Origin: Nitrospirales bacterium
GTDB taxonomy: Bacteria; Nitrospirota; Nitrospiria; Nitrospirales; UBA8639
Length of the DNA: 58,294 nucleotides
Direction: 5' to 3'
Assembly (NCBI GenBank): GCA_012270585.1
Contig: JAAXIB010000045.1
Location: forward strand, 1-58,294
Below are positions 1-58,294 of the stretch, in pieces. The notes beneath the pieces were generated by a model, which worked only from the letters and a program-made list of their open reading frames with translations, was not told where the DNA came from and searched no databases. Made by a program: the position numbers and the translations under genes. Each line of letters starts with the position of its first letter. Positions within the stretch are counted from its first letter, which is position 1.

Positions 1-56
1 TAGCCCTTAGCTAGGACAGCCCCAAACTTTGAGTCTAACAAACTCATTGAACCGTG

Positions 57-497
57 TCACACGTCTAGAACCACATGAGCATACCAAGTTCCTTCTGTTT
101 GTCTGACTTCATACAAATGTTTAGTCACCGCCTTCACGTCTGTTCGTAGATCCTGTCTGGTCGCATCAATCCGGTCGCCGATGAGTGCGGCATCGAGATG
201 CCACAGGTTCTTCTCCGAATCACGGCTCACCGTTGTCCGGACGTCATGAAACACAACTCCTTCCATGTCCTTGATAAACACGATGGCGTTCAACCATTCG
301 AAGAGCAAACTCTCTATTTCAGTTTCGGAAATCCGAACCTCTCGCATCCAATGCGTCTCTACGCTCAGAGGGTCCGCCATTGCTTCGATCACGGCCAGTG
401 CCGCAGTTGCAAACAACTCAGACGCGGAATCACCGGTGGCTTCGAAAGCCAGATCACCGAGGACGATCTCATCGCGAAACCTGTATGCTTTCCCCAT
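57..497 (-). CDS. Archease family protein
   Basis: A small acidic protein of about 146 residues. The N-terminal block (VLGDLAFEATG, then SELFATAALAVIEAMADP) and the C-terminal VKAVTKHLYEV match the archease fold signature. In characterised systems archease activates the RNA ligase RtcB by promoting its guanylylation and turnover. I prefer the ATG at 497; an upstream TTG at 509 would add four residues. Neither has a convincing Shine-Dalgarno sequence. No rtcB lies in the window, so any partnership is inferred from the family. Transcription runs off the left end of the window, so the operon context downstream is not visible. Confidence 0.8.
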   Translation of the reverse strand: MGKAYRFRDEIVLGDLAFEATGDSASELFATAALAVIEAMADPLSVETHWMREVRISETEIESLLFEWLNAIVFIKDMEGVVFHDVRTTVSRDSEKNLWHLDAALIGDRIDATRQDLRTDVKAVTKHLYEVRQTEGTWYAHVVLDV

Positions 498-571
498 ATC
501 ATCTGCCAATGGAAATCAGAGCGAGGCTCTTCTGCTTTTTAGCCTTTTTGGGAGAAAAGAGACAGGAATCC

Positions 572-642
572 CTCATGCAGGCTTGCCGCCTGCACCCCAA
601 GCGATGAAAATGGGGCCATTGTACCAATCTGTCATCCTCGAT
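572..642 (+). repeat. 71-bp dispersed repeat, copy 1
   Basis: Matches 43071-43141 at 70 of 71 positions by eye; the single difference is C versus A after CACCCCAAG. It contains a small hairpin, GCAGGC-TTGCC-GCCTGC. Both copies sit in intergenic DNA and run directly into a TGTCATCCTCGA unit. Confidence 0.85.
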
Positions 643-784
643 AATAAGATCTGGATCCCCGCTTACTACCTGCGAGGATGGATCCAGAGGTTTTGCCTTC
701 GCCCTTTTCTGTCATTCTCGACAATAAGACCTGGATCCCCGATTAAGGATGTCGGGGACCCAGTGCCTTTGCTTTTGCCTTTAT

Positions 785-817
785 CTGTCATCCTCGACAT
801 TTGTAATCGAGGATCCA
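785..817 (+). repeat. TGTCATCCTCGA...TCGAGGATCCA palindromic unit
   Basis: An imperfect inverted repeat (TCCTCGA and TCGAGGA) of about 33 bp, nearly the same as 49296-49328. More diverged relatives are at about 631-690 and 711-765. It resembles widespread intergenic palindromes of the GTCATTCC...GGAATCC type. Confidence 0.7.
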
Positions 818-830
818 TGGTTTTTGTTCC

Positions 831-884
831 TTCCCCTCACCCCAGTCCTCTCCCACGATGGGGAGAGGGGGAATCGGGAATGAC
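831..884 (+). repeat. CCCTCTCCC/GGGAGAGGG inverted unit
   Basis: A pyrimidine-rich arm followed by a purine-rich arm (CTCTCCCACGATGGGGAGAG) able to form a hairpin. Related units lie at 35773-35849, 44227-44286 and 49462-49510, all intergenic. Confidence 0.6.
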
Positions 885-977
885 CAATTCGGGGAGGGCG
901 TTGATTATTTTCATGCCAAAATGGTGGAAATTGCTGAAGGACCGAAAAGACCCGTGATGGGCATGCAATGTAAACGT

Positions 978-3900
978 TCAGTAACTTTCCATGGACGTAT
1001 CCTCGGATTCTTGCTTCTCGGGATCATTCAACCGGGAGCCGGGTTCTTTATCTGCCTCCGGGAACAATAATTTCTGTGGCAAAATGATCGTATTTTTCAG
1101 AATCGTAAATGCCAATTTCGCAAATCCGGTTAATCCGAATGCCACGGATTCCACGGCCAACGGCTCAACCGTCGGATCATAAAGTGCCCCTTTGACTGAG
1201 AACATAGCCATATCGAGTCCATGTTCTTCACCGTCAAGCAGCACATGAAATAACGGAATTTTGTGAAGAAGATCAAAATAAGGGCCCAATGGGCTGGCTG
1301 CCGCCACGACGTCCAATTCATTATTCACCAGATCATACTGTCCTGCGGCAGTCATTTTCAGAATCGGTCCATCCATGACGATGTCTTTTGAAACAATACG
1401 GCCATCGGCTACGGCAAGGGTTCCGGTTTGCCGATCAAAGGGATAGCCGTCTTTCTCAAGGTCAACCGTCCCCTGCAGCATACTCGGCAGGTTCATGATG
1501 GCCAATATTTTGGGAATCACCGTGCCTCGTTTGATCCGGCCATCGACGATTGAGAATTTCAGCGTTCCCTTGAGGGTCGGGAGCACACCGAGGGGATTTT
1601 TGCCATGTCCTTGAAGTGTACCTTCCGCGGACGTCAGGCCCGTCACCAATCGTTTGTCGAGCGTTTCCTGATCAAAAAAGGTTTCTCGCAGAGTTAACAG
1701 GGGAATCGAGTCTATCTTAAACCAGGTTTTCATCGTGGCGGGTTGTTGAACGGGCAGATGAACCAAAAGGCGTCCTTGAATCGTCCCGTCGTCGGCTTTT
1801 CCCCGAATGTGATCGACCCGGATTATGCCGTTCTTGATTCGCAATTGACCGGTTAAATTCTGAACATTCAAGTTGTGGTACGACACACGATCGAACCGCA
1901 ACTTCCCTACGACTTTGGCTGTGTTAGCGATTTTTTCCAAAAATTCCCGCAGAGGAGACGGTTGTTTGTCGGACAACAGAAGATTGATATTGAATTGAGG
2001 CACGGTAAGCACTAGGCTCATGTTTGGCTTACCGTCCCACGCGTGAATGATTCCCTTGGCCTGAGTTTGGGTTTCCTCGAAATTCCATCGAAGCTGCTTC
2101 AATTCAGCGGTATGTTCATCCAGTTTCACCTGGAGTTCTGTCAGGGAAATCGGTGACCTGACGTCTTCGATTTCGACGACTCCATTCGTTAACGCCACCC
2201 GTCCTGATTTGCTCCATGATTTCCAATCATTCCCCGTTCCCCGAAGATTGATGAACCCTTCCAGAGTCCCCGAGGAAATCGTTTTATCAAATAATTCAAG
2301 CTCCTGCGGCAACGACTCGAAGCGTATCGGTTCAGTTGCCAGCGAGACATTGAAGGTCAACGTTTGATCGAAATCAACTTCTCCCTGTCCCGTGAAGCGG
2401 ACGGAGGGAAGGATTAGAATCACGCGTTCAAACGCAAGTCGATGATTATTCTCCACCTGAATGTGAAAATCCAGATTGCCGGCAAGGGTCGGGGGTTTGT
2501 ACAGGATACCCGGCCATAGAATTTCTAACCCTTGTAGTGTAACCCTTCCTCTCATGGTAGGATTTTGCAGTTTGCCGGCAACGGTGACCAGGAAATCAGA
2601 CTTGCCCGAAATAATCTTTTGCGCTGAAAAGGCTTGGGTGGGGAAAAGATTCAACAGATCGTTGTCACTGAAACGACCCTGAATTCTCACGTCCTCAAGG
2701 TAGAGTTGTTCTTCAAATTTTATTTTTCCTTCGATTTGAAAATTGCTTTGTCCGTAGAGCCCCGTGACATTTTCAAAGCGAAGATGCTTTTCGGAGAGGG
2801 CAAAAGTTCCCTCGACTTGGGTAAGAGGGGCCCGTAATCCGGGAAGTTGTACGGTGATACGTTCAGGACGATACTCGGCACCTTGAAACGTTATGTTTTG
2901 AGGATCCCTGAGTGGTCCGGCGAATCGTACGGTCAGCAATCCACTCCCCGCCTTGCTTTGTAAAGATTGTATCGGCTGTTGTGGCGTGTCCAACGCAAGT
3001 ACGGTTTGCATGAGGCCGATTATTTTTTTTGAGGGCATTTTTCCCTCAAATTCCGTCGTTAACCAAGGCCCCTGTTCGGTAAAAACAATCGTTCCGTCGC
3101 CTTGAGTCACGGGAATTTGCTCGTATTGGCCATGAAAATCAGTCAGCCGAATCTGATCGGGCTGGACATGAATGGTACATGCGATTCCCTCGACTTTTCC
3201 CAGCTTAGGTCCCAAGCTCACTGTTCCTTCCGAAAACTGAAACTTTCCCGTTAGGGAATATCCGACTTCCTGGCTGGCAGAACCGGTCAACGTTGCTGAA
3301 ACCGCTTGGATCTTTCCACCGATAGTCTGATGATGAATGGCATCAGACAGTTCAGGCGGGACCAGTTCTTCAGGGAGTAATTGAGGTAGATACTCAATGG
3401 CTACAGGGGCACTCGTCCATTGGCTTGAGAAGGTTGGAGGCTCAGGCCGTAATAAACCCGTCAAGCTCACTTCTGCATTGAGGTCAATCCTGTCCGTTAG
3501 AACCACGAGATCAGACAATGCCAAATCATATCCCTGGAGACCCTGGGCAAAATGGACGTACCCTTGCACCTTGGTTCGAGCTTGCAACGCGGTCGGCACC
3601 TCGCGTACTTCGAAAAGATCCGCCAATTGCAGAAGAGTCTCCCGATCAAGGTCCATGCGTGTGTGCAGTTCGAATTGAGGCGAGGCGTTACGCCGTGTCG
3701 CTGATTCGATTCCGAAAAATCCGCCGACATGTTGGAGTGTCCCATAAGACGAGATAACGGATCCCCCGTCCCGGTCGGAAAGTCGCGCGGAAAGAAACAT
3801 TTCCGTGGGACCATCCACCACCAATTGCTCCACCTGCAACTCCACCTCTTCCGCGTGGACGATGAACGCGGATTCGCGGCGATATCGATCTTCCAAACGG

Positions 3901-4364
3901 ACTGACCCATTGGTTAATTTTAATGAACGTCCCGAAAGCCACGTCCCTATTCCCATTTGATCGGCTGCTTCTCGTTGAAAAATTTCCCTGTAGTTCCATA
4001 GCCCTTTTTCGTCTCGCTCAAGATCAAGAAAGGCATCCTCGATGATCAATGTATTCGGCATGGGCGTATCCTGCATCAATGACAAAAAACTCAAATCCAG
4101 TTGGATGTGCGAGGCGTGAAAAATCGGGGTGCCTTGCCTTGGGTCATTGATACTGACGTCCATCAGTTCCAACTGCGGATACGGCAAAAACTTTACCTGC
4201 GTTCGTTCGATAACAATGTGTTCACCAAAGGATCTCGCGATGAGATCTCGAATCACTTGTTGCAGGTCTTCCACGTGAAACGTCGCAACATACACGACAC
4301 CCACAACACAAAGAATTAAGACGAGAAACAGGCTGAAAAACAAACGCTTGCGCTTGGAGGTCAT
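978..4364 (-). CDS. Large AsmA-family (AsmA/TamB-like) inner-membrane anchored protein
   Basis: About 1128 residues. A basic start (MTSKRKR) is followed by one N-terminal transmembrane helix (residues about 8-27), then AsmA-type sequence and a long beta-rich region of repeated short strands. The C-terminal 250 residues (around GTLKGTLKFSIVDGRI and PYFDLLHKIPLFHVLLDG) look like the AsmA C-terminal region. Such proteins bridge the periplasm and are implicated in moving phospholipid between membranes of diderm bacteria. The ATG at 4364 is chosen because it directly precedes the anchor; the open frame continues to a TTG at 4451, giving an implausible 29-residue prefix. The length is large for AsmA itself (about 600 residues) and nearer TamB or YhdP. 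No TamA/BamA partner is nearby. Confidence 0.8.
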   Translation of the reverse strand: MTSKRKRLFFSLFLVLILCVVGVVYVATFHVEDLQQVIRDLIARSFGEHIVIERTQVKFLPYPQLELMDVSINDPRQGTPIFHASHIQLDLSFLSLMQDTPMPNTLIIEDAFLDLERDEKGLWNYREIFQREAADQMGIGTWLSGRSLKLTNGSVRLEDRYRRESAFIVHAEEVELQVEQLVVDGPTEMFLSARLSDRDGGSVISSYGTLQHVGGFFGIESATRRNASPQFELHTRMDLDRETLLQLADLFEVREVPTALQARTKVQGYVHFAQGLQGYDLALSDLVVLTDRIDLNAEVSLTGLLRPEPPTFSSQWTSAPVAIEYLPQLLPEELVPPELSDAIHHQTIGGKIQAVSATLTGSASQEVGYSLTGKFQFSEGTVSLGPKLGKVEGIACTIHVQPDQIRLTDFHGQYEQIPVTQGDGTIVFTEQGPWLTTEFEGKMPSKKIIGLMQTVLALDTPQQPIQSLQSKAGSGLLTVRFAGPLRDPQNITFQGAEYRPERITVQLPGLRAPLTQVEGTFALSEKHLRFENVTGLYGQSNFQIEGKIKFEEQLYLEDVRIQGRFSDNDLLNLFPTQAFSAQKIISGKSDFLVTVAGKLQNPTMRGRVTLQGLEILWPGILYKPPTLAGNLDFHIQVENNHRLAFERVILILPSVRFTGQGEVDFDQTLTFNVSLATEPIRFESLPQELELFDKTISSGTLEGFINLRGTGNDWKSWSKSGRVALTNGVVEIEDVRSPISLTELQVKLDEHTAELKQLRWNFEETQTQAKGIIHAWDGKPNMSLVLTVPQFNINLLLSDKQPSPLREFLEKIANTAKVVGKLRFDRVSYHNLNVQNLTGQLRIKNGIIRVDHIRGKADDGTIQGRLLVHLPVQQPATMKTWFKIDSIPLLTLRETFFDQETLDKRLVTGLTSAEGTLQGHGKNPLGVLPTLKGTLKFSIVDGRIKRGTVIPKILAIMNLPSMLQGTVDLEKDGYPFDRQTGTLAVADGRIVSKDIVMDGPILKMTAAGQYDLVNNELDVVAAASPLGPYFDLLHKIPLFHVLLDGEEHGLDMAMFSVKGALYDPTVEPLAVESVAFGLTGFAKLAFTILKNTIILPQKLLFPEADKEPGSRLNDPEKQESEDTSMESY

Positions 4365-4556
4365 GAGTCTATTCCCGGCTGACGGACCTACCCTGAATGC
4401 ATCAGGGGGCGAACCAATTGGCGTTTTCGCAAAAACGTGGATTGGGCCCAAACCTCATCATCTTCACGTTTTCTTGACAGCCTGCGGATTTCGCCGTATG
4501 GTCCTCCCCCATTCTAGCGAATATTGACTTGTTATTCTATCGACAGTTCACGGGCC

Positions 4557-5444
4557 ATGCGATCGACTGCTCAAAGATCGTCTCCTTTGCAATCTCCATA
4601 CAGATATCTGGTCGTGTCGCCATCTTTAGCCGGTACGCTGCTGAAATGCTACGACTATCCTCATCCACTGAACCCTCATACTATTATTAGAGGATACGAC
4701 AAGGCGCATGCCTTTCGAACGGCGAAGATGTGTGCGGTCGTGGCCCAGCACCTCTCGCATGAACAATCACGAGTCCGTCAATTTCAGATCGCCTGCCTGC
4801 TTCATGATTTGGGAAGAGCCGGGCTTGACCGGCAGCTTTTCGGCAAAATATGGTCATGGGCGCGTAGTCTGAATATTCCGACGAGACCTGCAGAGTGGCG
4901 GTTGCGATATCCCCGTTCGGGTTACGGCAGAGAGACCGAAGCATTTGTAAAAACGTACGGGCAGGCATTGGCTAAAGAAGGATTGCCGCTCACCAAGTGG
5001 GCATGCGAACAGGTCGAAATGCGATTGGGATTTGCACGTCGCCATCGCCGGCAACTCAAGAGAGTGAAGCCCTTGTTGGAAAGCCTGGGAATTCGTTGGT
5101 TGCCGTGGATGGAACAGGTGACGTTATATTACTATTACCCTGAAAAACTGGAAAAGTCTTCGGAATGGGTCAGGGAACTTGGAGAAATTCTTGTCGCTTG
5201 CGAACAACTGGAAGCCTACAGCAATCGTCGACGAGGAACAGACTACTACGCGCGCTCCAAAGAAAACTTTCGTGAGGCCTTTCGCTACCTTGACTCATTG
5301 AAACGGCAAGGCCGATTACGCGCAAAGGTGGTCAGAGCCGTTCGACAATTAACCGCTTCCGGAATCTTCGACTCCATTCTCAAAGCGGCCCGAGGTGGGA
5401 AATTATCACGACGAGAACAACAATTTCTTCGATCCCTCCAATAG
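4557..5444 (+). CDS. HD-domain phosphohydrolase-like protein
   Basis: About 295 residues. The N-terminal half has the metal-binding pattern of HD hydrolases: H51 in DKAHAFRTA, then H83-D84 in LLHDLGRAG. A later HD histidine or aspartate is not obvious; the region where it would fall reads YYYYPEKLEK, so the metal site may be altered. The C-terminal part is very basic and helical. HD proteins cleave phosphate esters, including nucleotides and cyclic dinucleotides; the substrate cannot be read here. The ATG at 4557 is preferred over a TTG at 4524. The stop is 10 bases before the start of the YjbQ protein, so the two are probably co-transcribed. The gene diverges from the AsmA-like gene. Confidence 0.7.
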   Translation: MRSTAQRSSPLQSPYRYLVVSPSLAGTLLKCYDYPHPLNPHTIIRGYDKAHAFRTAKMCAVVAQHLSHEQSRVRQFQIACLLHDLGRAGLDRQLFGKIWSWARSLNIPTRPAEWRLRYPRSGYGRETEAFVKTYGQALAKEGLPLTKWACEQVEMRLGFARRHRRQLKRVKPLLESLGIRWLPWMEQVTLYYYYPEKLEKSSEWVRELGEILVACEQLEAYSNRRRGTDYYARSKENFREAFRYLDSLKRQGRLRAKVVRAVRQLTASGIFDSILKAARGGKLSRREQQFLRSLQ

Positions 5445-5454
5445 ACAAAATCCG

Positions 5455-5877
5455 ATGCCCGTCATCACTCACAATTTTTCGGTCACGATGCAAGGCCATT
5501 CGCAAATCGAAAACATCTCCGAGTCCGTTCGGCGGTTGCTTGCCTCCACGCCCATGCAAGCCGGCATTGTCACGATATTCGTGAAACATACCACCGCCTC
5601 GGTCCTGATCATTGAGGATGAGCCCGGCTTGCGCGCCGATACCAAAACCGTCTGGGACAACCTGATTCCCGCAGACCCCACTTGGCAGCATAACACCAGA
5701 AACCCCGGTGAAAACAACGGGCACAGTCACTTGCGAGGCCAAATCCAGGGACAATCACTCACCATTCCGTTTGCCGACAACCAATTGCTTTTGGGGACCT
5801 GGCAGGAAATTGTCATTCTCGATTTTGATACACGGGCCCGATCTCGAGAGATCATCGTTCAAGTCATGGGCGAATGA
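5455..5877 (+). CDS. YjbQ/UPF0047 family protein
   Basis: 140 residues covering the whole compact YjbQ fold. Signature segments are FVKHTTASVLIIEDEPGL, NGHSHLRG and the closing GTWQEIVILDFD. Family members have weak thiamin phosphate synthase activity in vitro (the 'secondary thiamine-phosphate synthase' label), but the physiological role is unsettled. The ATG at 5455 gives the usual family length; a longer frame from 5395 would overlap the upstream HD gene. It follows that gene by 10 bases and probably shares its transcript. Confidence 0.85.
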   Translation: MPVITHNFSVTMQGHSQIENISESVRRLLASTPMQAGIVTIFVKHTTASVLIIEDEPGLRADTKTVWDNLIPADPTWQHNTRNPGENNGHSHLRGQIQGQSLTIPFADNQLLLGTWQEIVILDFDTRARSREIIVQVMGE

Positions 5878-6090
5878 ACCCGGTATACAGTCCGTGCAGG
5901 AAGACGAATCGACTTTTCCCGGATTCCAAGACTTGCTATTATAATTTTTTTGGTTTTTCTTGTTTGGCAAAAATCCCGTTCTGAAGCAGGGATCCTCATC
6001 TGCCTCCGGCTGCTTGCTCTTCTTGCTTTTTTTCAAAAATAAGGGACAATAGCTTAGACTGTTTATTTGGTTTCACGGAGGAGAAAATCC

Positions 6091-6810
6091 ATGACACGGA
6101 AAAGCCAGTCCGACAAACAACGACACAAAAAACCGTTGTTCCTATTGATGACGCCGCTTCTCTTTTCTTGCTTGTGTTGGACCCCTGCCCTGGCTAACGG
6201 CCTGGAAGAGCAACAACTCGTGGAAAAAGCCAGGCACACCGTTGAGAGTTTTATGGACGATCCGAATTTCACCTGGTTTCAGGGTCACGTCAAAGACGCC
6301 AAGGCCCTTTTGATTATTCCTCAACAATTGAAGGCTGCCTTCTGGGTTGGGGTGGATGGAGGAAGCGGGGTGTTGGTTGCCCGTGACGAACAGACGGGAG
6401 AGTGGAGCGAACCGGCCTTTTACATATTGGGCGGACTCAGCTTTGGCTTTCAATTCGGTGGGGAAGCCTCGGAAGTCATCATCCTGGCCATGACCCAGGG
6501 GGCAGTCCAAAAGCTCTATGCTTCATCCTTTAAACTCGGCGGTGATGCCTCTATTGCAGCCGGACCCTATGGAGCCGGAGCCGAAGGCGCCACCTCGGCA
6601 AATTTGAACGCTGATTTTCTTTCTTTTTCGCGTTCAAAAGGCGTCTATGCAGGTGTCTCATTGGAAGGATCGATTATCTATGCAAACGATGACTCCAATG
6701 AAGCCTATTACGGAAAAAAAGTTCGGCCCGTTGACATTCTCGTAACCAAATCCGTCAAGAATAAGCATTCGTCAGGTTTTCGGCAAGCCATTATGACGGC
6801 CACCAAATAG
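6091..6810 (+). CDS. Secreted SYLF-domain (Ysc84/DUF500) lipid-binding protein
   Basis: 239 residues with a signal peptide: basic MTRKSQSDKQRHKK, a hydrophobic core LFLLMTPLLFSCLCW, and likely cleavage after PALA. The mature part has the SYLF/Ysc84 pattern (AKALLIIPQQLKAAFWVG, GGSGVLVARDE, GEWSEPAFYILGGLSFGFQFGGEASEVIILAMTQGAVQ). Eukaryotic SYLF domains bind phosphoinositides; bacterial ones are envelope proteins of unclear function. The start is fixed by GGAGGAG ending about 8 bases before the ATG. It has its own spacer of 213 bases upstream, which contains a perfect TATAAT at 5940-5945 without a convincing -35, and converges on clpB. Confidence 0.85.
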   Translation: MTRKSQSDKQRHKKPLFLLMTPLLFSCLCWTPALANGLEEQQLVEKARHTVESFMDDPNFTWFQGHVKDAKALLIIPQQLKAAFWVGVDGGSGVLVARDEQTGEWSEPAFYILGGLSFGFQFGGEASEVIILAMTQGAVQKLYASSFKLGGDASIAAGPYGAGAEGATSANLNADFLSFSRSKGVYAGVSLEGSIIYANDDSNEAYYGKKVRPVDILVTKSVKNKHSSGFRQAIMTATK

Positions 6811-6861
6811 GCAACAATGCAAATGCTTGTGTGAGAAAAACCCATTGGGACGAAGACACGT

Positions 6862-9450
6862 TCATCCTCGAATGGCAGGAACGATAACCACCTGCCCGTC
6901 TTTACAATCGACCGTCACCGCGCCGCCGTCTTTTATCTCTCCTTTGACCAGCAGTTTCGACAAGGGTGTTTCCACAGCCTGTTGGATCAATCGTTTCAAC
7001 GGTCGAGCACCATACGTGGGACTGTAGCCTCGAGATCCCAAGTTCGACAACGCTTCACCGGTCACCTCCAAACGAATTCTCCGATCCTCCAATCTGGCTC
7101 TTAATCGATCCAATTGAATTTCCGCGATTCGACCGACTTCATCCATGCCCAGCGGATGGAATACGACGGTTTCATCGATGCGATTCAAAAATTCCGGACG
7201 GAAATGGTGCTTGACCCCATTCAAGACGAGACGTTGCAATTCCTCGCAGGCACGTTCACGTTGTTGCGCCTCCAGAATTTCCTGACTGCCGATATTCGAC
7301 GTCATAATCAATACCGTATTCTTGAAATCGACGGTTCGTCCTTGAGAATCGGTCAATCGACCGTCGTCGAGCACCTGAAGCAAAATATTGAACACATCAT
7401 GATGCGCTTTCTCGATTTCGTCCAATAAAATAACGCAAAAGAGACGGCGCCTCACGGCTTCGGTCAATTGCCCGCCCTCTTCGTATCCAACGTATCCCGG
7501 CGGCGCGCCGATGAGCCGCGCCACGGAATGTTTTTCCATATATTCCGACAGATCAATCCGTATGAGATTGGCTTCGTCATCAAAGAGGGTATGGGCCAGG
7601 GCCCGGGCCAGTTCGGTTTTTCCGACGCCGGTCGGACCCAGGAATAAAAACGATCCGATCGGCCGGTTGGGGTCTTTGAGGCCTGATCGTGCCCGAAGCA
7701 CGGCATCGGCAACGGCTCGAACGCCCTCTTCCTGTCCGACCACGCGTTGATGCAGTAATTCTCCCAATTGCAGAAGTTTCTCCATTTCTCCCTGGAGGAG
7801 TCGGCTCATGGGAATGCCCGTCCAGCGGCTGACGACTTCGGCAATGTCTTCCTCATCGACCTCCTCTTTCAAAAGACGCGATTCGCCCCGGTCAAGATGT
7901 TCTTCTTCAGCCTGAAGCTCTCTCTCGAGCCGGGGGATGGTTCCATAGCGGAGTTCCGCAACGCGGTTGAGATCATATTCACGTTCGGCTTTTTCAATCT
8001 GATGTTTCAAGTCTTCAAGCTGTTGCCGGATCTGTTGAAGTCGGCCGACGGCAGATTTTTCGGCTTCCCATTGTTGTTTCAATTCGGCAAATTCTCGACG
8101 CTTGTCCTCGAGTTCATTTTCCAACGTGCCCAACCGCATTCGACTGGCCGGGTCCTCTTCATTTTTCAAGGCTTCCCGTTCAATTTCGAGTTGCAGAACC
8201 TTTCGGGATACTTCGTCCAACTCGGCAGGCATGCTATCGATCTCCGTACGCAGTCGTGCGGCGGATTCATCGACGAGATCAATGGCCTTGTCCGGAAGAA
8301 ATCGGTCACTGATATACCGATGCGAGAGCCTCGCCGCTGCCACCAAGGCCGCGTCTTTAATACGGACGCCATGATGAACTTCATATCGTTCCTTGAGTCC
8401 CCGCAGAATCGAAATCGTGTTTTCCACCGATGGCTGTTCCACAAGTACGGGCTGGAATCGACGTTCAAGCGCCGCGTCTTTTTCAATGTGCTTGCGATAT
8501 TCATCCAGGGTCGTTGCTCCAATCAGGTGGAGTTCTCCCCTCGCAAGCATCGGTTTAAGCAGGTTGGCGGCATCCATGGCTCCTTCTGCCGCTCCCGTCC
8601 CCACGACGGTGTGCAGTTCGTCGATAAACAGGAGAATGTCACCCTGCGACGACTGAATTTCTTTCAAGACGGCCTTCAACCGTTCTTCAAACTCTCCTCG
8701 AAATTTGGCCCCCGCCACCAATGCTCCCATGTCCAGGACAACCACGCGTTTTCGCTTCAACCCCTCGGGGACGTCTCCTTTGACAATCCGTTGGGCCAGT
8801 CCCTCGACAATGGCTGTTTTTCCGACTCCGGGCTCACCAATGAGCACGGGATTGTTTTTTGTTCGTCTCGATAAAATCTGAATCGTCCGTCTGATTTCCT
8901 CATCACGACCGATAACCGGATCCAGCTTTCCCTGCCCGGCCAACCCGGTCAAATCCCGGCCATATTTTTCCAGTGCCTGAAACGTCCCTTCAGGATCCTG
9001 ACTTGTCACTCGTTGGTTCCCACGAATGTTTTGCAGCCCGGCCAACAGTGTATCGCGTGTCGCTCCCAGGTCTTTTAACACGCCTTCCTGGGCCGCCATG
9101 GCAAGCAGGAGATGCTCGACACTGATGTACTCGTCCTTCAAAGCCTGTTTTTCATCTTCGGCACGGGAAAGAAGCGTTGCCGTTCGTTGGGTCAGGTGAA
9201 GCTGTCCAGGTGCCGCTCCCGCCCCGCGGACCTGCGGAATTTTTGCGAGTCGTTGCTCGACTTTGGCTTTGGCCGCGGAACTGGATATCCCGGTCTGTTC
9301 CAGGATCGGACCGGCGGACCCGTCAGGCTGGTCCAGTAAAGCCGCGAACACGTGTTCGACGTCGATGCCCTGGTGATTCCGGTGCAAGGCAAGGAAAGAC
9401 GCGGCTTGCAGCGCCTCTTGCACTTTGAGCGTCATGCGATTCATATCCAT
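6862..9450 (-). CDS. clpB: ATP-dependent disaggregase ClpB
   Basis: 862 residues, the normal ClpB length. Order: Clp N-domain (1-145), first AAA+ module with Walker A GEPGVGKT near 205 and Walker [13 protein letters not shown], the long coiled-coil middle domain (about 410-530, rich in E, K, L), second AAA+ module with GPTGVGKT near 605 and [10 protein letters not shown], and the small C-terminal domain. The middle domain separates ClpB from ClpA and ClpC. It extracts polypeptides from aggregates in the cytoplasm with DnaK. The ATG at 9450 is preceded by GGGGAG. No clear sigma-32 promoter or CIRCE-type operator was recognised upstream. Confidence 0.97.
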
Positions 9451-9528
9451 GATTTCCGACTCCCCTTTGTCACGTTCTCTGGTCAGTTGCGCATCTTCAC
9501 CAGATAATCACGCTCTCGGAAAGATCAA

Positions 9529-9556
9529 GTAGGGAACAACGATCGTTGTTCCCTAC
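9529..9556. repeat. 28-bp perfect palindrome, copy 1
   Basis: The half-site GTAGGGAACAACGA is followed at once by its exact reverse complement. A second palindrome at 36973-37000 differs at only two positions, and these are symmetric, so the dyad is kept. It sits between the 3' end of the minus-strand glnE-like gene and the start of clpB. There is no adjacent T-run, so it is not a standard terminator. Confidence 0.85.
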
Positions 9557-9574
9557 TCGGGAGAATCAGATGGA

Positions 9575-11149
9575 CTAAGACGTCATCCGTTCGTAGATGG
9601 CTTGAACCCGGGCCCTGACGGATTCGTAGCGGGCGAGAAACCTTTTGGCCGCAGAAGAAGGATGCGGGTCTCCGTAACCCATGCGGATAGCACATTTGGT
9701 CAATTCGGAAGGCCGGGCCGGTAGGGTATGGGTTTGCAATTCATGAACCATTTGCAGTTTATGCTCGATATCACGCAGAAACACGTAGGCTTCCTCAAGG
9801 AATTTCCCATCAGCGGCTTGCAAGAGGTTGAGGTGACGGAGGCGTTGAAGGCTCGTGGTAGTATTTGACTCAAGCAATTGTGGATGTGTCGATGCGTGCA
9901 GTAACTGAAGCGTCTGGACAATGAATTCAACGTCGCGAATTCCACCCGGACTGAGTTTGACGTTGCGCTCACCCTCCTTTTTTCTTTGCACGTTTCGATG
10001 AATTTGTGCCCTGAGTTTACAAACCGTATCGATAACGTTTCGGGATCTTCCTCCTTCCGACCCCACGACAAACGCCCGGATTTTCCTGAGAAAAGCCTGC
10101 CCCAAGGATCGTTGTCCTGCTATGGGGCGAGCTTTTAACAAAGCCAGCCGTTCCCAAGTCCTGCCGCGCGTTTGGTAGTATTTCACGGCTTCATGATTCG
10201 ACCATGCCAATGGTCCGACGGCTCCCTCGGGCCGCAATCGCAAATCCACTCGAAATAAACGCCCCTCCGAAGTGGAAGCCGATAGGACTCGGGTGAGTTC
10301 TCTTGCGATGAGCTGAAAAAACGCTTCATTGCCGATCGGTTCTTTTGCGGGTTTCGTCTGCCCTTTGCTTAAGGTATATAAATAAATGAGATCGACGTCG
10401 GAGCTGTAATTCAGTTCGCGTCCGCCCAATTTTCCCATTCCCAACACCACAAATCCCGTTTCGCTTGTTGTCCCTTGATGATGGGAAACGTCGTATTTTT
10501 TTTGGAGTTCTTCGTGCACAAGTTGATACGCGGCGTGGATCACGATTTCCGCAAGTTGCGTCAGGGATCGAACCGTCTCCCTTACGGACGAAACATGAAA
10601 GAGGTCCCGCGCGCCGACGCGCAGCATTTCGCGGCGATGAAAGCGTCGAAGAGCGTCGAGTTTGCGTTCGTAGGTTTGCACAAGATCAAGGGTCTCGTAT
10701 AAGGCAGTTTGAAGGCGTTTTGGAGTGGGGGCACCTTTCAGGATACGTTCTTCCTCAATCCAATAAATCAGCATGGGATCACGAATGAGCGTTTCCGCCA
10801 TCGCGGGACTGTTCCCAAACAGGACGCAGATCAATTGCAGGACGTGTGGCACTTGCGTCAAAAAGTCGAACACCTGGGCTCTGGCGTTGCCGGCGTCAAG
10901 GTATCGTTCCCATTCGCGTAACGCCTGATCCGGATCAGCCGTGACCGAAACGGCGTGCAACAGATCAGGAAGAATGCCCGCAAGTCGTTTTCGGCTTCGA
11001 GGATCACCGGCCATGAGTTGAAGGTTGGCGTCGGCTTGCTTCCAATCACGGAACCCGTACGGAGCCAACAGCCGTACGACTTCCGAAGGTGCTAAATTCG
11101 GAGAAAGCAGCAAAGGGCGAGGGTCGAAGCCTGAAGGCGGATTGGTCAT
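9575..11149 (-). CDS. GlnE-type nucleotidyltransferase, adenylyl-removase-like half
   Basis: About 524 residues, half the size of a full GlnE (about 950). The first 190 residues are helical. The nucleotidyltransferase core has GMGKLGGRELNYSSDVDLIY with metal ligands D251 and D253, and RVDLRLRPEG. A helical domain with GGIRDVEFIVQTLQLLH (402-418) and ELQTHTLP follows. These motifs match the N-terminal deadenylylating (AR) half of E. coli GlnE better than the AT half, which has GGI(T/V)DIEF. It would remove AMP from glutamine synthetase by phosphorolysis. The ATG at 11149 is preferred to a GTG at 11167. It diverges from the AT-like gene; the 135-base gap holds repeat units. The AR role is inferred. 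Confidence 0.8.
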   Translation of the reverse strand: MTNPPSGFDPRPLLLSPNLAPSEVVRLLAPYGFRDWKQADANLQLMAGDPRSRKRLAGILPDLLHAVSVTADPDQALREWERYLDAGNARAQVFDFLTQVPHVLQLICVLFGNSPAMAETLIRDPMLIYWIEEERILKGAPTPKRLQTALYETLDLVQTYERKLDALRRFHRREMLRVGARDLFHVSSVRETVRSLTQLAEIVIHAAYQLVHEELQKKYDVSHHQGTTSETGFVVLGMGKLGGRELNYSSDVDLIYLYTLSKGQTKPAKEPIGNEAFFQLIARELTRVLSASTSEGRLFRVDLRLRPEGAVGPLAWSNHEAVKYYQTRGRTWERLALLKARPIAGQRSLGQAFLRKIRAFVVGSEGGRSRNVIDTVCKLRAQIHRNVQRKKEGERNVKLSPGGIRDVEFIVQTLQLLHASTHPQLLESNTTTSLQRLRHLNLLQAADGKFLEEAYVFLRDIEHKLQMVHELQTHTLPARPSELTKCAIRMGYGDPHPSSAAKRFLARYESVRARVQAIYERMTS

Positions 11150-11157
11150 GATAGTTC

Positions 11158-11279
11158 GGGCGGGCACACAGGTCCGCCCCTACACCTGACAATGGTAACA
11201 TGTTACGGTATACCGACGGACCATGATGCGGGCCGACACCCTGATCTTCCGGCGGGCGGGCACAGGGGCCCACCCCCAC
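11158..11279. repeat. Two GGGCGG...CCGCCC(CTAC) units in the divergent glnE spacer
   Basis: 11158-11183 reads GGGCGG, ten bases, CCGCCCCTAC; 11254-11279 is a diverged second unit (GGGCGGGCACAGGGGCCCACCCC). A similar unit with other arms (GGGACGG...CCGTCCCCTAC) is at 47358-47383. The two occupy most of the gap between the divergent GlnE-type genes, so they overlap whatever promoter sequence drives them. I could not pick a convincing -35/-10 pair here. Confidence 0.6.
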
Positions 11280-11284
11280 AGACC

Positions 11285-13576
11285 ATGAACGAGACGTTCG
11301 ACTCAACGGAATTGGAAAAACTTTCTCACCAAATCGACCCCACGATTATCAAAGATTTTCTGGATCGCATGGATCCGGATTATTTCTCGCAATTTCCACC
11401 ACGGACCGTGGCTGAACACGTGGCCTTGGCCAACACCCTGACCTTGGAATCTCCCTGTGCGCTCCACGTGCAACCGGCACATGATGCAGGCCGGTACCTG
11501 TTCACGGTCGTCGCCTACGATTATTTTGCGGAATTTGCCACAATTTGCGGGTTGTTGTCTGCCTATGGCTTCGATATAGGCGAAGCGCATGTTTTTACGT
11601 ACCAGGACAGTCCCGCTCCTTCCCCTCCCCTCCCTTCCTTACGTCGCATGCAGGCACCCAAATGGCCGATCAGACGACACCACGAGCGGCCGGGACTATC
11701 AAGAAAAAAAGTTGTGGACGTCTTTCAGGTTCACCTGCTCCCGGGTATCGTCTTCAACGCAGAAATTGAACAGGAACTGAGTCGGGAATTGACGAAAATG
11801 ATTCGATTACTCGAAGCACGGAAAATCCAGGAGGTCCGGAATGGTGTGAACCGAAAATTGGTCGAAACGCTTGGCCAGAGGAACCCTGCAGCTTCCGCTC
11901 TTGTCTCTCCGGCAGAAATTTTCTTTAACAATACGTGTTCTGCACGAGAAACGGTCCTGGACATCAGGGGTACGGATTCCCCGGCTTTTTTGTATGCCTT
12001 TACAAATGCCTTGACCATGAGAGGGCTCTATTTATCAAAAGCGACGATCGAAGGAGACAGGCTAAGAGTCCGCAACCGATTTTTCGTCAGGGATCGACAT
12101 GGGAAGAAAATTGTTTCGACACAAGAACAACAGGAACTGACCGTCGCTGCGGCCCTCATCAAGGAATTTACCCATTACCTCAACTGGGCTCCCGACCCAG
12201 GCAGGGCGTTGAACCATTTCGGTAATTTCCTCGACCAGTTGCTGGAACATCGTCTCAGCAAAAAACGGATCAAGTGGCTCACCAGAAAAGATTCGTTGGC
12301 CAACCTCGCCCGGTTATTCGGCACGAGCGATTTTTTGTGGGAAGATTTCCTGCGTCGACAGCACGTCAACCTCCTGCCCATTGTTGAAACGTTTCATCAA
12401 CCTCAGGTTCGTTCATCAAAAACCGCTCTGGCCAAGGCGTTGGAGGACAGACTCGGAAAGAGTCGAAAACCTGAAATCCGAAAAGTGATCCTGAATCAGT
12501 TTAAGGATCAGGAATTGTTTCGCATCGACATGCATCATATTCTCAACAAGACGCCTCTCCCCTCATTCTCCAAATCTCTCACCACCTTGGCCGAGGTGAT
12601 CATAGCACAAGCTCTCGTCGAGGCCCAGTCAGTGATCAATCGGAAACACTCGCCGGCGTTTAGGTTGAAAAGAAGCCCTCTGCCGTTCAGTATTTGCGGA
12701 TTGGGCAAGTTGGGCGGTCGTGAGTTGGGCTACGCCTCCGACATCGAGCTTGTTTTTGTCTATGGGACGTCTCCGGGTGAGTCCGGTCTTCCCAATCCCG
12801 TCATCGGTGAATACTACGAGCGGCTCGTCCAGGAATTGCTTCATTGGATCGAAGCGAAACAGGAAGGAATTTTTCAACTTGATATCCGATTGCGACCTCA
12901 TGGAGAAAAAGGCCTGCTGGCCAACTCATTTGAAGACGTCAAACGTTACTATCGGCCTGGAGGAGCCGCTGCGCCTTTTGAACGACAAGCCTGGATTAAA
13001 CTGCGACACATTGCAGGGAATGCCGCGCTTGGTCGGCAAATCGAACGCTACCGTGACAACTTCGTGTATAGCTCAAACCCCTGGCCGTTGGACTCGGCGT
13101 TGCACCTGCGCCGTAGGCAGGTACGGGAGTTGGTCCCCCGGGGCGTCATTCACGTGAAATACAGCCCCGGCGGGCTTATCGACGTTGAATATGCCGTTCA
13201 GTACCTCCAATTACAACATGGACACCGGGAGCCTTCACTTCACACAACCAATACCCTGCAAGCGCTCAAGGCCCTTCAAGCGACCAAGCTTCTCTCACGT
13301 CACGATGCAATGACCTTGAGAGAAGATTATCTGTTTCTGAGAAAGGTCATTGATGGATTGCGCATCGTCCGGGGAAACGCCAAGGACCTGGTGTTACCAA
13401 AATCCGGTTCGGACGACATGACGTATCTTGCAAGAAGATTGGAGTATATCACTGACGTCTGGCAAGAAGGGGCACGGGCGTTTGAACGCGAGTTGCAAAA
13501 ACGAATGAACCGGTCACACGCGATTTTCGTCAAGCTGTTTTGCAAAAAACAATCTCGCACAAAACAACGACAATAG
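11285..13576 (+). CDS. ACT-ACT-GlnE chimera: adenylyltransferase-like half with GlnD-type ACT domains
   Basis: About 763 residues. The N-terminal part resembles the C-terminus of GlnD: a lead-in (FLDRMDPDYFSQFPPRTVAEH), a first ACT-like repeat (about 58-155, ending KKVVDVFQVHLL) interrupted by a Pro/Arg-rich insert, and a second (about 224-277: TVLDIRGTDSPAFLYAFTNA, then RFFVRDRHGKKI). A helical region leads to a nucleotidyltransferase core, GLGKLGGRELGYASDIEL (D486 and E488 in place of D-x-D), LDIRLRPHG, FERQA, and GGLIDVEYAVQYLQL (629-643), which resembles the adenylylating (AT) half of GlnE. GlnD ACT domains bind glutamine, so this protein may sense glutamine directly. The ATG at 11285 is chosen because longer starts translate repeat DNA; no strong ribosome site is visible. 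The function is inferred. Confidence 0.75.
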   Translation: MNETFDSTELEKLSHQIDPTIIKDFLDRMDPDYFSQFPPRTVAEHVALANTLTLESPCALHVQPAHDAGRYLFTVVAYDYFAEFATICGLLSAYGFDIGEAHVFTYQDSPAPSPPLPSLRRMQAPKWPIRRHHERPGLSRKKVVDVFQVHLLPGIVFNAEIEQELSRELTKMIRLLEARKIQEVRNGVNRKLVETLGQRNPAASALVSPAEIFFNNTCSARETVLDIRGTDSPAFLYAFTNALTMRGLYLSKATIEGDRLRVRNRFFVRDRHGKKIVSTQEQQELTVAAALIKEFTHYLNWAPDPGRALNHFGNFLDQLLEHRLSKKRIKWLTRKDSLANLARLFGTSDFLWEDFLRRQHVNLLPIVETFHQPQVRSSKTALAKALEDRLGKSRKPEIRKVILNQFKDQELFRIDMHHILNKTPLPSFSKSLTTLAEVIIAQALVEAQSVINRKHSPAFRLKRSPLPFSICGLGKLGGRELGYASDIELVFVYGTSPGESGLPNPVIGEYYERLVQELLHWIEAKQEGIFQLDIRLRPHGEKGLLANSFEDVKRYYRPGGAAAPFERQAWIKLRHIAGNAALGRQIERYRDNFVYSSNPWPLDSALHLRRRQVRELVPRGVIHVKYSPGGLIDVEYAVQYLQLQHGHREPSLHTTNTLQALKALQATKLLSRHDAMTLREDYLFLRKVIDGLRIVRGNAKDLVLPKSGSDDMTYLARRLEYITDVWQEGARAFERELQKRMNRSHAIFVKLFCKKQSRTKQRQ

Positions 13577-13642
13577 CGAACAAGAAAACAAGAATTAGAG
13601 AGAGCGAACCGGCAAAGTCTGTTCAACCAAGGGGCCGGAGAG

Positions 13643-13684
13643 AAAAAAGGCGTATTTCCGATTGAAGAGAAATACGCCTTTTTG
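13643..13684. terminator. Bidirectional intrinsic terminator
   Basis: A 15-bp perfect stem (AAAAAGGCGTATTTC and its complement GAAATACGCCTTTTT) around a 10-base loop. A T-tract follows on the plus strand and an A-tract precedes it, which is a T-tract on the minus strand. It lies between the converging ends of the ACT-GlnE gene and glnA and can serve both. Confidence 0.9.
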
Positions 13685-13719
13685 TCGGAATGGGCTGTTA
13701 TGTCCCAAGCACAACCGCG

Positions 13720-15129
13720 TCAAATATCGTAGTACAAAAAGAATTCATGTGGATGCGGACGGATGCGAACCTCATCGGCTTCGTTTTCCCGTTTGTAGCT
13801 GATCCAGGCTTCTACCAGGTCTTCGCTGAAGACGCCGCCTTTTAACAGGAATTGATAGTCGTTTTCCAGGTTATTGAGGGCTTCATCCAAACTTCCGGGA
13901 ACGGTTGGAATATTCATCGCCTCTTCCGGTGCCAAATCGTAGAGGTTTTTATCCATGGCCTCACCGGGATCAATTTTATTTTGAATGCCGTCAAGGCCGG
14001 CCATCAGCATCGCGCTGAACGCCAAATAAAAATTGGCCGAGGGGTCGGGAAATCTCACTTCGATCCGTTTGGCCTTCGGATTGGGAGAATACATCGGAAT
14101 CCGGATGCCGGCTGACCGGTTACGGCTGGAATACGCCAACAACACGGGAGCCTCGAATCCCGGCGTCAATCGTTTATAGGAATTGGTCGTCGGATTCGTA
14201 AATGCCGCCAGGGCGGAAGCATGTTTCAAAACACCGCCGATGTAATGCAAACACGTTTTGGAAACGCCCGCATATTCTTTGCCGGCAAACGTGGGTTTCC
14301 CATCCTTCCAGATACTTTGATGGGTATGCATGCCCGTTCCATTGTCCTGGAATAACGGTTTCGGCATAAACGTCGCGGTTTTGTTGTGCCGCCGGGCCAC
14401 GTTCTTGACAATGTACTTATACATCATCATTTTGTCGGCCATACTCACCAGGGTATCGAAGCGAAGATCAATTTCAGCTTGTCCCGCCGTCGCCACTTCG
14501 TGATGATGTTTTTCAACGCGAATCCCGGCTTTTTCCATTTCCCTGACCATTTCGGAGCGGATATTCTGTTGCGTATCTGTCGGAGCGACGGGGAAATAGC
14601 CTTCCTTATGCCGAGGCCGTGAGCCCAAATTGTGACCGTCTTCGCCTGAATTCCATATGCCTTCCTCGGAATCGATAAAATAATAGCCCGAGTTGCTGGT
14701 TTGGTCGTAACTGGCGTGGTCGAACACAAAGAATTCGGCTTCAGGCCCCCAATAGGAGACGTCGCCGATTCTGGTACTCTTCAGGTATTGCTCCGCTCGT
14801 TGAGCCACACCTCGCGGGTCGCGCTCATAGACTGCGCGCGTGATCGGATCCTGCACGTTACACACCATGCTGAGAGTGGGCAGCTCGGTAAACGGATCCA
14901 ACCGCGCGGTGTTCGGGTCGGGAAAAACCAGCATGTCGCTGCTCTGAATCGCTTTCCACCCACGGATGGACGATCCGTCAAACCCCGCTCCATCCTTAAA
15001 CAAATCGAGAGTCAGTTCCGAGGTCGGAGTGGAAAAATGCTGCCACGTCCCTACCAGGTCCACAAATTTGAGATCGACCATTTCCACTTTGTTCTTTTTT
15101 GCAAAATCCAACACCTCACGCGGAGTCAT
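13720..15129 (-). CDS. glnA: Type I glutamine synthetase
   Basis: 469 residues, the standard GSI-beta length. Motifs include [12 protein letters not shown] (52-58), EAEFFVFD, the ATP-binding [16 protein letters not shown] and NRSAGIRIP. Most important, the adenylylation site [10 protein letters not shown] places the target tyrosine at residue 397, exactly as in E. coli. It condenses glutamate and ammonium to glutamine in the cytoplasm, and the intact site fits the two GlnE-type genes next to it. The ATG at 15129 is preceded by GGAGGTACGG. It is the last gene of porin-amt-glnB-amt-glnA, 47 bases after the second amt, and ends at a bidirectional terminator. Confidence 0.98.
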
Positions 15130-15176
15130 TCCGTACCTCCTTCTTCACAAAATAGGTTTACAACATGAACGCTTTC

Positions 15177-16475
15177 TCAGGTATAGGCGCGCTCACTATG
15201 CTGGCTCAAATCGAGCCCGGTTTCTTCGTCTTCCGAAGACACGCGCAGGCCCACCAGCAGATCGACGACTTTCAAAATAACAAAGGTTCCGACCACGACA
15301 AACACGACCGTGGAAACGGCCAGCACAAACTGGATCACGAATTGCCCCGGGTTCCCGTACAATAAACCCTGGGCCCCTATGGAAGCGAATAACCCGGTTG
15401 CGAGGATCCCCGTAAACCCGCCTACTCCGTGAATGGCGACCACGTCGAGCGAATCATCGTACCCGAGCCTGATTTTCAAGATGACTGCGGCATAACAGAG
15501 GGCGCCGGCCACGAGACCAATCACTAACGCCGGCAAGGGCGTGACGAACCCCGCGCCGGGGGTAATGGTAGCCAGGCCCGCGATGATCCCGCTCGCCACC
15601 CCCAGCATGGTGGGTTTGCCGGTCCGCAGCCATTCCGCTCCCATCCAACTGATGCCGCCGGCGCAAGCCGCGATATGCGTGGCGACAAACGCCGCCGCCG
15701 CGCCTCCGTTTGCACCCAGGGCGCTCCCCGCGTTGAATCCAAACCATCCGAACCACAACAGCCCCGTCCCCAAGACCGTCATGGGAAGGTTGTGCGGCAC
15801 CATGGACTCGACCCCGTAGCCTTTCCGTTGGCCCAAGACCAGCGCGCAGACAAGGGCGGCAAATCCCGAACTGATGTGGACGACGGCTCCTCCGGCAAAG
15901 TCCAAGGCCCCCATTTCCGCCAGCCATCCGCCGCCCCAGACCCAATGGGCAAGCGGCGAATAAATCAGGACCGACCAGAGTACGGCAAACAGCAGCAACG
16001 CCGTAAATTTCATCCGTTCGGCAAAACTCCCGGTGATCAGCGCCACGGTGATGGCGGCGAACATGAGCTGGAACACCATAAATGCCAAATGCGGGATGCC
16101 CGTGCCGGGATACGCATCCTGTCCCACGCCCAGCGAACCCAAAAATTCCAGGCTGCCGATGATTCCGCCCACATCAGGGCCGAATGCCAATGAATATCCG
16201 AGCAGCACCCAGACAATACTGATCATACAAAGGATAATGGCGGTATGCATCAACGTCCCGAGTACGTTTTTGCTCCGGACCAGCCCGCCATAAAAAAGCG
16301 CCAACCCAGGCAGGGTCATACAGAGTACGAAGGCCGACGAAACAAGAACCCACGCCGTATCACCCGTGTCAATGGCTCCTGGGGTCCCGTCCTGGGCCCA
16401 TCCGGTTACCGGCCCGCACCATAAACTCAAAATCACAACCACTAGCCACATAAATGAGAAGGTCGAGTGCTTCAC
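15177..16475 (-). CDS. amt: Ammonium transporter (Amt), second copy
   Basis: 432 residues with a cleavable signal peptide (to about VTGWAQ) followed by 11 membrane helices, the AmtB topology. Family landmarks are PGLALFYGGLVRSKN, WGGGWLAEMGALDFAGGAVVHISSG, the paired pore histidines (PHNLP and AIHGVGG), and a C-terminal tail ending VSSEDEETGLDLSQHSERAYT, the part that contacts PII. It admits ammonium as ammonia plus a proton or equivalent. Translation starts at a GTG at 16475 with AGGTGG just upstream. It shares its tail and most of its sequence with the amt at 17082-18386, so the pair looks like an old duplication flanking glnB. Confidence 0.96.
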   Translation of the reverse strand: MKHSTFSFMWLVVVILSLWCGPVTGWAQDGTPGAIDTGDTAWVLVSSAFVLCMTLPGLALFYGGLVRSKNVLGTLMHTAIILCMISIVWVLLGYSLAFGPDVGGIIGSLEFLGSLGVGQDAYPGTGIPHLAFMVFQLMFAAITVALITGSFAERMKFTALLLFAVLWSVLIYSPLAHWVWGGGWLAEMGALDFAGGAVVHISSGFAALVCALVLGQRKGYGVESMVPHNLPMTVLGTGLLWFGWFGFNAGSALGANGGAAAAFVATHIAACAGGISWMGAEWLRTGKPTMLGVASGIIAGLATITPGAGFVTPLPALVIGLVAGALCYAAVILKIRLGYDDSLDVVAIHGVGGFTGILATGLFASIGAQGLLYGNPGQFVIQFVLAVSTVVFVVVGTFVILKVVDLLVGLRVSSEDEETGLDLSQHSERAYT

Positions 16476-16641
16476 GGTTCCACCTCGGGTTAAGGGTTAT
16501 ATGAACCGGCGCAGCCGGATACACCAGAAACCATCCATTCCCGGAAAGCTGAAGAATCACGCCTGAAGTCCACCGGAACCCATTCCAATACCTGCCCGTT
16601 ATCACTGACACGGGGCATACGAATGGCTTCAAAGGAGCAGG

Positions 16642-17040
<399 letters not shown>

Positions 17041-17081
17041 TCATGCCTGACGTACTCCAATCTCCTGAATTGATTTGAAAC

Positions 17082-18386
17082 CTAAGTATATGCGCGTTCG
17101 TTATGTTCGCTCAGGTCGAGTCCAATGATCTCTTCTTTCTTCTCGACCCGAAGGCCCATGACCATATCCAACACTTTCAAAATAATAAAGGTCCCAACAA
17201 ACGAAAACACCCACGTGGCTCCAACGCCCACGGCCTGGATGAACACTTGTCCCGGATTTCCGAAAAATAAGCCGGTTCCGCCGCCCACACTGGCAAAGAG
17301 TCCCGTGGCTATGGCCCCCCAAGTCCCTCCGATGCCATGAATGCCCAGTACGTCAAGGGCATCATCATAGCCGAATTTGGACTTCCATACCACAGCTAAA
17401 TAACACAGCACCCCGGCGCCAACACCAATCACGATCGAGGAAATCGGGCCGACAAAACCCGCCGCCGGAGTAATCGCCACCAACCCCGCAATGGCGCCGC
17501 TGGCTCCGCCCAAGGCCGTTGGTTTGCCGCTGTACATCCATTCCATCACGAGCCATCCCAAGACACCGGCAGACGTGGACACCTGGGTGGCCACGAAAGC
17601 CCCCGCGGCAATCCCATCGGCCGCCAGGGCGCTCCCCGCGTTGAACCCGAACCATCCCACCCATAACAAGGCCGCTCCAACCACGGTAAAAGGGAGGTTA
17701 TGAGGAACCATCTTTTCGGCTCTATAGCCGTGCCGTTTTCCCAGGACCAGCGCCGCGGCCAAGGCAGCCACACCCGAACTAATATGCACGACGGTGCCGC
17801 CTGCAAAATCCAAGGCTCCCAATTCGCCCAGCCATCCGCCGCCCCAGACCCAATGCGCCAGGGGTGCATAGATCAGCGTGACCCACAGGACCGCAAACAG
17901 CACGTACGCCATGAACTTCATGCGTTCCGCAATCGCCCCGCTGATCAGCGCCACCGTAATCCCCGCGAACATGAGTTGAAACACCATGAAGGCCAGATGC
18001 GGGATGGCCGTACCCGGAAAGGCTTCCGGCCCCACGCCGTTCGACCACATGAATTCGAAATTGCCCACGATGCCACCCACGTCCGTGCCGAAGGCGAGGG
18101 TATACCCCCACAACACCCAGACCACGCTGACGACGCAGATGGAGATGAAACTGTACATCATGGTGCTCAACACGTTCTTGTCGCGCACCATCCCTCCGTA
18201 AAAGAGAGCGAGGCCCGGAATGATCATGGCGAGCACCAACGCGGAAGATGTCAGAAGCCATCCCGTGTCCCCCGCACTGATCGCCGGGCCTGCTTCGTCC
18301 GCGAAGGCCGACCCGGCAAAGAATGAAAGTAATAATACTGAGCCTAATATACGTAAATATTTTAATAAAATTTTTCTGTTTTCCAT
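17082..18386 (-). CDS. amt: Ammonium transporter (Amt), first copy
   Basis: 434 residues with a signal peptide (MENRKILLKYLRILGS..., cleavage near SAFA) and 11 transmembrane helices. It has PGLALFYGGMVRDKN, WGGGWLGELGALDFAGGTVVHISSG, PHNLPFTVVG and GIHGIGGTWG with the twin pore histidines, and a PII-interacting tail ending EEIIGLDLSEHNERAYT. The ATG at 18386 is preceded by a strong GGAGGGAG. It lies 33 bases downstream of the porin gene and 101 bases upstream of glnB. Together with the second amt it gives this operon two PII-regulated ammonium channels. Whether they differ in affinity cannot be told from sequence. Confidence 0.96.
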   Translation of the reverse strand: MENRKILLKYLRILGSVLLLSFFAGSAFADEAGPAISAGDTGWLLTSSALVLAMIIPGLALFYGGMVRDKNVLSTMMYSFISICVVSVVWVLWGYTLAFGTDVGGIVGNFEFMWSNGVGPEAFPGTAIPHLAFMVFQLMFAGITVALISGAIAERMKFMAYVLFAVLWVTLIYAPLAHWVWGGGWLGELGALDFAGGTVVHISSGVAALAAALVLGKRHGYRAEKMVPHNLPFTVVGAALLWVGWFGFNAGSALAADGIAAGAFVATQVSTSAGVLGWLVMEWMYSGKPTALGGASGAIAGLVAITPAAGFVGPISSIVIGVGAGVLCYLAVVWKSKFGYDDALDVLGIHGIGGTWGAIATGLFASVGGGTGLFFGNPGQVFIQAVGVGATWVFSFVGTFIILKVLDMVMGLRVEKKEEIIGLDLSEHNERAYT

Positions 18387-18419
18387 TTTCTCCCTCCTCA
18401 CAAGCGTTTGAGAACTTCC

Positions 18420-19592
18420 CTAAAAGAGGAAGATCATTTCCCCTGCTAACGTGGATTGGCTATTGCTCACACCGTCACCATCCTGAAACGTGGCCCTATC
18501 GGATTTGTCATAGCGGAATTCCGCCCGGGTGATGAGATTGGGGACCGGCTTGTACTGCAGGGTCCACGTGGTTTCCCACAACGTTTGATCGTTTGCGGCT
18601 CCAGCAGGACAAACATGGGCATTGCCTATCGTTACATCCCCAAAGCAAGAAAAGTACCCGGCCGCATCCTCAAACACTTCTCCCCGGACGTGGAGGCCCC
18701 ACTGGTCGTTGAACTCATAGATGGCGTAGCCTGCCAAGCCGTTCCACCGGGCATTGGCAGCTCCAGGGACTGCCTGATTTCCATAATAACCTTCCAACAC
18801 GAGTTCCAGTTGGTCGGTGGCCTGCACGTCGAGGATGCCTCCAACCTGCATGCGGTCCGCACTTGCTTCTCCAAAAGAGTTATCTTCAGGCCCCCAGAAG
18901 CCGAATATCGAAACCCCCACGTTATCCAAGGGAGCAAGAGAAAGGAGTGCTTCGAAGGATTTGCCGTTGTTCTCATCCCTTTGCAGGCCCTTAAAGGAAT
19001 TGATAGCGCTCATGGCAAGCGAGGCGGACTCGGAAAAATCAAACGTGGCGCGAAATCCGGTCACGGTAAACGGTTCTCCGATGCCGAACAGGAACGAACG
19101 CGAGAAATTGGGGTTGAGCGGGCTTTCGATCACTTCATACCCGATCAGCGTGTTCATGCGGCCTGCCTGGAACGTGAGATTATCCGTCGGCATGTATTGG
19201 AGATAGGCTTCCTGAAAGTCGAAATCGTCGGACCCTGTCCCACCGGTAAACTTGGCGTCTTCCCCGAAGTTCAGCTTCAAGCGGAAACCCGCCCGGTCAG
19301 TTAAAGCCCCTGCGGGACTCGCGGCTTTCTCCAGGACAAGTTGCGCCATATTGGGCCGAAAGGAATTCGCATCCCCGTCAAAACTTCGATTGTTGTTCAC
19401 ACCGGTGGAGGGGTTATTGAAATTTTGCGTATACGACGTCTCCACGTAGCCGTACAGCGAAAGGTTCAATTTGTTAGCCAACGAGTCATCTTCAGCACGA
19501 GCCATGGAACTCAACGCCGGCACGAAAAACCACCCCACAACCGCAATGCCGAAAACAAACAAAAACCTTCGAGTCATCATTCGTTTGACCAT
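18420..19592 (-). CDS. Outer-membrane beta-barrel porin (BBP2/OmpL-like)
   Basis: About 390 residues. Signal peptide MVKRMMTRRFLFVFGIAVVG to SSMARA, then a mature barrel opening LNLSLYGYVETSYTQNFNNP, the motif of putative beta-barrel porin-2 proteins. Alternating strands continue to a C-terminal phenylalanine (GEMIFLF), the signal used by the BAM machinery. The ATG at 19592 has AAGGAGGACC at good spacing; the open frame extends to 19694 but without a signal peptide at its start. As first gene of the amt-glnB-amt-glnA operon it is a plausible outer-membrane entry for ammonium or another small nitrogen solute. That substrate is inference from context only. Confidence 0.88.
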   Translation of the reverse strand: MVKRMMTRRFLFVFGIAVVGWFFVPALSSMARAEDDSLANKLNLSLYGYVETSYTQNFNNPSTGVNNNRSFDGDANSFRPNMAQLVLEKAASPAGALTDRAGFRLKLNFGEDAKFTGGTGSDDFDFQEAYLQYMPTDNLTFQAGRMNTLIGYEVIESPLNPNFSRSFLFGIGEPFTVTGFRATFDFSESASLAMSAINSFKGLQRDENNGKSFEALLSLAPLDNVGVSIFGFWGPEDNSFGEASADRMQVGGILDVQATDQLELVLEGYYGNQAVPGAANARWNGLAGYAIYEFNDQWGLHVRGEVFEDAAGYFSCFGDVTIGNAHVCPAGAANDQTLWETTWTLQYKPVPNLITRAEFRYDKSDRATFQDGDGVSNSQSTLAGEMIFLF

Positions 19593-19710
19593 GTTCGGTC
19601 CTCCTTCGTCAATTTTCGTTACCGGGAAGTCCATTCGGCACACTTCCTTGTGTGCACCTCGTGGTGAACGAAAGGACCTCGCCTTATTTTCCAATGTCCC
19701 TCTATGACCA

Positions 19711-19751
19711 AAAAAAAAGTCCTCAACCCCCTTTACGTGGTTGAGGACTTC
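19711..19751 (-). terminator. Intrinsic terminator inside the porin-amt-glnB-amt-glnA leader
   Basis: Read on the minus strand, a 12-bp stem (AAGTCCTCAACC pairing with GGTTGAGGACTT) is followed by seven further T residues. It lies about 120 bases before the porin start and after the likely promoter, with no minus-strand gene immediately upstream to terminate. This is the arrangement of an attenuator or riboswitch expression platform. Confidence 0.8.
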
Positions 19752-19809
19752 ATCGTCCTTTGAATATAAATACTAGACTCCGAGACGCCGATGTCCCGGT
19801 AACGTGGGG

Positions 19810-19838
19810 GTTTTACATCAATCCTACGTAACAGTCAA
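19810..19838 (-). promoter_or_regulatory. Candidate sigma-70 promoter for the nitrogen operon
   Basis: On the minus strand TTGACT, 17 bases, TAAAAC. Transcription would start near 19803 and give a leader of about 210 bases. The first 50 bases of that leader contain a 7-bp stem (CCGGGAC/GTCTCGG) before the terminator hairpin. Confidence 0.5.
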
Positions 19839-19895
19839 GACAAAATTCTTCGAATGAGATACTGAAGCTCACAAGCAGGCTGAGAGATCACCGTC

Positions 19896-20732
19896 ATGAC
19901 AGGCGCCCCCTCCTCACCTTCGGATTCCTCGGAAAACTTTCCCGGTCTCAACGAGCCCCCTCCGAATCCCGCAGGCGGCAAAACCCTCATTGTGGATCAG
20001 GCCGATCCTGCCTGTTATCCCCGTCCAAGCGCGGCGTTGAAGGACGCCGGACCCGATGATCAGGTTTTTGTTCGTGCAGGCGTGTATGAAGATCGTTTAT
20101 TCAGCGCCCAGCAACCCATTCAATTGATCGGTGCCGGGCGTGACCACGTCCAGATCTTCAGCCGCCGGAGCGGTCCCCTGTATCTGCAACAGGTTCCCAG
20201 CGGTCGCATTTCCGGCATCACGTTCCGTTACGTCGGAAGCGACCAGCACTCGGCGATCAATATTTTTGATTCCACCTGCACGATTTCGCAGTGCCGGGCC
20301 ACCGAAGGCCTGCTCTCCGGAATTGTCATTTATGGCCCGAACTGCCGGCCATCCCTTATCGATAATGAGGTATGCCGAAATCGTGAATCCGGCATTTTCA
20401 GTTTTGCCGGCGCGCAACCCTACCTGACCAGGAACGTATGTTTCCACAATCATCATTTCGGCTTGGCGGTTCGGGATGACGGAACGCGACCGGATTTTCT
20501 CAAAAATATCTGCCATCACAATATGCTCAGCGGCATACTCCTGTTTCACGGGGCCCAGGCACTGATCCTGGAGAATGAATGTTACGACAATTGCCATTGG
20601 GGACTCGTGATGACCCCCGACTCCCGGTCCACGCCGGAACTGGATCAACTCCTGTCCTGTAACGTTCTGACTGAAAACCCGCGAGGCGCCTGTATCGTCA
20701 CCGACCAGCCCTTGGGAGAAATTGGGCGATAG
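19896..20732 (+). CDS. Right-handed parallel beta-helix protein (pectin-lyase fold, NosD-like)
   Basis: 278 residues. After a Pro/Ser-rich start the protein reads TLIVDQADPACYPRPSAALKDAGPDDQVFVRAGVYED, the usual entry to periplasmic copper-binding/DUF1565 beta-helices. Successive rungs of about 22 residues follow, with repeating patterns such as SGIVIYGPNCRPSLIDNEVCRNRESGIFSFAGAQPYLTRNVCFHNHHFGLAV. Many Asn, Cys and His residues lie in the turns. No signal peptide is visible, unusual for a fold that mostly occurs outside the cytoplasm. The catalytic residues of pectate lyases cannot be assigned. It diverges from the porin-amt operon. Function unknown. Confidence 0.75.
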   Translation: MTGAPSSPSDSSENFPGLNEPPPNPAGGKTLIVDQADPACYPRPSAALKDAGPDDQVFVRAGVYEDRLFSAQQPIQLIGAGRDHVQIFSRRSGPLYLQQVPSGRISGITFRYVGSDQHSAINIFDSTCTISQCRATEGLLSGIVIYGPNCRPSLIDNEVCRNRESGIFSFAGAQPYLTRNVCFHNHHFGLAVRDDGTRPDFLKNICHHNMLSGILLFHGAQALILENECYDNCHWGLVMTPDSRSTPELDQLLSCNVLTENPRGACIVTDQPLGEIGR

Positions 20733-20764
20733 CATGGATGGGATTGTCGGGTTACGCGAGGATT

Positions 20765-20790
20765 GTCAGGTTACGCTTCGCTAACCTGAC
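20765..20790. repeat. REP-like palindrome
   Basis: GTCAGGTTA, eight bases (CGCTTCGC), TAACCTGAC. This resembles the widespread extragenic palindromes with GGGTTA...TAACCC arms. A partial echo (GTCGGGTTACGCGAG) lies just before it. It lies between the converging beta-helix and DUF2061 genes; there is no T-tract. Confidence 0.6.
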
Positions 20791-20811
20791 CTACCCCTGA
20801 TCTACCCCGAC

Positions 20812-21033
20812 CTAGGGTGAGGAGACTGTGGGCAGAATACGGCCCCACGTCACGCATTGCCATATTCGCTCATGGCCCCAATACAGGACGATTTTGGCCA
20901 GGGCGTCGAAAGAACCGACGATAGCCGCTGCCGTGAGTTCACCCGAATACAGAAAAACGACAGTCGTGGTCACCATGGTCGCCAGGACTCGCCAACTGAT
21001 ACCTTTGATCACGCTTCGAAGATGTGTATCCAT
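20812..21033 (-). CDS. DUF2061 small membrane protein
   Basis: 73 residues with two hydrophobic stretches. The family pattern is clear: KGISWRVLATMVTTTVVFLYSG, then a second helix and the signature KIVLYWGHERIW. DUF2061 proteins are predicted inner-membrane proteins of unknown role, often near sulfur-assimilation genes. The ATG at 21033 is placed by AAGGAG; translation begins 10 bases after the Rrf2 gene ends, so the two form an operon. Confidence 0.85.
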   Translation of the reverse strand: MDTHLRSVIKGISWRVLATMVTTTVVFLYSGELTAAAIVGSFDALAKIVLYWGHERIWQCVTWGRILPTVSSP

Positions 21034-21043
21034 AGCCCACTCC

Positions 21044-21532
21044 TTATTGAGCCGTATTCGGGACATTGTCCCTTCGGCGCTTCAAAGACCTCGGCAAGCG
21101 ACGATTCCGCCCTCGGTCGTAAAATGCTCTCAACGTATACCGGTCCAATACGTTGGCAATGGCGTTCCTGACCTCGAACATGACGCCTTGAATCGGACAT
21201 GCCCGTTTCTCGGAATACGGGCAATCCTGACACGTTTGATAGGCCGTCTGACTCACGCAGGCAATCGGGGCAAGGGGTCCGTCCAGGATGCGAATCACCT
21301 GTCCGAGTGAGACGTCCTCCGGGCGTTTGATCAACCGATAGCCCCCCTGCACGCCGGGACGACTCCCCAGGATCCCCGCCCGCTTCAATTCCAACAGAAT
21401 GGCTTCCAAAAACCCCACGGGAATTTGTTGGGCTTCTGCAATGTCTGATCGTCGCAACGCAGACTGATTGTACGCTTTGGTCAATTCAATCAGGGCCCGC
21501 AACCCGTATTCGCTCTTTCTGGAAAATTTCAT
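21044..21532 (-). CDS. Rrf2-family transcriptional regulator
   Basis: 162 residues. An N-terminal winged helix (MKFSRKSEYGLRALIELTKAY, IAEAQQIPVGFLEAILLELKRAGIL, RPGVQGGYRL) is typical of IscR, NsrR and CymR. Cysteines at 92, 101, 104 and 112 (ACVSQTAYQTCQDCPYSEKRAC) could hold an iron-sulfur cluster, although spacing differs from IscR (92, 98, 104). The C-terminal 25 residues are strongly basic. Cognate signals for the family include cluster status, nitric oxide and cysteine supply; which applies here cannot be told. It is followed by DUF2061, which may be its first target. Confidence 0.9.
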   Translation of the reverse strand: MKFSRKSEYGLRALIELTKAYNQSALRRSDIAEAQQIPVGFLEAILLELKRAGILGSRPGVQGGYRLIKRPEDVSLGQVIRILDGPLAPIACVSQTAYQTCQDCPYSEKRACPIQGVMFEVRNAIANVLDRYTLRAFYDRGRNRRLPRSLKRRRDNVPNTAQ

Positions 21533-21652
21533 ATTCTCAATAATGTTAAGAAAAATGATTAAGAATTACCACAAAAAATTTTTCCGCTTCTCAACCTCTC
21601 CCTGGCCTTGGCGGCAAGTCACACCTCTATTCCGCCAGCAACAAACGAAGTT

Positions 21653-21728
21653 TGGTGGAGGGCAGGGGACTTGAACCCCCGACCCCAACGTTGCGAACGT
21701 TGTGCTCTCCCAACTGAGCTAGCCCCCC
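21653..21728 (-). tRNA. tRNA-Ala (anticodon CGC)
   Basis: A complete cloverleaf on the minus strand: acceptor GGGGGGC pairing with GCCCTCC, D-arm GCTCAGTTGGGAGAGC, anticodon stem CAACG/CGTTG around TTCGCAA, T-arm with GGTTCAAGT, and an encoded 3' ACCA. The anticodon CGC reads the alanine codon GCG. It lies downstream of purN. Confidence 0.95.
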
Positions 21729-21771
21729 ACGTCCGGCACTCTATCAAAAGGACCGTCGCCCTGCAATCAAG

Positions 21772-22398
21772 TCACGCATCACGGATGTGGACCGCACGAC
21801 CCTCCACCTTCAGGCGGCCTTCAGCAAATAACCGGATGGCCCTGGGCAAAAGCCCGTGTTCTTCCTTCAGGATTCGTTCGGATAAGATGTCCTCGGTATC
21901 ACCTTCTTCCACGGGCACGGCTCGTTGCAGGATGATGGGACCCGTATCCATGCCTTCGGTCACGAAATGAACGGTACAGCCGGCGACCTTCGCTCCATGG
22001 TCCAATGCCTGTTGTTGGGCACGCAGGCCCGGAAAACTCGGAAGCAACGAAGGATGAATGTTCATGATTCGCGATTCATAGGCATCGATGAGGACCGACG
22101 TGACAATTTTCATGTAGCCCGCCAACACCACCAACTGGACCCGGTGGTGCTGCAACTGCTCCAAAAGTTTGCGGTCATAGGCTTGTCGGGGGTCCGGCGT
22201 ACCCGCCACTGACTTCGGGTCAAGAAACACGGAGGTCAGCCCATGACGTTCCGCGCGCCCCAGTGCCGGAACCCCCGGCTTGTTGCTGATCACAACCGCA
22301 ATTTCAGCCTCGAGTGTACCGGCTTCAATTGCATCAATAATGGCTTGAAGATTGGATCCCCTGCCTGAAACAAAAATGCCCAGCCTGAGGACACTCAT
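21772..22398 (-). CDS. purN: Phosphoribosylglycinamide formyltransferase
   Basis: 208 residues, the family length. It shows the phosphate loop GRGSNLQAI (12-20), the catalytic set Asn113 and His115 in MNIHPSLLPSFPG, and Asp151 in VTEGMDTGPI. The enzyme transfers a formyl group from 10-formyltetrahydrofolate to GAR in purine synthesis in the cytoplasm. It follows rlmD by 45 bases on the same strand and probably closes the ntrY-ntrX-rlmD-purN transcription unit before tRNA-Ala. Confidence 0.97.
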   Translation of the reverse strand: MSVLRLGIFVSGRGSNLQAIIDAIEAGTLEAEIAVVISNKPGVPALGRAERHGLTSVFLDPKSVAGTPDPRQAYDRKLLEQLQHHRVQLVVLAGYMKIVTSVLIDAYESRIMNIHPSLLPSFPGLRAQQQALDHGAKVAGCTVHFVTEGMDTGPIILQRAVPVEEGDTEDILSERILKEEHGLLPRAIRLFAEGRLKVEGRAVHIRDA

Positions 22399-22443
22399 TG
22401 CGGCATCTCAATACAAGATGAAGCATCGACTTGAAAATCGAAG

Positions 22444-23754
22444 TCACACACGGACGAGTTCCACCAGGGTTTCGATATGCGCGGTTTGCGGGAACATGTC
22501 AAACGCCTGCACTCGCCGGACCCGATACAGTGTCGCACAAAGCCGGTTGAGGTCCCGAGCCAAGGAAGAGGCGTCACATGAAAGATAGAACAGGCGGGGC
22601 GTCCGGATACGCTCCAGGGATTCAATGCCACGCCGGCTCAATCCCGTTCGCGGCGGATCCAGCACGACCACGTCGTATTCGTCGGCGGCCACCGTCGCCA
22701 AAAAGTCCTCAGCTTTTGCCGCCCGTATACGAAACCGTCCGATATGGTTTTGAGAGGCCGCCAGTTTGGCGTCAGCCACGGCATAGGGATTCTCCTCGAC
22801 TTCCGTGACCAGGGCTCCGTTTTTTGCCAAACCCAAGCCCACGCATCCGACCCCGGCGTAGAGCTCAAGCACGCGAGTTTGTCGCTCCCGTACGTTGACC
22901 CAATCGGCCAGCGTTTGAAAAATCATCGAATAGATCGCCCAATTCGCCTGCATGAACGACCGGTCGCTGATCCGGATAATCATATCCTGAAATCGTTCAA
23001 ACAGATGGGGTTCCCCCAGAACGACTCGTCGCACGCGCCTTTTGTGAGACGCTGTCACGGAAGAAGCGGTCAGGACGCACCCGACAACGGTGGGAATACC
23101 CTCGAACAATGCCAAAAGTTCTCGTGCCTGGTCTTGTGAAGCACGGGGCACCGTGCACAGAATCAGGTGCGTCCCGAACGCGTCCGAAGATCGAATTTCC
23201 ACGTGTGAAAGAAACGCGGGCAGCTTCCGCAGGCCGGCCAACCGTCCTTCGACGTATTCGATGACCTGCCCCATGGGTTTTGCAACCAACAGGCAGCCCG
23301 CTCCCCTGACCGGGCTGTGCGATCGTTCCCGGACGAATCCGAGATGAAACGTGCCATGCTGCTGAAACACCCTGAAACGAACTCTTCGACGGTATTCATA
23401 GGGAAAAGGAGAAGGAACGGGATCATTGAATATCGCCTGTTCGATTCGGCCGATTCGTGAAAACGCCTCTTCCAGCACGTCCTGTTTGTACTGCAGTTGC
23501 GCCTCATAACGAGCATGCTGAAATTGGCAGCCTCCACAGTCTTCATAGACGGAACAGGGAGCCTGAACGCGATGCGGGGACGCGACGAGAACTTCATCGA
23601 GGGTTGCGAACTGGTAATCGGGATGCCATTCATCAGGGGTAACCGTTACCACCTCGCCGGGCAATCCGCCCCGAATGAAGGTGACAATGGACTCTGAACG
23701 GGATAATCCCCATCCACCGGCCACGACACGTTCGATGGTAAAAGACTGAGACAT
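22444..23754 (-). CDS. rlmD: 23S rRNA (uracil-C5)-methyltransferase, RlmD/RumA type
   Basis: 436 residues. An N-terminal TRAM-like barrel precedes an iron-sulfur motif with C67, C73 and C76 (APCSVYEDCGGC) and a fourth Cys in GAGCLLV. The C-terminal SAM methyltransferase has ELYAGVGCVGLGLA, VLDPPRTGLSRR and the nucleophile in LSCDASSLARDL. RlmD methylates U1939 of 23S rRNA using SAM; related RlmCD enzymes modify two sites, so exact specificity is uncertain. It starts 6 bases after ntrX, so the two are translationally close, though the functional link is unclear. Confidence 0.9.
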   Translation of the reverse strand: MSQSFTIERVVAGGWGLSRSESIVTFIRGGLPGEVVTVTPDEWHPDYQFATLDEVLVASPHRVQAPCSVYEDCGGCQFQHARYEAQLQYKQDVLEEAFSRIGRIEQAIFNDPVPSPFPYEYRRRVRFRVFQQHGTFHLGFVRERSHSPVRGAGCLLVAKPMGQVIEYVEGRLAGLRKLPAFLSHVEIRSSDAFGTHLILCTVPRASQDQARELLALFEGIPTVVGCVLTASSVTASHKRRVRRVVLGEPHLFERFQDMIIRISDRSFMQANWAIYSMIFQTLADWVNVRERQTRVLELYAGVGCVGLGLAKNGALVTEVEENPYAVADAKLAASQNHIGRFRIRAAKAEDFLATVAADEYDVVVLDPPRTGLSRRGIESLERIRTPRLFYLSCDASSLARDLNRLCATLYRVRRVQAFDMFPQTAHIETLVELVRV

Positions 23755-23760
23755 CCCCCA

Positions 23761-25122
23761 TCAGTTTTCTGAACGAAATTCCACGTTCAGATCTTTAATT
23801 CTGCGATGCAAGTGACTTCGTTCGATTTTCAGGGCATCGGCGGTCTTCGAGACGTTCCCGCCGTTCTCTCTCAAACGGATTGCAATATACTCGCGCTCAA
23901 ACGCATGTCGGGCCTCTTTCAGGGAATCGTACGAGGCCATCGGATTGACCCGGTGGAACCCTCTCGGCATAAACGGCAGGATGTCGCCCACTTCTATGGT
24001 ATTTTTGGGTACCATAATCATCAGGCGTTCGACTTGATTGCGAAGTTCCCGAATATTGCCCGGCCACTCATGACGCGTCAGGGCATCCAACGCCTCCGGG
24101 GTGATTTCTTTCAACTTCACCCCCTGCTCTTCTGCATGAATTTTCAAGAAATGCCGGGTAAGGGCCGGAATATCCTCCCGTCGCGCCCGAAGCGGCGGTA
24201 TTTCTATCGGCAAAACGTTTAACCGATAAAACAGGTCCTCGCGAAAGTTCCCTTTTTCAATTTCCTGGCGAAAATTCTTGTTGGATGCCGCAATGACGCG
24301 AACGCTGACTTTGATCAGTTTTCCACCCCCTACTCGAGTAAACTGTTGTTCCTCCAATACGCGAAGCACTTTCGCTTGCGTGGCCAGGCTCATATCCCCG
24401 ATTTCGTCGAGGAAAAGGGTGCCGCCGTCCGCAAAATCGAATTTCCCGCGCTTTTGAGAAACGGCTCCCGTAAACGCACCGCGTTCATGGCCGAACAACT
24501 CCGTTTCAATCAGCGTCTCGGGGATCGCCGCACAATTGACTTCAACAAAAGAGCGATTATGGCGAGGACTCTGAAGATGAATGGCCCGTGCCACGAGTTC
24601 CTTGCCCGTGCCGTTTTCCCCGGAAATCAGGACCCGACTGTGGGTCGGCGCCGCAGCCGCGATTTGCTGTCGAAGCTGTTCCATAATGGAAGAGGCTCCG
24701 ACGAGTTTCGAATGCCGTTCGATCTTCACGCGGAGGTTGGTATTTTCTTCTTCCAGCTTGCGTTGGTGCAGGGCATTGCGCACCAGGATGGCGACCTTTG
24801 CAAGATCCAGGGGTTTTTCCAGGTAGTCATAGGCACCCAGTTTCGTGGCCTTCACCGCGGTTTCAACGGATCCATGCCCGGACATCATAATGACCATCAT
24901 GTTCGGAAATTGCTCACGTGCGCGTTTCAACACCTCCAAGCCATCGAGCTCTGGCATCCAAATATCGAGGAACACGACGTCCGGGGATTCCATTTGAATG
25001 ACTTTCAGGGCATCCCCACCGGTTTTCGCAATCGCGACCTGATACCCCTCGTCTTCCAAAATACTGCTCAATTCATTCAAGATAGCAGGTTCATCATCGA
25101 CGATGCAGATGGTGCCGGACAT
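23761..25122 (-). CDS. ntrX: Sigma-54-dependent response regulator, NtrX-like
   Basis: About 453 residues in three parts: a receiver with phospho-acceptor D53 (VVFLDIWMPELDG), an AAA+ module with Walker A SGENGTGKE and the sigma-54 contact loop ERGAFTGAVSQKRG, and a C-terminal Fis-type helix-turn-helix (VSKTADALKIERSHLHRRI). It activates RNA polymerase with sigma-54 when phosphorylated. The pairing with an NtrY-like kinase upstream makes NtrX more likely than NtrC. The ATG at 25122 follows TTGGAGGAAT. NtrYX systems respond to nitrogen or redox state; no sigma-54 promoter was recognised at the neighbouring amt operon. Confidence 0.9.
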   Translation of the reverse strand: MSGTICIVDDEPAILNELSSILEDEGYQVAIAKTGGDALKVIQMESPDVVFLDIWMPELDGLEVLKRAREQFPNMMVIMMSGHGSVETAVKATKLGAYDYLEKPLDLAKVAILVRNALHQRKLEEENTNLRVKIERHSKLVGASSIMEQLRQQIAAAAPTHSRVLISGENGTGKELVARAIHLQSPRHNRSFVEVNCAAIPETLIETELFGHERGAFTGAVSQKRGKFDFADGGTLFLDEIGDMSLATQAKVLRVLEEQQFTRVGGGKLIKVSVRVIAASNKNFRQEIEKGNFREDLFYRLNVLPIEIPPLRARREDIPALTRHFLKIHAEEQGVKLKEITPEALDALTRHEWPGNIRELRNQVERLMIMVPKNTIEVGDILPFMPRGFHRVNPMASYDSLKEARHAFEREYIAIRLRENGGNVSKTADALKIERSHLHRRIKDLNVEFRSEN

Positions 25123-25227
25123 GCCTATTCCTCCAAGTTGCGCCGGATTGTAAACCGGAATGTCATAAAAGATTTTTGGCGAACCTGCCGCCAGAGATGG
25201 CGTTGCTCCATACACCGTTTTCGGATA

Positions 25228-27525
25228 TCAGGCGACGGGAAGTTCGATAGTAAACAAGGCCCCTTGGGGGTCACGATTGGAAGCTTGGATGGTCCCGTTG
25301 TGATCCGTCACGATGCGATGGACAATCGCCAGCCCGAGTCCGGTTCCCATTCGTTTTCGGGAAAAATACGGCACAAACAATTTTCCCTGATCTCCTTGAG
25401 GAATGCCCAGTCCTTCGTCGGCCACCGTGATTCGGACCCGTTTGTGCTTCCCATCCATTTTCGTGGAAACCCAAACCCGCCCTTTTTGCTTCATAGCCTG
25501 GATGGCATTGTCAAACAAATTGACGAAGACGCGACGCATCTGTTCCCGGTCGATATTGATATCCGGGACCGAAAAATCGAAATCGGGAATAAACTCGACG
25601 TCGTGATGTCCTCCCCGATACAGGGCGCTCACCTTTTCAATGATGTCATGCAACGATTCTTTGGTCATGTGCGGAGCGGGTATCCTGGCAAATTTTGAAA
25701 ATTCGTCCACCATTCGCTTCAAACTACCCACTTCGTTCACAATGACGTTCGTCGATTGTTCAAAGATCGCTTTAAAATCACTAGACCCTTCAAAAAACTT
25801 TTTTCGCAACCGCTGGGTCGCCAGTTGAATGGGCGTCAGGGGATTCTTGATTTCATGCGCAACCCGTTGCGCCACTTCCTGCCAGGCCGCGGTTTTCTGC
25901 GCCTTGATCAATTCGGTCCGATCCTCGAAGACAAACACAAACCCCAAGTCCTTGCCTGCCTCGTTTCTCATGCGGGAAAGATTCAGCCCCATGGTGAGGA
26001 GCTTCCCCTGCACCTCCATTTGGCCTTCGAGGGTGAGACTATCCTGGCCGTCGAATAAAATTCGGTCATAGGCCTCTTGAAACAACGGGAATTGATGGAA
26101 TTTGAAAACGTCAGACACCGACTGCCTGCGGACGGCGTCACCCCTGACCCCCAATATCCGCTCAGCCGAATGATTGAACGTGGTAATCGCGTGCTGGGTA
26201 TCAATGGACATCACGCCTGAAGCAATCGTGTCCACCACGGCTTCCGTATACGCCCGCCGGCGATCAGCTTCGACGTTCGACTGCATGAGAGATTGATTGG
26301 CTTCTTCCAGTTCGACTTTGCTGTTTGACAAATCTTCGGTCATTCGATTAAACGAATTGACCAACGTCCCGATTTCATCGGTGGCCTTGACGTTGATTCG
26401 CACATTGAGATCCCCATGGGCCACGGCTTCGGTCCCTTCAGCCAATTTCTGAATCGGCACGGTAATGCTTCTCGCCACGTAAAATCCAAACCACGTGGCG
26501 CTGAACAACAACAAAACCGTGACGACCGCAACAAACAAATAGGCCCCGGCCTTAATGGGGTTTTCCAACGCCTTCATCTGCCGGTAATCGGTGTATTGTT
26601 TGGCAATTCCCTGCATTTTGGCCAGGATCGATTCCGAGACGTAGATGTTGACGACAACCACTCCGTCAATGCCTCCGGGTTGGGTATTGGATGCGATCGG
26701 TACCGCTGCACGAATCAGTCGTCCAACTTGTGCGACTTGTACCGAGGTCATCTCATCGTGCGAATCCAGGACCCGACGAACAAGTTGCCCGACCGGCAAA
26801 TGGAACACCCTGTCGGTTGCCTCCGGGGCGGTCATGCGAACGAGCATTTCCAATTTTGACGAAAAGACCTCTACGCCCGTGACGTTGAATTCCGCCCGCT
26901 TCCGGGCCATGGCGGCAGTCAATAATTCACGATGGTCCGACTGCAAAAAATTTTCCCGGTAAATTTCCTTGCTGATAGCCCTGGCACTCTGAATAGCCAG
27001 GGCCGTCTGTCCTTCATGATACATCCTGGATAATTCTTCGGAGTCTTTCAGGACTTCCTCGATCTGATTATTGAACCAGACTTTCATCACCTCATTGATC
27101 ACCTCACTGGCCATCACCGCCAACAACACGGTTGGGATCAACGAAAAACCGATGAATGCGGCGATTAATTTCGTGCGAAATCCCGACCCCCACATCCGGT
27201 GCCGTTGTTCGAAATAGGCCTTGATCAAATTACGGGATAATAAAAGGATCAGGACGACCAATCCGACGACGTCCAAATAGACGAGGAACAGAACCAAGGC
27301 ATAACTGGCGCTTGGAAAAAGCGAGTCTGCCGGCCTTCCTCCAAAATTTTCATACTGTGCATAGTACATTGTCAGGAGTAAACAGGGAACCAGGAGGAAC
27401 AGGACAATCCAGACCGGTTTCAAATGGAGGCTCTTGGCTCGGGAACCAGGCTCATCCTCGAGAATAAGCCGTTTCTCCAATTTCGAGGAAGGAAATAAAC
27501 CTGAAATCGATTTAAAAGTCGCCAT
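25228..27525 (-). CDS. ntrY: NtrY-like sensor histidine kinase
   Basis: 765 residues. Transmembrane helices lie near 35-56, 75-97 and 118-140, followed by a large periplasmic sensor (about 140-325) and a fourth helix near 330-352. Then come a HAMP domain (ITVPIQKLAEGTEAVAHGD), a PAS domain (VVDTIASGVMSIDTQHAITTFN), HisKA with the phospho-histidine in VAHEIKNPLTPIQLA, and an ATPase domain (VNLFDNAIQAM, DEGLGIP, GTGLGLAIVHRIV). The multi-helix N-terminus and HEIKNPLTPIQ are typical of NtrY. It phosphorylates the response regulator encoded 105 bases downstream. The gene starts after a spacer with a possible terminator. Confidence 0.92.
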   Translation of the reverse strand: MATFKSISGLFPSSKLEKRLILEDEPGSRAKSLHLKPVWIVLFLLVPCLLLTMYYAQYENFGGRPADSLFPSASYALVLFLVYLDVVGLVVLILLLSRNLIKAYFEQRHRMWGSGFRTKLIAAFIGFSLIPTVLLAVMASEVINEVMKVWFNNQIEEVLKDSEELSRMYHEGQTALAIQSARAISKEIYRENFLQSDHRELLTAAMARKRAEFNVTGVEVFSSKLEMLVRMTAPEATDRVFHLPVGQLVRRVLDSHDEMTSVQVAQVGRLIRAAVPIASNTQPGGIDGVVVVNIYVSESILAKMQGIAKQYTDYRQMKALENPIKAGAYLFVAVVTVLLLFSATWFGFYVARSITVPIQKLAEGTEAVAHGDLNVRINVKATDEIGTLVNSFNRMTEDLSNSKVELEEANQSLMQSNVEADRRRAYTEAVVDTIASGVMSIDTQHAITTFNHSAERILGVRGDAVRRQSVSDVFKFHQFPLFQEAYDRILFDGQDSLTLEGQMEVQGKLLTMGLNLSRMRNEAGKDLGFVFVFEDRTELIKAQKTAAWQEVAQRVAHEIKNPLTPIQLATQRLRKKFFEGSSDFKAIFEQSTNVIVNEVGSLKRMVDEFSKFARIPAPHMTKESLHDIIEKVSALYRGGHHDVEFIPDFDFSVPDINIDREQMRRVFVNLFDNAIQAMKQKGRVWVSTKMDGKHKRVRITVADEGLGIPQGDQGKLFVPYFSRKRMGTGLGLAIVHRIVTDHNGTIQASNRDPQGALFTIELPVA

Positions 27526-27568
27526 GACGATAACAGGAAACTACTCCCAACGGGCGCCATGCATTCGT

Positions 27569-27605
27569 AAACGGAAGTATAAAGGCGTGTTGCCTTCCGT
27601 TTTCT
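27569..27605 (-). terminator. Possible terminator after the DUF1844 gene
   Basis: A 9-bp perfect inverted repeat (AAACGGAAG and CTTCCGTTT) around 16 bases, with a second nested pairing (AAGGC/GCCTT). On the minus strand only three T residues follow, so it is weak. It separates the DUF1844 gene from ntrY. Confidence 0.4.
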
Positions 27606-27686
27606 CTTGCCAGCAGGACCTCACGGATTGAAAGAGCAAGGGTAACGCCCAAGTGTACGGAAAAGAAAAGGCGGGAACAACGAAAA

Positions 27687-28088
27687 TTATGTGGACAAAG
27701 GCGAATCCGAAGCCAACTCGACGTATTTCATCTGTAACGTGTACAACATGTCACGCATGACGTTGGTCTCTTCTTCGGTAAGATTGCCCTTAGTCTTTTC
27801 TTCCAATATGCGAAGAATATCGATGATTTCCTTGGCTTGCGGCAGATTGACCGGAAGGGCGGGGTTCTCCGGTGACAATTGCTCTCCCATCAACATAAGC
27901 GCTGACGTGCCCAAAGAAAAAATAAACGTCGAAAAGGAAAGCGGTGGGCCTGTGTGGGTAGGCTTTGAGTCTGACGACGAAGGCGCCGTGGCAAAGGCTG
28001 CTTTTTCAACGGACTCGGCAGCCGGTTCTTCTTTCGACTGACCGCGTTTGTCGCGGACCACAAACCCTGATCCTTGAATGTCAGTCAT
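27687..28088 (-). CDS. DUF1844 protein
   Basis: 133 residues. The N-terminal 50 are polar and probably disordered. The conserved block follows: LSFSTFIFSLGTSALMLMG, then LPQAKEIIDILRILEEKTKGNLTEEE and the closing LYTLQMKYVEL, the DUF1844 signature. The family is of unknown function and is broadly distributed in Deltaproteobacteria, Nitrospirae and relatives; its hydrophobic helix suggests membrane association. The ATG at 28088 is chosen over a GTG three codons earlier. It diverges from mazG. Confidence 0.85.
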   Translation of the reverse strand: MTDIQGSGFVVRDKRGQSKEEPAAESVEKAAFATAPSSSDSKPTHTGPPLSFSTFIFSLGTSALMLMGEQLSPENPALPVNLPQAKEIIDILRILEEKTKGNLTEEETNVMRDMLYTLQMKYVELASDSPLST

Positions 28089-28154
28089 GGCACACACTCA
28101 CGTATCGAAATAAACGTAGCACAATCCCGACAACCTCGCAAGGCAAGAAGTCGA

Positions 28155-28183
28155 TTGAAGCCATCGAAAAAACCGGTTATTCT
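28155..28183 (+). promoter_or_regulatory. Candidate promoter for mazG
   Basis: TTGAAG, 17 bases, TATTCT; transcription would start near 28190, about 20 bases before the mazG ATG, which has AAGGAG in front. Confidence 0.5.
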
Positions 28184-28211
28184 AGCGAACTCGCAAACAT
28201 AAGGAGCAACA

Positions 28212-29099
28212 ATGGAGAATGGGATGTCTCAAGCTTTTCGCGACCTTGTCGAAGTGGTGGCCCGGCTTCGTTCGCCCGAAGGATGCCCTTGGGACGTCAA
28301 GCAAACTCACGAGTCACTCAAGCCGTTCCTGTTGGAAGAAGCGTATGAAGTGCTCGAAGCTCTCGATACGCAAGATCCTCGACACCTGTGCGAAGAACTT
28401 GGGGACCTGTTCCTCCAGATTCTGCTTCATGCCCACATCGAGTCCGAGAAGCAGACGTTCGGCATTGAAGACGTCATTACCGATTTGACCCAAAAACTCA
28501 TCCGGCGGCATCCCCATGTCTTTACGGCCACATCCGATGAGGCCCCGAGACTCGATTCCGAACAAGTCGTCACTCAATGGGAAGCGATCAAACGCACCGA
28601 GCGTTCGACCGGAGCTGACTCGATTTTGATGGGAATTCCTGCTTCACTTCCGTCTTTGTTGCGGGCCCATCAAATTCAGAAACGAGCTTCTCGCGTGGGG
28701 TTTGACTGGGAGACTCCAGGGCAGGTGTTTGAAAAGCTGGATGAAGAGCTGGAGGAACTGCAAGCGGCAGCCTCCGATCTCCCCACCCCAGAGCCCTCCA
28801 CAAGGGAACCCGAACCGAACGCGGCCGTTGAACACGAGTTGGGGGACGTGTTATTCACCATCGTGAACGTGGCGCGGTTTTTACGAATTAATCCCGAGGA
28901 AGCCCTTCGCAAAGCAAATAACCGTTTCGTCGCACGCTTCCGGCACATGGAGGATCACCGGGTCCAAGAAGGAAAAGATCTCCGGCAGATGACACCCATG
29001 GAATGGGATACGTTGTGGAAGGCCGCCAAACGTCAGGAAACAATCGAAGCTCCCCAAGCTTCCGTCACTCTCGAAACCCGGGATCAGAATGATGAATGA
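28212..29099 (+). CDS. mazG: Nucleoside triphosphate pyrophosphohydrolase MazG
   Basis: 295 residues carrying two MazG domains. The first opens LRSPEGCPWDVKQTHESLKPFLLEEAYEVLEAL and continues EELGDLFLQILLHA, giving the EExxE...ExxD metal site. The second contains ELEELQAA and EHELGDVLFTIVNVARFL. MazG hydrolyses NTPs to NMPs and pyrophosphate, cleaning the nucleotide pool and lowering ppGpp-related stress in E. coli. A Pro/Glu-rich insert (LPTPEPSTREPEPN) lengthens the second domain. AAGGAG precedes the ATG. Its 3' end overlaps the next gene by 11 bases, indicating co-translation. Confidence 0.95.
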   Translation: MENGMSQAFRDLVEVVARLRSPEGCPWDVKQTHESLKPFLLEEAYEVLEALDTQDPRHLCEELGDLFLQILLHAHIESEKQTFGIEDVITDLTQKLIRRHPHVFTATSDEAPRLDSEQVVTQWEAIKRTERSTGADSILMGIPASLPSLLRAHQIQKRASRVGFDWETPGQVFEKLDEELEELQAAASDLPTPEPSTREPEPNAAVEHELGDVLFTIVNVARFLRINPEEALRKANNRFVARFRHMEDHRVQEGKDLRQMTPMEWDTLWKAAKRQETIEAPQASVTLETRDQNDE

Positions 29100-29724
29100 C
29101 ACAGATCCCCAAGAACAGACCAAGCGCGTCGGCTTGCATCCGGCGATCGTCATCTTTGGAGTGATTATCGGGCTTTGGCTTTTTATCCAGGCGATTATTC
29201 CAAAATCCAAGGATATTCACCCCCCACAGGGAAATGAACCCCGATCGGAACAACTGGCCCTGTTGCTGAAGGAAGCCGAATCGGCACCGGTGCCTTCGAT
29301 GACGGTCACGGCGCACGTTCAAGGAATGAATGCCCTGAGCCTGCTCGTTCCTCAACAAACCACAGACAGCCAGGTCGTGGCTTTACTCAATCACCTGAGA
29401 CGGTCACGAATGGACGGCTCTCTTGTCGCGCAGATTCCTGCGACCACGCCGGGGAACGACTTGGGTGAATTTGCCGTCGCCGATATTTATATTTTTTCCG
29501 ATCCCAAATATGCGGTCCCGGAAGCCGTTGAGATTTTATCCGTCGGGGCGCACGCACCAGGCGATTTTTACCAGAGCACTATTCCGTACGAAATAGCTAT
29601 GGAACAGGTTCGGGGACATTACGCCGTCAATATCAATCACAAGGGGCAACCTGAACACGCTTCTCTGGGATTCGGAGAAAAAGCCACAGGTCTTTACTCG
29701 CGACGGTATCAACCTGTGTTTTAA
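29089..29724 (+). CDS. Membrane-anchored protein of unknown function
   Basis: 211 residues with one transmembrane helix (about 17-38: LHPAIVIFGVIIGLWLFIQAIIP) and a predicted extracytoplasmic domain. I do not recognise the family. The C-terminal part has mixed strands (EFAVADIYIFSDPKYAVPEAVEILSVGAH) and ends KATGLYSRRYQPVF. It starts inside mazG (ATG at 29089 or 29092), so it is in the same operon. The last 45 bases recur with about 80% identity 290 bases downstream (29973-30017), so the gene end has been duplicated or an insertion has split an older copy. Confidence 0.6.
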   Translation: MMNDTDPQEQTKRVGLHPAIVIFGVIIGLWLFIQAIIPKSKDIHPPQGNEPRSEQLALLLKEAESAPVPSMTVTAHVQGMNALSLLVPQQTTDSQVVALLNHLRRSRMDGSLVAQIPATTPGNDLGEFAVADIYIFSDPKYAVPEAVEILSVGAHAPGDFYQSTIPYEIAMEQVRGHYAVNINHKGQPEHASLGFGEKATGLYSRRYQPVF

Positions 29725-30017
29725 GGGCTAGGAGAGAGGTGCATGCGGGGTTTCGCCCCCCGCACGACGAGGTCCTTTTGTTTCGGCAAAAGGACCCAAA
29801 ACCATTGGCGCCCGGGCGTGGCCCAAGGGGTGCCCTTGCCCCAGTCCCGATGACGTGGGCTGCGGAACTCGCTTCGCTCAGACAGTCCTCGCCGCCAAAC
29901 AGCTTTCGGGACTGGAGCGCAGCCACGCCCGAAGGCGCCGGGGAAAAGGCTGGGTTTCGGGACTGCGGCTCAGCCACGGGCCTGTACTCCAGCCTGCATC
30001 AACCCGTGTTTTAAGGG
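29683..30017 (+). repeat. Imperfect direct repeat flanking a hairpin-rich insert
   Basis: 29683-29727 and 29973-30017 are 45-base direct repeats (36 matches by my count), both encoding ATGLYS..xQPVF plus stop. Between them lie two hairpins, TGCGGGG-TTTCG-CCCC and GTCCTTTTG-TTTCGG-CAAAAGGAC (29772-29795), then GC-rich sequence. A 91-codon open frame (29739-30014) spans the insert but has no family resemblance. This gap of 301 bases holds no gene I can support. Confidence 0.65.
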
Positions 30018-30025
30018 ACGACGCC

Positions 30026-30601
30026 TTATATTTCATCGGGACAAAAGACAGACTCCCCTTTCTCAGCAGACCCATGACCGATGGCAAAGACGTCAATAGG
30101 AGCCTGTTGATCCGCTATTAGATTGCAAAGTTTTTTGATATACCTCTTATCCTTTTCATTCTTCAGAATCAAAAGAATCCCGGGTTTTTTGCCGGTCACT
30201 CTGGCATATCGTAGCGACTGAGAATACGCGTCATCCCATTTGCGAGCAAAATCGCCCTCTATTGCATGCTTTTCTGTCATGCAATCGGCCCGCATTCGAT
30301 GCGGCAGCGATTGCTCGACTTGCCCGTCGTGCGCATGACAAAATTCCGCCACAAAATCCGCCTCACTGCGCTTGTCATCCTTAGGCTTCTTTTCACATGG
30401 AACCGGTGGACTCAACTTTTTACCGTGTTCGTCCCTGTGACAATGGCACTCTCCTGTCGCACGCTCATTATGACACCCCTGCGCGTTCAACCCACCACCA
30501 TGAGCAAAAACGCTTTGACTGCCAACCAACATCAGAAACACACAGGCCGCAATGAAACCAACAACGAATACACGTGCCTCGTCACACGATTTTTCGTTCA
30601 T
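30026..30601 (-). CDS. Secreted YHYH-motif protein with PD-(D/E)XK-like C-terminal region
   Basis: 191 residues. A signal peptide (VFVVGFIAACVFLMLVGSQSVFA) is followed by the YHYH motif HGGGLNAQGCHNERATGECHCH, a short His/Cys-rich module often seen at the start of secreted nuclease-type proteins. The C-terminal domain reads EADFVAEFC, RADCMTEKHAIEGDFARKWDDAYSQSLRYARVTGKKPGILLIL and APIDVFAIG. That pattern (Asp, then E-x-D...K in a strand-helix unit) resembles PD-(D/E)XK nuclease-like proteins I know as unnamed secreted families; catalysis is not proven. The ATG at 30601 follows AAGGAGAG. It is the last gene of rhodanese - unknown - YHYH. Confidence 0.65.
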   Translation of the reverse strand: MNEKSCDEARVFVVGFIAACVFLMLVGSQSVFAHGGGLNAQGCHNERATGECHCHRDEHGKKLSPPVPCEKKPKDDKRSEADFVAEFCHAHDGQVEQSLPHRMRADCMTEKHAIEGDFARKWDDAYSQSLRYARVTGKKPGILLILKNEKDKRYIKKLCNLIADQQAPIDVFAIGHGSAEKGESVFCPDEI

Positions 30602-30621
30602 TTTCGCTCTCCTTATTCACG

Positions 30622-31029
30622 TTATAGGCCGACTTTTTCGCGAATTTCATGGCGGAGCCGGTCGTGTTCCTGGTGCATCCAGGATTCAAGACGGGGAAAA
30701 AGGTGTGACCAGGATCCCGTAAAAGGGTCGATCATCACGTCCCGGCGGTCGTTGAACAGGTTTTCTTCATTGGCGATATCAAGCTTGCAATCTCCGATTG
30801 CCCGCCCGAGCAGTTGATTGATGCGAAGTTGTTGGCCCGCGGTTCCCCCTGAAAGCTGCAAGATCCTGGTCTTGAGCAGATCCAATTCTTCTTCAAGGCC
30901 GATCTTGACCCGAACGCCCTGTGGGGTCGCCCAATTGGGGCGTTGAACGGAATAATCAAAAGACAAGGCTGACTCTCTCGGCTCACGATACGGCCCCATT
31001 ACCTTCAGGATGGTATATGGTTCAGCCAT
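30622..31029 (-). CDS. Hypothetical protein
   Basis: 135 residues, cytoplasmic by composition, mostly helical, with a basic/acidic C-terminus (RLESWMHQEHDRLRHEIREKVGL). I do not recognise a family. The start ATG at 31029 overlaps the last codons of the rhodanese gene by 8 bases, so the two are translationally coupled. The open frame extends further upstream inside the rhodanese gene, but only the shorter start makes sense. Confidence 0.6.
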   Translation of the reverse strand: MAEPYTILKVMGPYREPRESALSFDYSVQRPNWATPQGVRVKIGLEEELDLLKTRILQLSGGTAGQQLRINQLLGRAIGDCKLDIANEENLFNDRRDVMIDPFTGSWSHLFPRLESWMHQEHDRLRHEIREKVGL

Positions 31030-31660
31030 CAGGACTGCGTTCCCTGACGACGTTGTTATGCGGGGTCCTGGACTGAATTTGCACCAGGTCGAGACTTCCC
31101 GTACCAAGAACCGGGCCCGTCCACTTCTGAAAACCATCCCGCATGGTCACAAGAGTCGTATACCCTTCCCGGCTCAGGAAATCACAAGCAAGCCGACTCC
31201 GTTCACCCTGGGCGCAATACACTAAAATCTTTTTGGTCTTCTCGGGAACTTCGGCCTGAAACCGCGTTTCCAGGTGTTCAAACGGAATATGTTGGGCCCC
31301 GAGGACGTGACTTTTGAGAAATTCCTTTTGACTCCTGACATCCACGACAATCAGACCTGTCCCCGCCGCATGGCCTTCCATCATTTGCCGTACTTCCTCT
31401 GCACTCGCCTGGTGATACAGGCTCCCCGTCCGAACCAGCGTGCCGTCAAGTTCCTGGCCCGACGCCAACTGGGCGAGTTGCAACCGCAGAATTGAGAGTG
31501 CTTCCGATTGTTGCCGGGCCGTCTCCCTCACCTCGTTCCGGCCGTCATATTGTTGACGAGTCAACTCTTTGACCTTTTGCGTCAGTGACCGGATGTGCCA
31601 CCAGGTCAGGACAAGGCCTCCGGCCACGATTCCGATCCCGATGATAATCAGGAAGGTCAT
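31022..31660 (-). CDS. Membrane-anchored rhodanese-domain protein
   Basis: 212 residues: an N-terminal helix (FLIIIGIGIVAGGLVLTWWHI), a coiled coil (about 22-68), then a single rhodanese domain (85-200). The active-site loop is YCAQGERS with Cys149; the domain also shows VVDVRSQKEFLKSHVLGAQHIP. Rhodaneses transfer sulfane sulfur to thiophilic acceptors. Topology is probably N-in or anchored with the domain facing the cytoplasm, which is uncertain. The ATG at 31660 is preferred; no good ribosome site is seen. It starts a three-gene unit with the unknown protein and the YHYH protein. Confidence 0.85.
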   Translation of the reverse strand: MTFLIIIGIGIVAGGLVLTWWHIRSLTQKVKELTRQQYDGRNEVRETARQQSEALSILRLQLAQLASGQELDGTLVRTGSLYHQASAEEVRQMMEGHAAGTGLIVVDVRSQKEFLKSHVLGAQHIPFEHLETRFQAEVPEKTKKILVYCAQGERSRLACDFLSREGYTTLVTMRDGFQKWTGPVLGTGSLDLVQIQSRTPHNNVVRERSPDG

Positions 31661-31778
31661 TGGATCAGGTTTCCGAATATGCCATTTGCGACAAACGGAA
31701 CGCACCATACAATGGTGCCGCTACAAGAAAAAAATGCCTTGTACTGTCAAAGAATGTGTGAAGGCATGAGGAGATGGC

Positions 31779-31855
<77 letters not shown>

Positions 31856-31874
31856 ACGATATGACTTCCGTTTC

Positions 31875-32984
31875 CTATTTCCGGACAAACGGTTCACATG
31901 ATAATCCATGCGCCTCAGCGACCGCCGGATAGGTAATCGCCCCATGAAGAACGTTCACCCCTCGGGCCATACCCGGATCAGCCCGCAGAGCCGCTTCAAT
32001 TCCCATGTTGGCCAACCGGACTATAAAAGGTAGCGTTGCGTAGGTCAAGGCATGAGTTGCGGTTTGTGGCACAATGCCGGGGATATTGGTCACGCCGTAA
32101 TGCCGGACTCCGTCCACTTCGAGAATGGGGTCGGCGTGCGTGGTCGGCCGTGTCGTTTCAACGCATCCTCCCTGGTCAACTGCAATATCCATGATCAACG
32201 TTCCTTTTTTCATCGTCGACACCATGGATCGGGAGACCAAAATCGGACTCTTCGCACCCCTGACCATGACGGCTCCGATCAGCAAATCCGCGGTTTTCAC
32301 AGTGTCCGCAATCGTGAGTCTTTGAGAGACCAAAGTCGTCAGGTTGTTCCCGAAGCGCTCCTGCAACTTTTGCAGTTGATTCATATCGTTGCCAATGACG
32401 GTGACTCGCGCACCGATGCCAAGCGCGACTTCCACGGCGGCCGATCCGACCCCGCCGGCACCGAGAATCACGACGTGTCCCCGGGGCGTCCCCGGGATGC
32501 CACCCAGGAGAATCCCCTTCCCACCTTGCGTACGTTCCAGGAAATGTGCGCCGATTTGAATCGACAGTTTCCCGGCAATGTGACTCATGGGCTGCAACAT
32601 CGGCAGGTGCCCCCATTCATTTTCCATTGTTTCGTACGCAATGGCCGTGCTTCCCGATTTCATCAGGGCTTCGGTCAAGGGTTTGGAGGAAGCCAAATGG
32701 AGAAACGTGAACAGCGTATGGCGTGGCTGCAAGCGTCCCATCTCCGAGGCGAGCGGCTCCTTGACCTTCAGGATCAATTCAGCCCGGTCGAAGAGTTCTT
32801 CCGCCGACGAGAGGATTCGAGCTCCCACGGTACGATACGAGTCATCAGGGAAACCCGCGCCCTGCCCGGCATCGGTTTCGACCCACACCTCATGGCCGTT
32901 CCGTACGAGTTCATCCACTCCTTCCGGTGTCAAGGCCACCCGAAATTCATGGTCTTTGAGTTCCTTGGGAATTCCGATCTTCAT
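31875..32984 (-). CDS. ald: Alanine dehydrogenase
   Basis: 369 residues, family length. [20 protein letters not shown] is the classic start; the substrate-site region has LKVKEP and [13 protein letters not shown] binding uses [27 protein letters not shown]; and [19 protein letters not shown] is the C-terminal signature. It interconverts alanine with pyruvate and ammonium using NAD(H). In an ammonium-assimilating cell it can run either way. It stands alone on the minus strand just before tRNA-Pro and diverges from the ferredoxin cluster. Confidence 0.97.
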
Positions 32985-33103
32985 TCCGATTCAGCGGCGC
33001 CTGTCCTCTCTCTCCATTCTCGCATAATACTGGACACGAGAAAGAGCCCTCCTGTACTATTTGTTTTTGTGCTTCACGGCGAAATCTGTTAAGAGACGCA
33101 GTC

Positions 33104-33469
33104 ATGAGTGGATTCAAGCATCATATTTTCATTTGCATTAATCAACGGCCCAAGGGCGATCCGAGAGGATGTTGTGCCGACAACCGGTCCGTGGAACTTC
33201 ACGCGTACTTCAAGCAGGAAGTCCAGCGACTCGGGCTCAAAGGCATCGTCCGTGCTAACAAGGCAGGCTGTCTGGATCATTGCGAATATGGCCCCAGCGT
33301 CGTCATTTATCCTGAAGGCGTCTGGTATTGGGTCGGGAATGAAGCCGACGTCACGGAAATTATGGAACGGCATGTGGTTAAGGGTGAATTGGTGGAACGC
33401 CTGCTCATGCCCGGACACGACGTTCCTTCGCTCCGGCTGGAATCCCGCGCCACTCCGATTTCTCCTTAG
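33104..33469 (+). CDS. Thioredoxin-like [2Fe-2S] ferredoxin
   Basis: 121 residues. HHIFICINQRPKGDPRGCC starts the thioredoxin-like [2Fe-2S] fold, as in the NuoE-related small ferredoxins. Cluster ligands are probably C11, C23 (or C24), C56 and C60, the last two in AGCLDHCEYGP. GPSVVIYPEGVWY completes the domain. It is a soluble electron carrier of unknown partner. It heads a short plus-strand run with an unknown protein (66 bases on) and a second ferredoxin. Confidence 0.9.
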   Translation: MSGFKHHIFICINQRPKGDPRGCCADNRSVELHAYFKQEVQRLGLKGIVRANKAGCLDHCEYGPSVVIYPEGVWYWVGNEADVTEIMERHVVKGELVERLLMPGHDVPSLRLESRATPISP

Positions 33470-33535
33470 ACGTACAAACCCATGGTGTAACAAGAGAACA
33501 TCTTCAATTTCAAACGTAAAGCACGAAATTTTCCC

Positions 33536-33952
33536 ATGTCGGCCAATGAAGCCAAATGGAAAGCGAATCAGGAAAAAGTCGCGTTCCTCAAGCAGTTTCC
33601 CGGGTTACTCCGGTCCTGGGACGAGATGGCCGGCCATACCATCACGTCCGTGACCTCGATCGAGCAAAGCGAAGCAAAGGTGCTCATACTCGATAATGGT
33701 TCTTTTGCCATTGTGCCACCTCTTGCGCCGGAACCTCAGCAACTCCGTGATGGGATCACTGTCGTTCAAACCCATATCCGCACCCGTTACCCCAACGCCT
33801 ATCGTGAATATGAAGCACTCGTGCAACGGGACCGGGAAGCGACCCGGATGGCACGCATGGAAAACATCCTCGGTGCCATTCACAATAACCTGAAAGACAT
33901 CCCCGAGTTAAAGGATCGCATTCGTTCTCTCGTGAAGAAGTGGAATTCTTAA
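33536..33952 (+). CDS. Hypothetical protein between two ferredoxins
   Basis: 138 residues, soluble, with an N-terminal basic helix, a short strand region (TITSVTSIEQSEAKVLILDNGSFAIVPP) and a charged helical C-terminus (REYEALVQRDREATRMARMENILGAIHNNL). No family recognised. Its stop is one base before an ATG of the next open frame, so it is co-transcribed with, and probably related in function to, the ferredoxins on either side. Confidence 0.65.
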   Translation: MSANEAKWKANQEKVAFLKQFPGLLRSWDEMAGHTITSVTSIEQSEAKVLILDNGSFAIVPPLAPEPQQLRDGITVVQTHIRTRYPNAYREYEALVQRDREATRMARMENILGAIHNNLKDIPELKDRIRSLVKKWNS

Positions 33953-34016
33953 TATGCGGCGTCCCGAAAATATGTTGGATATGTTTTCCGGGGGACTCTT
34001 TGAAGGAGTAAAACCT

Positions 34017-34244
34017 ATGATGATAACGCGGGATCATTTGGTTCGTCATCCGGATCGCTGCACGCATAAGGCCGTGTGTATTCCTGTCTGTCCAACCGGG
34101 GCTTGGTTATCGACCCCCCCGTATAAATTCGACGAATCACGGTGTATGGAAACGTGTCGGATATGCCTCGATGCCTGTCCGTCACAAGCAATTTATGGAG
34201 TTTTTCGAAAAGGCGAAAAGCTGCTCGTTCCCCAGCCCGAGTAA
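34017..34244 (+). CDS. Small 4Fe-4S ferredoxin
   Basis: 75 residues from the ATG at 34017, which has GAAGGAG in front; an in-frame ATG at 33954, one base after the previous gene, would add 21 residues. The second cluster motif is complete (CMETCRICLDACP). The first is off-pattern: RCTHKAVCIPVCP has spacings of five and three, not CxxCxxC. Either one cluster is held with partial sharing or the first site is degenerate. It closes the ferredoxin run and converges on the squalene/phytoene synthase gene. Confidence 0.8.
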   Translation: MMITRDHLVRHPDRCTHKAVCIPVCPTGAWLSTPPYKFDESRCMETCRICLDACPSQAIYGVFRKGEKLLVPQPE

Positions 34245-34250
34245 TCATTG

Positions 34251-35297
34251 CTATGCGATGGCCTTGCGGAGGTGTCCCCAATAGGCGGTGCCGAGAGACG
34301 TAGCTCCGCCCGTCAGCGTGGAAGTGACGATGATGCGATAGACCTCGAACCGGGAAATTTTCAATTTCCGGGCAGGATCCAGAAGATTGTCGCATGTGGT
34401 CAGGAGATGAAGCGTTTTTAGGGCAATGAGAATCGGCCACATACAGGCCAAGCGCAGGCGAACGTCGCGTCGGGGGATCGACGTGGCGTACAGCCATCCC
34501 TGATCCAAATGGGCGAGCGCCGTTTTCACCAACGCGTACAGAACGGGGCGGAAGGCTGTCATCGTACGTGTCTCCAATAGATCACGGGGTTCCAAACCTG
34601 CCTGCGCCAATAACTCCGAGGGGATATAACACCGCCCACGGCGCAGGTCCGTGGACAGGTCTTTCAAAATGTTGGTCAATTGGAGTCCCTTGCCGAACCT
34701 GATGCCCGTACAAATCTTGGATTCCCGGTCCCAAGTCCGGCGTATGCGCGGCAAGTGGGCATGCATGATATTAGTCCAAAACTCTCCGACGCAGCCCGCG
34801 ATCTTATACGTATAAGCGTCGAGGTCGTCCAGCGAAGAAAGCGCCGAGAGATCGGCCTCGGATTCCCCGGGGAAACGCTCCATGTCCATTTCCATGCCGC
34901 TGATGAGAATCGGCAGGACGCGACGGATCTCCACCTGATCGTCCGGTGCCAGGTTTTCGTACATCCGGAAACAGCCGTCGAGATGTTCGAGCAAGGTGCG
35001 TTCGCCGACATGCCCCTGTTGAGAGGCCGTCATGGCCTGAATGGCGTTGATTTCTTCACGATTGCAGGATTCTCGAACGAATTGAAGCTTGAGTTGCCGT
35101 AACAACGTTGCTCTGGCACTCCGGTCCATCCGGCCCGCGTCCGCAATCGTGTCGGCCGCCCGTGCGAACAGATACGCCAGCCCAACCTGTTTGGCCACAC
35201 ACCCCGGCAAGACGGTCAGGGTCAGATAAAATGAACGCGATACCTGCTTTAACACGTCATGTAACAAATAGCGTTCGAGGCGTTTCGCATTCATCAT
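34251..35297 (-). CDS. Squalene/phytoene synthase family protein
   Basis: 348 residues. SRSFYLTLTVLP and the first aspartate-rich motif D49-TIA-D53 (ARAADTIAD) are followed by YTYKIAGCVGEFWT and the second motif LTNILKDLSTD (D213 and D217). These bind the diphosphates of two prenyl units through magnesium for head-to-head condensation. The length and LTNILKD favour squalene-synthase (ERG9-like) rather than bacterial HpnC/D, but phytoene or dehydrosqualene synthesis is not excluded. Products feed hopanoids, sterol-like lipids or carotenoids. The ATG overlaps the stop of the upstream cupredoxin (ATGA). No cyclase is in the window. Confidence 0.85.
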   Translation of the reverse strand: MMNAKRLERYLLHDVLKQVSRSFYLTLTVLPGCVAKQVGLAYLFARAADTIADAGRMDRSARATLLRQLKLQFVRESCNREEINAIQAMTASQQGHVGERTLLEHLDGCFRMYENLAPDDQVEIRRVLPILISGMEMDMERFPGESEADLSALSSLDDLDAYTYKIAGCVGEFWTNIMHAHLPRIRRTWDRESKICTGIRFGKGLQLTNILKDLSTDLRRGRCYIPSELLAQAGLEPRDLLETRTMTAFRPVLYALVKTALAHLDQGWLYATSIPRRDVRLRLACMWPILIALKTLHLLTTCDNLLDPARKLKISRFEVYRIIVTSTLTGGATSLGTAYWGHLRKAIA

Positions 35298-35728
35298 CGA
35301 CTCGCCGGCCGGACATCGAGACGGCCCTCCATTCCCTCTTCCTGGTGGCTGGGGAAGAACAGCAACTGCTTATCACAATAAAAGGTGTACGTTCCGGGGG
35401 TCTGCGCCACGAACCGGATCGTGACGCGATCTCCGGCATCCACACTGACGTTGTGCTGGAGACCCACATCCGGATAATCGATGATGAAATTGTGCGGGGT
35501 CAGAAAACTCTGGTTTTCAAGCTGGAATTCGATCGGCATCCCCGCCTCGACGCTGATATGCGGCGGCGTATACGCATAACTGTCCAGCACAATGAAGGCT
35601 CGCTGTATCCCCTCGGCATCCGGTTGAAGCACCAGGACCTCCTGGTCGGTCTCCCCAAGAGCCACCCCCGAAGAAAAACCCGTCAACGCGCTACAAAGCA
35701 ACACGGCAAACCAAAATGTATGTCTCAT
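35294..35728 (-). CDS. Secreted cupredoxin-domain protein
   Basis: 144 residues with a signal peptide (WFAVLLCSALTGFSSGVALG). The copper-site residues are H79 (TPHNFIID), C118 (FYCDK), H128 and M133 (SHQEEGMEG), a plastocyanin-like type 1 copper set with an unusually wide C-H spacing of nine residues. It would carry single electrons in the periplasm. AAGGGATGA precedes the ATG. Its stop overlaps the start of the squalene/phytoene synthase gene. Confidence 0.85.
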   Translation of the reverse strand: MRHTFWFAVLLCSALTGFSSGVALGETDQEVLVLQPDAEGIQRAFIVLDSYAYTPPHISVEAGMPIEFQLENQSFLTPHNFIIDYPDVGLQHNVSVDAGDRVTIRFVAQTPGTYTFYCDKQLLFFPSHQEEGMEGRLDVRPASR

Positions 35729-35772
35729 CAGTCATCCCTTTATGTGTTCACTCATTCTTTGATAATTCCCTA

Positions 35773-35849
35773 CAGCACCCTCTCCCCTAACCCGAAATAA
35801 GGCAAAGCCCCCGACATTTTTAATCGGGGGGCTGGAGTGAGGGGGCAAA
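35773..35849 (+). repeat. CCCTCTCC/GGAGTGAGGGG repeat unit
   Basis: An imperfect inverted repeat with nested hairpin (GCCCCCGACATTTTTAATCG then GGGGGC), related to 831-884, 44227-44286 and 49462-49510. Confidence 0.55.
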
Positions 35850-35880
35850 GCACAAGACGTATCTACGCGAGCATCCTGCC

Positions 35881-35908
35881 TTGACTCACAAAAATATGGT
35901 ATTACTAT
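35881..35908 (+). promoter_or_regulatory. Candidate promoter for htpX
   Basis: TTGACT, 16 bases, TACTAT; the start would be near 35915, leaving a leader of about 130 bases. The AT-rich context supports it; no heat-shock sigma consensus is seen. Confidence 0.35.
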
Positions 35909-36045
35909 ATCATGGTAAGCTGACTATAGAGTGGACCTCTTGAGGGTTTCAAGCAACCCGTCTTGAACGGCCCAGTGGCGGTGGTTCATCAAACAGAGTT
36001 CATCACGGATCACCCAAGCAGAACGTTTTTATAGAGGAGGAACGC

Positions 36046-36930
36046 ATGAAAAAGCTGAAAGGTATTGGCTTGCTGCTGTTGTCCAATATTCTGATCTTTA
36101 TCACCCTATCGATCACCTTCACGATTCTCATGGAAATAGTCCTGCCCGCGTTCGGGATCGACCTTCGCGGCTCATTCGTTCAACAAGACCTCTTGTGGGC
36201 CTTTGTCATCGGATTCGGCGGCGCCTTCGTCAGCTTGGCGTTTTCCAAGCAAATGGCACGCATGATGCTGGATTGCAGGCAGATTACCCAACCCCAACAC
36301 CCCGCCGAACTACTTGTCTATGAAACGGTGCAGAAGATCGCCAATCGGCTGGATATTAAAACGCCGGAAGTGTGGCTGTACGACTCCCCAGACCCCAATG
36401 CCTTTGCCACGGGGCCGTCGAAAAACAACTCGATGGTGGCCGTGTCAACCGGCTTGTTGAACAACCTGAACGAAGGAGAAGTACGGGCCGTCCTGGCCCA
36501 TGAAATGGGGCACGTCTACAACGGCGATATGTTTACGACGACGATCCTGGCCGGCTTGATGAATACCTTCGTCTATTTCATCAGCAGAATCGTGTACCGC
36601 CAAGTTGCCGAACGCAATCCCATGTTGGGCCTTGGCGTCTATTTCTTTCTCCAAATCGTCTTATCGATCCTCGCGATGATTCCCATCAGTTGGTGGTCAC
36701 GCCGCCGGGAATTTTCTGCCGATAAGTTTGCAGCCAATACGGTGGGCAAGGAACACATGATCTCGGCACTGCAAGCGATCGATCGATGGGTCAAACGGGT
36801 CGAGTACCAATACCAGACGGAAGACGCTCTGGCGACCATGAAAATCTCGGGTCAAACTCGAAGTTTCATGCAGATCTTCTCGACTCATCCACCAATCGAA
36901 GACCGGGTCTCCGCCTTGCGGAAGCTGTAA
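36046..36930 (+). CDS. htpX: Membrane zinc metalloprotease HtpX
   Basis: 294 residues. Two N-terminal helices (6-35, 50-68), catalytic HEMGH at 152-156 with zinc ligands H152 and H156 and base E153, two further helices (about 165-215), and a downstream SRRREFSADKFAA supplying the third zinc ligand Glu. HtpX degrades misfolded inner-membrane proteins together with FtsH. GAGGAGGAAC fixes the ATG. It is a single-gene unit that converges on the PAP2 phosphatase gene. Confidence 0.97.
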   Translation: MKKLKGIGLLLLSNILIFITLSITFTILMEIVLPAFGIDLRGSFVQQDLLWAFVIGFGGAFVSLAFSKQMARMMLDCRQITQPQHPAELLVYETVQKIANRLDIKTPEVWLYDSPDPNAFATGPSKNNSMVAVSTGLLNNLNEGEVRAVLAHEMGHVYNGDMFTTTILAGLMNTFVYFISRIVYRQVAERNPMLGLGVYFFLQIVLSILAMIPISWWSRRREFSADKFAANTVGKEHMISALQAIDRWVKRVEYQYQTEDALATMKISGQTRSFMQIFSTHPPIEDRVSALRKL

Positions 36931-36972
36931 CTGCCCCGGTAGTTTCGTTGAGTTTACCGGCCCCGTGCCCCT

Positions 36973-37000
36973 GTAGGGACCAACGATCGTTGGTCCCTAC
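36973..37000. repeat. 28-bp perfect palindrome, copy 2
   Basis: Half-site GTAGGGACCAACGA plus its exact reverse complement. Relative to 9529-9556, C replaces A at position 8 and G replaces T at position 21, which preserves pairing. It lies between the converging htpX and PAP2 genes. Confidence 0.85.
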
Positions 37001-37011
37001 TCCACCACGGG

Positions 37012-37542
37012 TCAGTTCCGAGACCAGGGATTTTTTGCAACAAGATACCCAACCGTTACGCCCAGGAGACCACCGAGACACCATCCCACGAATACGTCCG
37101 TTGGGTAATGGGCGCCAAGATAGACGCGAGACAAGCCACCAAGAACAAGAAGGGGCCCCGCGACCCATCGAGTGGAGGGGAACAGCACTCCAAGCAGGGC
37201 CGCAGCCGTCGCCGTATTCACGGCGTGATTGGAAGGCAGGCTGAACATTGCCCCGCATCCGCTCAATTCATGAACGTTCAGCAGAACCTGGCACGGCCGC
37301 GGACGGGCAATCCAGAACTTGATTTGGTTCCCAATGAAATCCCCCGCACCAATCGATACACCCAGGGACGCCGTGACCAGAATGCAGTGACGCCAATCGA
37401 GCCACGCTCGCCAGGCCAGATACGCCGCAACCAACACGATGAAATTTCTTGCCGACGAACATTGCAGCATCAACCAGTCCAGAGCGACCGACCGACCGGC
37501 CCATCCGTTGACGGCATAAAACAATGCCGTATCCCAATCCAT
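37012..37542 (-). CDS. PAP2-family membrane phosphatase
   Basis: 176 residues with about five membrane helices. The three catalytic motifs are K75..R80-P81 (KFWIARPRP), PSNH at 103-106 (usually PSGH; His106 is the acid/base), and SRVYLGAHYPTD with R139, H145 and D149. Members dephosphorylate lipid phosphates such as undecaprenyl diphosphate or phosphatidylglycerol phosphate on the periplasmic face; specificity is not readable. GGGGGAGC precedes the ATG. The Gly to Asn change in PSGH is tolerated in some members. Confidence 0.88.
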   Translation of the reverse strand: MDWDTALFYAVNGWAGRSVALDWLMLQCSSARNFIVLVAAYLAWRAWLDWRHCILVTASLGVSIGAGDFIGNQIKFWIARPRPCQVLLNVHELSGCGAMFSLPSNHAVNTATAAALLGVLFPSTRWVAGPLLVLGGLSRVYLGAHYPTDVFVGWCLGGLLGVTVGYLVAKNPWSRN

Positions 37543-37613
37543 TGCTCCCCCGGCTTCTTTGGTAACGGTTGATGTGCTAGGATTCCCCGCTAACGTGAAC
37601 GCAGAGAGTGGTT

Positions 37614-38384
37614 ATGCTCATCGACAGCCATGCTCATTTGGATGATTTGAGATACGATACCGATCGGGACGACGTCCTTCAACGTGCCGAAGCTGCCGGC
37701 ATTGAATCCATTGTCACGATTGGCTGTGACTTGGCCACCAGCCAGGCCGCCGTGGCTCTGGCACAAGCCTATCCCAACGTCTTTGCCACTATCGGCGTAC
37801 ATCCGCATGAAGCCAAGGAAATAAGAGAAGATTGGTATGCGTCGTTTCGGTCTTTAGCCCGCCACCCAAAAGTCGTTGCCTACGGCGAAATCGGATTGGA
37901 CTATCATTATGACCATTCTCCACGGGAGATCCAACGCCAACGGTTTCGTCAGCAAATTCACCTGGCACGTGAACTGGCTCTTCCTCTCATCATCCACACG
38001 CGTGAAGCACAAGAAGATACCGTGATGATTCTTCGGGAAGAAGGTGCGGTTGACGTCGGTGGCGTCTTTCACTGTTTTTCAGGAGACGCGTGGCTCGCCA
38101 AGGATGCCCTGGATTTAGGTTTTTATCTTTCCTTTTCCGGGGTACTGACGTTCAAAAATGCGACGATGCTCCGGGACATCGCGAAGACCGTTCCCCTGGA
38201 CCGTCTCATGGTCGAAACGGATTGTCCTTATCTTGCGCCTGTTCCCTATCGCGGGAAACGCAACGAACCCGCCTACGTGCAATACGTGGCGGAAACATTG
38301 GCGAAGATCCGTGGGAACGGGTCCGTTGAATCCATTGCACGGGCCACCGTTGACAATACAAAACGTGTCTTCAGAATCCCCTGA
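37614..38384 (+). CDS. tatD: TatD-family metal-dependent hydrolase
   Basis: 256 residues, family length. IDSHAHLDD gives the first metal ligands, GEIGLDYHYDHSP the bridging Glu, LPLIIHTREA and GVFHCFSGD further His ligands, and VETDCPYLAP the final Asp. TatD enzymes act as 3'-5' exonucleases or D-aminoacyl-tRNA deacylases in different reports. The ATG at 37614 is preferred to a GTG two codons earlier. Its 3' end overlaps the converging NYN gene by 14 bases. Confidence 0.93.
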   Translation: MLIDSHAHLDDLRYDTDRDDVLQRAEAAGIESIVTIGCDLATSQAAVALAQAYPNVFATIGVHPHEAKEIREDWYASFRSLARHPKVVAYGEIGLDYHYDHSPREIQRQRFRQQIHLARELALPLIIHTREAQEDTVMILREEGAVDVGGVFHCFSGDAWLAKDALDLGFYLSFSGVLTFKNATMLRDIAKTVPLDRLMVETDCPYLAPVPYRGKRNEPAYVQYVAETLAKIRGNGSVESIARATVDNTKRVFRIP

Positions 38385-38925
38385 GTTGGCGGTTCCGAAT
38401 GCGGACGGCTTTGGGTAACTTTCGAGGATTGCCTTTTTTATCAGAGCGCCCCTGAGGTCTCTCGTCTTCGATCTTGGCCCCGGATTGTGCTGGATAAATG
38501 GAGTGGGATTTTCCCTCAACGGCTTTTTTGTCTTCACGATTTTCGAGTTTTACTTGAAATTCATGAGACTTCATGACGAAGGCCCCATGTGATTTGGCAG
38601 TCTGGATGATCTCCAAATCCGAAGAAACCACGGCGCAGGTCGGACCATACTGCCGGGCCAACCGCTGGATAACCTGGTCGGCACGCTCTCCCCGTTTGGT
38701 AAACATGACGTGCACGCCCGTCCGGTGTTCATGATACCCAAGCCCTGTTGGCTCTCGCCAGGCATCAAACACCACGATCACGGGATGCCCTTTACGTTGG
38801 CTGTATAACGAAAGCCGATCGATGAGGGTTGCCCGCGCCTCGGCACCGTCGGTTAGCTGTTCAGACTTTCTTTTGCCGAGAGAACCCAACAGATTATACC
38901 CGTCTATGAGGAGAGAGAGTGGCAT
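38371..38925 (-). CDS. YacP-like NYN-domain protein (putative RNase)
   Basis: 185 residues. The first 120 form a PIN-like NYN domain: LLIDGYNLLG with the first metal Asp, VIVVFDAWREPTG, and KRGERADQVIQRLA plus AVVSSDLEI. This matches the YacP/Rae1 group; B. subtilis Rae1 cuts mRNA on the ribosome. The last 55 residues are basic and low-complexity (ERPQGRSDKKGNPRKLPKAV), suited to binding RNA. The ATG at 38925 places the domain right at the start. It overlaps tatD tail to tail. Confidence 0.85.
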   Translation of the reverse strand: MPLSLLIDGYNLLGSLGKRKSEQLTDGAEARATLIDRLSLYSQRKGHPVIVVFDAWREPTGLGYHEHRTGVHVMFTKRGERADQVIQRLARQYGPTCAVVSSDLEIIQTAKSHGAFVMKSHEFQVKLENREDKKAVEGKSHSIYPAQSGAKIEDERPQGRSDKKGNPRKLPKAVRIRNRQLRGF

Positions 38926-39024
38926 GCGAAGAGACACGCTAGCCCAGAGTTTTTGCACTGTCAATGACAGAACGAAAAGAATTTGTTATGCTGGGACGAC
39001 GTCATCTTCCTGCCGTCAAATCTC

Positions 39025-40347
39025 ATGAAAAACGTATTTGCCCTTGCCCTGATATGTTCCACGGCGTTGTGGGGAGCTGTAGCCGGACCGGTATCGGCAT
39101 CCGAATCGTCCCCTCGCCCAGCCTTGTCCGATGCGGCATTCCCGGCGCACATCGTTCTGGCAAAAAAAGGAACTTCGCCCCGTCCAAGGACCTCTCAACT
39201 CACCGTCAAGAACGTCAGGTACCACGCTCATAAAAAATATACCCGCGTTGTACTGGATCTGACCGGCCGGATCGCAATTCAAGAAAAGAAAAACCAACGC
39301 AACGCGACGATTTCCCTGACCAATGTCGAACTGAGCAAACGCGCTCAACGGCAAATCAAGGGAAAAGATTTCCCGCGAGCCATGGCCATAGCTCCGGGAG
39401 AAGCTCGAACCGTCAGCATCGTTCTGGACCTCCAAGCTCTCCGGACATACAGAGTCCTCACCCTGCGTCAACCAGACAGGGTGGTCCTAGATCTCTTTTT
39501 TTCCAAAAAAACACTCGGGAACACGGCAGAACCGGTAACCAGTACAAGCAAACCCTCCGAAGCGACTCGGCAGAGCAACTCTCGTGTTGTGCAATCGAAC
39601 CTTCCTTCTTCGAAAACCCCAACAGGCGTTCTGGTCGTCATCGACCCCGGACACGGTGGAAGAGACCCCGGAACAATCGGGCGAAAAGGCACCAAAGAAA
39701 AAGCCATTGTTTTGCAGGTCTCGAAATATTTACGCGATCTGATTCAAAAACGTCACAAAGCCAAAGTCCTGTTGACCCGATCAAGAGACGTGTTTCTCGA
39801 TTTGGAAGATCGAGTGAAATTTGCCAACAAACAAAAGCTGGAGTGGTGTGGAAAGGACATGGGGGCAAACGTTGAGGCGAAGAAAAAGTCACGGATCTGT
39901 TTGTTTATTTCCATTCACGTCAATTCTCATCCGCGGAAATCCATTCAGGGACTGGAAATTTACCATTTTGGAAAGGCCAGTGATCCCCGTGCCCTTGAAG
40001 TCGCTGCCCGAGAAAACGGGATGAGATTGGAAAGTGATACTCCACCATGGCAGTTCATTATTACCGATAGTTTGAATGACCATAAAATCACACAATCCCA
40101 GACCTTTGCCGAGACCACCAGTGGCACGCTCGTCACCACGTTACGCAAGCATTACAAAATCAAGAATCATGGGGTCAAAACCGCCCCATTTTACGTCTTG
40201 CGCTTCACGACCATGCCAAGCATCCTGGCTGAAGTGGGGTTTATATCCAATTCGATGGAAGAAAAACGACTGAGGTCGAAAACGTTTCAGAAGAAGCTGG
40301 CCGAGGGCATTTATGAAGGCATTCGATCATACTTGAAGGAACTGTAA
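39025..40347 (+). CDS. N-acetylmuramoyl-L-alanine amidase with AMIN domain
   Basis: 440 residues. A signal peptide (NVFALALICSTALWGAVAGPVSA), an AMIN domain (about 58-160: VKNVRYHAHKKYTRVVLDL), a Ser/Thr/Pro linker, and an Amidase_3 domain (from about 202). Zinc ligands come from VVIDPGHGGRDPG (H210), the following Glu, and SIHVNSH; the catalytic Glu is in LAEVGFISN. This is the AmiC plan: AMIN targets the septum and the amidase cleaves stem peptides from glycan to separate daughter cells. The ATG at 39025 is set by the signal peptide. Confidence 0.93.
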   Translation: MKNVFALALICSTALWGAVAGPVSASESSPRPALSDAAFPAHIVLAKKGTSPRPRTSQLTVKNVRYHAHKKYTRVVLDLTGRIAIQEKKNQRNATISLTNVELSKRAQRQIKGKDFPRAMAIAPGEARTVSIVLDLQALRTYRVLTLRQPDRVVLDLFFSKKTLGNTAEPVTSTSKPSEATRQSNSRVVQSNLPSSKTPTGVLVVIDPGHGGRDPGTIGRKGTKEKAIVLQVSKYLRDLIQKRHKAKVLLTRSRDVFLDLEDRVKFANKQKLEWCGKDMGANVEAKKKSRICLFISIHVNSHPRKSIQGLEIYHFGKASDPRALEVAARENGMRLESDTPPWQFIITDSLNDHKITQSQTFAETTSGTLVTTLRKHYKIKNHGVKTAPFYVLRFTTMPSILAEVGFISNSMEEKRLRSKTFQKKLAEGIYEGIRSYLKEL

Positions 40348-40379
40348 ATAAGTCAACACATCCGATCCTGCACCGGGTT

Positions 40380-41135
40380 ATGACCACTTACAACCTCCTG
40401 CTTGAATATGACGGAACCACGTATGCCGGATGGCAACGGCAACCCGACCGGCCGACAATCCAAGCGGCGCTGGAAGACGCGTTACGCCAAATTACCCGAT
40501 GCTCCATCTCAACCATAGCGGCTAGTCGAACGGACGCGGGCGTTCATGCTCTCGGGCAAGTCGTCTGTTTTCAATCGAATAGCCCTCTCTTGCCCTATGA
40601 GTGGACTCGCGCCTTGAACGGAGTCCTTCCGAAAAACATCAGCGTGCGCCAAACGGAGATCGCAGCCGACAATTTCCATGCACGGTACGACGCGCACTCG
40701 AAGACGTACGAATATCGAATTCTCAACCAGCGGACGCGCCCGGCGTTGGATCATCTCCGCGTGTGGCAGGTTGCCAAACCTCTTGATGTAAACCTCATGC
40801 GCGAGGCTTCACGTCACGTCCTGGGACAACACGACTGCACGTCGTTTCAAGGACCGGCGGCCGGCACAAAAAATCCCGCCTGTACCATCCACCGGATTGA
40901 CTGGTTATGCGACGGCCCATTGATTCGTTGCACGATACAGGCCGACCGGTTTTTGAAACAAATGGTTCGGGCCTTAGTCGGAACCTTCGTCGAAGTCGGT
41001 CATGGGAAAAGAAGCCCCGATGCCCTGGCGACAATCCTTGCGGCCAAGGATCGTCGGGAGGCGGGTCCCACGGCGCCCCCTCAAGGGCTCTATCTGCTTG
41101 ACGTCCATTACAAACGTCCGTCAGCCGGCCCTTGA
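40380..41135 (+). CDS. truA: tRNA pseudouridine(38-40) synthase
   Basis: 251 residues. LEYDGTTYAGWQRQP opens the fold; the catalytic Asp52 is in ASRTDAGVHALGQ; YRILNQRTRPA, GQHDCTSFQG and FLKQMVRALVGTFVEVG complete the family pattern. It isomerises U38-U40 in the anticodon arm of many tRNAs. It follows the amidase by 32 bases on the same strand. A hairpin with CCCGATC/GATCGGG arms (41151-41174) stands after the stop. Confidence 0.96.
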   Translation: MTTYNLLLEYDGTTYAGWQRQPDRPTIQAALEDALRQITRCSISTIAASRTDAGVHALGQVVCFQSNSPLLPYEWTRALNGVLPKNISVRQTEIAADNFHARYDAHSKTYEYRILNQRTRPALDHLRVWQVAKPLDVNLMREASRHVLGQHDCTSFQGPAAGTKNPACTIHRIDWLCDGPLIRCTIQADRFLKQMVRALVGTFVEVGHGKRSPDALATILAAKDRREAGPTAPPQGLYLLDVHYKRPSAGP

Positions 41136-41150
41136 TGCTTATCCCCGATC

Positions 41151-41174
41151 CCCGATCGAGCCGCCCTGATCGGG
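41151..41174. other. Hairpin between converging truA and cupredoxin genes
   Basis: CCCGATC, ten bases, GATCGGG. No T-tract follows on either strand, so its role as a terminator is doubtful. Confidence 0.35.
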
Positions 41175-41194
41175 AATTCCCTCGGAAGGATGGG

Positions 41195-41569
41195 CTACAA
41201 TTCGGTAATGCCGTGGTTTTGCACAATCCGTTTGACCTGAATGCGACCACGCATAAACGGATGGAGCTCGCAATGATAGGAATAGGTTCCCGGAGACAAC
41301 CCGTTCACGCTGAAACGCTCTCCGGGATGAAGGTGTTCGGAAGCAAAGGCGCATTTCCCACCCCGCCCGCAACTGTCGTGAGTCACGGTATGAGGCTGCA
41401 TCGACTGATTGTGCCACCGGACTACCTGCCCGGGCAGGACCGTCATGGTCGAGGGCGCATAAAAAGGTACTCGATCCAAAAGGATGATTTGAGAACCTTC
41501 TGCCTGACTCAAGGCAGCCGGAAGGAGAACGACAAGCAACATCCAGCCAAGACAAAAAAGGGTCAACAC
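41195..41569 (-). CDS. Secreted plastocyanin-like cupredoxin
   Basis: About 124 residues: a hydrophobic leader (LFCLGWMLLVVLLPAALS), then a small cupredoxin barrel. The type 1 copper ligands are H60 (QPHTVTH), C100, H103 and M106 in HCELHPFMRG, the compact C-x2-H-x2-M loop of pseudoazurin/plastocyanin-like proteins. It would shuttle electrons in the periplasm. The start is probably the GTG at 41569, with GAGGGGGTG nearby; an ATG at 41542 would shorten the signal peptide. It stands alone, diverging from glutamate dehydrogenase. Confidence 0.85.
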   Translation of the reverse strand: MLTLFCLGWMLLVVLLPAALSQAEGSQIILLDRVPFYAPSTMTVLPGQVVRWHNQSMQPHTVTHDSCGRGGKCAFASEHLHPGERFSVNGLSPGTYSYHCELHPFMRGRIQVKRIVQNHGITEL

Positions 41570-41770
41570 TGAGCTTCACCCCCTCACCAAAAACGACACG
41601 GGAGCCGTCCTCTACAAAAACAGTATCATCTTACAGGCCGATAGACGTTGAGTAAATGCGTTAAGCACAATTTTACCGAACGGCGTATGCCGACCCTTCC
41701 TCGTCTCACGATAGCCGAGGGTTCCCAAGTGACATTACCTTGCTCAAGGAGTAAGATTTTATCAGAAGGC

Positions 41771-43057
41771 ATGACCCGACCGTCACATAAAACCCAGACC
41801 ATGATCCCCGAATTCGATCACCCGACTTTTCGTCTGGCTGTCGCCCAATTCGACCGGGTTGCGGAAGCTATGGACCTGGATACGAATTTGCGAGAACGCC
41901 TGAAGACTCCGCAGCGGTCGTTGCTGGTGGCACTCCCGATCCGAATGGACGACGGTCACGTTCGCGTTTTTCAGGGATACCGGGTCCAGCATGATTCCGC
42001 ACGCGGGCCATCCAAGGGCGGACTCCGCTACCATCAGGACGTGACTTTGGGAGAAGTGGCGGCATTAGCCATGTGGATGACTTGGAAAACCGCATTGGCC
42101 GGACTGCCATATGGAGGGGCAAAGGGCGGCATTCAAGTCGATCCTCATACATTGTCACTGGCCGAACTCGAACGTCTCACCCGGCGCTATGCTGCCGAAA
42201 TCTTTCCGTTGATCGGCCCGGACAAGGATATTCCGGCAACGGATATCGGCACGAACCAGCAAGTCATGGCCTGGTTCATGGATACCTACAGTCAGCAGGT
42301 CGGGTTTTCCGTCCCCGGTACCGTCACCGGTAAACCTCTTGCAATCGGAGGGAGTCTGGGTCGAGAAGAAGCTACCGGACGAGGGGTGGTAAACGTCACG
42401 ATAGAAGCACTTCGTCATAAAGGAATCAACCTGGAGGATACAAGCGTGGTGATCCAAGGGTTTGGGAACGTCGGTTCACACACCGCCAAGATCTTCAGCA
42501 AAGCCGGGGCTCGAGTGATTGGTATCAGTGACGTAACGGGCGGTGTCTTCAATCCAAAGGGATTGCCGATAGACGCGATCTTTCGACACCATCAGCTTGG
42601 TTCGCCCATTCAAGAAATGAAAGTCGGTGATCACGTGACCAACGACGAATTGCTCACCCTGGAGTGTACGGTACTGATTCCCGCCGCACTCTCGGAACAA
42701 ATTACCGGCGAAAACGCCGGGCGTCTCCGCTGTCGCATTCTGGCGGAAGCGGCGAATGGGCCGACCACGTTGGAGGCGGACGCTATTTTGGACGATCGGG
42801 ACGTGTTCATTATTCCCGATATTTTAGCCAACTCAGGCGGGGTGATCGTCTCGTATTTCGAGTGGGTGCAGGACGTCCAACGCTTTTTCTGGAATGAGCG
42901 TGATATCAGGCAACGACTTCATGAAATCATCACCGCAGCCTTTCATCGGACACTCCACTTTGCCGAAAAGAAAAAAATCACGATGCGGATGGCTGCCCTC
43001 ATGAACGGAATCGATCAAGTGGCGCAGGCTCATACCGCCCGAGGGCTCTATCCTTAA
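41771..43057 (+). CDS. gdhA: Glutamate dehydrogenase (Glu/Leu/Phe/Val family)
   Basis: About 428 residues. GPSKGGLRYHQDV and PYGGAKGGI carry the substrate-binding and catalytic lysines, DIPATDIGT the catalytic Asp, SLGREEATGRGVV the domain hinge, and VVIQGFGNVGSHTA the dinucleotide fold. NILANSGGVIVSYFEWVQ-type sequence closes it. It interconverts glutamate with 2-oxoglutarate and ammonium; NAD or NADP preference is not certain. The ATG at 41771 gives the family length; the frame continues to 41648 but that prefix matches nothing. A repeat cluster follows its stop. Confidence 0.94.
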   Translation: MTRPSHKTQTMIPEFDHPTFRLAVAQFDRVAEAMDLDTNLRERLKTPQRSLLVALPIRMDDGHVRVFQGYRVQHDSARGPSKGGLRYHQDVTLGEVAALAMWMTWKTALAGLPYGGAKGGIQVDPHTLSLAELERLTRRYAAEIFPLIGPDKDIPATDIGTNQQVMAWFMDTYSQQVGFSVPGTVTGKPLAIGGSLGREEATGRGVVNVTIEALRHKGINLEDTSVVIQGFGNVGSHTAKIFSKAGARVIGISDVTGGVFNPKGLPIDAIFRHHQLGSPIQEMKVGDHVTNDELLTLECTVLIPAALSEQITGENAGRLRCRILAEAANGPTTLEADAILDDRDVFIIPDILANSGGVIVSYFEWVQDVQRFFWNERDIRQRLHEIITAAFHRTLHFAEKKKITMRMAALMNGIDQVAQAHTARGLYP

Positions 43058-43070
43058 TAGACCAAAATTT

Positions 43071-43141
43071 CTCATGCAGGCTTGCCGCCTGCACCCCAAG
43101 AGATGAAAATGGGGCCATTGTACCAATCTGTCATCCTCGAT
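43071..43141 (+). repeat. 71-bp dispersed repeat, copy 2
   Basis: Partner of 572-642 with one difference. It runs on into tandem TTATTTTCATACCAATGACA and ATTGTCATGCCAATGACAG segments (43168-43219) that also echo 49409-49430. Lies just after the glutamate dehydrogenase stop. Confidence 0.85.
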
Positions 43142-43230
43142 TACTAACGTCGGGAATGACAACAGGAGGTTATTTTCATACCAATGACAGCGTGGGGATG
43201 ATTGTCATGCCAATGACAGAAGGAACAGGC

Positions 43231-44172
43231 TTACGCAACTTCTCCTGCATAAATTTTCATGCAGGTATCCAAAAACGTTAAGGCATCAGGCTTCAAGCGC
43301 TGAAAAGAATTCCGACCGATGATCGACCCGAAGCCTCCCCCGTCGCGAATCGCCCGCACCTCGTCAAAAATGGTCTTGTCCGTACCCTTGGCGCCACCGG
43401 AGAAAATAACGATGCGCCTGCCATTGAACGTACTTTGCACCACGTGACGAATTCGCTCAGCCAAAGTACTTATGGGAATGCTCTCAGCCTCATAGACCTT
43501 TTTGGCTTCCGTTTGATGGATATAATCCGTCGGCACTTTGACCTTGATAACGTGCGCTCCCAGTTGAGCCGCGATCTGGGCGGCATAACACACCACGTCA
43601 ATAGCCGTCTCTCCTTCCTTGGTTAATTTCCCACCACGGGGGTACGACCAGACCACCACGGCGAGTCCGACCGATTTGGCTTCTGCGGCAATCTCCTGCA
43701 AACTTTCATACATCTCCTGGCTGTACGCCGACCCAGGGTAAATGGTGTACCCAACCGCACAACACCCTAAACGAAGGGCATCCTGCACGCTGCCCGTGAC
43801 GGCCTGATTATAGTCATCACCGTCGAAAAGGGAGTCGCTGTTATTGAGCTTCAGGATCAATGGAATGTGGCCGGCATATTCCGCTGCGCCTGCCTCCAAA
43901 AACCCCAACGGAGCAGCATAGGCATTACATCCGGCATCAATGGCCAGTTCAAAGTGGTAAAGGGGATCATACCCGGAAGGATTGGCCGCAAAGCTTCTGG
44001 CAGGACCATGTTCAAAGCCCTGATCCACTGGCAAGATCAGCAGTTTACCTGTGCCCGCCAACCGGCCACTCATCAATAACCTGGCTAAATTCGCACGAAT
44101 GCTCGGCGCGTCACTTTGATAATACCCGAGAATTTCTTGTACACGTTTGGTGATTCCGGGACCTTCACTCAC
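43231..44172 (-). CDS. Class I (archaeal-type) fructose-bisphosphate aldolase
   Basis: 313 residues of the DhnA/FbaB family, unrelated in sequence to animal class I enzymes. LLILPVDQGFEHGP gives the phosphate-side acid residues, GYTIYPGS the active Tyr, and the Schiff-base lysine lies in HVIKVKVPTDY (K210, or K212). IVIFSGGAKGTDK and GGGFGSIIGRNSFQR bind the other phosphate. It makes fructose 1,6-bisphosphate from triose phosphates in gluconeogenesis. Translation starts at GTG, with GGAGGGGGG in front. FBPase, the next step, is encoded 3 kb to the right. Confidence 0.93.
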   Translation of the reverse strand: MSEGPGITKRVQEILGYYQSDAPSIRANLARLLMSGRLAGTGKLLILPVDQGFEHGPARSFAANPSGYDPLYHFELAIDAGCNAYAAPLGFLEAGAAEYAGHIPLILKLNNSDSLFDGDDYNQAVTGSVQDALRLGCCAVGYTIYPGSAYSQEMYESLQEIAAEAKSVGLAVVVWSYPRGGKLTKEGETAIDVVCYAAQIAAQLGAHVIKVKVPTDYIHQTEAKKVYEAESIPISTLAERIRHVVQSTFNGRRIVIFSGGAKGTDKTIFDEVRAIRDGGGFGSIIGRNSFQRLKPDALTFLDTCMKIYAGEVA

Positions 44173-44226
44173 AAGCTATCCCCCCTCCCTCCTGTGCTGT
44201 GCAGGCGTTCACTCATCCATTGACCA

Positions 44227-44286
44227 TTCCCGCTCCCCCAACATCCTCTCCATTGGAGGAAGAGGGCTGGGGTGAGGAGGCAAAAG
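44227..44286 (-). repeat. CCCC...CCTCTCC / GGAAGAGGGCTGGGGTGAGG repeat unit
   Basis: An imperfect inverted unit of the same family as 831-884, between cysE and the aldolase gene. Confidence 0.55.
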
Positions 44287-44304
44287 AATTGAATCCAACA
44301 ACGC

Positions 44305-44937
44305 TCAGTCGCTCTCCATTTTTTTTCGCAGATCAATGAGTTCCCGCTCCATGGCATCAAACCGTTCCGCGATCGGGTCGGGAATATTCGCGTGATCCAT
44401 GGCTTCTTCCGGCACCCGGGCTCCAATCGACTTGACGATGCGTCCGGGAATGCCGGTAACCGTGGAATTGGAGGGGACTGAGCGTAACACCACCGAATTG
44501 GCCCCGATTTTCACCGAATCCCCGATTCGAATGTTACCCAACACCTTGGCGCCCGACCCCACCACCACGTGATTGCCCAACGTGGGATGTCGTTTCCCTT
44601 TTTCTTTTCCCGTTCCGCCCAACGTCACCCCTTGAAACAACGTGACGTAATCGCCGATTTCCGTGGTTTCCCCGATCACCACGCCCATGCCGTGATCGAT
44701 GAAAAACCCGTATCCGATAGACGCACCGGGATGAATTTCTACGCCCGTCACCCAACGGGCGACTTGCGAAACCAACCGGCCCAAGAGACGAAGCCGCATC
44801 TTCCACAACCGGTGAGCAAACCGATAGGCCAGCAACGCCTGAAATCCGGCATAAGTCAGAAACACTTCAAGTGTGGTCCTGGCGGCAGGGTCGCGATCAA
44901 AAACGGCTCGAAGATCTTGTCGAATGACGCTGAACAT
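44305..44937 (-). CDS. cysE: Serine O-acetyltransferase
   Basis: 210 residues. An N-terminal helical part ([28 protein letters not shown]) leads to a left-handed beta helix with [31 protein letters not shown], the active His/Asp region, and [14 protein letters not shown], the flexible loop. The short N-terminal domain is of the EpsC/CysE type found in Gram-positives and cyanobacteria. It makes O-acetylserine for cysteine synthesis. It starts 3 bases after ispF, in the order PIN/TRAM-ispD-ispF-cysE. Confidence 0.95.
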
Positions 44938-44940
44938 CGT

Positions 44941-45432
44941 TCAACTCGTTTTCTCAGACGGAACTTGCGCCAAAAGACAGACGGCCTGGGCGGCGATCCC
45001 TTCCTGCCTGCCAAGCGTCCCGAGACGATCATGGCTTTTGACTTTCACGTTGACGAGCGACTGGTCAACGCGTAAGACCCGGGCCAACTGCTTGCTCATC
45101 TCAGCCAAATAGTTTCCCAGCCGAGGAGCCTGCGCCACGATGACCGCATCCAAATTGACGAGACGCAAACCCCGCTCCTCGAGTTTGGCGCAAACGCCTT
45201 CCAGCATATCCAGACTGTTCATATTCGCAAATTGCGGATCGCTGCTGGGATAATAACGGCCCAAATCCCCTTCTCCCATGGCTCCCAACAACGCATCACA
45301 AACCGCATGCGTAAGCGCATCCGCATCTGAGTGACCATCCAAGCCATGCGTATGTGAAACCCGCACCCCGCCAAGAATGAGCGGCCGCTCTTCCTTCAAT
45401 TGATGAATATCGTACCCGATACCAACCCGCAT
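44941..45432 (-). CDS. ispF: 2-C-methyl-D-erythritol 2,4-cyclodiphosphate synthase
   Basis: 163 residues. MRVGIGYDIHQL with the zinc ligands Asp and His, GHSDADALTHAVCDALLGA, and LGRYYPSSD are the family signatures, plus the C-terminal GIAAQAVCLL. It cyclises CDP-ME-2-phosphate in the MEP isoprenoid route. It lies 93 bases after ispD and 3 before cysE. Its prenyl diphosphate product ultimately supplies the squalene/phytoene synthase elsewhere in the window. Confidence 0.97.
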   Translation of the reverse strand: MRVGIGYDIHQLKEERPLILGGVRVSHTHGLDGHSDADALTHAVCDALLGAMGEGDLGRYYPSSDPQFANMNSLDMLEGVCAKLEERGLRLVNLDAVIVAQAPRLGNYLAEMSKQLARVLRVDQSLVNVKVKSHDRLGTLGRQEGIAAQAVCLLAQVPSEKTS

Positions 45433-45525
45433 ACTCGTCCTTTGCTATCCGAACTCTCGAACCTATAAGGATACAGGAAAAAAGCAGCAAGTGAAAAGGA
45501 TGGAAATGAGGCTTGTCCTGTCATG

Positions 45526-46245
45526 TCAGTCGGAAAAAGGACGGCTCCTTTGGGCGGCCAGGATCGCTTCGCCCATCACCAGGTCTTCCGGACGAGTCAC
45601 TTTGATGTTGTCAGGACTTCCACTGACGATGAAAATCCGATGTCCGATTCGCTCGACCAGAAACGCGTCATCCGTCGCCTCGACGTCGGCCTGCCGGCTT
45701 GACCGGTGCGCTTCCCGCAGCAATTCGATACGAAAGGCTTGCGGCGTCTGGGCCAACCAAAGCCGTTGCCTGTCAAGGGTTGCCTCGATCATCCCGTCCG
45801 AAGCCGCCTGCTTCACTGTATCGTGAAGAGGGATTGCCACGATAGCCGCACCATGGGTCCCGGCGCTCTCAACCACTTGTTCGACCATGGCCCCCGTCAC
45901 GAACGGCCGTACGGCATCATGGACTATGACGATCTTCGTCCGTTCATCCACGGCTTGCAATCCGTTCCAGACCGAATCCTGTCGGCGTGCTCCGCCACCG
46001 GTGACCGTGTTGACTTTGGAAAGGGCGAATTGAGGCAGGAGTTCTTGTTGACAATACTCCACCGCGTCCTGGGGAACGACCACGACGATTTCAGTAATCG
46101 TCCGGCTCGACTCGAATACCCGAAGAGCATGGATGAGAAGCGGAACGTCACCCAATTGAAGAAACTGCTTGGGGGTCCCGTTCCCCATTCGCGTACCGTA
46201 CCCTCCGGCCGGCACCACCGCGGCAACCCACTCATCCACGTGCAA
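45526..46245 (-). CDS. ispD: 2-C-methyl-D-erythritol 4-phosphate cytidylyltransferase
   Basis: 239 residues. VVPAGGYGTRMG binds CTP, VIVHDAVRPFV carries the catalytic Asp and Arg, GGGARRQDSVWNGL is the second loop, and TQTPQAFR-type sequence is present as LAQTPQAF. It forms CDP-ME in the MEP pathway. Its ATG lies 14 bases inside the 3' end of the PIN/TRAM gene, so the two are coupled. Confidence 0.96.
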   Translation of the reverse strand: MHVDEWVAAVVPAGGYGTRMGNGTPKQFLQLGDVPLLIHALRVFESSRTITEIVVVVPQDAVEYCQQELLPQFALSKVNTVTGGGARRQDSVWNGLQAVDERTKIVIVHDAVRPFVTGAMVEQVVESAGTHGAAIVAIPLHDTVKQAASDGMIEATLDRQRLWLAQTPQAFRIELLREAHRSSRQADVEATDDAFLVERIGHRIFIVSGSPDNIKVTRPEDLVMGEAILAAQRSRPFSD

Positions 46246-47257
46246 AACTCAACACATCCCGATCGGTTTCTTCACGCAGGCGGGTAAAGATCATCCTGCC
46301 CGCACTCGTTTGCAAAATACTCGTGACGACCACGTCCACGTTCTTGCCTATACAGCGTTTGGCATTATCAACGACCACCATCGTTCCATCGTCCAGATAC
46401 GCCACGCCCTGCCCGGCCTCCTTTCCTTCCTTCAACACGAAGACTCGCATCGTTTCACCGGGAAGGACGACCGGCTTGAGTGCGTTCGACAATTCGTTGA
46501 TGTTCAGCACTTGCACGCCTTGAAGTTCGGCAACCTTGTTCAGGTTCAGATCATTGGTCAGAATTTTGGCGCCCAGCTTCTTGCCCATTTCCACCAACTT
46601 GGCGTCAACTTCCTTGATATTGGGGAAATCATCTTCAACAATTTCCACCACGACGTCGTCATTCTTTTGAATATGATTCAGAATATCGAGCCCCCGACGA
46701 CCTCGTGCGCGTTTTAACGAATCGGCCGAGTCGGAAATATGCTGCAATTCCTGCAAAATGAATTGAGGGATGACGAACTTTCCCTCCATAAACCCGGTTT
46801 CACACAGATCGGCAATCCGTCCGTCGATAATCACGCTCGTATCCAGCAATTTGGGGGTGTGAAATCGGCCTGTAGGATTCAAGCCGGCCGTGGTCGCGTC
46901 CTCCTCATCGTCACCCTTGCCATAACGAATGCCCCACGTGAGTCCGAGATACGGAAACATCAGAAGCGTTGCGAAAGTGCCCCACCGGATGATCGGGTGT
47001 GGGCCCAGAAAGAACGTTAAGAAAATAAACATCCCCGAGAGAAGCAGTCCCAGACTGAAGCCGGTCCCGCCGTACACAAAGGCACGGGCAGGGAGACGTT
47101 CCATAAAGGAGACCTCCATGAACACCAGCGTTCCACTGAGCAAGGCCCCGAATCCTGCACCGGCTGCCGCATGGAGCAGCTTGCCGTCTCCCGTCATGTA
47201 ACCCACCATGAGCCCGAGCAGAACGCTGATGATAAGAAAACCGGCTCGCAGAGCCAT
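46232..47257 (-). CDS. Membrane PIN-domain/TRAM protein (YacL-like)
   Basis: 341 residues. Four N-terminal transmembrane helices (to about 110) precede a PIN nuclease-like domain beginning KLLDTSVIIDGRIADL, with further acidic residues in FILQELQHISDS and KILTNDLNLNK. A C-terminal TRAM domain follows (VLPGETMRVFVLKEGKEAGQGVAYLDDGTMVVVD). This is the B. subtilis YacL plan, and the gene order YacL-ispD-ispF (cysE nearby) also matches Bacillus. The function is unknown; RNA handling at the membrane is inferred from the domains. AGGAGA precedes the ATG at 47257. Confidence 0.9.
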   Translation of the reverse strand: MALRAGFLIISVLLGLMVGYMTGDGKLLHAAAGAGFGALLSGTLVFMEVSFMERLPARAFVYGGTGFSLGLLLSGMFIFLTFFLGPHPIIRWGTFATLLMFPYLGLTWGIRYGKGDDEEDATTAGLNPTGRFHTPKLLDTSVIIDGRIADLCETGFMEGKFVIPQFILQELQHISDSADSLKRARGRRGLDILNHIQKNDDVVVEIVEDDFPNIKEVDAKLVEMGKKLGAKILTNDLNLNKVAELQGVQVLNINELSNALKPVVLPGETMRVFVLKEGKEAGQGVAYLDDGTMVVVDNAKRCIGKNVDVVVTSILQTSAGRMIFTRLREETDRDVLSFARG

Positions 47258-47357
47258 GCGGTCTCCTCTTAAGTCGTGCATGCCTGGACATAAACGATAT
47301 TCTTGGTATTCCAGGCAGTTACTGCCCAAATGATCCAAACCGGTGCAACTCTCAACC

Positions 47358-47384
47358 GGGACGGTACAGGGGCCGTCCCCTACT
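47358..47384. repeat. GGGACGG...CCGTCCCCTAC hairpin unit
   Basis: A 7-bp stem (GGGACGG/CCGTCCC) around eight bases, followed by CTAC. It is in the same style as the units between the divergent glnE-type genes. It touches the stop codon of fbp and could end that transcript, though no T-tract follows. Confidence 0.55.
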
Positions 47385-48348
47385 ATCTCAAAAATTGTTC
47401 TGCGACTTCGACGTCTCTTCGACTACCGATGATAAGCGGTACGCACTGGTGAGGCGTCTTGGGGTGAATGGTGGAAATCCGTTCCACCCCCGTGCTGCCA
47501 AGACCCCCGGCCTGTTCCACCACGAAACTCAACGGAGCGGCTTCATACATCAAACGCAGTTTTCCCTCAGGCTTCTTCACTTCACCGGGATACAGGTAGA
47601 GCCCACCCTTCAAAAGAATTCGATGCACGTCAGCCACAAGACACCCCGTGTACCGGGAGGAATAAGGCCGTCCGGTCTCTTCATCATTATCCTTAAAGTA
47701 GTCTACTATCTTTACCAAATGTTTAGACCACTTAGACTCATTTCCTTCATTAACACTGTAAATTTTTCCGATGGCCGGAATTTGAATATTCGAAGCGGAC
47801 AGGAAAAACTCCCCAACCGCGGGATCAAGCGTAAACTGATGGACGTCCCTTCCACACGTATACACAAGAATGGTGCTGGCGCCATATAGCAGATACCCGC
47901 TGGCCACCTGCTCACACCCTGGTTTCAGAAAATTTCCGGCGGGGTCCAAGCGGTGGACGGAAAAAATCGACCCAAGAGGCGCGTTCACGTCGATATTCGA
48001 GGATCCGTCCAGGGGATCGAAAAACACGGCATAGTTTCCCGACCCTTCGGCATGCGCCACGGCAAGCGGCTCATCCATTTCTTCGGACACCACGATTTGC
48101 ACGATCCCGCCGTCCTGAAAGGCATCCACAAAAATCTGGTTGGCTCGTGCATCCATTCGTTTCACCTGCTCGCCATGGACGTTTCGCTCATCGGTCGTCC
48201 CGAGACTGTCCGTGAGTCCCGCTTCACTCAGCTCTTGAGCAATCCTCTTCCCCCCGGAGACAATCCGGTTCATGATGTCAGAGAATTCTTCGGCACTGGC
48301 AGGCTGAAGTCGGCGCTGTTCGACAATGTGGTGGGTGAGAGAGACCAT
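47383..48348 (-). CDS. fbp: Class I fructose-1,6-bisphosphatase
   Basis: About 321 residues. VIVSEEMDEP provides the first acidic metal ligands; FDPLDGSSNIDVN is the diagnostic motif; SGYLLYGASTILVYT, CLVADVHRILLKGGLYLYPG and the C-terminal PLSFVVEQAGG complete the fold. It hydrolyses fructose 1,6-bisphosphate, the committed step of gluconeogenesis, and pairs with the aldolase in this window. The ATG at 48348 fits family starts; a longer frame to 48435 would overlap the upstream gene. Confidence 0.96.
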   Translation of the reverse strand: MVSLTHHIVEQRRLQPASAEEFSDIMNRIVSGGKRIAQELSEAGLTDSLGTTDERNVHGEQVKRMDARANQIFVDAFQDGGIVQIVVSEEMDEPLAVAHAEGSGNYAVFFDPLDGSSNIDVNAPLGSIFSVHRLDPAGNFLKPGCEQVASGYLLYGASTILVYTCGRDVHQFTLDPAVGEFFLSASNIQIPAIGKIYSVNEGNESKWSKHLVKIVDYFKDNDEETGRPYSSRYTGCLVADVHRILLKGGLYLYPGEVKKPEGKLRLMYEAAPLSFVVEQAGGLGSTGVERISTIHPKTPHQCVPLIIGSRRDVEVAEQFLR

Positions 48349-48406
48349 GACCGAATTAAGGATATGAAAGAAGTTATTATAAGACCTTTCGTGAAAAAGT
48401 CGAGAC

Positions 48407-49165
48407 TCATTTCCCTGACGGAACCCATTTTTCAATCAGTGCAGTAGCCGATCCGACGATCACACGGGCTTCCATCATGACGGGAACACGCTCCGGCGTG
48501 TTGGTAACCCAGATTCTAATGTTACCTTCATTCAAAAAAATCCCCCGAAACGGCATGATCGCCAGTAGACGGATCGCTTCGACCTCCCCCCAGGGGCCCC
48601 TGATTGATTCGATGGCCTCGACTTTGACCTCGGTCTTGTAGTTTTTCCGGTCGTGATGAATATTCATAAACACGGAAGAGCCCGGTTCAAGATTGGGCAT
48701 CGTACGCAAAAAATATAAACACGATAAGGGGCCATGTGTACCGGGAGGAATGTCATGGATCGAGGACTTGCCGTCCTTTAACACCGTAACCTGGTTGGCC
48801 ACGCGATCAAACGTGACATCAAACTTTTCATGGCGATCGCCCTCGCGACGTTCAAAAAATAAATGGCGGGGAAGCATGGTCACGGGATCGACCATCGAAT
48901 CCACGTGGTTCTTGACGGGAAAAAAGAAAGAAATGAAATCATTCGATCGAATCGTGGTCGTCAGGTGCCGGGCCGGACGCCCGTCCGCATCAACCATCGT
49001 TTCGTTTTTCATGTATGCGTGTCCGGCCGGAACACCCCACAGGGAAACGCCATAGCGATAATCTTCTTTGTCCTGAACAGCAAAAGCGGAAGGTGACAGT
49101 GCGATCCCCCACAGACATCCCAGCAGTATGCCGCTTACACCGAGCACGAACATTTTATGTCGCAT
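48407..49165 (-). CDS. DUF3108 periplasmic protein
   Basis: About 252 residues with a signal peptide (MFVLGVSGILLGCLWGIALSPSAFA). The mature protein is beta-rich: YRYGVSLWGVPAGHAYMK, TTTIRSNDFISFFFPVKNHVDSMVD, and RIWVTNTPERVPVMMEARVIVGSATALIEKW. This is the DUF3108 layout; members are thought to bind lipids or envelope components, without an assigned role. The ATG at 49165 is chosen from the signal peptide; an ATG five codons earlier is possible. It precedes fbp by 58 bases. Confidence 0.85.
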   Translation of the reverse strand: MRHKMFVLGVSGILLGCLWGIALSPSAFAVQDKEDYRYGVSLWGVPAGHAYMKNETMVDADGRPARHLTTTIRSNDFISFFFPVKNHVDSMVDPVTMLPRHLFFERREGDRHEKFDVTFDRVANQVTVLKDGKSSIHDIPPGTHGPLSCLYFLRTMPNLEPGSSVFMNIHHDRKNYKTEVKVEAIESIRGPWGEVEAIRLLAIMPFRGIFLNEGNIRIWVTNTPERVPVMMEARVIVGSATALIEKWVPSGK

Positions 49166-49526
49166 CAATCCGGTACCCATAAATTTCTGTTGAGATTGTA
49201 CACTAACCAGAGGAAACAACCACATTCTTTCCGCTATTCCAAGCCTGTCCCGAGCAACACGAAGGACCTAGCGAGGAATCTGCTTTTCTTTTTTCTGTCA
49301 TCCTCGACATCCCTAATCGAGGATCCAGTGTCTTTTCTTTTCCTTTCGTTCGCAAGAGAACTACCCTGGATTCCTGCTTTCGCAGGAATGACAGTTCGGG
49401 GGTGTCCTAGCTATTTTCATACCAATGACAGCAAAGGCAATCGAGGATCCAGAGTCTTTGCTTTCCCCCCCCCGCCCTTTCCCACGAGGGGGAGAGGGGG
49501 AATCGGGAAGGAGAAAGAGTGGTATG
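49166..49526. repeat. Repeat-rich intergenic spacer
   Basis: 361 bases with no gene. 49296-49328 is a TGTCATCCTCGA...TCGAGGATCCA unit, nearly the same as 785-817. 49368-49393 is the common GGATTCCTGCTTTCGCAGGAATGACA-type hairpin. 49409-49455 has CTATTTTCATACCAATGACAG and a second ATCGAGGATCC half. 49462-49510 is a CCCGCCCTTTCCCACGAGGG / GGAGAGGGGG unit. The order of unit types parallels the 498-977 spacer. Confidence 0.75.
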
Positions 49527-50933
49527 TCATCGCGCCACTGTCCGGGTGCAGGCTTCCAACTCCCCTTCCAGATAGGTGCGAATGGCTTGCATTCGTTCGG
49601 CCGTGGTGGCCTCGAAACGAAGGACCAACGCGGGTTGCGTGTTGGAGGCACGAATGAGTCCCCAGCCATCATCGAAACAGACACGAACTCCGTCAATTGT
49701 GACGACTTCCCGAATGACAGGGCTCGAATGATGAGCATTCGGCGGATTCGGCTGCTTTGCCGCCTCGACAAGCCGGTTTCGTACTGCCTCGACCAACCGA
49801 AATTTCACATCGTCCCGGCACTCCATGCGAATTTCCGGTGTGACCTGCGTGGGCGGCAAATCCGCCAAAAGGGAAGAGAACGGTGCTTGCGTTTTCGACA
49901 GGATTTCAAGCAACCGGCACGAGGCATAAATCGCGTCGTCGTACCCGAAATAGCGATCGGCAAAAAACATATGTCCCGACATTTCTCCGGCCAGGGCGGC
50001 ATTTTCTTCTTTCATCTTGGCTTTCATCACGGAATGGCCCGTCTTCCACATGACGCCGTTCCCTCCCCGAGCTCGAATATCTTCGTACAGGCATTGGGAG
50101 GCTTTGACTTCGGAAACAACCGTGCTCCCGGGCCTGTTCTTCAAGAGGTCCCGTGCAAAAATCAGGAGCAGGCGGTCTCCCCAGACAATAGTCCCCTTTT
50201 CGTCGATTGTCCCGATGCGGTCCGCGTCGCCGTCGTACGCAATTCCGACGTCCGCTCGATGGCGTTTCACGGCTTGAATGAGATCCTGAAGATTCTCGAC
50301 TTCGGTTGGATCCGGATGATGGTTGGGGAAACGGCCATCGAGGTCGTCATACAACCCCGTGACGTGACACCCCAATTGCTCCAAGGCCGTTTTTGCCACC
50401 AAACTCGCGGTGCCGTTTCCACAATCAACAACCACGTGCTTTCCCTTTCCGTCGACACAGGCAAAGTGCTCCTTGAGATAACGAAGATAGGAAGGAATCA
50501 CCGACGCCCTGGAAACGGTCCCTGATCCTGACGTATACGCCCCGATCTCGATCAGGCGCTTGAGTTCCTGGATGTCTTCGCCATGCAGCGCCATTTTATC
50601 CAGACACATTTTGAAGCCGTTATATTCGGCCGCATTATGGCTCCCGGTGACCATCACCCCTCCGTCAACCGGCAACTCATATAAGGTAAAGTAGAGTAAC
50701 GGCGTCGGACAAACTCCAATATCCACGACGTTTACCCCCGTAGCCGTGATGCCGGCCAACACGCGGTCCCGGAGATCCGGCGAGGTCAGACGTCCGTCTC
50801 GTCCCAAGGCCACCGTTCGAGAGCCTCGTTGCCAAGCCATGGTCCCATAGGCGCGGCCGATGGATTGCGCCACCTCGGGCGTCAGATCTGTCCCGACGAT
50901 CCCACGAACGTCATATTCTCGAAAGATACTCAC
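49527..50933 (-). CDS. Phosphomannomutase/phosphoglucomutase
   Basis: About 468 residues. FREYDVRGIVG at the start; the phosphoserine loop is VMVTGSHNAAEYNGFK; magnesium binding is IAYDGDADRIG; the sugar-binding loop is EMSGHMFFADRYFGYDDAIYA; and the phosphate-binding end is RASNTQPALVLRFE. It is the AlgC/ManB type that converts mannose-6-P to mannose-1-P and glucose-6-P to glucose-1-P. A GTG at 50933 is the best start, with GGGTGA upstream; the frame also has TTG at 50954. It follows manC by 33 bases. Confidence 0.94.
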   Translation of the reverse strand: MSIFREYDVRGIVGTDLTPEVAQSIGRAYGTMAWQRGSRTVALGRDGRLTSPDLRDRVLAGITATGVNVVDIGVCPTPLLYFTLYELPVDGGVMVTGSHNAAEYNGFKMCLDKMALHGEDIQELKRLIEIGAYTSGSGTVSRASVIPSYLRYLKEHFACVDGKGKHVVVDCGNGTASLVAKTALEQLGCHVTGLYDDLDGRFPNHHPDPTEVENLQDLIQAVKRHRADVGIAYDGDADRIGTIDEKGTIVWGDRLLLIFARDLLKNRPGSTVVSEVKASQCLYEDIRARGGNGVMWKTGHSVMKAKMKEENAALAGEMSGHMFFADRYFGYDDAIYASCRLLEILSKTQAPFSSLLADLPPTQVTPEIRMECRDDVKFRLVEAVRNRLVEAAKQPNPPNAHHSSPVIREVVTIDGVRVCFDDGWGLIRASNTQPALVLRFEATTAERMQAIRTYLEGELEACTRTVAR

Positions 50934-50966
50934 GAACGGGTCACCCGGAAACAAGAAAGCGGGAAG

Positions 50967-52406
50967 CTACGTACCCCGCCCATAGTCATCCTGATACCGG
51001 ACAATATCGTCTTCTTCCACATAGGCGCCGTATTGTACTTCAATGACTTCGAGAGGAACCGTGCCGGGATTTTCCAAACGATGTCTGGTTAGCTTGGGAA
51101 TGCCCGTACTCTCCCCAGGTCCCAATTCAAACACCGTCTTGTCACGGGTCACGCGCGCCGTCCCTGCAATCACCACCCAATGTTCACTCCGCTGGCGGTG
51201 CATCTGCAGCGACAGCCGCCGGCCGGGCAACATGGTGATACGTTTCACCTTGTACCCCTTCCCTTCCTCGAGGACTGTGTACGACCCCCAGGGACGATAG
51301 ATTACCGTATGCTCCAAATGCTCCGGCGTTCCGCGCTTCCTCAAAAGTTCAACTAACGATTTAACATCTTGAGAGCGTGACTTGGGGCATACCAGTGTGG
51401 CATCGGGCGTATCGACTACCACCATATCGGACAGCCCGATGGATCCGACGAGTCGCTTTGTCGCAAAAAAGACAGATCCTTGACTATCGATGTCCACGAC
51501 ATTCCCGGTCGTCACGTTGCCACGCTTGTCCCGAGGCAGAATTTTCTCCAGGCTGCTCCAACTCCCGACGTCGAGCCAGGAAAACTCAACGGGGATCACG
51601 GCGGCCCGAGTCGATCTCTCCATCAATCCATAGTCGATCGAAACAGACTTCAGCCGTTTATACCGTTTGGCAAGTTGCTCTCCTGATGGGCCTGCTTCGT
51701 CCATCTTGTCCATAGCCCGGAGTCCCTTCAACAGCGTAGATTGGTGGAAAGCAAATTCCTCGACAAGTCTGTCGGCACGCCACATAAACATTCCACTGTT
51801 CCACAGATAACCGCCGGTTTCCAAAAAACGCCGGGTCCTTTTCAGGTCAGGCTTTTCCACAAACCGCCTGATTTTATAGCCTGAAAGCGCCTTGAAGGTT
51901 CCCAGAAGGGCTCGCGTATCCGGCTGAATATAGCCATACCCCGTTTCAGGTCCCGCGGGTTGAATCCCGAACGACACCAGGACGCCTTGTTGGGCTAATT
52001 GATACCCGAATGAGACCGCTTGCTTGAATTTCCCGTCGCCCTTGATCACGTGGTCGGCGGGCAGAACCAACATCGTGGCCTCGGGGTCACGACGCAATAA
52101 CCGAAGTGCTGCCAAGCCGATAGCCGGACCGGTATTCCGGCCTTCCGGCTCGAGCACAAAATTATCGGCCAATTCATTTTTCCAATTTGACAATTGCAAT
52201 TTGATCGTTTCGGCCTGAAAAGTATTGGTCACGATACAAACGTTTCTGGCCGCGACCACTTTCAGGACACGTCGGACCGTCTGCTGTATCAGGGTCTCTT
52301 CTCCGATGATCTTGAGGAGTTGCTTGGGAAACCGTTCCCGGCTGACAGGCCAAAACCGGGTCCCGCTCCCGCCGGCAAGAATGACCGCGTACAGGTGGCG
52401 ACTCAC
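50967..52406 (-). CDS. manC: Mannose-1-phosphate guanylyltransferase / mannose-6-phosphate isomerase
   Basis: About 479 residues in two domains. The N-terminal nucleotidyltransferase has AVILAGGSGTRFWPVSRERFPKQ, LVLPADHVI and FVEKPD; the C-terminal cupin isomerase has YRPWGSYTVLEEG, GRRLSLQMHRQRSEHWVVIAG and GESTGIPKLTRHRLENPG. It makes GDP-mannose for surface polysaccharide. The GTG start overlaps the TGA of the kdsC-like gene (GTGA), which fixes the start and shows coupling. The phosphomannomutase downstream supplies its substrate. Confidence 0.95.
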   Translation of the reverse strand: MSRHLYAVILAGGSGTRFWPVSRERFPKQLLKIIGEETLIQQTVRRVLKVVAARNVCIVTNTFQAETIKLQLSNWKNELADNFVLEPEGRNTGPAIGLAALRLLRRDPEATMLVLPADHVIKGDGKFKQAVSFGYQLAQQGVLVSFGIQPAGPETGYGYIQPDTRALLGTFKALSGYKIRRFVEKPDLKRTRRFLETGGYLWNSGMFMWRADRLVEEFAFHQSTLLKGLRAMDKMDEAGPSGEQLAKRYKRLKSVSIDYGLMERSTRAAVIPVEFSWLDVGSWSSLEKILPRDKRGNVTTGNVVDIDSQGSVFFATKRLVGSIGLSDMVVVDTPDATLVCPKSRSQDVKSLVELLRKRGTPEHLEHTVIYRPWGSYTVLEEGKGYKVKRITMLPGRRLSLQMHRQRSEHWVVIAGTARVTRDKTVFELGPGESTGIPKLTRHRLENPGTVPLEVIEVQYGAYVEEDDIVRYQDDYGRGT

Positions 52407-52954
52407 GAATGAGCACCCTCGTCGAATTTTACGCCTTGCGCGGCCAAAATCAGATCGGCCACTTCCCTGACCGCTCCCTCCCCGCCCTTGGCTTTGCACA
52501 CGTACAAGACTTTTTCCCGTACGGGGTCGCGTCCGTTCGCGGGAGCGGCGGAAAATCCCACCGCTTGGAGCGCGGGCAAATCCGTCACGTCGTCTCCCAT
52601 GTATGCGATTTCCTCAAGCCGGATTCCATATTTCGATGCGAGTTCTTTCAAAACCGCCAGTTTGTCCTTGACGCCCTGGTGAATTTCGGAAATACCGAGT
52701 TGGGCTGCCCGGACGTTTACCAACTGCGTTTGATCCATGGTGATGACGGCGGTCACAAGACCGGCTTTCTTTAACAGCACCAACCCCAGACCGTCCCAAA
52801 CGTTGAACTTCTTGATCTGCTCGCCGGAGTCTGAATAATAGAGGCCGCCCTCCGTCAGGACCCCATCGACATCGGTTGCGACAAGCCGAATTCTTTTGAG
52901 TATCCGGGCAAACCGACGAGCACGGGCAGGCGTGCGTCCTGAGTGAGCGTTCAT
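52403..52954 (-). CDS. KdsC-like HAD phosphatase (YrbI family)
   Basis: About 183 residues, the compact C0 HAD size. LVATDVDGVLTEGG carries the nucleophile and acid/base Asp pair; MGDDVTDLPAL gives the metal site; KGGEGAVREV is the family C-terminus. KdsC makes KDO from KDO-8-phosphate. Two positions depart from E. coli KdsC: NVWDG in place of NVRDG, and VITMDQ in place of IITGRK. Both lie near the substrate, so a different keto-sugar phosphate is possible. It heads the kdsC-manC-phosphomannomutase operon; no kdsA or kdsB is in the window. ATG at 52954 or 52960. Confidence 0.85.
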   Translation of the reverse strand: MNAHSGRTPARARRFARILKRIRLVATDVDGVLTEGGLYYSDSGEQIKKFNVWDGLGLVLLKKAGLVTAVITMDQTQLVNVRAAQLGISEIHQGVKDKLAVLKELASKYGIRLEEIAYMGDDVTDLPALQAVGFSAAPANGRDPVREKVLYVCKAKGGEGAVREVADLILAAQGVKFDEGAHS

Positions 52955-53088
52955 CACCATTTCTTCTCAGCCGAATGGAGCGAATTAAAACATACTCCAC
53001 TCTTGAAGCAAAGAGGTTTTGCGCGTTCCCGAGTATGCGGGGAACATACGGGCTGTCGCCGTCATGATTGTAAAGGTTCGCTCATTCG

Positions 53089-53117
53089 TTGACAAAATCA
53101 GGGGCTGTCCACATCAT
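53089..53117 (+). promoter_or_regulatory. Candidate promoter for the lptF operon
   Basis: TTGACA, 17 bases, CATCAT, about 55 bases before the lptF ATG. The -35 is perfect and the -10 weak. It lies in the 218-base gap between the divergent kdsC-like and lptF genes, which otherwise shows nothing. Confidence 0.4.
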
Positions 53118-53172
53118 GATCCTCATCCTGAACTCCCAATTTGGATCAACAAATATGTGACCGTAGACCATT

Positions 53173-54255
53173 ATGACCATTCTCGATCGCTACATCTTGA
53201 AAGAGCTGTTCGTTCCCTTCTCCATCAGCCTTTGCATCCTTTGCTTTATCGTCTTGACCAAGGAAATGCTACGGTTGGTTGAATTGTTGGTGACCAACGG
53301 GGTTGGCCTTCTGGCCGTTTTTAAAATTATCGGCAATCTCATGCCCTCCTTTTTGGTGTTGACGCTTCCCATGGCCTGCCTGATCTCCTCGATCACCACC
53401 TTCAGTCGATTTTCCTTCGACAAGGAGCTTGTCGCCATGCGAGCGGCCGGGTTGAGCTTGCTCAGGATCGCTGTTCCCGTTCTTGTCTTTTCGTTTCTCG
53501 TTTTCCTGGGAACGCTGTTCCTTTCTCAATGGGGACAGCCTTGGTCATCGATCTCCCTGAAAAAATTGGCCATTAGCCTGATCCAGGATCAATTGCATCT
53601 GGCCTTGGATCGAGGCGCGTTTAATGAACCGGCGGACGACATGATGATTTTCGTCCCCAAACCCGAATCCGGAGAAAAAGCCAGGGGTGTTTTTATCCTG
53701 GACCGGCGTGACCCGGCCCAAAAGATCATTATCACCGCCCAAACTTTTCAGATGCTCGAAAATCCGCAACGCAAGCAATTCGGCATTCGATTATATGAAG
53801 GCGAGATTCACCACGTTCCCAAAGACGACGTCCAACATCATCAGGTGGCGTTCTCCACTTATGATTTCAAGATACATGTGTCACCGGCTTTCAACATTGC
53901 AACACCCAAGCGACCAGATTACCAACACATTATGGCCGAATTGGAAAAGTCCGGTTGGCGGGACACCGGTATGCTTCGCCGTCTCATGGAATACTACAAG
54001 GACCTGGGGTTTCCCGTGGCGACTCTTATCCTCGGGGTCCTGGGCATGCCGGTCGGTATCGTCTCAAAACGCAGCGGACGCATGCGAGGGTTTGTTTTGG
54101 GAATTTTTATCATGGTGGGATATTATTTGCTTAACGTGCTGGGAGAGTTTTCCGTGACGGCCCTGTTCCTTCATCCGTTTGCCGGAGCGTGGCTCCCAAA
54201 CGCCCTCTTACTCCTGATCATGTGTATGCTGTTTTATCGAGCGAGCCGGCGCTGA
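53173..54255 (+). CDS. lptF: LPS export permease LptF
   Basis: 360 residues of the YjgP/YjgQ family: three N-terminal helices (about 8-120), a periplasmic beta-jellyroll domain (about 130-260), and three C-terminal helices. The start ILDRYILKELFVPFSISL and GFPVATLILGVLGMPVGIVSKRSGRMRGF are typical. With LptG and LptB2 it extracts lipopolysaccharide from the inner membrane and passes it to LptC. It is first in the run lptF-lptG-fabF-acp-lpxD. LptF and LptG are assigned by order and by resemblance; the two are paralogues. Confidence 0.9.
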   Translation: MTILDRYILKELFVPFSISLCILCFIVLTKEMLRLVELLVTNGVGLLAVFKIIGNLMPSFLVLTLPMACLISSITTFSRFSFDKELVAMRAAGLSLLRIAVPVLVFSFLVFLGTLFLSQWGQPWSSISLKKLAISLIQDQLHLALDRGAFNEPADDMMIFVPKPESGEKARGVFILDRRDPAQKIIITAQTFQMLENPQRKQFGIRLYEGEIHHVPKDDVQHHQVAFSTYDFKIHVSPAFNIATPKRPDYQHIMAELEKSGWRDTGMLRRLMEYYKDLGFPVATLILGVLGMPVGIVSKRSGRMRGFVLGIFIMVGYYLLNVLGEFSVTALFLHPFAGAWLPNALLLLIMCMLFYRASRR

Positions 54256-54256
54256 C

Positions 54257-55348
54257 ATGGGCATTTTGTTCTGGTACATCGTCCGACATTATCTCGGAAT
54301 CTTGACCTTGTGTCTTACCGGGCTTGTCACCATTTACCTGGTGATCGACTTTTTTGAAAAACTGCGGAAGTTTCTTCGTCACGATGCGGAACTGGCCTCC
54401 ATGTTGATGTACTTCCTCTGCAAAATCCCCGATATTTCCTTCCAACTCGTGCCCTTTGCCGTTTTAATGGCTTCCCTCCTTGCCGTCGGACTCCTGAACA
54501 AGAACCAGGAAATCACCGCGATGCGAAGTTGTGGGGTCGGCATATTTCACGTTACTATGCCTTTTCTGGCGGTTGCGGGCCTCATCACGGTCATTCTGTT
54601 GGGATTGACGGCAGTCGTTATTCCTTTGGCCAATGCCAAAGCGGAATACATTCGAACCGTGGAGATCCAGAAAAAACCCCAACCGCTCTCTTTTACAAGC
54701 AAAAATCTGTGGCTGAACATTCGCAATCATGCGCTTATGCACGTCCAACGAGTCGACCCCGAGGGCACACACCTTCATGAGGTCACACTCTACCGGTTGG
54801 ACGACCAATTCACCTTGAGTGCATTGATCACGGCGGCCGGTGCCGAGTTCGCGGATGGCCGATGGTCCTTACACGACGTCGCGCAACGGGTGATCAAACC
54901 TGACGGCAGTGTCGAGATAACTCAACGTATCACCCTTCCTTTGGCATTGTCCTTAACACCCGATGACCTGATAACCTGGAACGCTCTCGAGCCCGAACAT
55001 ATGACGTTGAACCAACTCGGCACACACATCGAGCACTTACGGCAAGAGAAACAGAACACCACGAAATTTCTCACCGACTATTGGAGGCGAGTGGCTTTTG
55101 CTTTCGTCCCTTTGATCATGACCATTCTTGGCGTGTCCATCGGACTCCTCGAAACCGGCACCCGGACGGCCAGCGTCGGGAAAGGCATTGGCCAGGCCTT
55201 AAGCATCAGCTTTTTGTTCTGGGCCACGAATTCCGCCGGCATTACGTTGGGGAAAAGCGGGGCATTACTTCCCGAGGTTGCGGCTTGGATCGCGTGCGTG
55301 ATGTTTTTCATTGTCAGCCTCAACCTGTTTCTTAAAGTGCGATATTAG
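54257..55348 (+). CDS. lptG: LPS export permease LptG
   Basis: 363 residues, the partner permease: ILFWYIVRHYLGILTLCLTG at the N-terminus, coupling-region sequence LLAVGLLNKNQEITAMRSCGVG, a periplasmic jellyroll, and C-terminal helices (FAFVPLIMTILGVSIGLLETGTRTASVGKGIGQAL). The ATG follows the lptF stop by one base, so translation is coupled and the subunits are made in equal amounts. The 47-base gap to fabF keeps the run in one probable operon. Confidence 0.92.
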   Translation: MGILFWYIVRHYLGILTLCLTGLVTIYLVIDFFEKLRKFLRHDAELASMLMYFLCKIPDISFQLVPFAVLMASLLAVGLLNKNQEITAMRSCGVGIFHVTMPFLAVAGLITVILLGLTAVVIPLANAKAEYIRTVEIQKKPQPLSFTSKNLWLNIRNHALMHVQRVDPEGTHLHEVTLYRLDDQFTLSALITAAGAEFADGRWSLHDVAQRVIKPDGSVEITQRITLPLALSLTPDDLITWNALEPEHMTLNQLGTHIEHLRQEKQNTTKFLTDYWRRVAFAFVPLIMTILGVSIGLLETGTRTASVGKGIGQALSISFLFWATNSAGITLGKSGALLPEVAAWIACVMFFIVSLNLFLKVRY

Positions 55349-55395
55349 GCAACGAGGTTGCACTCAAGAGAATCTTACGGCAACACGTTCATCTC

Positions 55396-56655
55396 ATGGC
55401 CCCTAAAGTCGTAGTGACCGGTCTTGGAATCGTAAGTCCCATCGGCATCGGCGTCGGTGAATTCTGGAAACATGCGATTGCGGGCCGTTCCGGCATCACG
55501 AAACTCCGATCCTTTGAAAACCTGCTGGCTGAGACCTATCGCTCACGGATTGCGGGACAGATCCCGGACTTTAATCCTCAGGCATACGGCGACGACGGCC
55601 TGACGAGTCGAGTGGATCGCTATGCTCAATTCGGTCTCGTCGCGGCGAAGGAAGCGATCGCCGATGCCGGCATCCGGCCGGAACACGAATCACCTGAACG
55701 CGTCGGCGTCATGGTCGGCGCGGGCATGGGCGGCATGCTGATGGCCGAACGCGAAATTGCTCAACTTTATGAGACGAAAAAACCGAGTCGAGTCCATCCT
55801 TTGACCGTCCCCTCCATTACCCTGAATTCGGCCTCGGGCATTCTTGCCTTGGCTTTCGGGGCCAAAGGGCCAAACCTTACCATCTCGACGGCATGTTCCT
55901 CCGGCATCCATGCCATTGGGCAAGCCCTGAATGCCATTCGCGCAGGCAAGGCGGACGTGATCATTGCGGTAGGAGCCGAGGCCAGCATCACCCCATTGGC
56001 GCTTGCCGGCTTTTGCTCTCTTCGAGCCCTCTCAAGCAAATACAACGAGACCCCTGCTCGCGCTTCTCGACCGTTTGATCGCGGCCGTGATGGATTCGTC
56101 ATGGGCGAAGGGGCCGGAGCCCTGATCCTAGAAACCCTGCAACATGCAAAACGCCGAAACGTCGGGATTTACGGAGAGGTCGCCGGCTACGCATCGACCA
56201 GCGAGGCCCACCATATGGTTGTGCCCAGGGAAGACGGGACCGACATTGCGAAGACCATGACCCTTGCCCTGAATGATGCCAACATCCGACCCGCACAGGT
56301 TGATTACGTGAATGCCCATGCGACGTCGACGATGATCGGTGACGAAGTCGAAATTCGCGGGATTCGCCAGGTATTTAAACGGCGAACCAATACATTATTC
56401 ATCAACGCCACCAAATCCTTGATTGGACACACCTTGGGTGCAGCCGGAGCGATTGGAGCCGCGACCACCCTCATAACCATGAAAACAGGCCTGGTGCATC
56501 CGACCGTCAATTATGAAAACCCTGACCCTGAATGCCAACTGGCCGGAATCTCCTCGTACGTTCAAAAGGGGCGCGTGAACGTCGCGATTGCCAATACGTT
56601 CGGATTCGGCAGTAATAACGGGGTATTGGTGTTCAAGCGGTTGGTTGCACGGTGA
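55396..56655 (+). CDS. fabF: 3-oxoacyl-ACP synthase, FabF type
   Basis: 419 residues with the full KAS II layout. The Cys-His-His triad is C167 (STACSSG), H308 (NAHATST) and H345 (LIGHTLGAAG), with K340 in NATKS. It elongates acyl-ACP by decarboxylative condensation with malonyl-ACP. The usual NAHGTST has Ala for Gly here, and NSFGFGGTN is NTFGFGSNN, small departures from housekeeping FabF. Its place between lptG and an ACP gene and lpxD suggests a role in acyl chains for lipid A, not general fatty acid synthesis. That role is inferred. Confidence 0.9.
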   Translation: MAPKVVVTGLGIVSPIGIGVGEFWKHAIAGRSGITKLRSFENLLAETYRSRIAGQIPDFNPQAYGDDGLTSRVDRYAQFGLVAAKEAIADAGIRPEHESPERVGVMVGAGMGGMLMAEREIAQLYETKKPSRVHPLTVPSITLNSASGILALAFGAKGPNLTISTACSSGIHAIGQALNAIRAGKADVIIAVGAEASITPLALAGFCSLRALSSKYNETPARASRPFDRGRDGFVMGEGAGALILETLQHAKRRNVGIYGEVAGYASTSEAHHMVVPREDGTDIAKTMTLALNDANIRPAQVDYVNAHATSTMIGDEVEIRGIRQVFKRRTNTLFINATKSLIGHTLGAAGAIGAATTLITMKTGLVHPTVNYENPDPECQLAGISSYVQKGRVNVAIANTFGFGSNNGVLVFKRLVAR

Positions 56656-56694
56656 CGGCGTTCTTCACAACAGCGGGAATATTGGAATAAGTCG

Positions 56695-57171
56695 ATGACG
56701 CATACGGATAAACGGAAAACACGAACGAGAACTTTGTCTCCAATCGGGCGGCAAATTCAGGAAGCCCTTGCAACCTTCCTGCGACGGGAGTCTTCTACGA
56801 TCAAGCCCGAACATCACCTTCGTGAAGACTTGGGGTTGGATTCCCTGATAACTTTTGAATTATTGTATGAACTCGAGAAAGCCTTTGATCTCGAAATCCC
56901 CAACGAAGACCTGCCGGGGATCCAAACACTCGCTGACATTGTCGACTACGTGGAAACACGACTTCGGTTATCGACGCCTGCCGCCACTGCTACCCCCAAC
57001 GCCTCTCACTCCAAGGAAAAGTCTCGCTGGCGCAAGGTCGTGACTCCCTCAACAAAAAAATCAACCGGCAAGCTGAAACCGCAAGTCGACGCGAAAGGCA
57101 AAAAGCCCCGTTCAGAGTCCAACACAAAGAAACGAGCGGCACTTGCCAAATCCAAAGGGAAAAAACCATGA
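56695..57171 (+). CDS. Acyl carrier protein with long lysine-rich tail
   Basis: 158 residues, twice the size of a normal ACP. Residues about 16-92 form the carrier domain; the phosphopantetheine serine is S50 in EDLGLDSLITFELL, and the acidic helix II recognition surface follows. The N-terminus (MTHTDKRKTRTRT) and the last 65 residues are strongly basic, with KEKSRWRKVV, KKSTGKLK and KKRAALAKSKGKKP, and look disordered. GGAATAAG precedes the ATG. The stop overlaps the lpxD start (ATGA). It probably carries acyl groups for the adjacent FabF and LpxD; the tail's purpose is unknown. Confidence 0.85.
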   Translation: MTHTDKRKTRTRTLSPIGRQIQEALATFLRRESSTIKPEHHLREDLGLDSLITFELLYELEKAFDLEIPNEDLPGIQTLADIVDYVETRLRLSTPAATATPNASHSKEKSRWRKVVTPSTKKSTGKLKPQVDAKGKKPRSESNTKKRAALAKSKGKKP

Positions 57172-58244
57172 CTCCCCCAACATCTGACGGGTATTCATTG
57201 ACCGAATTAGCCCGCGCCACCGATGCACGACTTCATGGCCCGGCGGGTCTTCGTATTACAGGCGTCAACAGTCTCGAACAGGCGGTACCGGGCGATCTGG
57301 CTTTACTGGCCAGTCATCGATTGAAAGCCAAGGCCGTTCAGTCGAAGGCCTCGGCTTTCATCGTCCCCCAATACTATCCTGATTTGAACGGCGCCCAATT
57401 GGTCTCGGCGCAGCCTCAGTTCGATTTTGTCCGGTTGATCACCCGTTTTTTCACGAAAAAACCCTCTTCCACAGGGATAGCCCAACACGTTGTGAAGGGC
57501 ACGAACGTGCACCTGGGCCGTGATGTTTCCGTCGGACCCTTTGTCACGATCGGCCATCGTACGATCATCGGGGACCGGGTGACGATCTATCCCGGGGTCT
57601 TTTTAGGAGACGGCGTCACCCTCGGTGACGACACCGTGCTCCATCCGAACGTGAGCATTCTGGACGGATGCCGGATAGGATCCCGGGTTATCATCCACGC
57701 CGGAGCCGTCATTGGAAGTGATGGCTTCGGGTACGTTCAACACGAAGGCCGCCATCATAAGATCCCACAACGGGGAATCGTGGTCATTGAAGATGACGTT
57801 GAAATCGGGGCCAACGTGACCATTGATCGGGCCACGTTCGGACAAACCCATGTCAAGCAGGACACCAAAATCGACAACCTGGTCCAAATCGCCCACAACG
57901 TAACCATAGGAGAACACGGCATCATCGTGGCCCAGGTCGGCATCGCGGGCAGTACGTCGGTCGGGAAACGGGTCATGATCGGAGGGCAAGCCGGCCTGAT
58001 CAATCATCTCACTGTCGGGGATCAGGCCATGATTGCGGCCGGAGCGGGAATAGAAAAAGACGTGGAACCCGGCGTTACGATGTCCGGGCGGCCTGCGAAA
58101 CAACACGCGACCTTTTTACGCACCCATGTCCTGGTGCAACACCTTCCTGAACTGTATAAACAGGTCTCAAACCTGGAAAAACGTCTTGTCGCCATGGAAG
58201 ACAAGAAATCCCGAACTCGCAAAGCCAAAAAGTCAACCTCGTAA
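57168..58244 (+). CDS. lpxD: UDP-3-O-(3-hydroxyacyl)glucosamine N-acyltransferase
   Basis: 358 residues. An N-terminal uridine-binding domain (1-100: YSLTELARATDARLHGPAGLRITGV) is followed by a left-handed beta helix of hexapeptide repeats (GPFVTIGHRTIIGDRVTIYPGVFLGDGV and on). IGSDGFGYV and the catalytic His in LVQIAHNVTIGEHG are family marks; C-terminal helices close the trimer. It adds the second 3-hydroxyacyl chain of lipid A from acyl-ACP. The last residues are basic (SRTRKAKKSTS). The ATG overlaps the ACP stop, so the two are made together. Confidence 0.96.
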   Translation: MTPPTSDGYSLTELARATDARLHGPAGLRITGVNSLEQAVPGDLALLASHRLKAKAVQSKASAFIVPQYYPDLNGAQLVSAQPQFDFVRLITRFFTKKPSSTGIAQHVVKGTNVHLGRDVSVGPFVTIGHRTIIGDRVTIYPGVFLGDGVTLGDDTVLHPNVSILDGCRIGSRVIIHAGAVIGSDGFGYVQHEGRHHKIPQRGIVVIEDDVEIGANVTIDRATFGQTHVKQDTKIDNLVQIAHNVTIGEHGIIVAQVGIAGSTSVGKRVMIGGQAGLINHLTVGDQAMIAAGAGIEKDVEPGVTMSGRPAKQHATFLRTHVLVQHLPELYKQVSNLEKRLVAMEDKKSRTRKAKKSTS

Positions 58245-58294
58245 ATGTTCCCTCTCTACCTCCCCTCACCCCTCCTTACAAAGTGTACTGTCCC

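Follow-up and report, generated by a model that had tools for sequence, protein, structure and literature searches.

The textbook system of covalent enzyme control is the bicyclic cascade GlnD-PII-GlnE, and the passage of signals between the two opposed activities of GlnE is not fully understood. E. coli GlnE responds to glutamine although it has no ACT domains. In this enzyme, the N-terminal half is responsible for removal of AMP and the C-terminal half for AMPylation (PMC12409994). In plants, the GlnD-like double ACT proteins ACR11 and ACR12 are tied to GS/GOGAT and the control of glutamine metabolism (PMC3173338). For a split or ACT-bearing GlnE, no published description was found in the open literature searched.

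Here, we describe a GlnE system broken in two on a 58,294-nucleotide stretch of DNA (the window) from a Nitrospirales bacterium, whose assembly consists of 89 contigs at a genome completeness of 100%. Its two genes, named AR and AT, are arranged head-to-head, in the vicinity of further genes of nitrogen control:

9575 to 11149, minus strand: AR, stand-alone homologue of the GlnE N-terminal half, predicted GS-AMP deadenylylase, 524 aa
11150 to 11284, no strand: divergent intergenic region of 135 bp with two GC-rich direct repeats (11159-11183 and 11255-11279)
11285 to 13576, plus strand: AT, ACT module plus homologue of the GlnE C-terminal half, predicted GS adenylyltransferase, 763 aa
13720 to 15129, minus strand: glnA (TIGR00653, 671 bits; the single PF00120 hit in the genome), predicted substrate
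16642 to 17034, minus strand: PII of GlnK/GlnB type (Pfam P-II, 2e-31) with a YRGTEY T-loop, between two amt genes

The first-pass annotation had described two GlnE-type proteins diverging across 135 bases, with the removase as a separate polypeptide, and both open reading frames were recovered on opposite strands. AR starts with ATG, while a GTG 18 bp upstream would yield 530 aa. For AT, the start shared with its relatives was chosen; a 794-aa version of the open reading frame begins further upstream. GlnA is the sole GS of the genome and, as had already been pointed out, keeps Tyr397.

Both proteins consist of a PF03710 nucleotidyltransferase domain followed by a PF08335 helical domain. Pfam matches of AR reach 1.1e-70 (GlnE) and 7.7e-31 (GlnD_UR_UTase), those of AT 5.8e-40 and 3.6e-14, respectively. 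Neither passes the equivalog models PRK11072/14108/14109 (357 and 215 bits against a cut-off of 487). The assignment of the 524-residue protein to the AR half and of the 763-residue protein to the AT half, proposed from the sequence at first sight, is borne out by both tree and profiles. AR groups with the N-halves of full-length GlnE (support 100/100), and its N-half profile beats the C-half profile by 40-110 bits. A branch with 100/100 support places AT on the side of the C-halves, and the C-half profile is favoured in 15 of 16 cases. AR and AT are each monophyletic; AT joins the tree deep among the C-halves, so that its exact sister is not fixed.

The N-terminal module of AT is made up as follows:

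11303 to 11431, plus strand: lead-in helices of GlnD type, AT residues 7-49 (aligned by hhalign with GlnD from 657 on; helical in the model)
11453 to 11815, plus strand: predicted ACT1, AT residues 57-177 (model; fold matches to ACT regions)
11912 to 12181, plus strand: predicted ACT2, AT residues 210-299 (GlnD profile matches; model), with the conserved loop D-[ST]-P-A-F-L

The module aligns collinearly with GlnD (hhalign 99.3%, 1.4e-20, 231 columns). AT residues 9-286 correspond to positions 607-842 of 850 in the GlnD model TIGR01693 (6.9e-15), PRK05092 is matched over its ACT region (4.5e-21), and all ten relatives of AT searched match GlnD models and no other NCBIfam family. A GlnD-like ACT module was found neither in AR nor in 21 full-length GlnE, and a PDB sequence search with the module gave no match. 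As Pfam ACT models score it below cut-off (0.0021), Pfam alone would miss it.

When AT was modelled in full with AF2 (763 aa, mean pLDDT 59), fold matches were informative for core and ACT1; ACT2 was not resolved, which is why the N-terminal 322 aa were modelled separately. The resulting model (me3091d033b90; pLDDT 77.6, pTM 0.77) contains two ACT units, and its fold neighbours are ACT regulatory regions, namely those of aspartate kinase (Z 11.1), the large GDH (Z 9.9), and IlvA (Z 8.8). Strand and helix order of ACT1 is of ACT type, and its loop D-Y-[FL]-[SA]-E-F is invariant. Judging from this prediction, AT carries two ACT folds, in keeping with the GlnD-like lead-in and the two ACT repeats recognized earlier.

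Ligand sensing by AT is likely, with glutamine as a possible ligand. All 13 GlnD ACT2 compared have a hallmark Gly in the loop between beta1 and alpha1; in AT, the ACT2 loop has Ala in 28 of 29 proteins and Gly in one, and ACT1 lacks the hallmark Gly. Because the Gly of GlnD is replaced by Ala or missing, the ligand may not be glutamine. Direct glutamine sensing by AT, as suggested in the first-pass annotation, is not supported in that form, and we regard glutamine as a possible ligand, somewhat less likely than not.

There is a substantial, if less than even, chance that AT adenylylates GS while its ACT module senses not glutamine but another amino acid, or mainly provides a surface for dimerisation or for docking of AR, PII or GS. 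The ACT loops are near-invariant within the family yet unlike those of GlnD, as the Ala in ACT2 illustrates, and the nearest folds include ACT units of enzymes (large GDH, aspartate kinase, IlvA) whose effectors are not glutamine. On the other hand, the sequence kin of the module in NCBIfam is GlnD alone, joined by a weak Pfam match to plant GlnD-like ACT, and GS has glutamine as its natural feedback signal.

A two-polypeptide GlnE with an ACT-gated AT and a separately driven AR is, in our view, the best overall explanation and a probable one. In this mechanism, AT would put AMP onto Tyr397 of GlnA and AR would strip it off; binding of an amino acid, or small molecule, to the ACT pair most likely gates AT, while AR, with its R-like domain, may continue to be under the control of PII or of PII-UMP, supplied by the intact GlnD. 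Addition and removal of AMP would then be subject to separate inputs, as opposed to a single toggling protein.

R-type sequence was located in both proteins:

10847 to 11125, minus strand: R-like helical domain at the AR N-terminus (GlnE R linker HMM, 33.6 bits)
12185 to 12247, plus strand: R domain remnant (APDPxxALxxFxxFLD) at the junction with the GlnE core of AT (weak R-profile alignment)

A central R domain between two cores, as in GlnE, is not present in the AR/AT pair. Loss of R from both proteins was considered and rejected for AR, whose N-terminus keeps an R-like domain (hhalign of the N-flank against R 99.0%, 2.8e-18). AT aligns to positions of about 71-98 of the R profile only, the last third, with very low scores (hhalign 48%, E 1.8e-4). 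By sequence, the ACT module fills the place of most of the GlnE R regulatory domain in AT.

The genome encodes a complete GlnD (NTase, HD, ACT) and, near glnA, a PII with a Tyr51-type T-loop. With a normal GlnD present, the relay is not missing. A full-length GlnE was not found in the host genome. The first-pass suggestion of a shortened GlnD-PII-GlnE relay finds partial support: as the relay is intact, a direct branch is the most that the ACT module could contribute. A PII-independent one-step feedback, in which a metabolite-gated AT (glutamine or another amino acid) is set against a separately regulated removase, two unlinked enzymes controlling GS of the Nitrospira class where a single PII-toggled enzyme would otherwise do so, is put forward here as a tentative proposal. 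Direct sensing need not be physiologically new, because E. coli GlnE is already glutamine-responsive.

Intact GlnD and PII, the R-like domain kept by AR, and the nearly invariable joint presence or absence of the pair would also fit a plain split of GlnE with no new regulation, whereby PII would control AR and AT alike, following E. coli, and the ACT module would passively stand in for the R linker. We consider this unlikely, as AT is devoid of most of R and the whole ACT module, including its loops, is strongly conserved across the class, which implies a selected function.

The catalytic cores differ in the metal-binding motif:

10388 to 10396, minus strand: metal-binding motif D-V-D of AR (DxD in 29/29 AR)
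12299 to 13048, plus strand: GlnE nucleotidyltransferase domain of AT (PF03710, 3.5e-41)
12740 to 12748, plus strand: metal-binding motif D-I-E of AT (DxE instead of DxD)
13151 to 13540, plus strand: GlnD_UR_UTase-type helical domain of AT

The last residue of the motif is E in 29/29 AT, and D in 29/29 AR as well as in 21/21 N-halves and 21/21 C-halves of full-length GlnE. The stem branch of AT is long, with 1.3 changes per column versus 0.35 for AR. In view of this branch and the fixed Asp-to-Glu exchange at a metal ligand, the activity of AT may have shifted. Both features would also suit a weakened or dead AT serving as regulatory partner of AR as the sole, possibly bidirectional, enzyme. 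This appears quite improbable: Dh[DE]h is permitted by the superfamily signature (PMC11646218), and AR and AT both retain the G-K-x-G-G motif, the first Asp, the third carboxylate, and the RLRP Arg. The DxE change is conservative, and the other catalytic residues examined are intact in AT; were the domain dead, their loss would be expected throughout the class.

The split ACT-AT architecture is class-wide. In a survey within the phylum, the ACT-AT profile was matched by 209 of 247 genomes and 43 of 54 genera of the class, to which the nitrite-oxidising Nitrospira belong. AR and AT remain adjacent across the class while their relative orientation flips, show near-complete co-occurrence, and are nearly always lost together; no full-length GlnE occurs in the class among the matches listed. 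Apart from the fragmented assembly, nothing favours a sequencing or assembly artefact or pseudogene leftovers of a full-length glnE, and with AR and AT on opposite strands, an identical layout in single-contig genomes, and conservation in >200 genomes, artefact or chance is excluded for practical purposes. Streamlined freshwater Nitrospira were reported to be devoid of glnE (PMC9239080). The idea that GlnE-lacking genomes lose Tyr397 was rejected, as all ten checked retain it.

The first-pass annotation did not comprise the class-wide trait, the fixed DxE or the loss of most of R. New in this study are the class-wide split ACT-AT, the monophyly, adjacency and joint loss of AR and AT, the replacement of R, the fixed DxE, and the altered ACT2 loop. 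In this class, nitrogen control probably follows other rules than the textbook scheme of E. coli. The hosts are relatives of nitrite oxidisers, in which nitrogen assimilation must coexist with nitrogen as fuel, and the class also includes comammox bacteria. With the two activities separated and a GlnD-type sensor attached to one of them, the class offers naturally dissected parts for testing which signal acts on which half.

Among known systems, the 180-kDa glutamate dehydrogenase (mGDH180, PDB 9hv0/7jsr) shares lead-in helices and ACT fold with AT (module residues 6-188 on mGDH180 463-615: Z 9.9, 2.8 A, 142 aligned), but is a different enzyme with no sequence match to the module. Plant ACR proteins have a GlnD-type ACT pair, and AT weakly matches Pfam ACT_ACR9_3rd; they are chloroplast proteins without a nucleotidyltransferase, and ACR11 retains the loop Gly. 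GlnD, the PII uridylyltransferase/uridylyl-removing enzyme, is homologous to the AT N-terminus and collinear with it over lead-in, ACT1 and ACT2. In contrast to GlnD, which is encoded separately in the genome, AT has neither an HD domain (no Pfam match) nor a GlnD-type NTase, its loop Gly is replaced, and the module is N-terminal instead of C-terminal. GlnE itself (E. coli ATase; PDB 1v4a, 3k7d) has the same nucleotidyltransferase and helical domains and catalytic residues, one clade of the present proteins grouping with its N-halves and the other on its C-half side, and a GlnA with Tyr397 adjoins the locus. Unlike the single bifunctional protein, however, the system described here comprises two divergent genes, whereof AT has dispensed with most of R and bears an ACT-ACT module and a DxE motif.

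Two GlnE-type genes diverge across 135 bp in the window, as proposed in the first-pass annotation, and both products carry PF03710 followed by PF08335. AR is a stand-alone homologue of the N-terminal half of GlnE, a predicted GS-AMP deadenylylase; AT combines an ACT module with a homologue of the C-terminal half, a predicted adenylyltransferase of glutamine synthetase (GS).

9575-11149, minus strand: AR, 524 aa, PF03710 then PF08335
11285-13576, plus strand: AT, 763 aa, PF03710 then PF08335

ClpB, GlnA and an amt-PII-amt cluster adjoin the pair. GlnA is the sole GS of the genome and retains Tyr at position 397, as was noted earlier, and the PII of the cluster has the T-loop YRGTEY. A second, divergent PII-type protein (L006, G000:C22:23191-23481; 76 bits) is without a Tyr51-type T-loop sequence. 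A 25-bp GC-rich repeat sits at and within the intergenic region in two copies (11159-11183 and 11255-11279, three mismatches in the second), with no further copy in the window and none in 100 shuffles.

The window, contig C37, comes from a 2.50-Mb genome in 89 contigs, with 100% completeness and 1.5% contamination. The first-pass annotation had named full-length GlnE plus GlnD elsewhere in the genome as evidence against its proposal. Of the two, just GlnD is present: a complete copy, in which an NTase motif, an HD domain and ACT domains are all found, lies beside nadE on contig C47, and the genome lacks a full-length GlnE.

For assignment to the GlnE halves, 21 full-length GlnE (20 from the phylum's other classes and that of E. 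coli) were cut into N and C cores, and 20 of them entered a tree with AR and AT. The N-half profile beats the C-half profile by 40-110 bits on AR, while the C-half profile is preferred in 15 of 16 AT. In the tree, AR groups with the N-halves and AT lies across a 100/100 branch; each is monophyletic (100%). Thus, the earlier assignment of the two proteins to opposite halves holds. A long stem leads to AT (1.3 changes per column versus 0.35 for AR), so the tree does not fix the exact sister of AT among the C-halves. In E. coli GlnE, AMP removal is the task of the N-half and AMP addition that of the C-half (PMC12409994); by analogy, AR would be the AMP-removing and AT the AMP-adding enzyme.

Both proteins retain the GK.GG motif and the RLRP Arg, together with the first Asp and the third carboxylate. 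As second metal ligand, 29/29 AT have Glu, and all AR, N-halves and C-halves examined have Asp. Kanamycin nucleotidyltransferase provides a DxE precedent. Since the superfamily signature Dh[DE]h likewise permits Glu at this position (PMC11646218), AT is expected to be active, possibly with altered metal use.

The GlnD-like lead-in and two ACT repeats claimed for AT are borne out by family models, profile alignment and predicted structure alike. GlnD models of NCBIfam match AT in 10/10 relatives, positions 607-842 of 850 in TIGR01693 aligning to AT residues 9-286. For this module, a 29-AT profile aligns with GlnD (99.3% probability, E 1.4e-20, 231 columns), collinear through lead-in helices, ACT1 and ACT2; it matches 13/13 GlnD proteins and neither AR nor full-length GlnE. 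The structure predicted for residues 1-322 from ten sequences contains two ACT-type units (pLDDT 77.6, pTM 0.77), and its best neighbors are ACT regulatory regions of aspartate kinase (Z 11.1, 154 aligned, 3.7 A), large glutamate dehydrogenase (Z 9.9, 142 aligned, 2.8 A) and threonine deaminase (Z 8.8, 140 aligned, 3.3 A). Unlike all relatives, the GlnD of genome G028 (L117) is shortened, apparently out of frame in ACT2; either a sequencing error or a genuine truncation may lie behind this.

The cores of full-length GlnE are 105-120 residues apart, mostly the regulatory R domain. Whereas R sits between the cores in GlnE, AR begins with an R-like domain, placed N-terminally of its core (33.6 bits; hhalign 99.0%, 2.8e-18). 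In AT just the last third of R is recognizable, weakly, directly after ACT2 (APDPxxALxxFxxFLD), and hence the ACT module occupies the site of most of R.

The ACT1 loop of AT reads D-Y-[FL]-[SA]-E-F and the ACT2 loop D-[ST]-P-A-F-L, with Ala in 28/29 where GlnD has Gly in 13/13; in PGDH, a near-invariant Gly of the corresponding turn falls at the ligand site (PMC3173338). The strong conservation of the AT loops argues for some function under selection. Judged from these loops, glutamine is a candidate rather than an established ligand.

Within the class that includes Nitrospira, the AT profile matched 209/247 genomes (a few being AR-only matches), 159/177 high-quality genomes and 43/54 genera; PF03710 above 1e-15 occurs in 208 genomes, and among the genomes listed those without a match are nearly identical in both searches. 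Of the few genomes carrying one half alone, most are incomplete or in many fragments (G046, G031, G044, G348, G300), G217 and G157 being exceptions. AR and AT are neighbors in 29/29 inspected loci, two of which belong to one genome. They are divergent in the two main families as well as in f5 and f8, and convergent in f3, f6 and f7 (L076, L077, L079), where the tails meet or overlap (by 4-97 bp) and the genes are still adjacent. The pair is missing from streamlined small genomes, e.g., G002, G006, G185 and G291, in agreement with the reported lack of glnE in freshwater Nitrospira (PMC9239080); small genomes without it still have GlnA with Tyr397.

Two genomes of the same genus encode a FA_desaturase/AlkB-like membrane domain fused to a degenerate GlnE-like nucleotidyltransferase (~800-830 aa; PF00487 3e-24; PF03710 1e-10 and 2e-6), in which the GKLGG motif is absent; the window's own genome has no match to it.

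1642-4134 of L139 (genome G012): fusion protein
893-3283 of L141 (genome G010): fusion protein

Most likely, the opposed GlnE activities have been uncoupled into two proteins. AT would be gated via its own ACT pair and AR via its R-like domain and PII, with GlnD-PII signaling carrying on alongside. Architecture, homology and conservation are shown by the comparisons above, whereas enzymatic direction, gating, ligand and PII contacts are inferred. Our search of the open-access literature turned up no account of a GlnE that is split or bears ACT domains. The genome comparison covered the phylum, whose other classes have full-length GlnE of ~930-1080 aa, or none. AR/AT is a variant of GlnE, not a separate kind of system.
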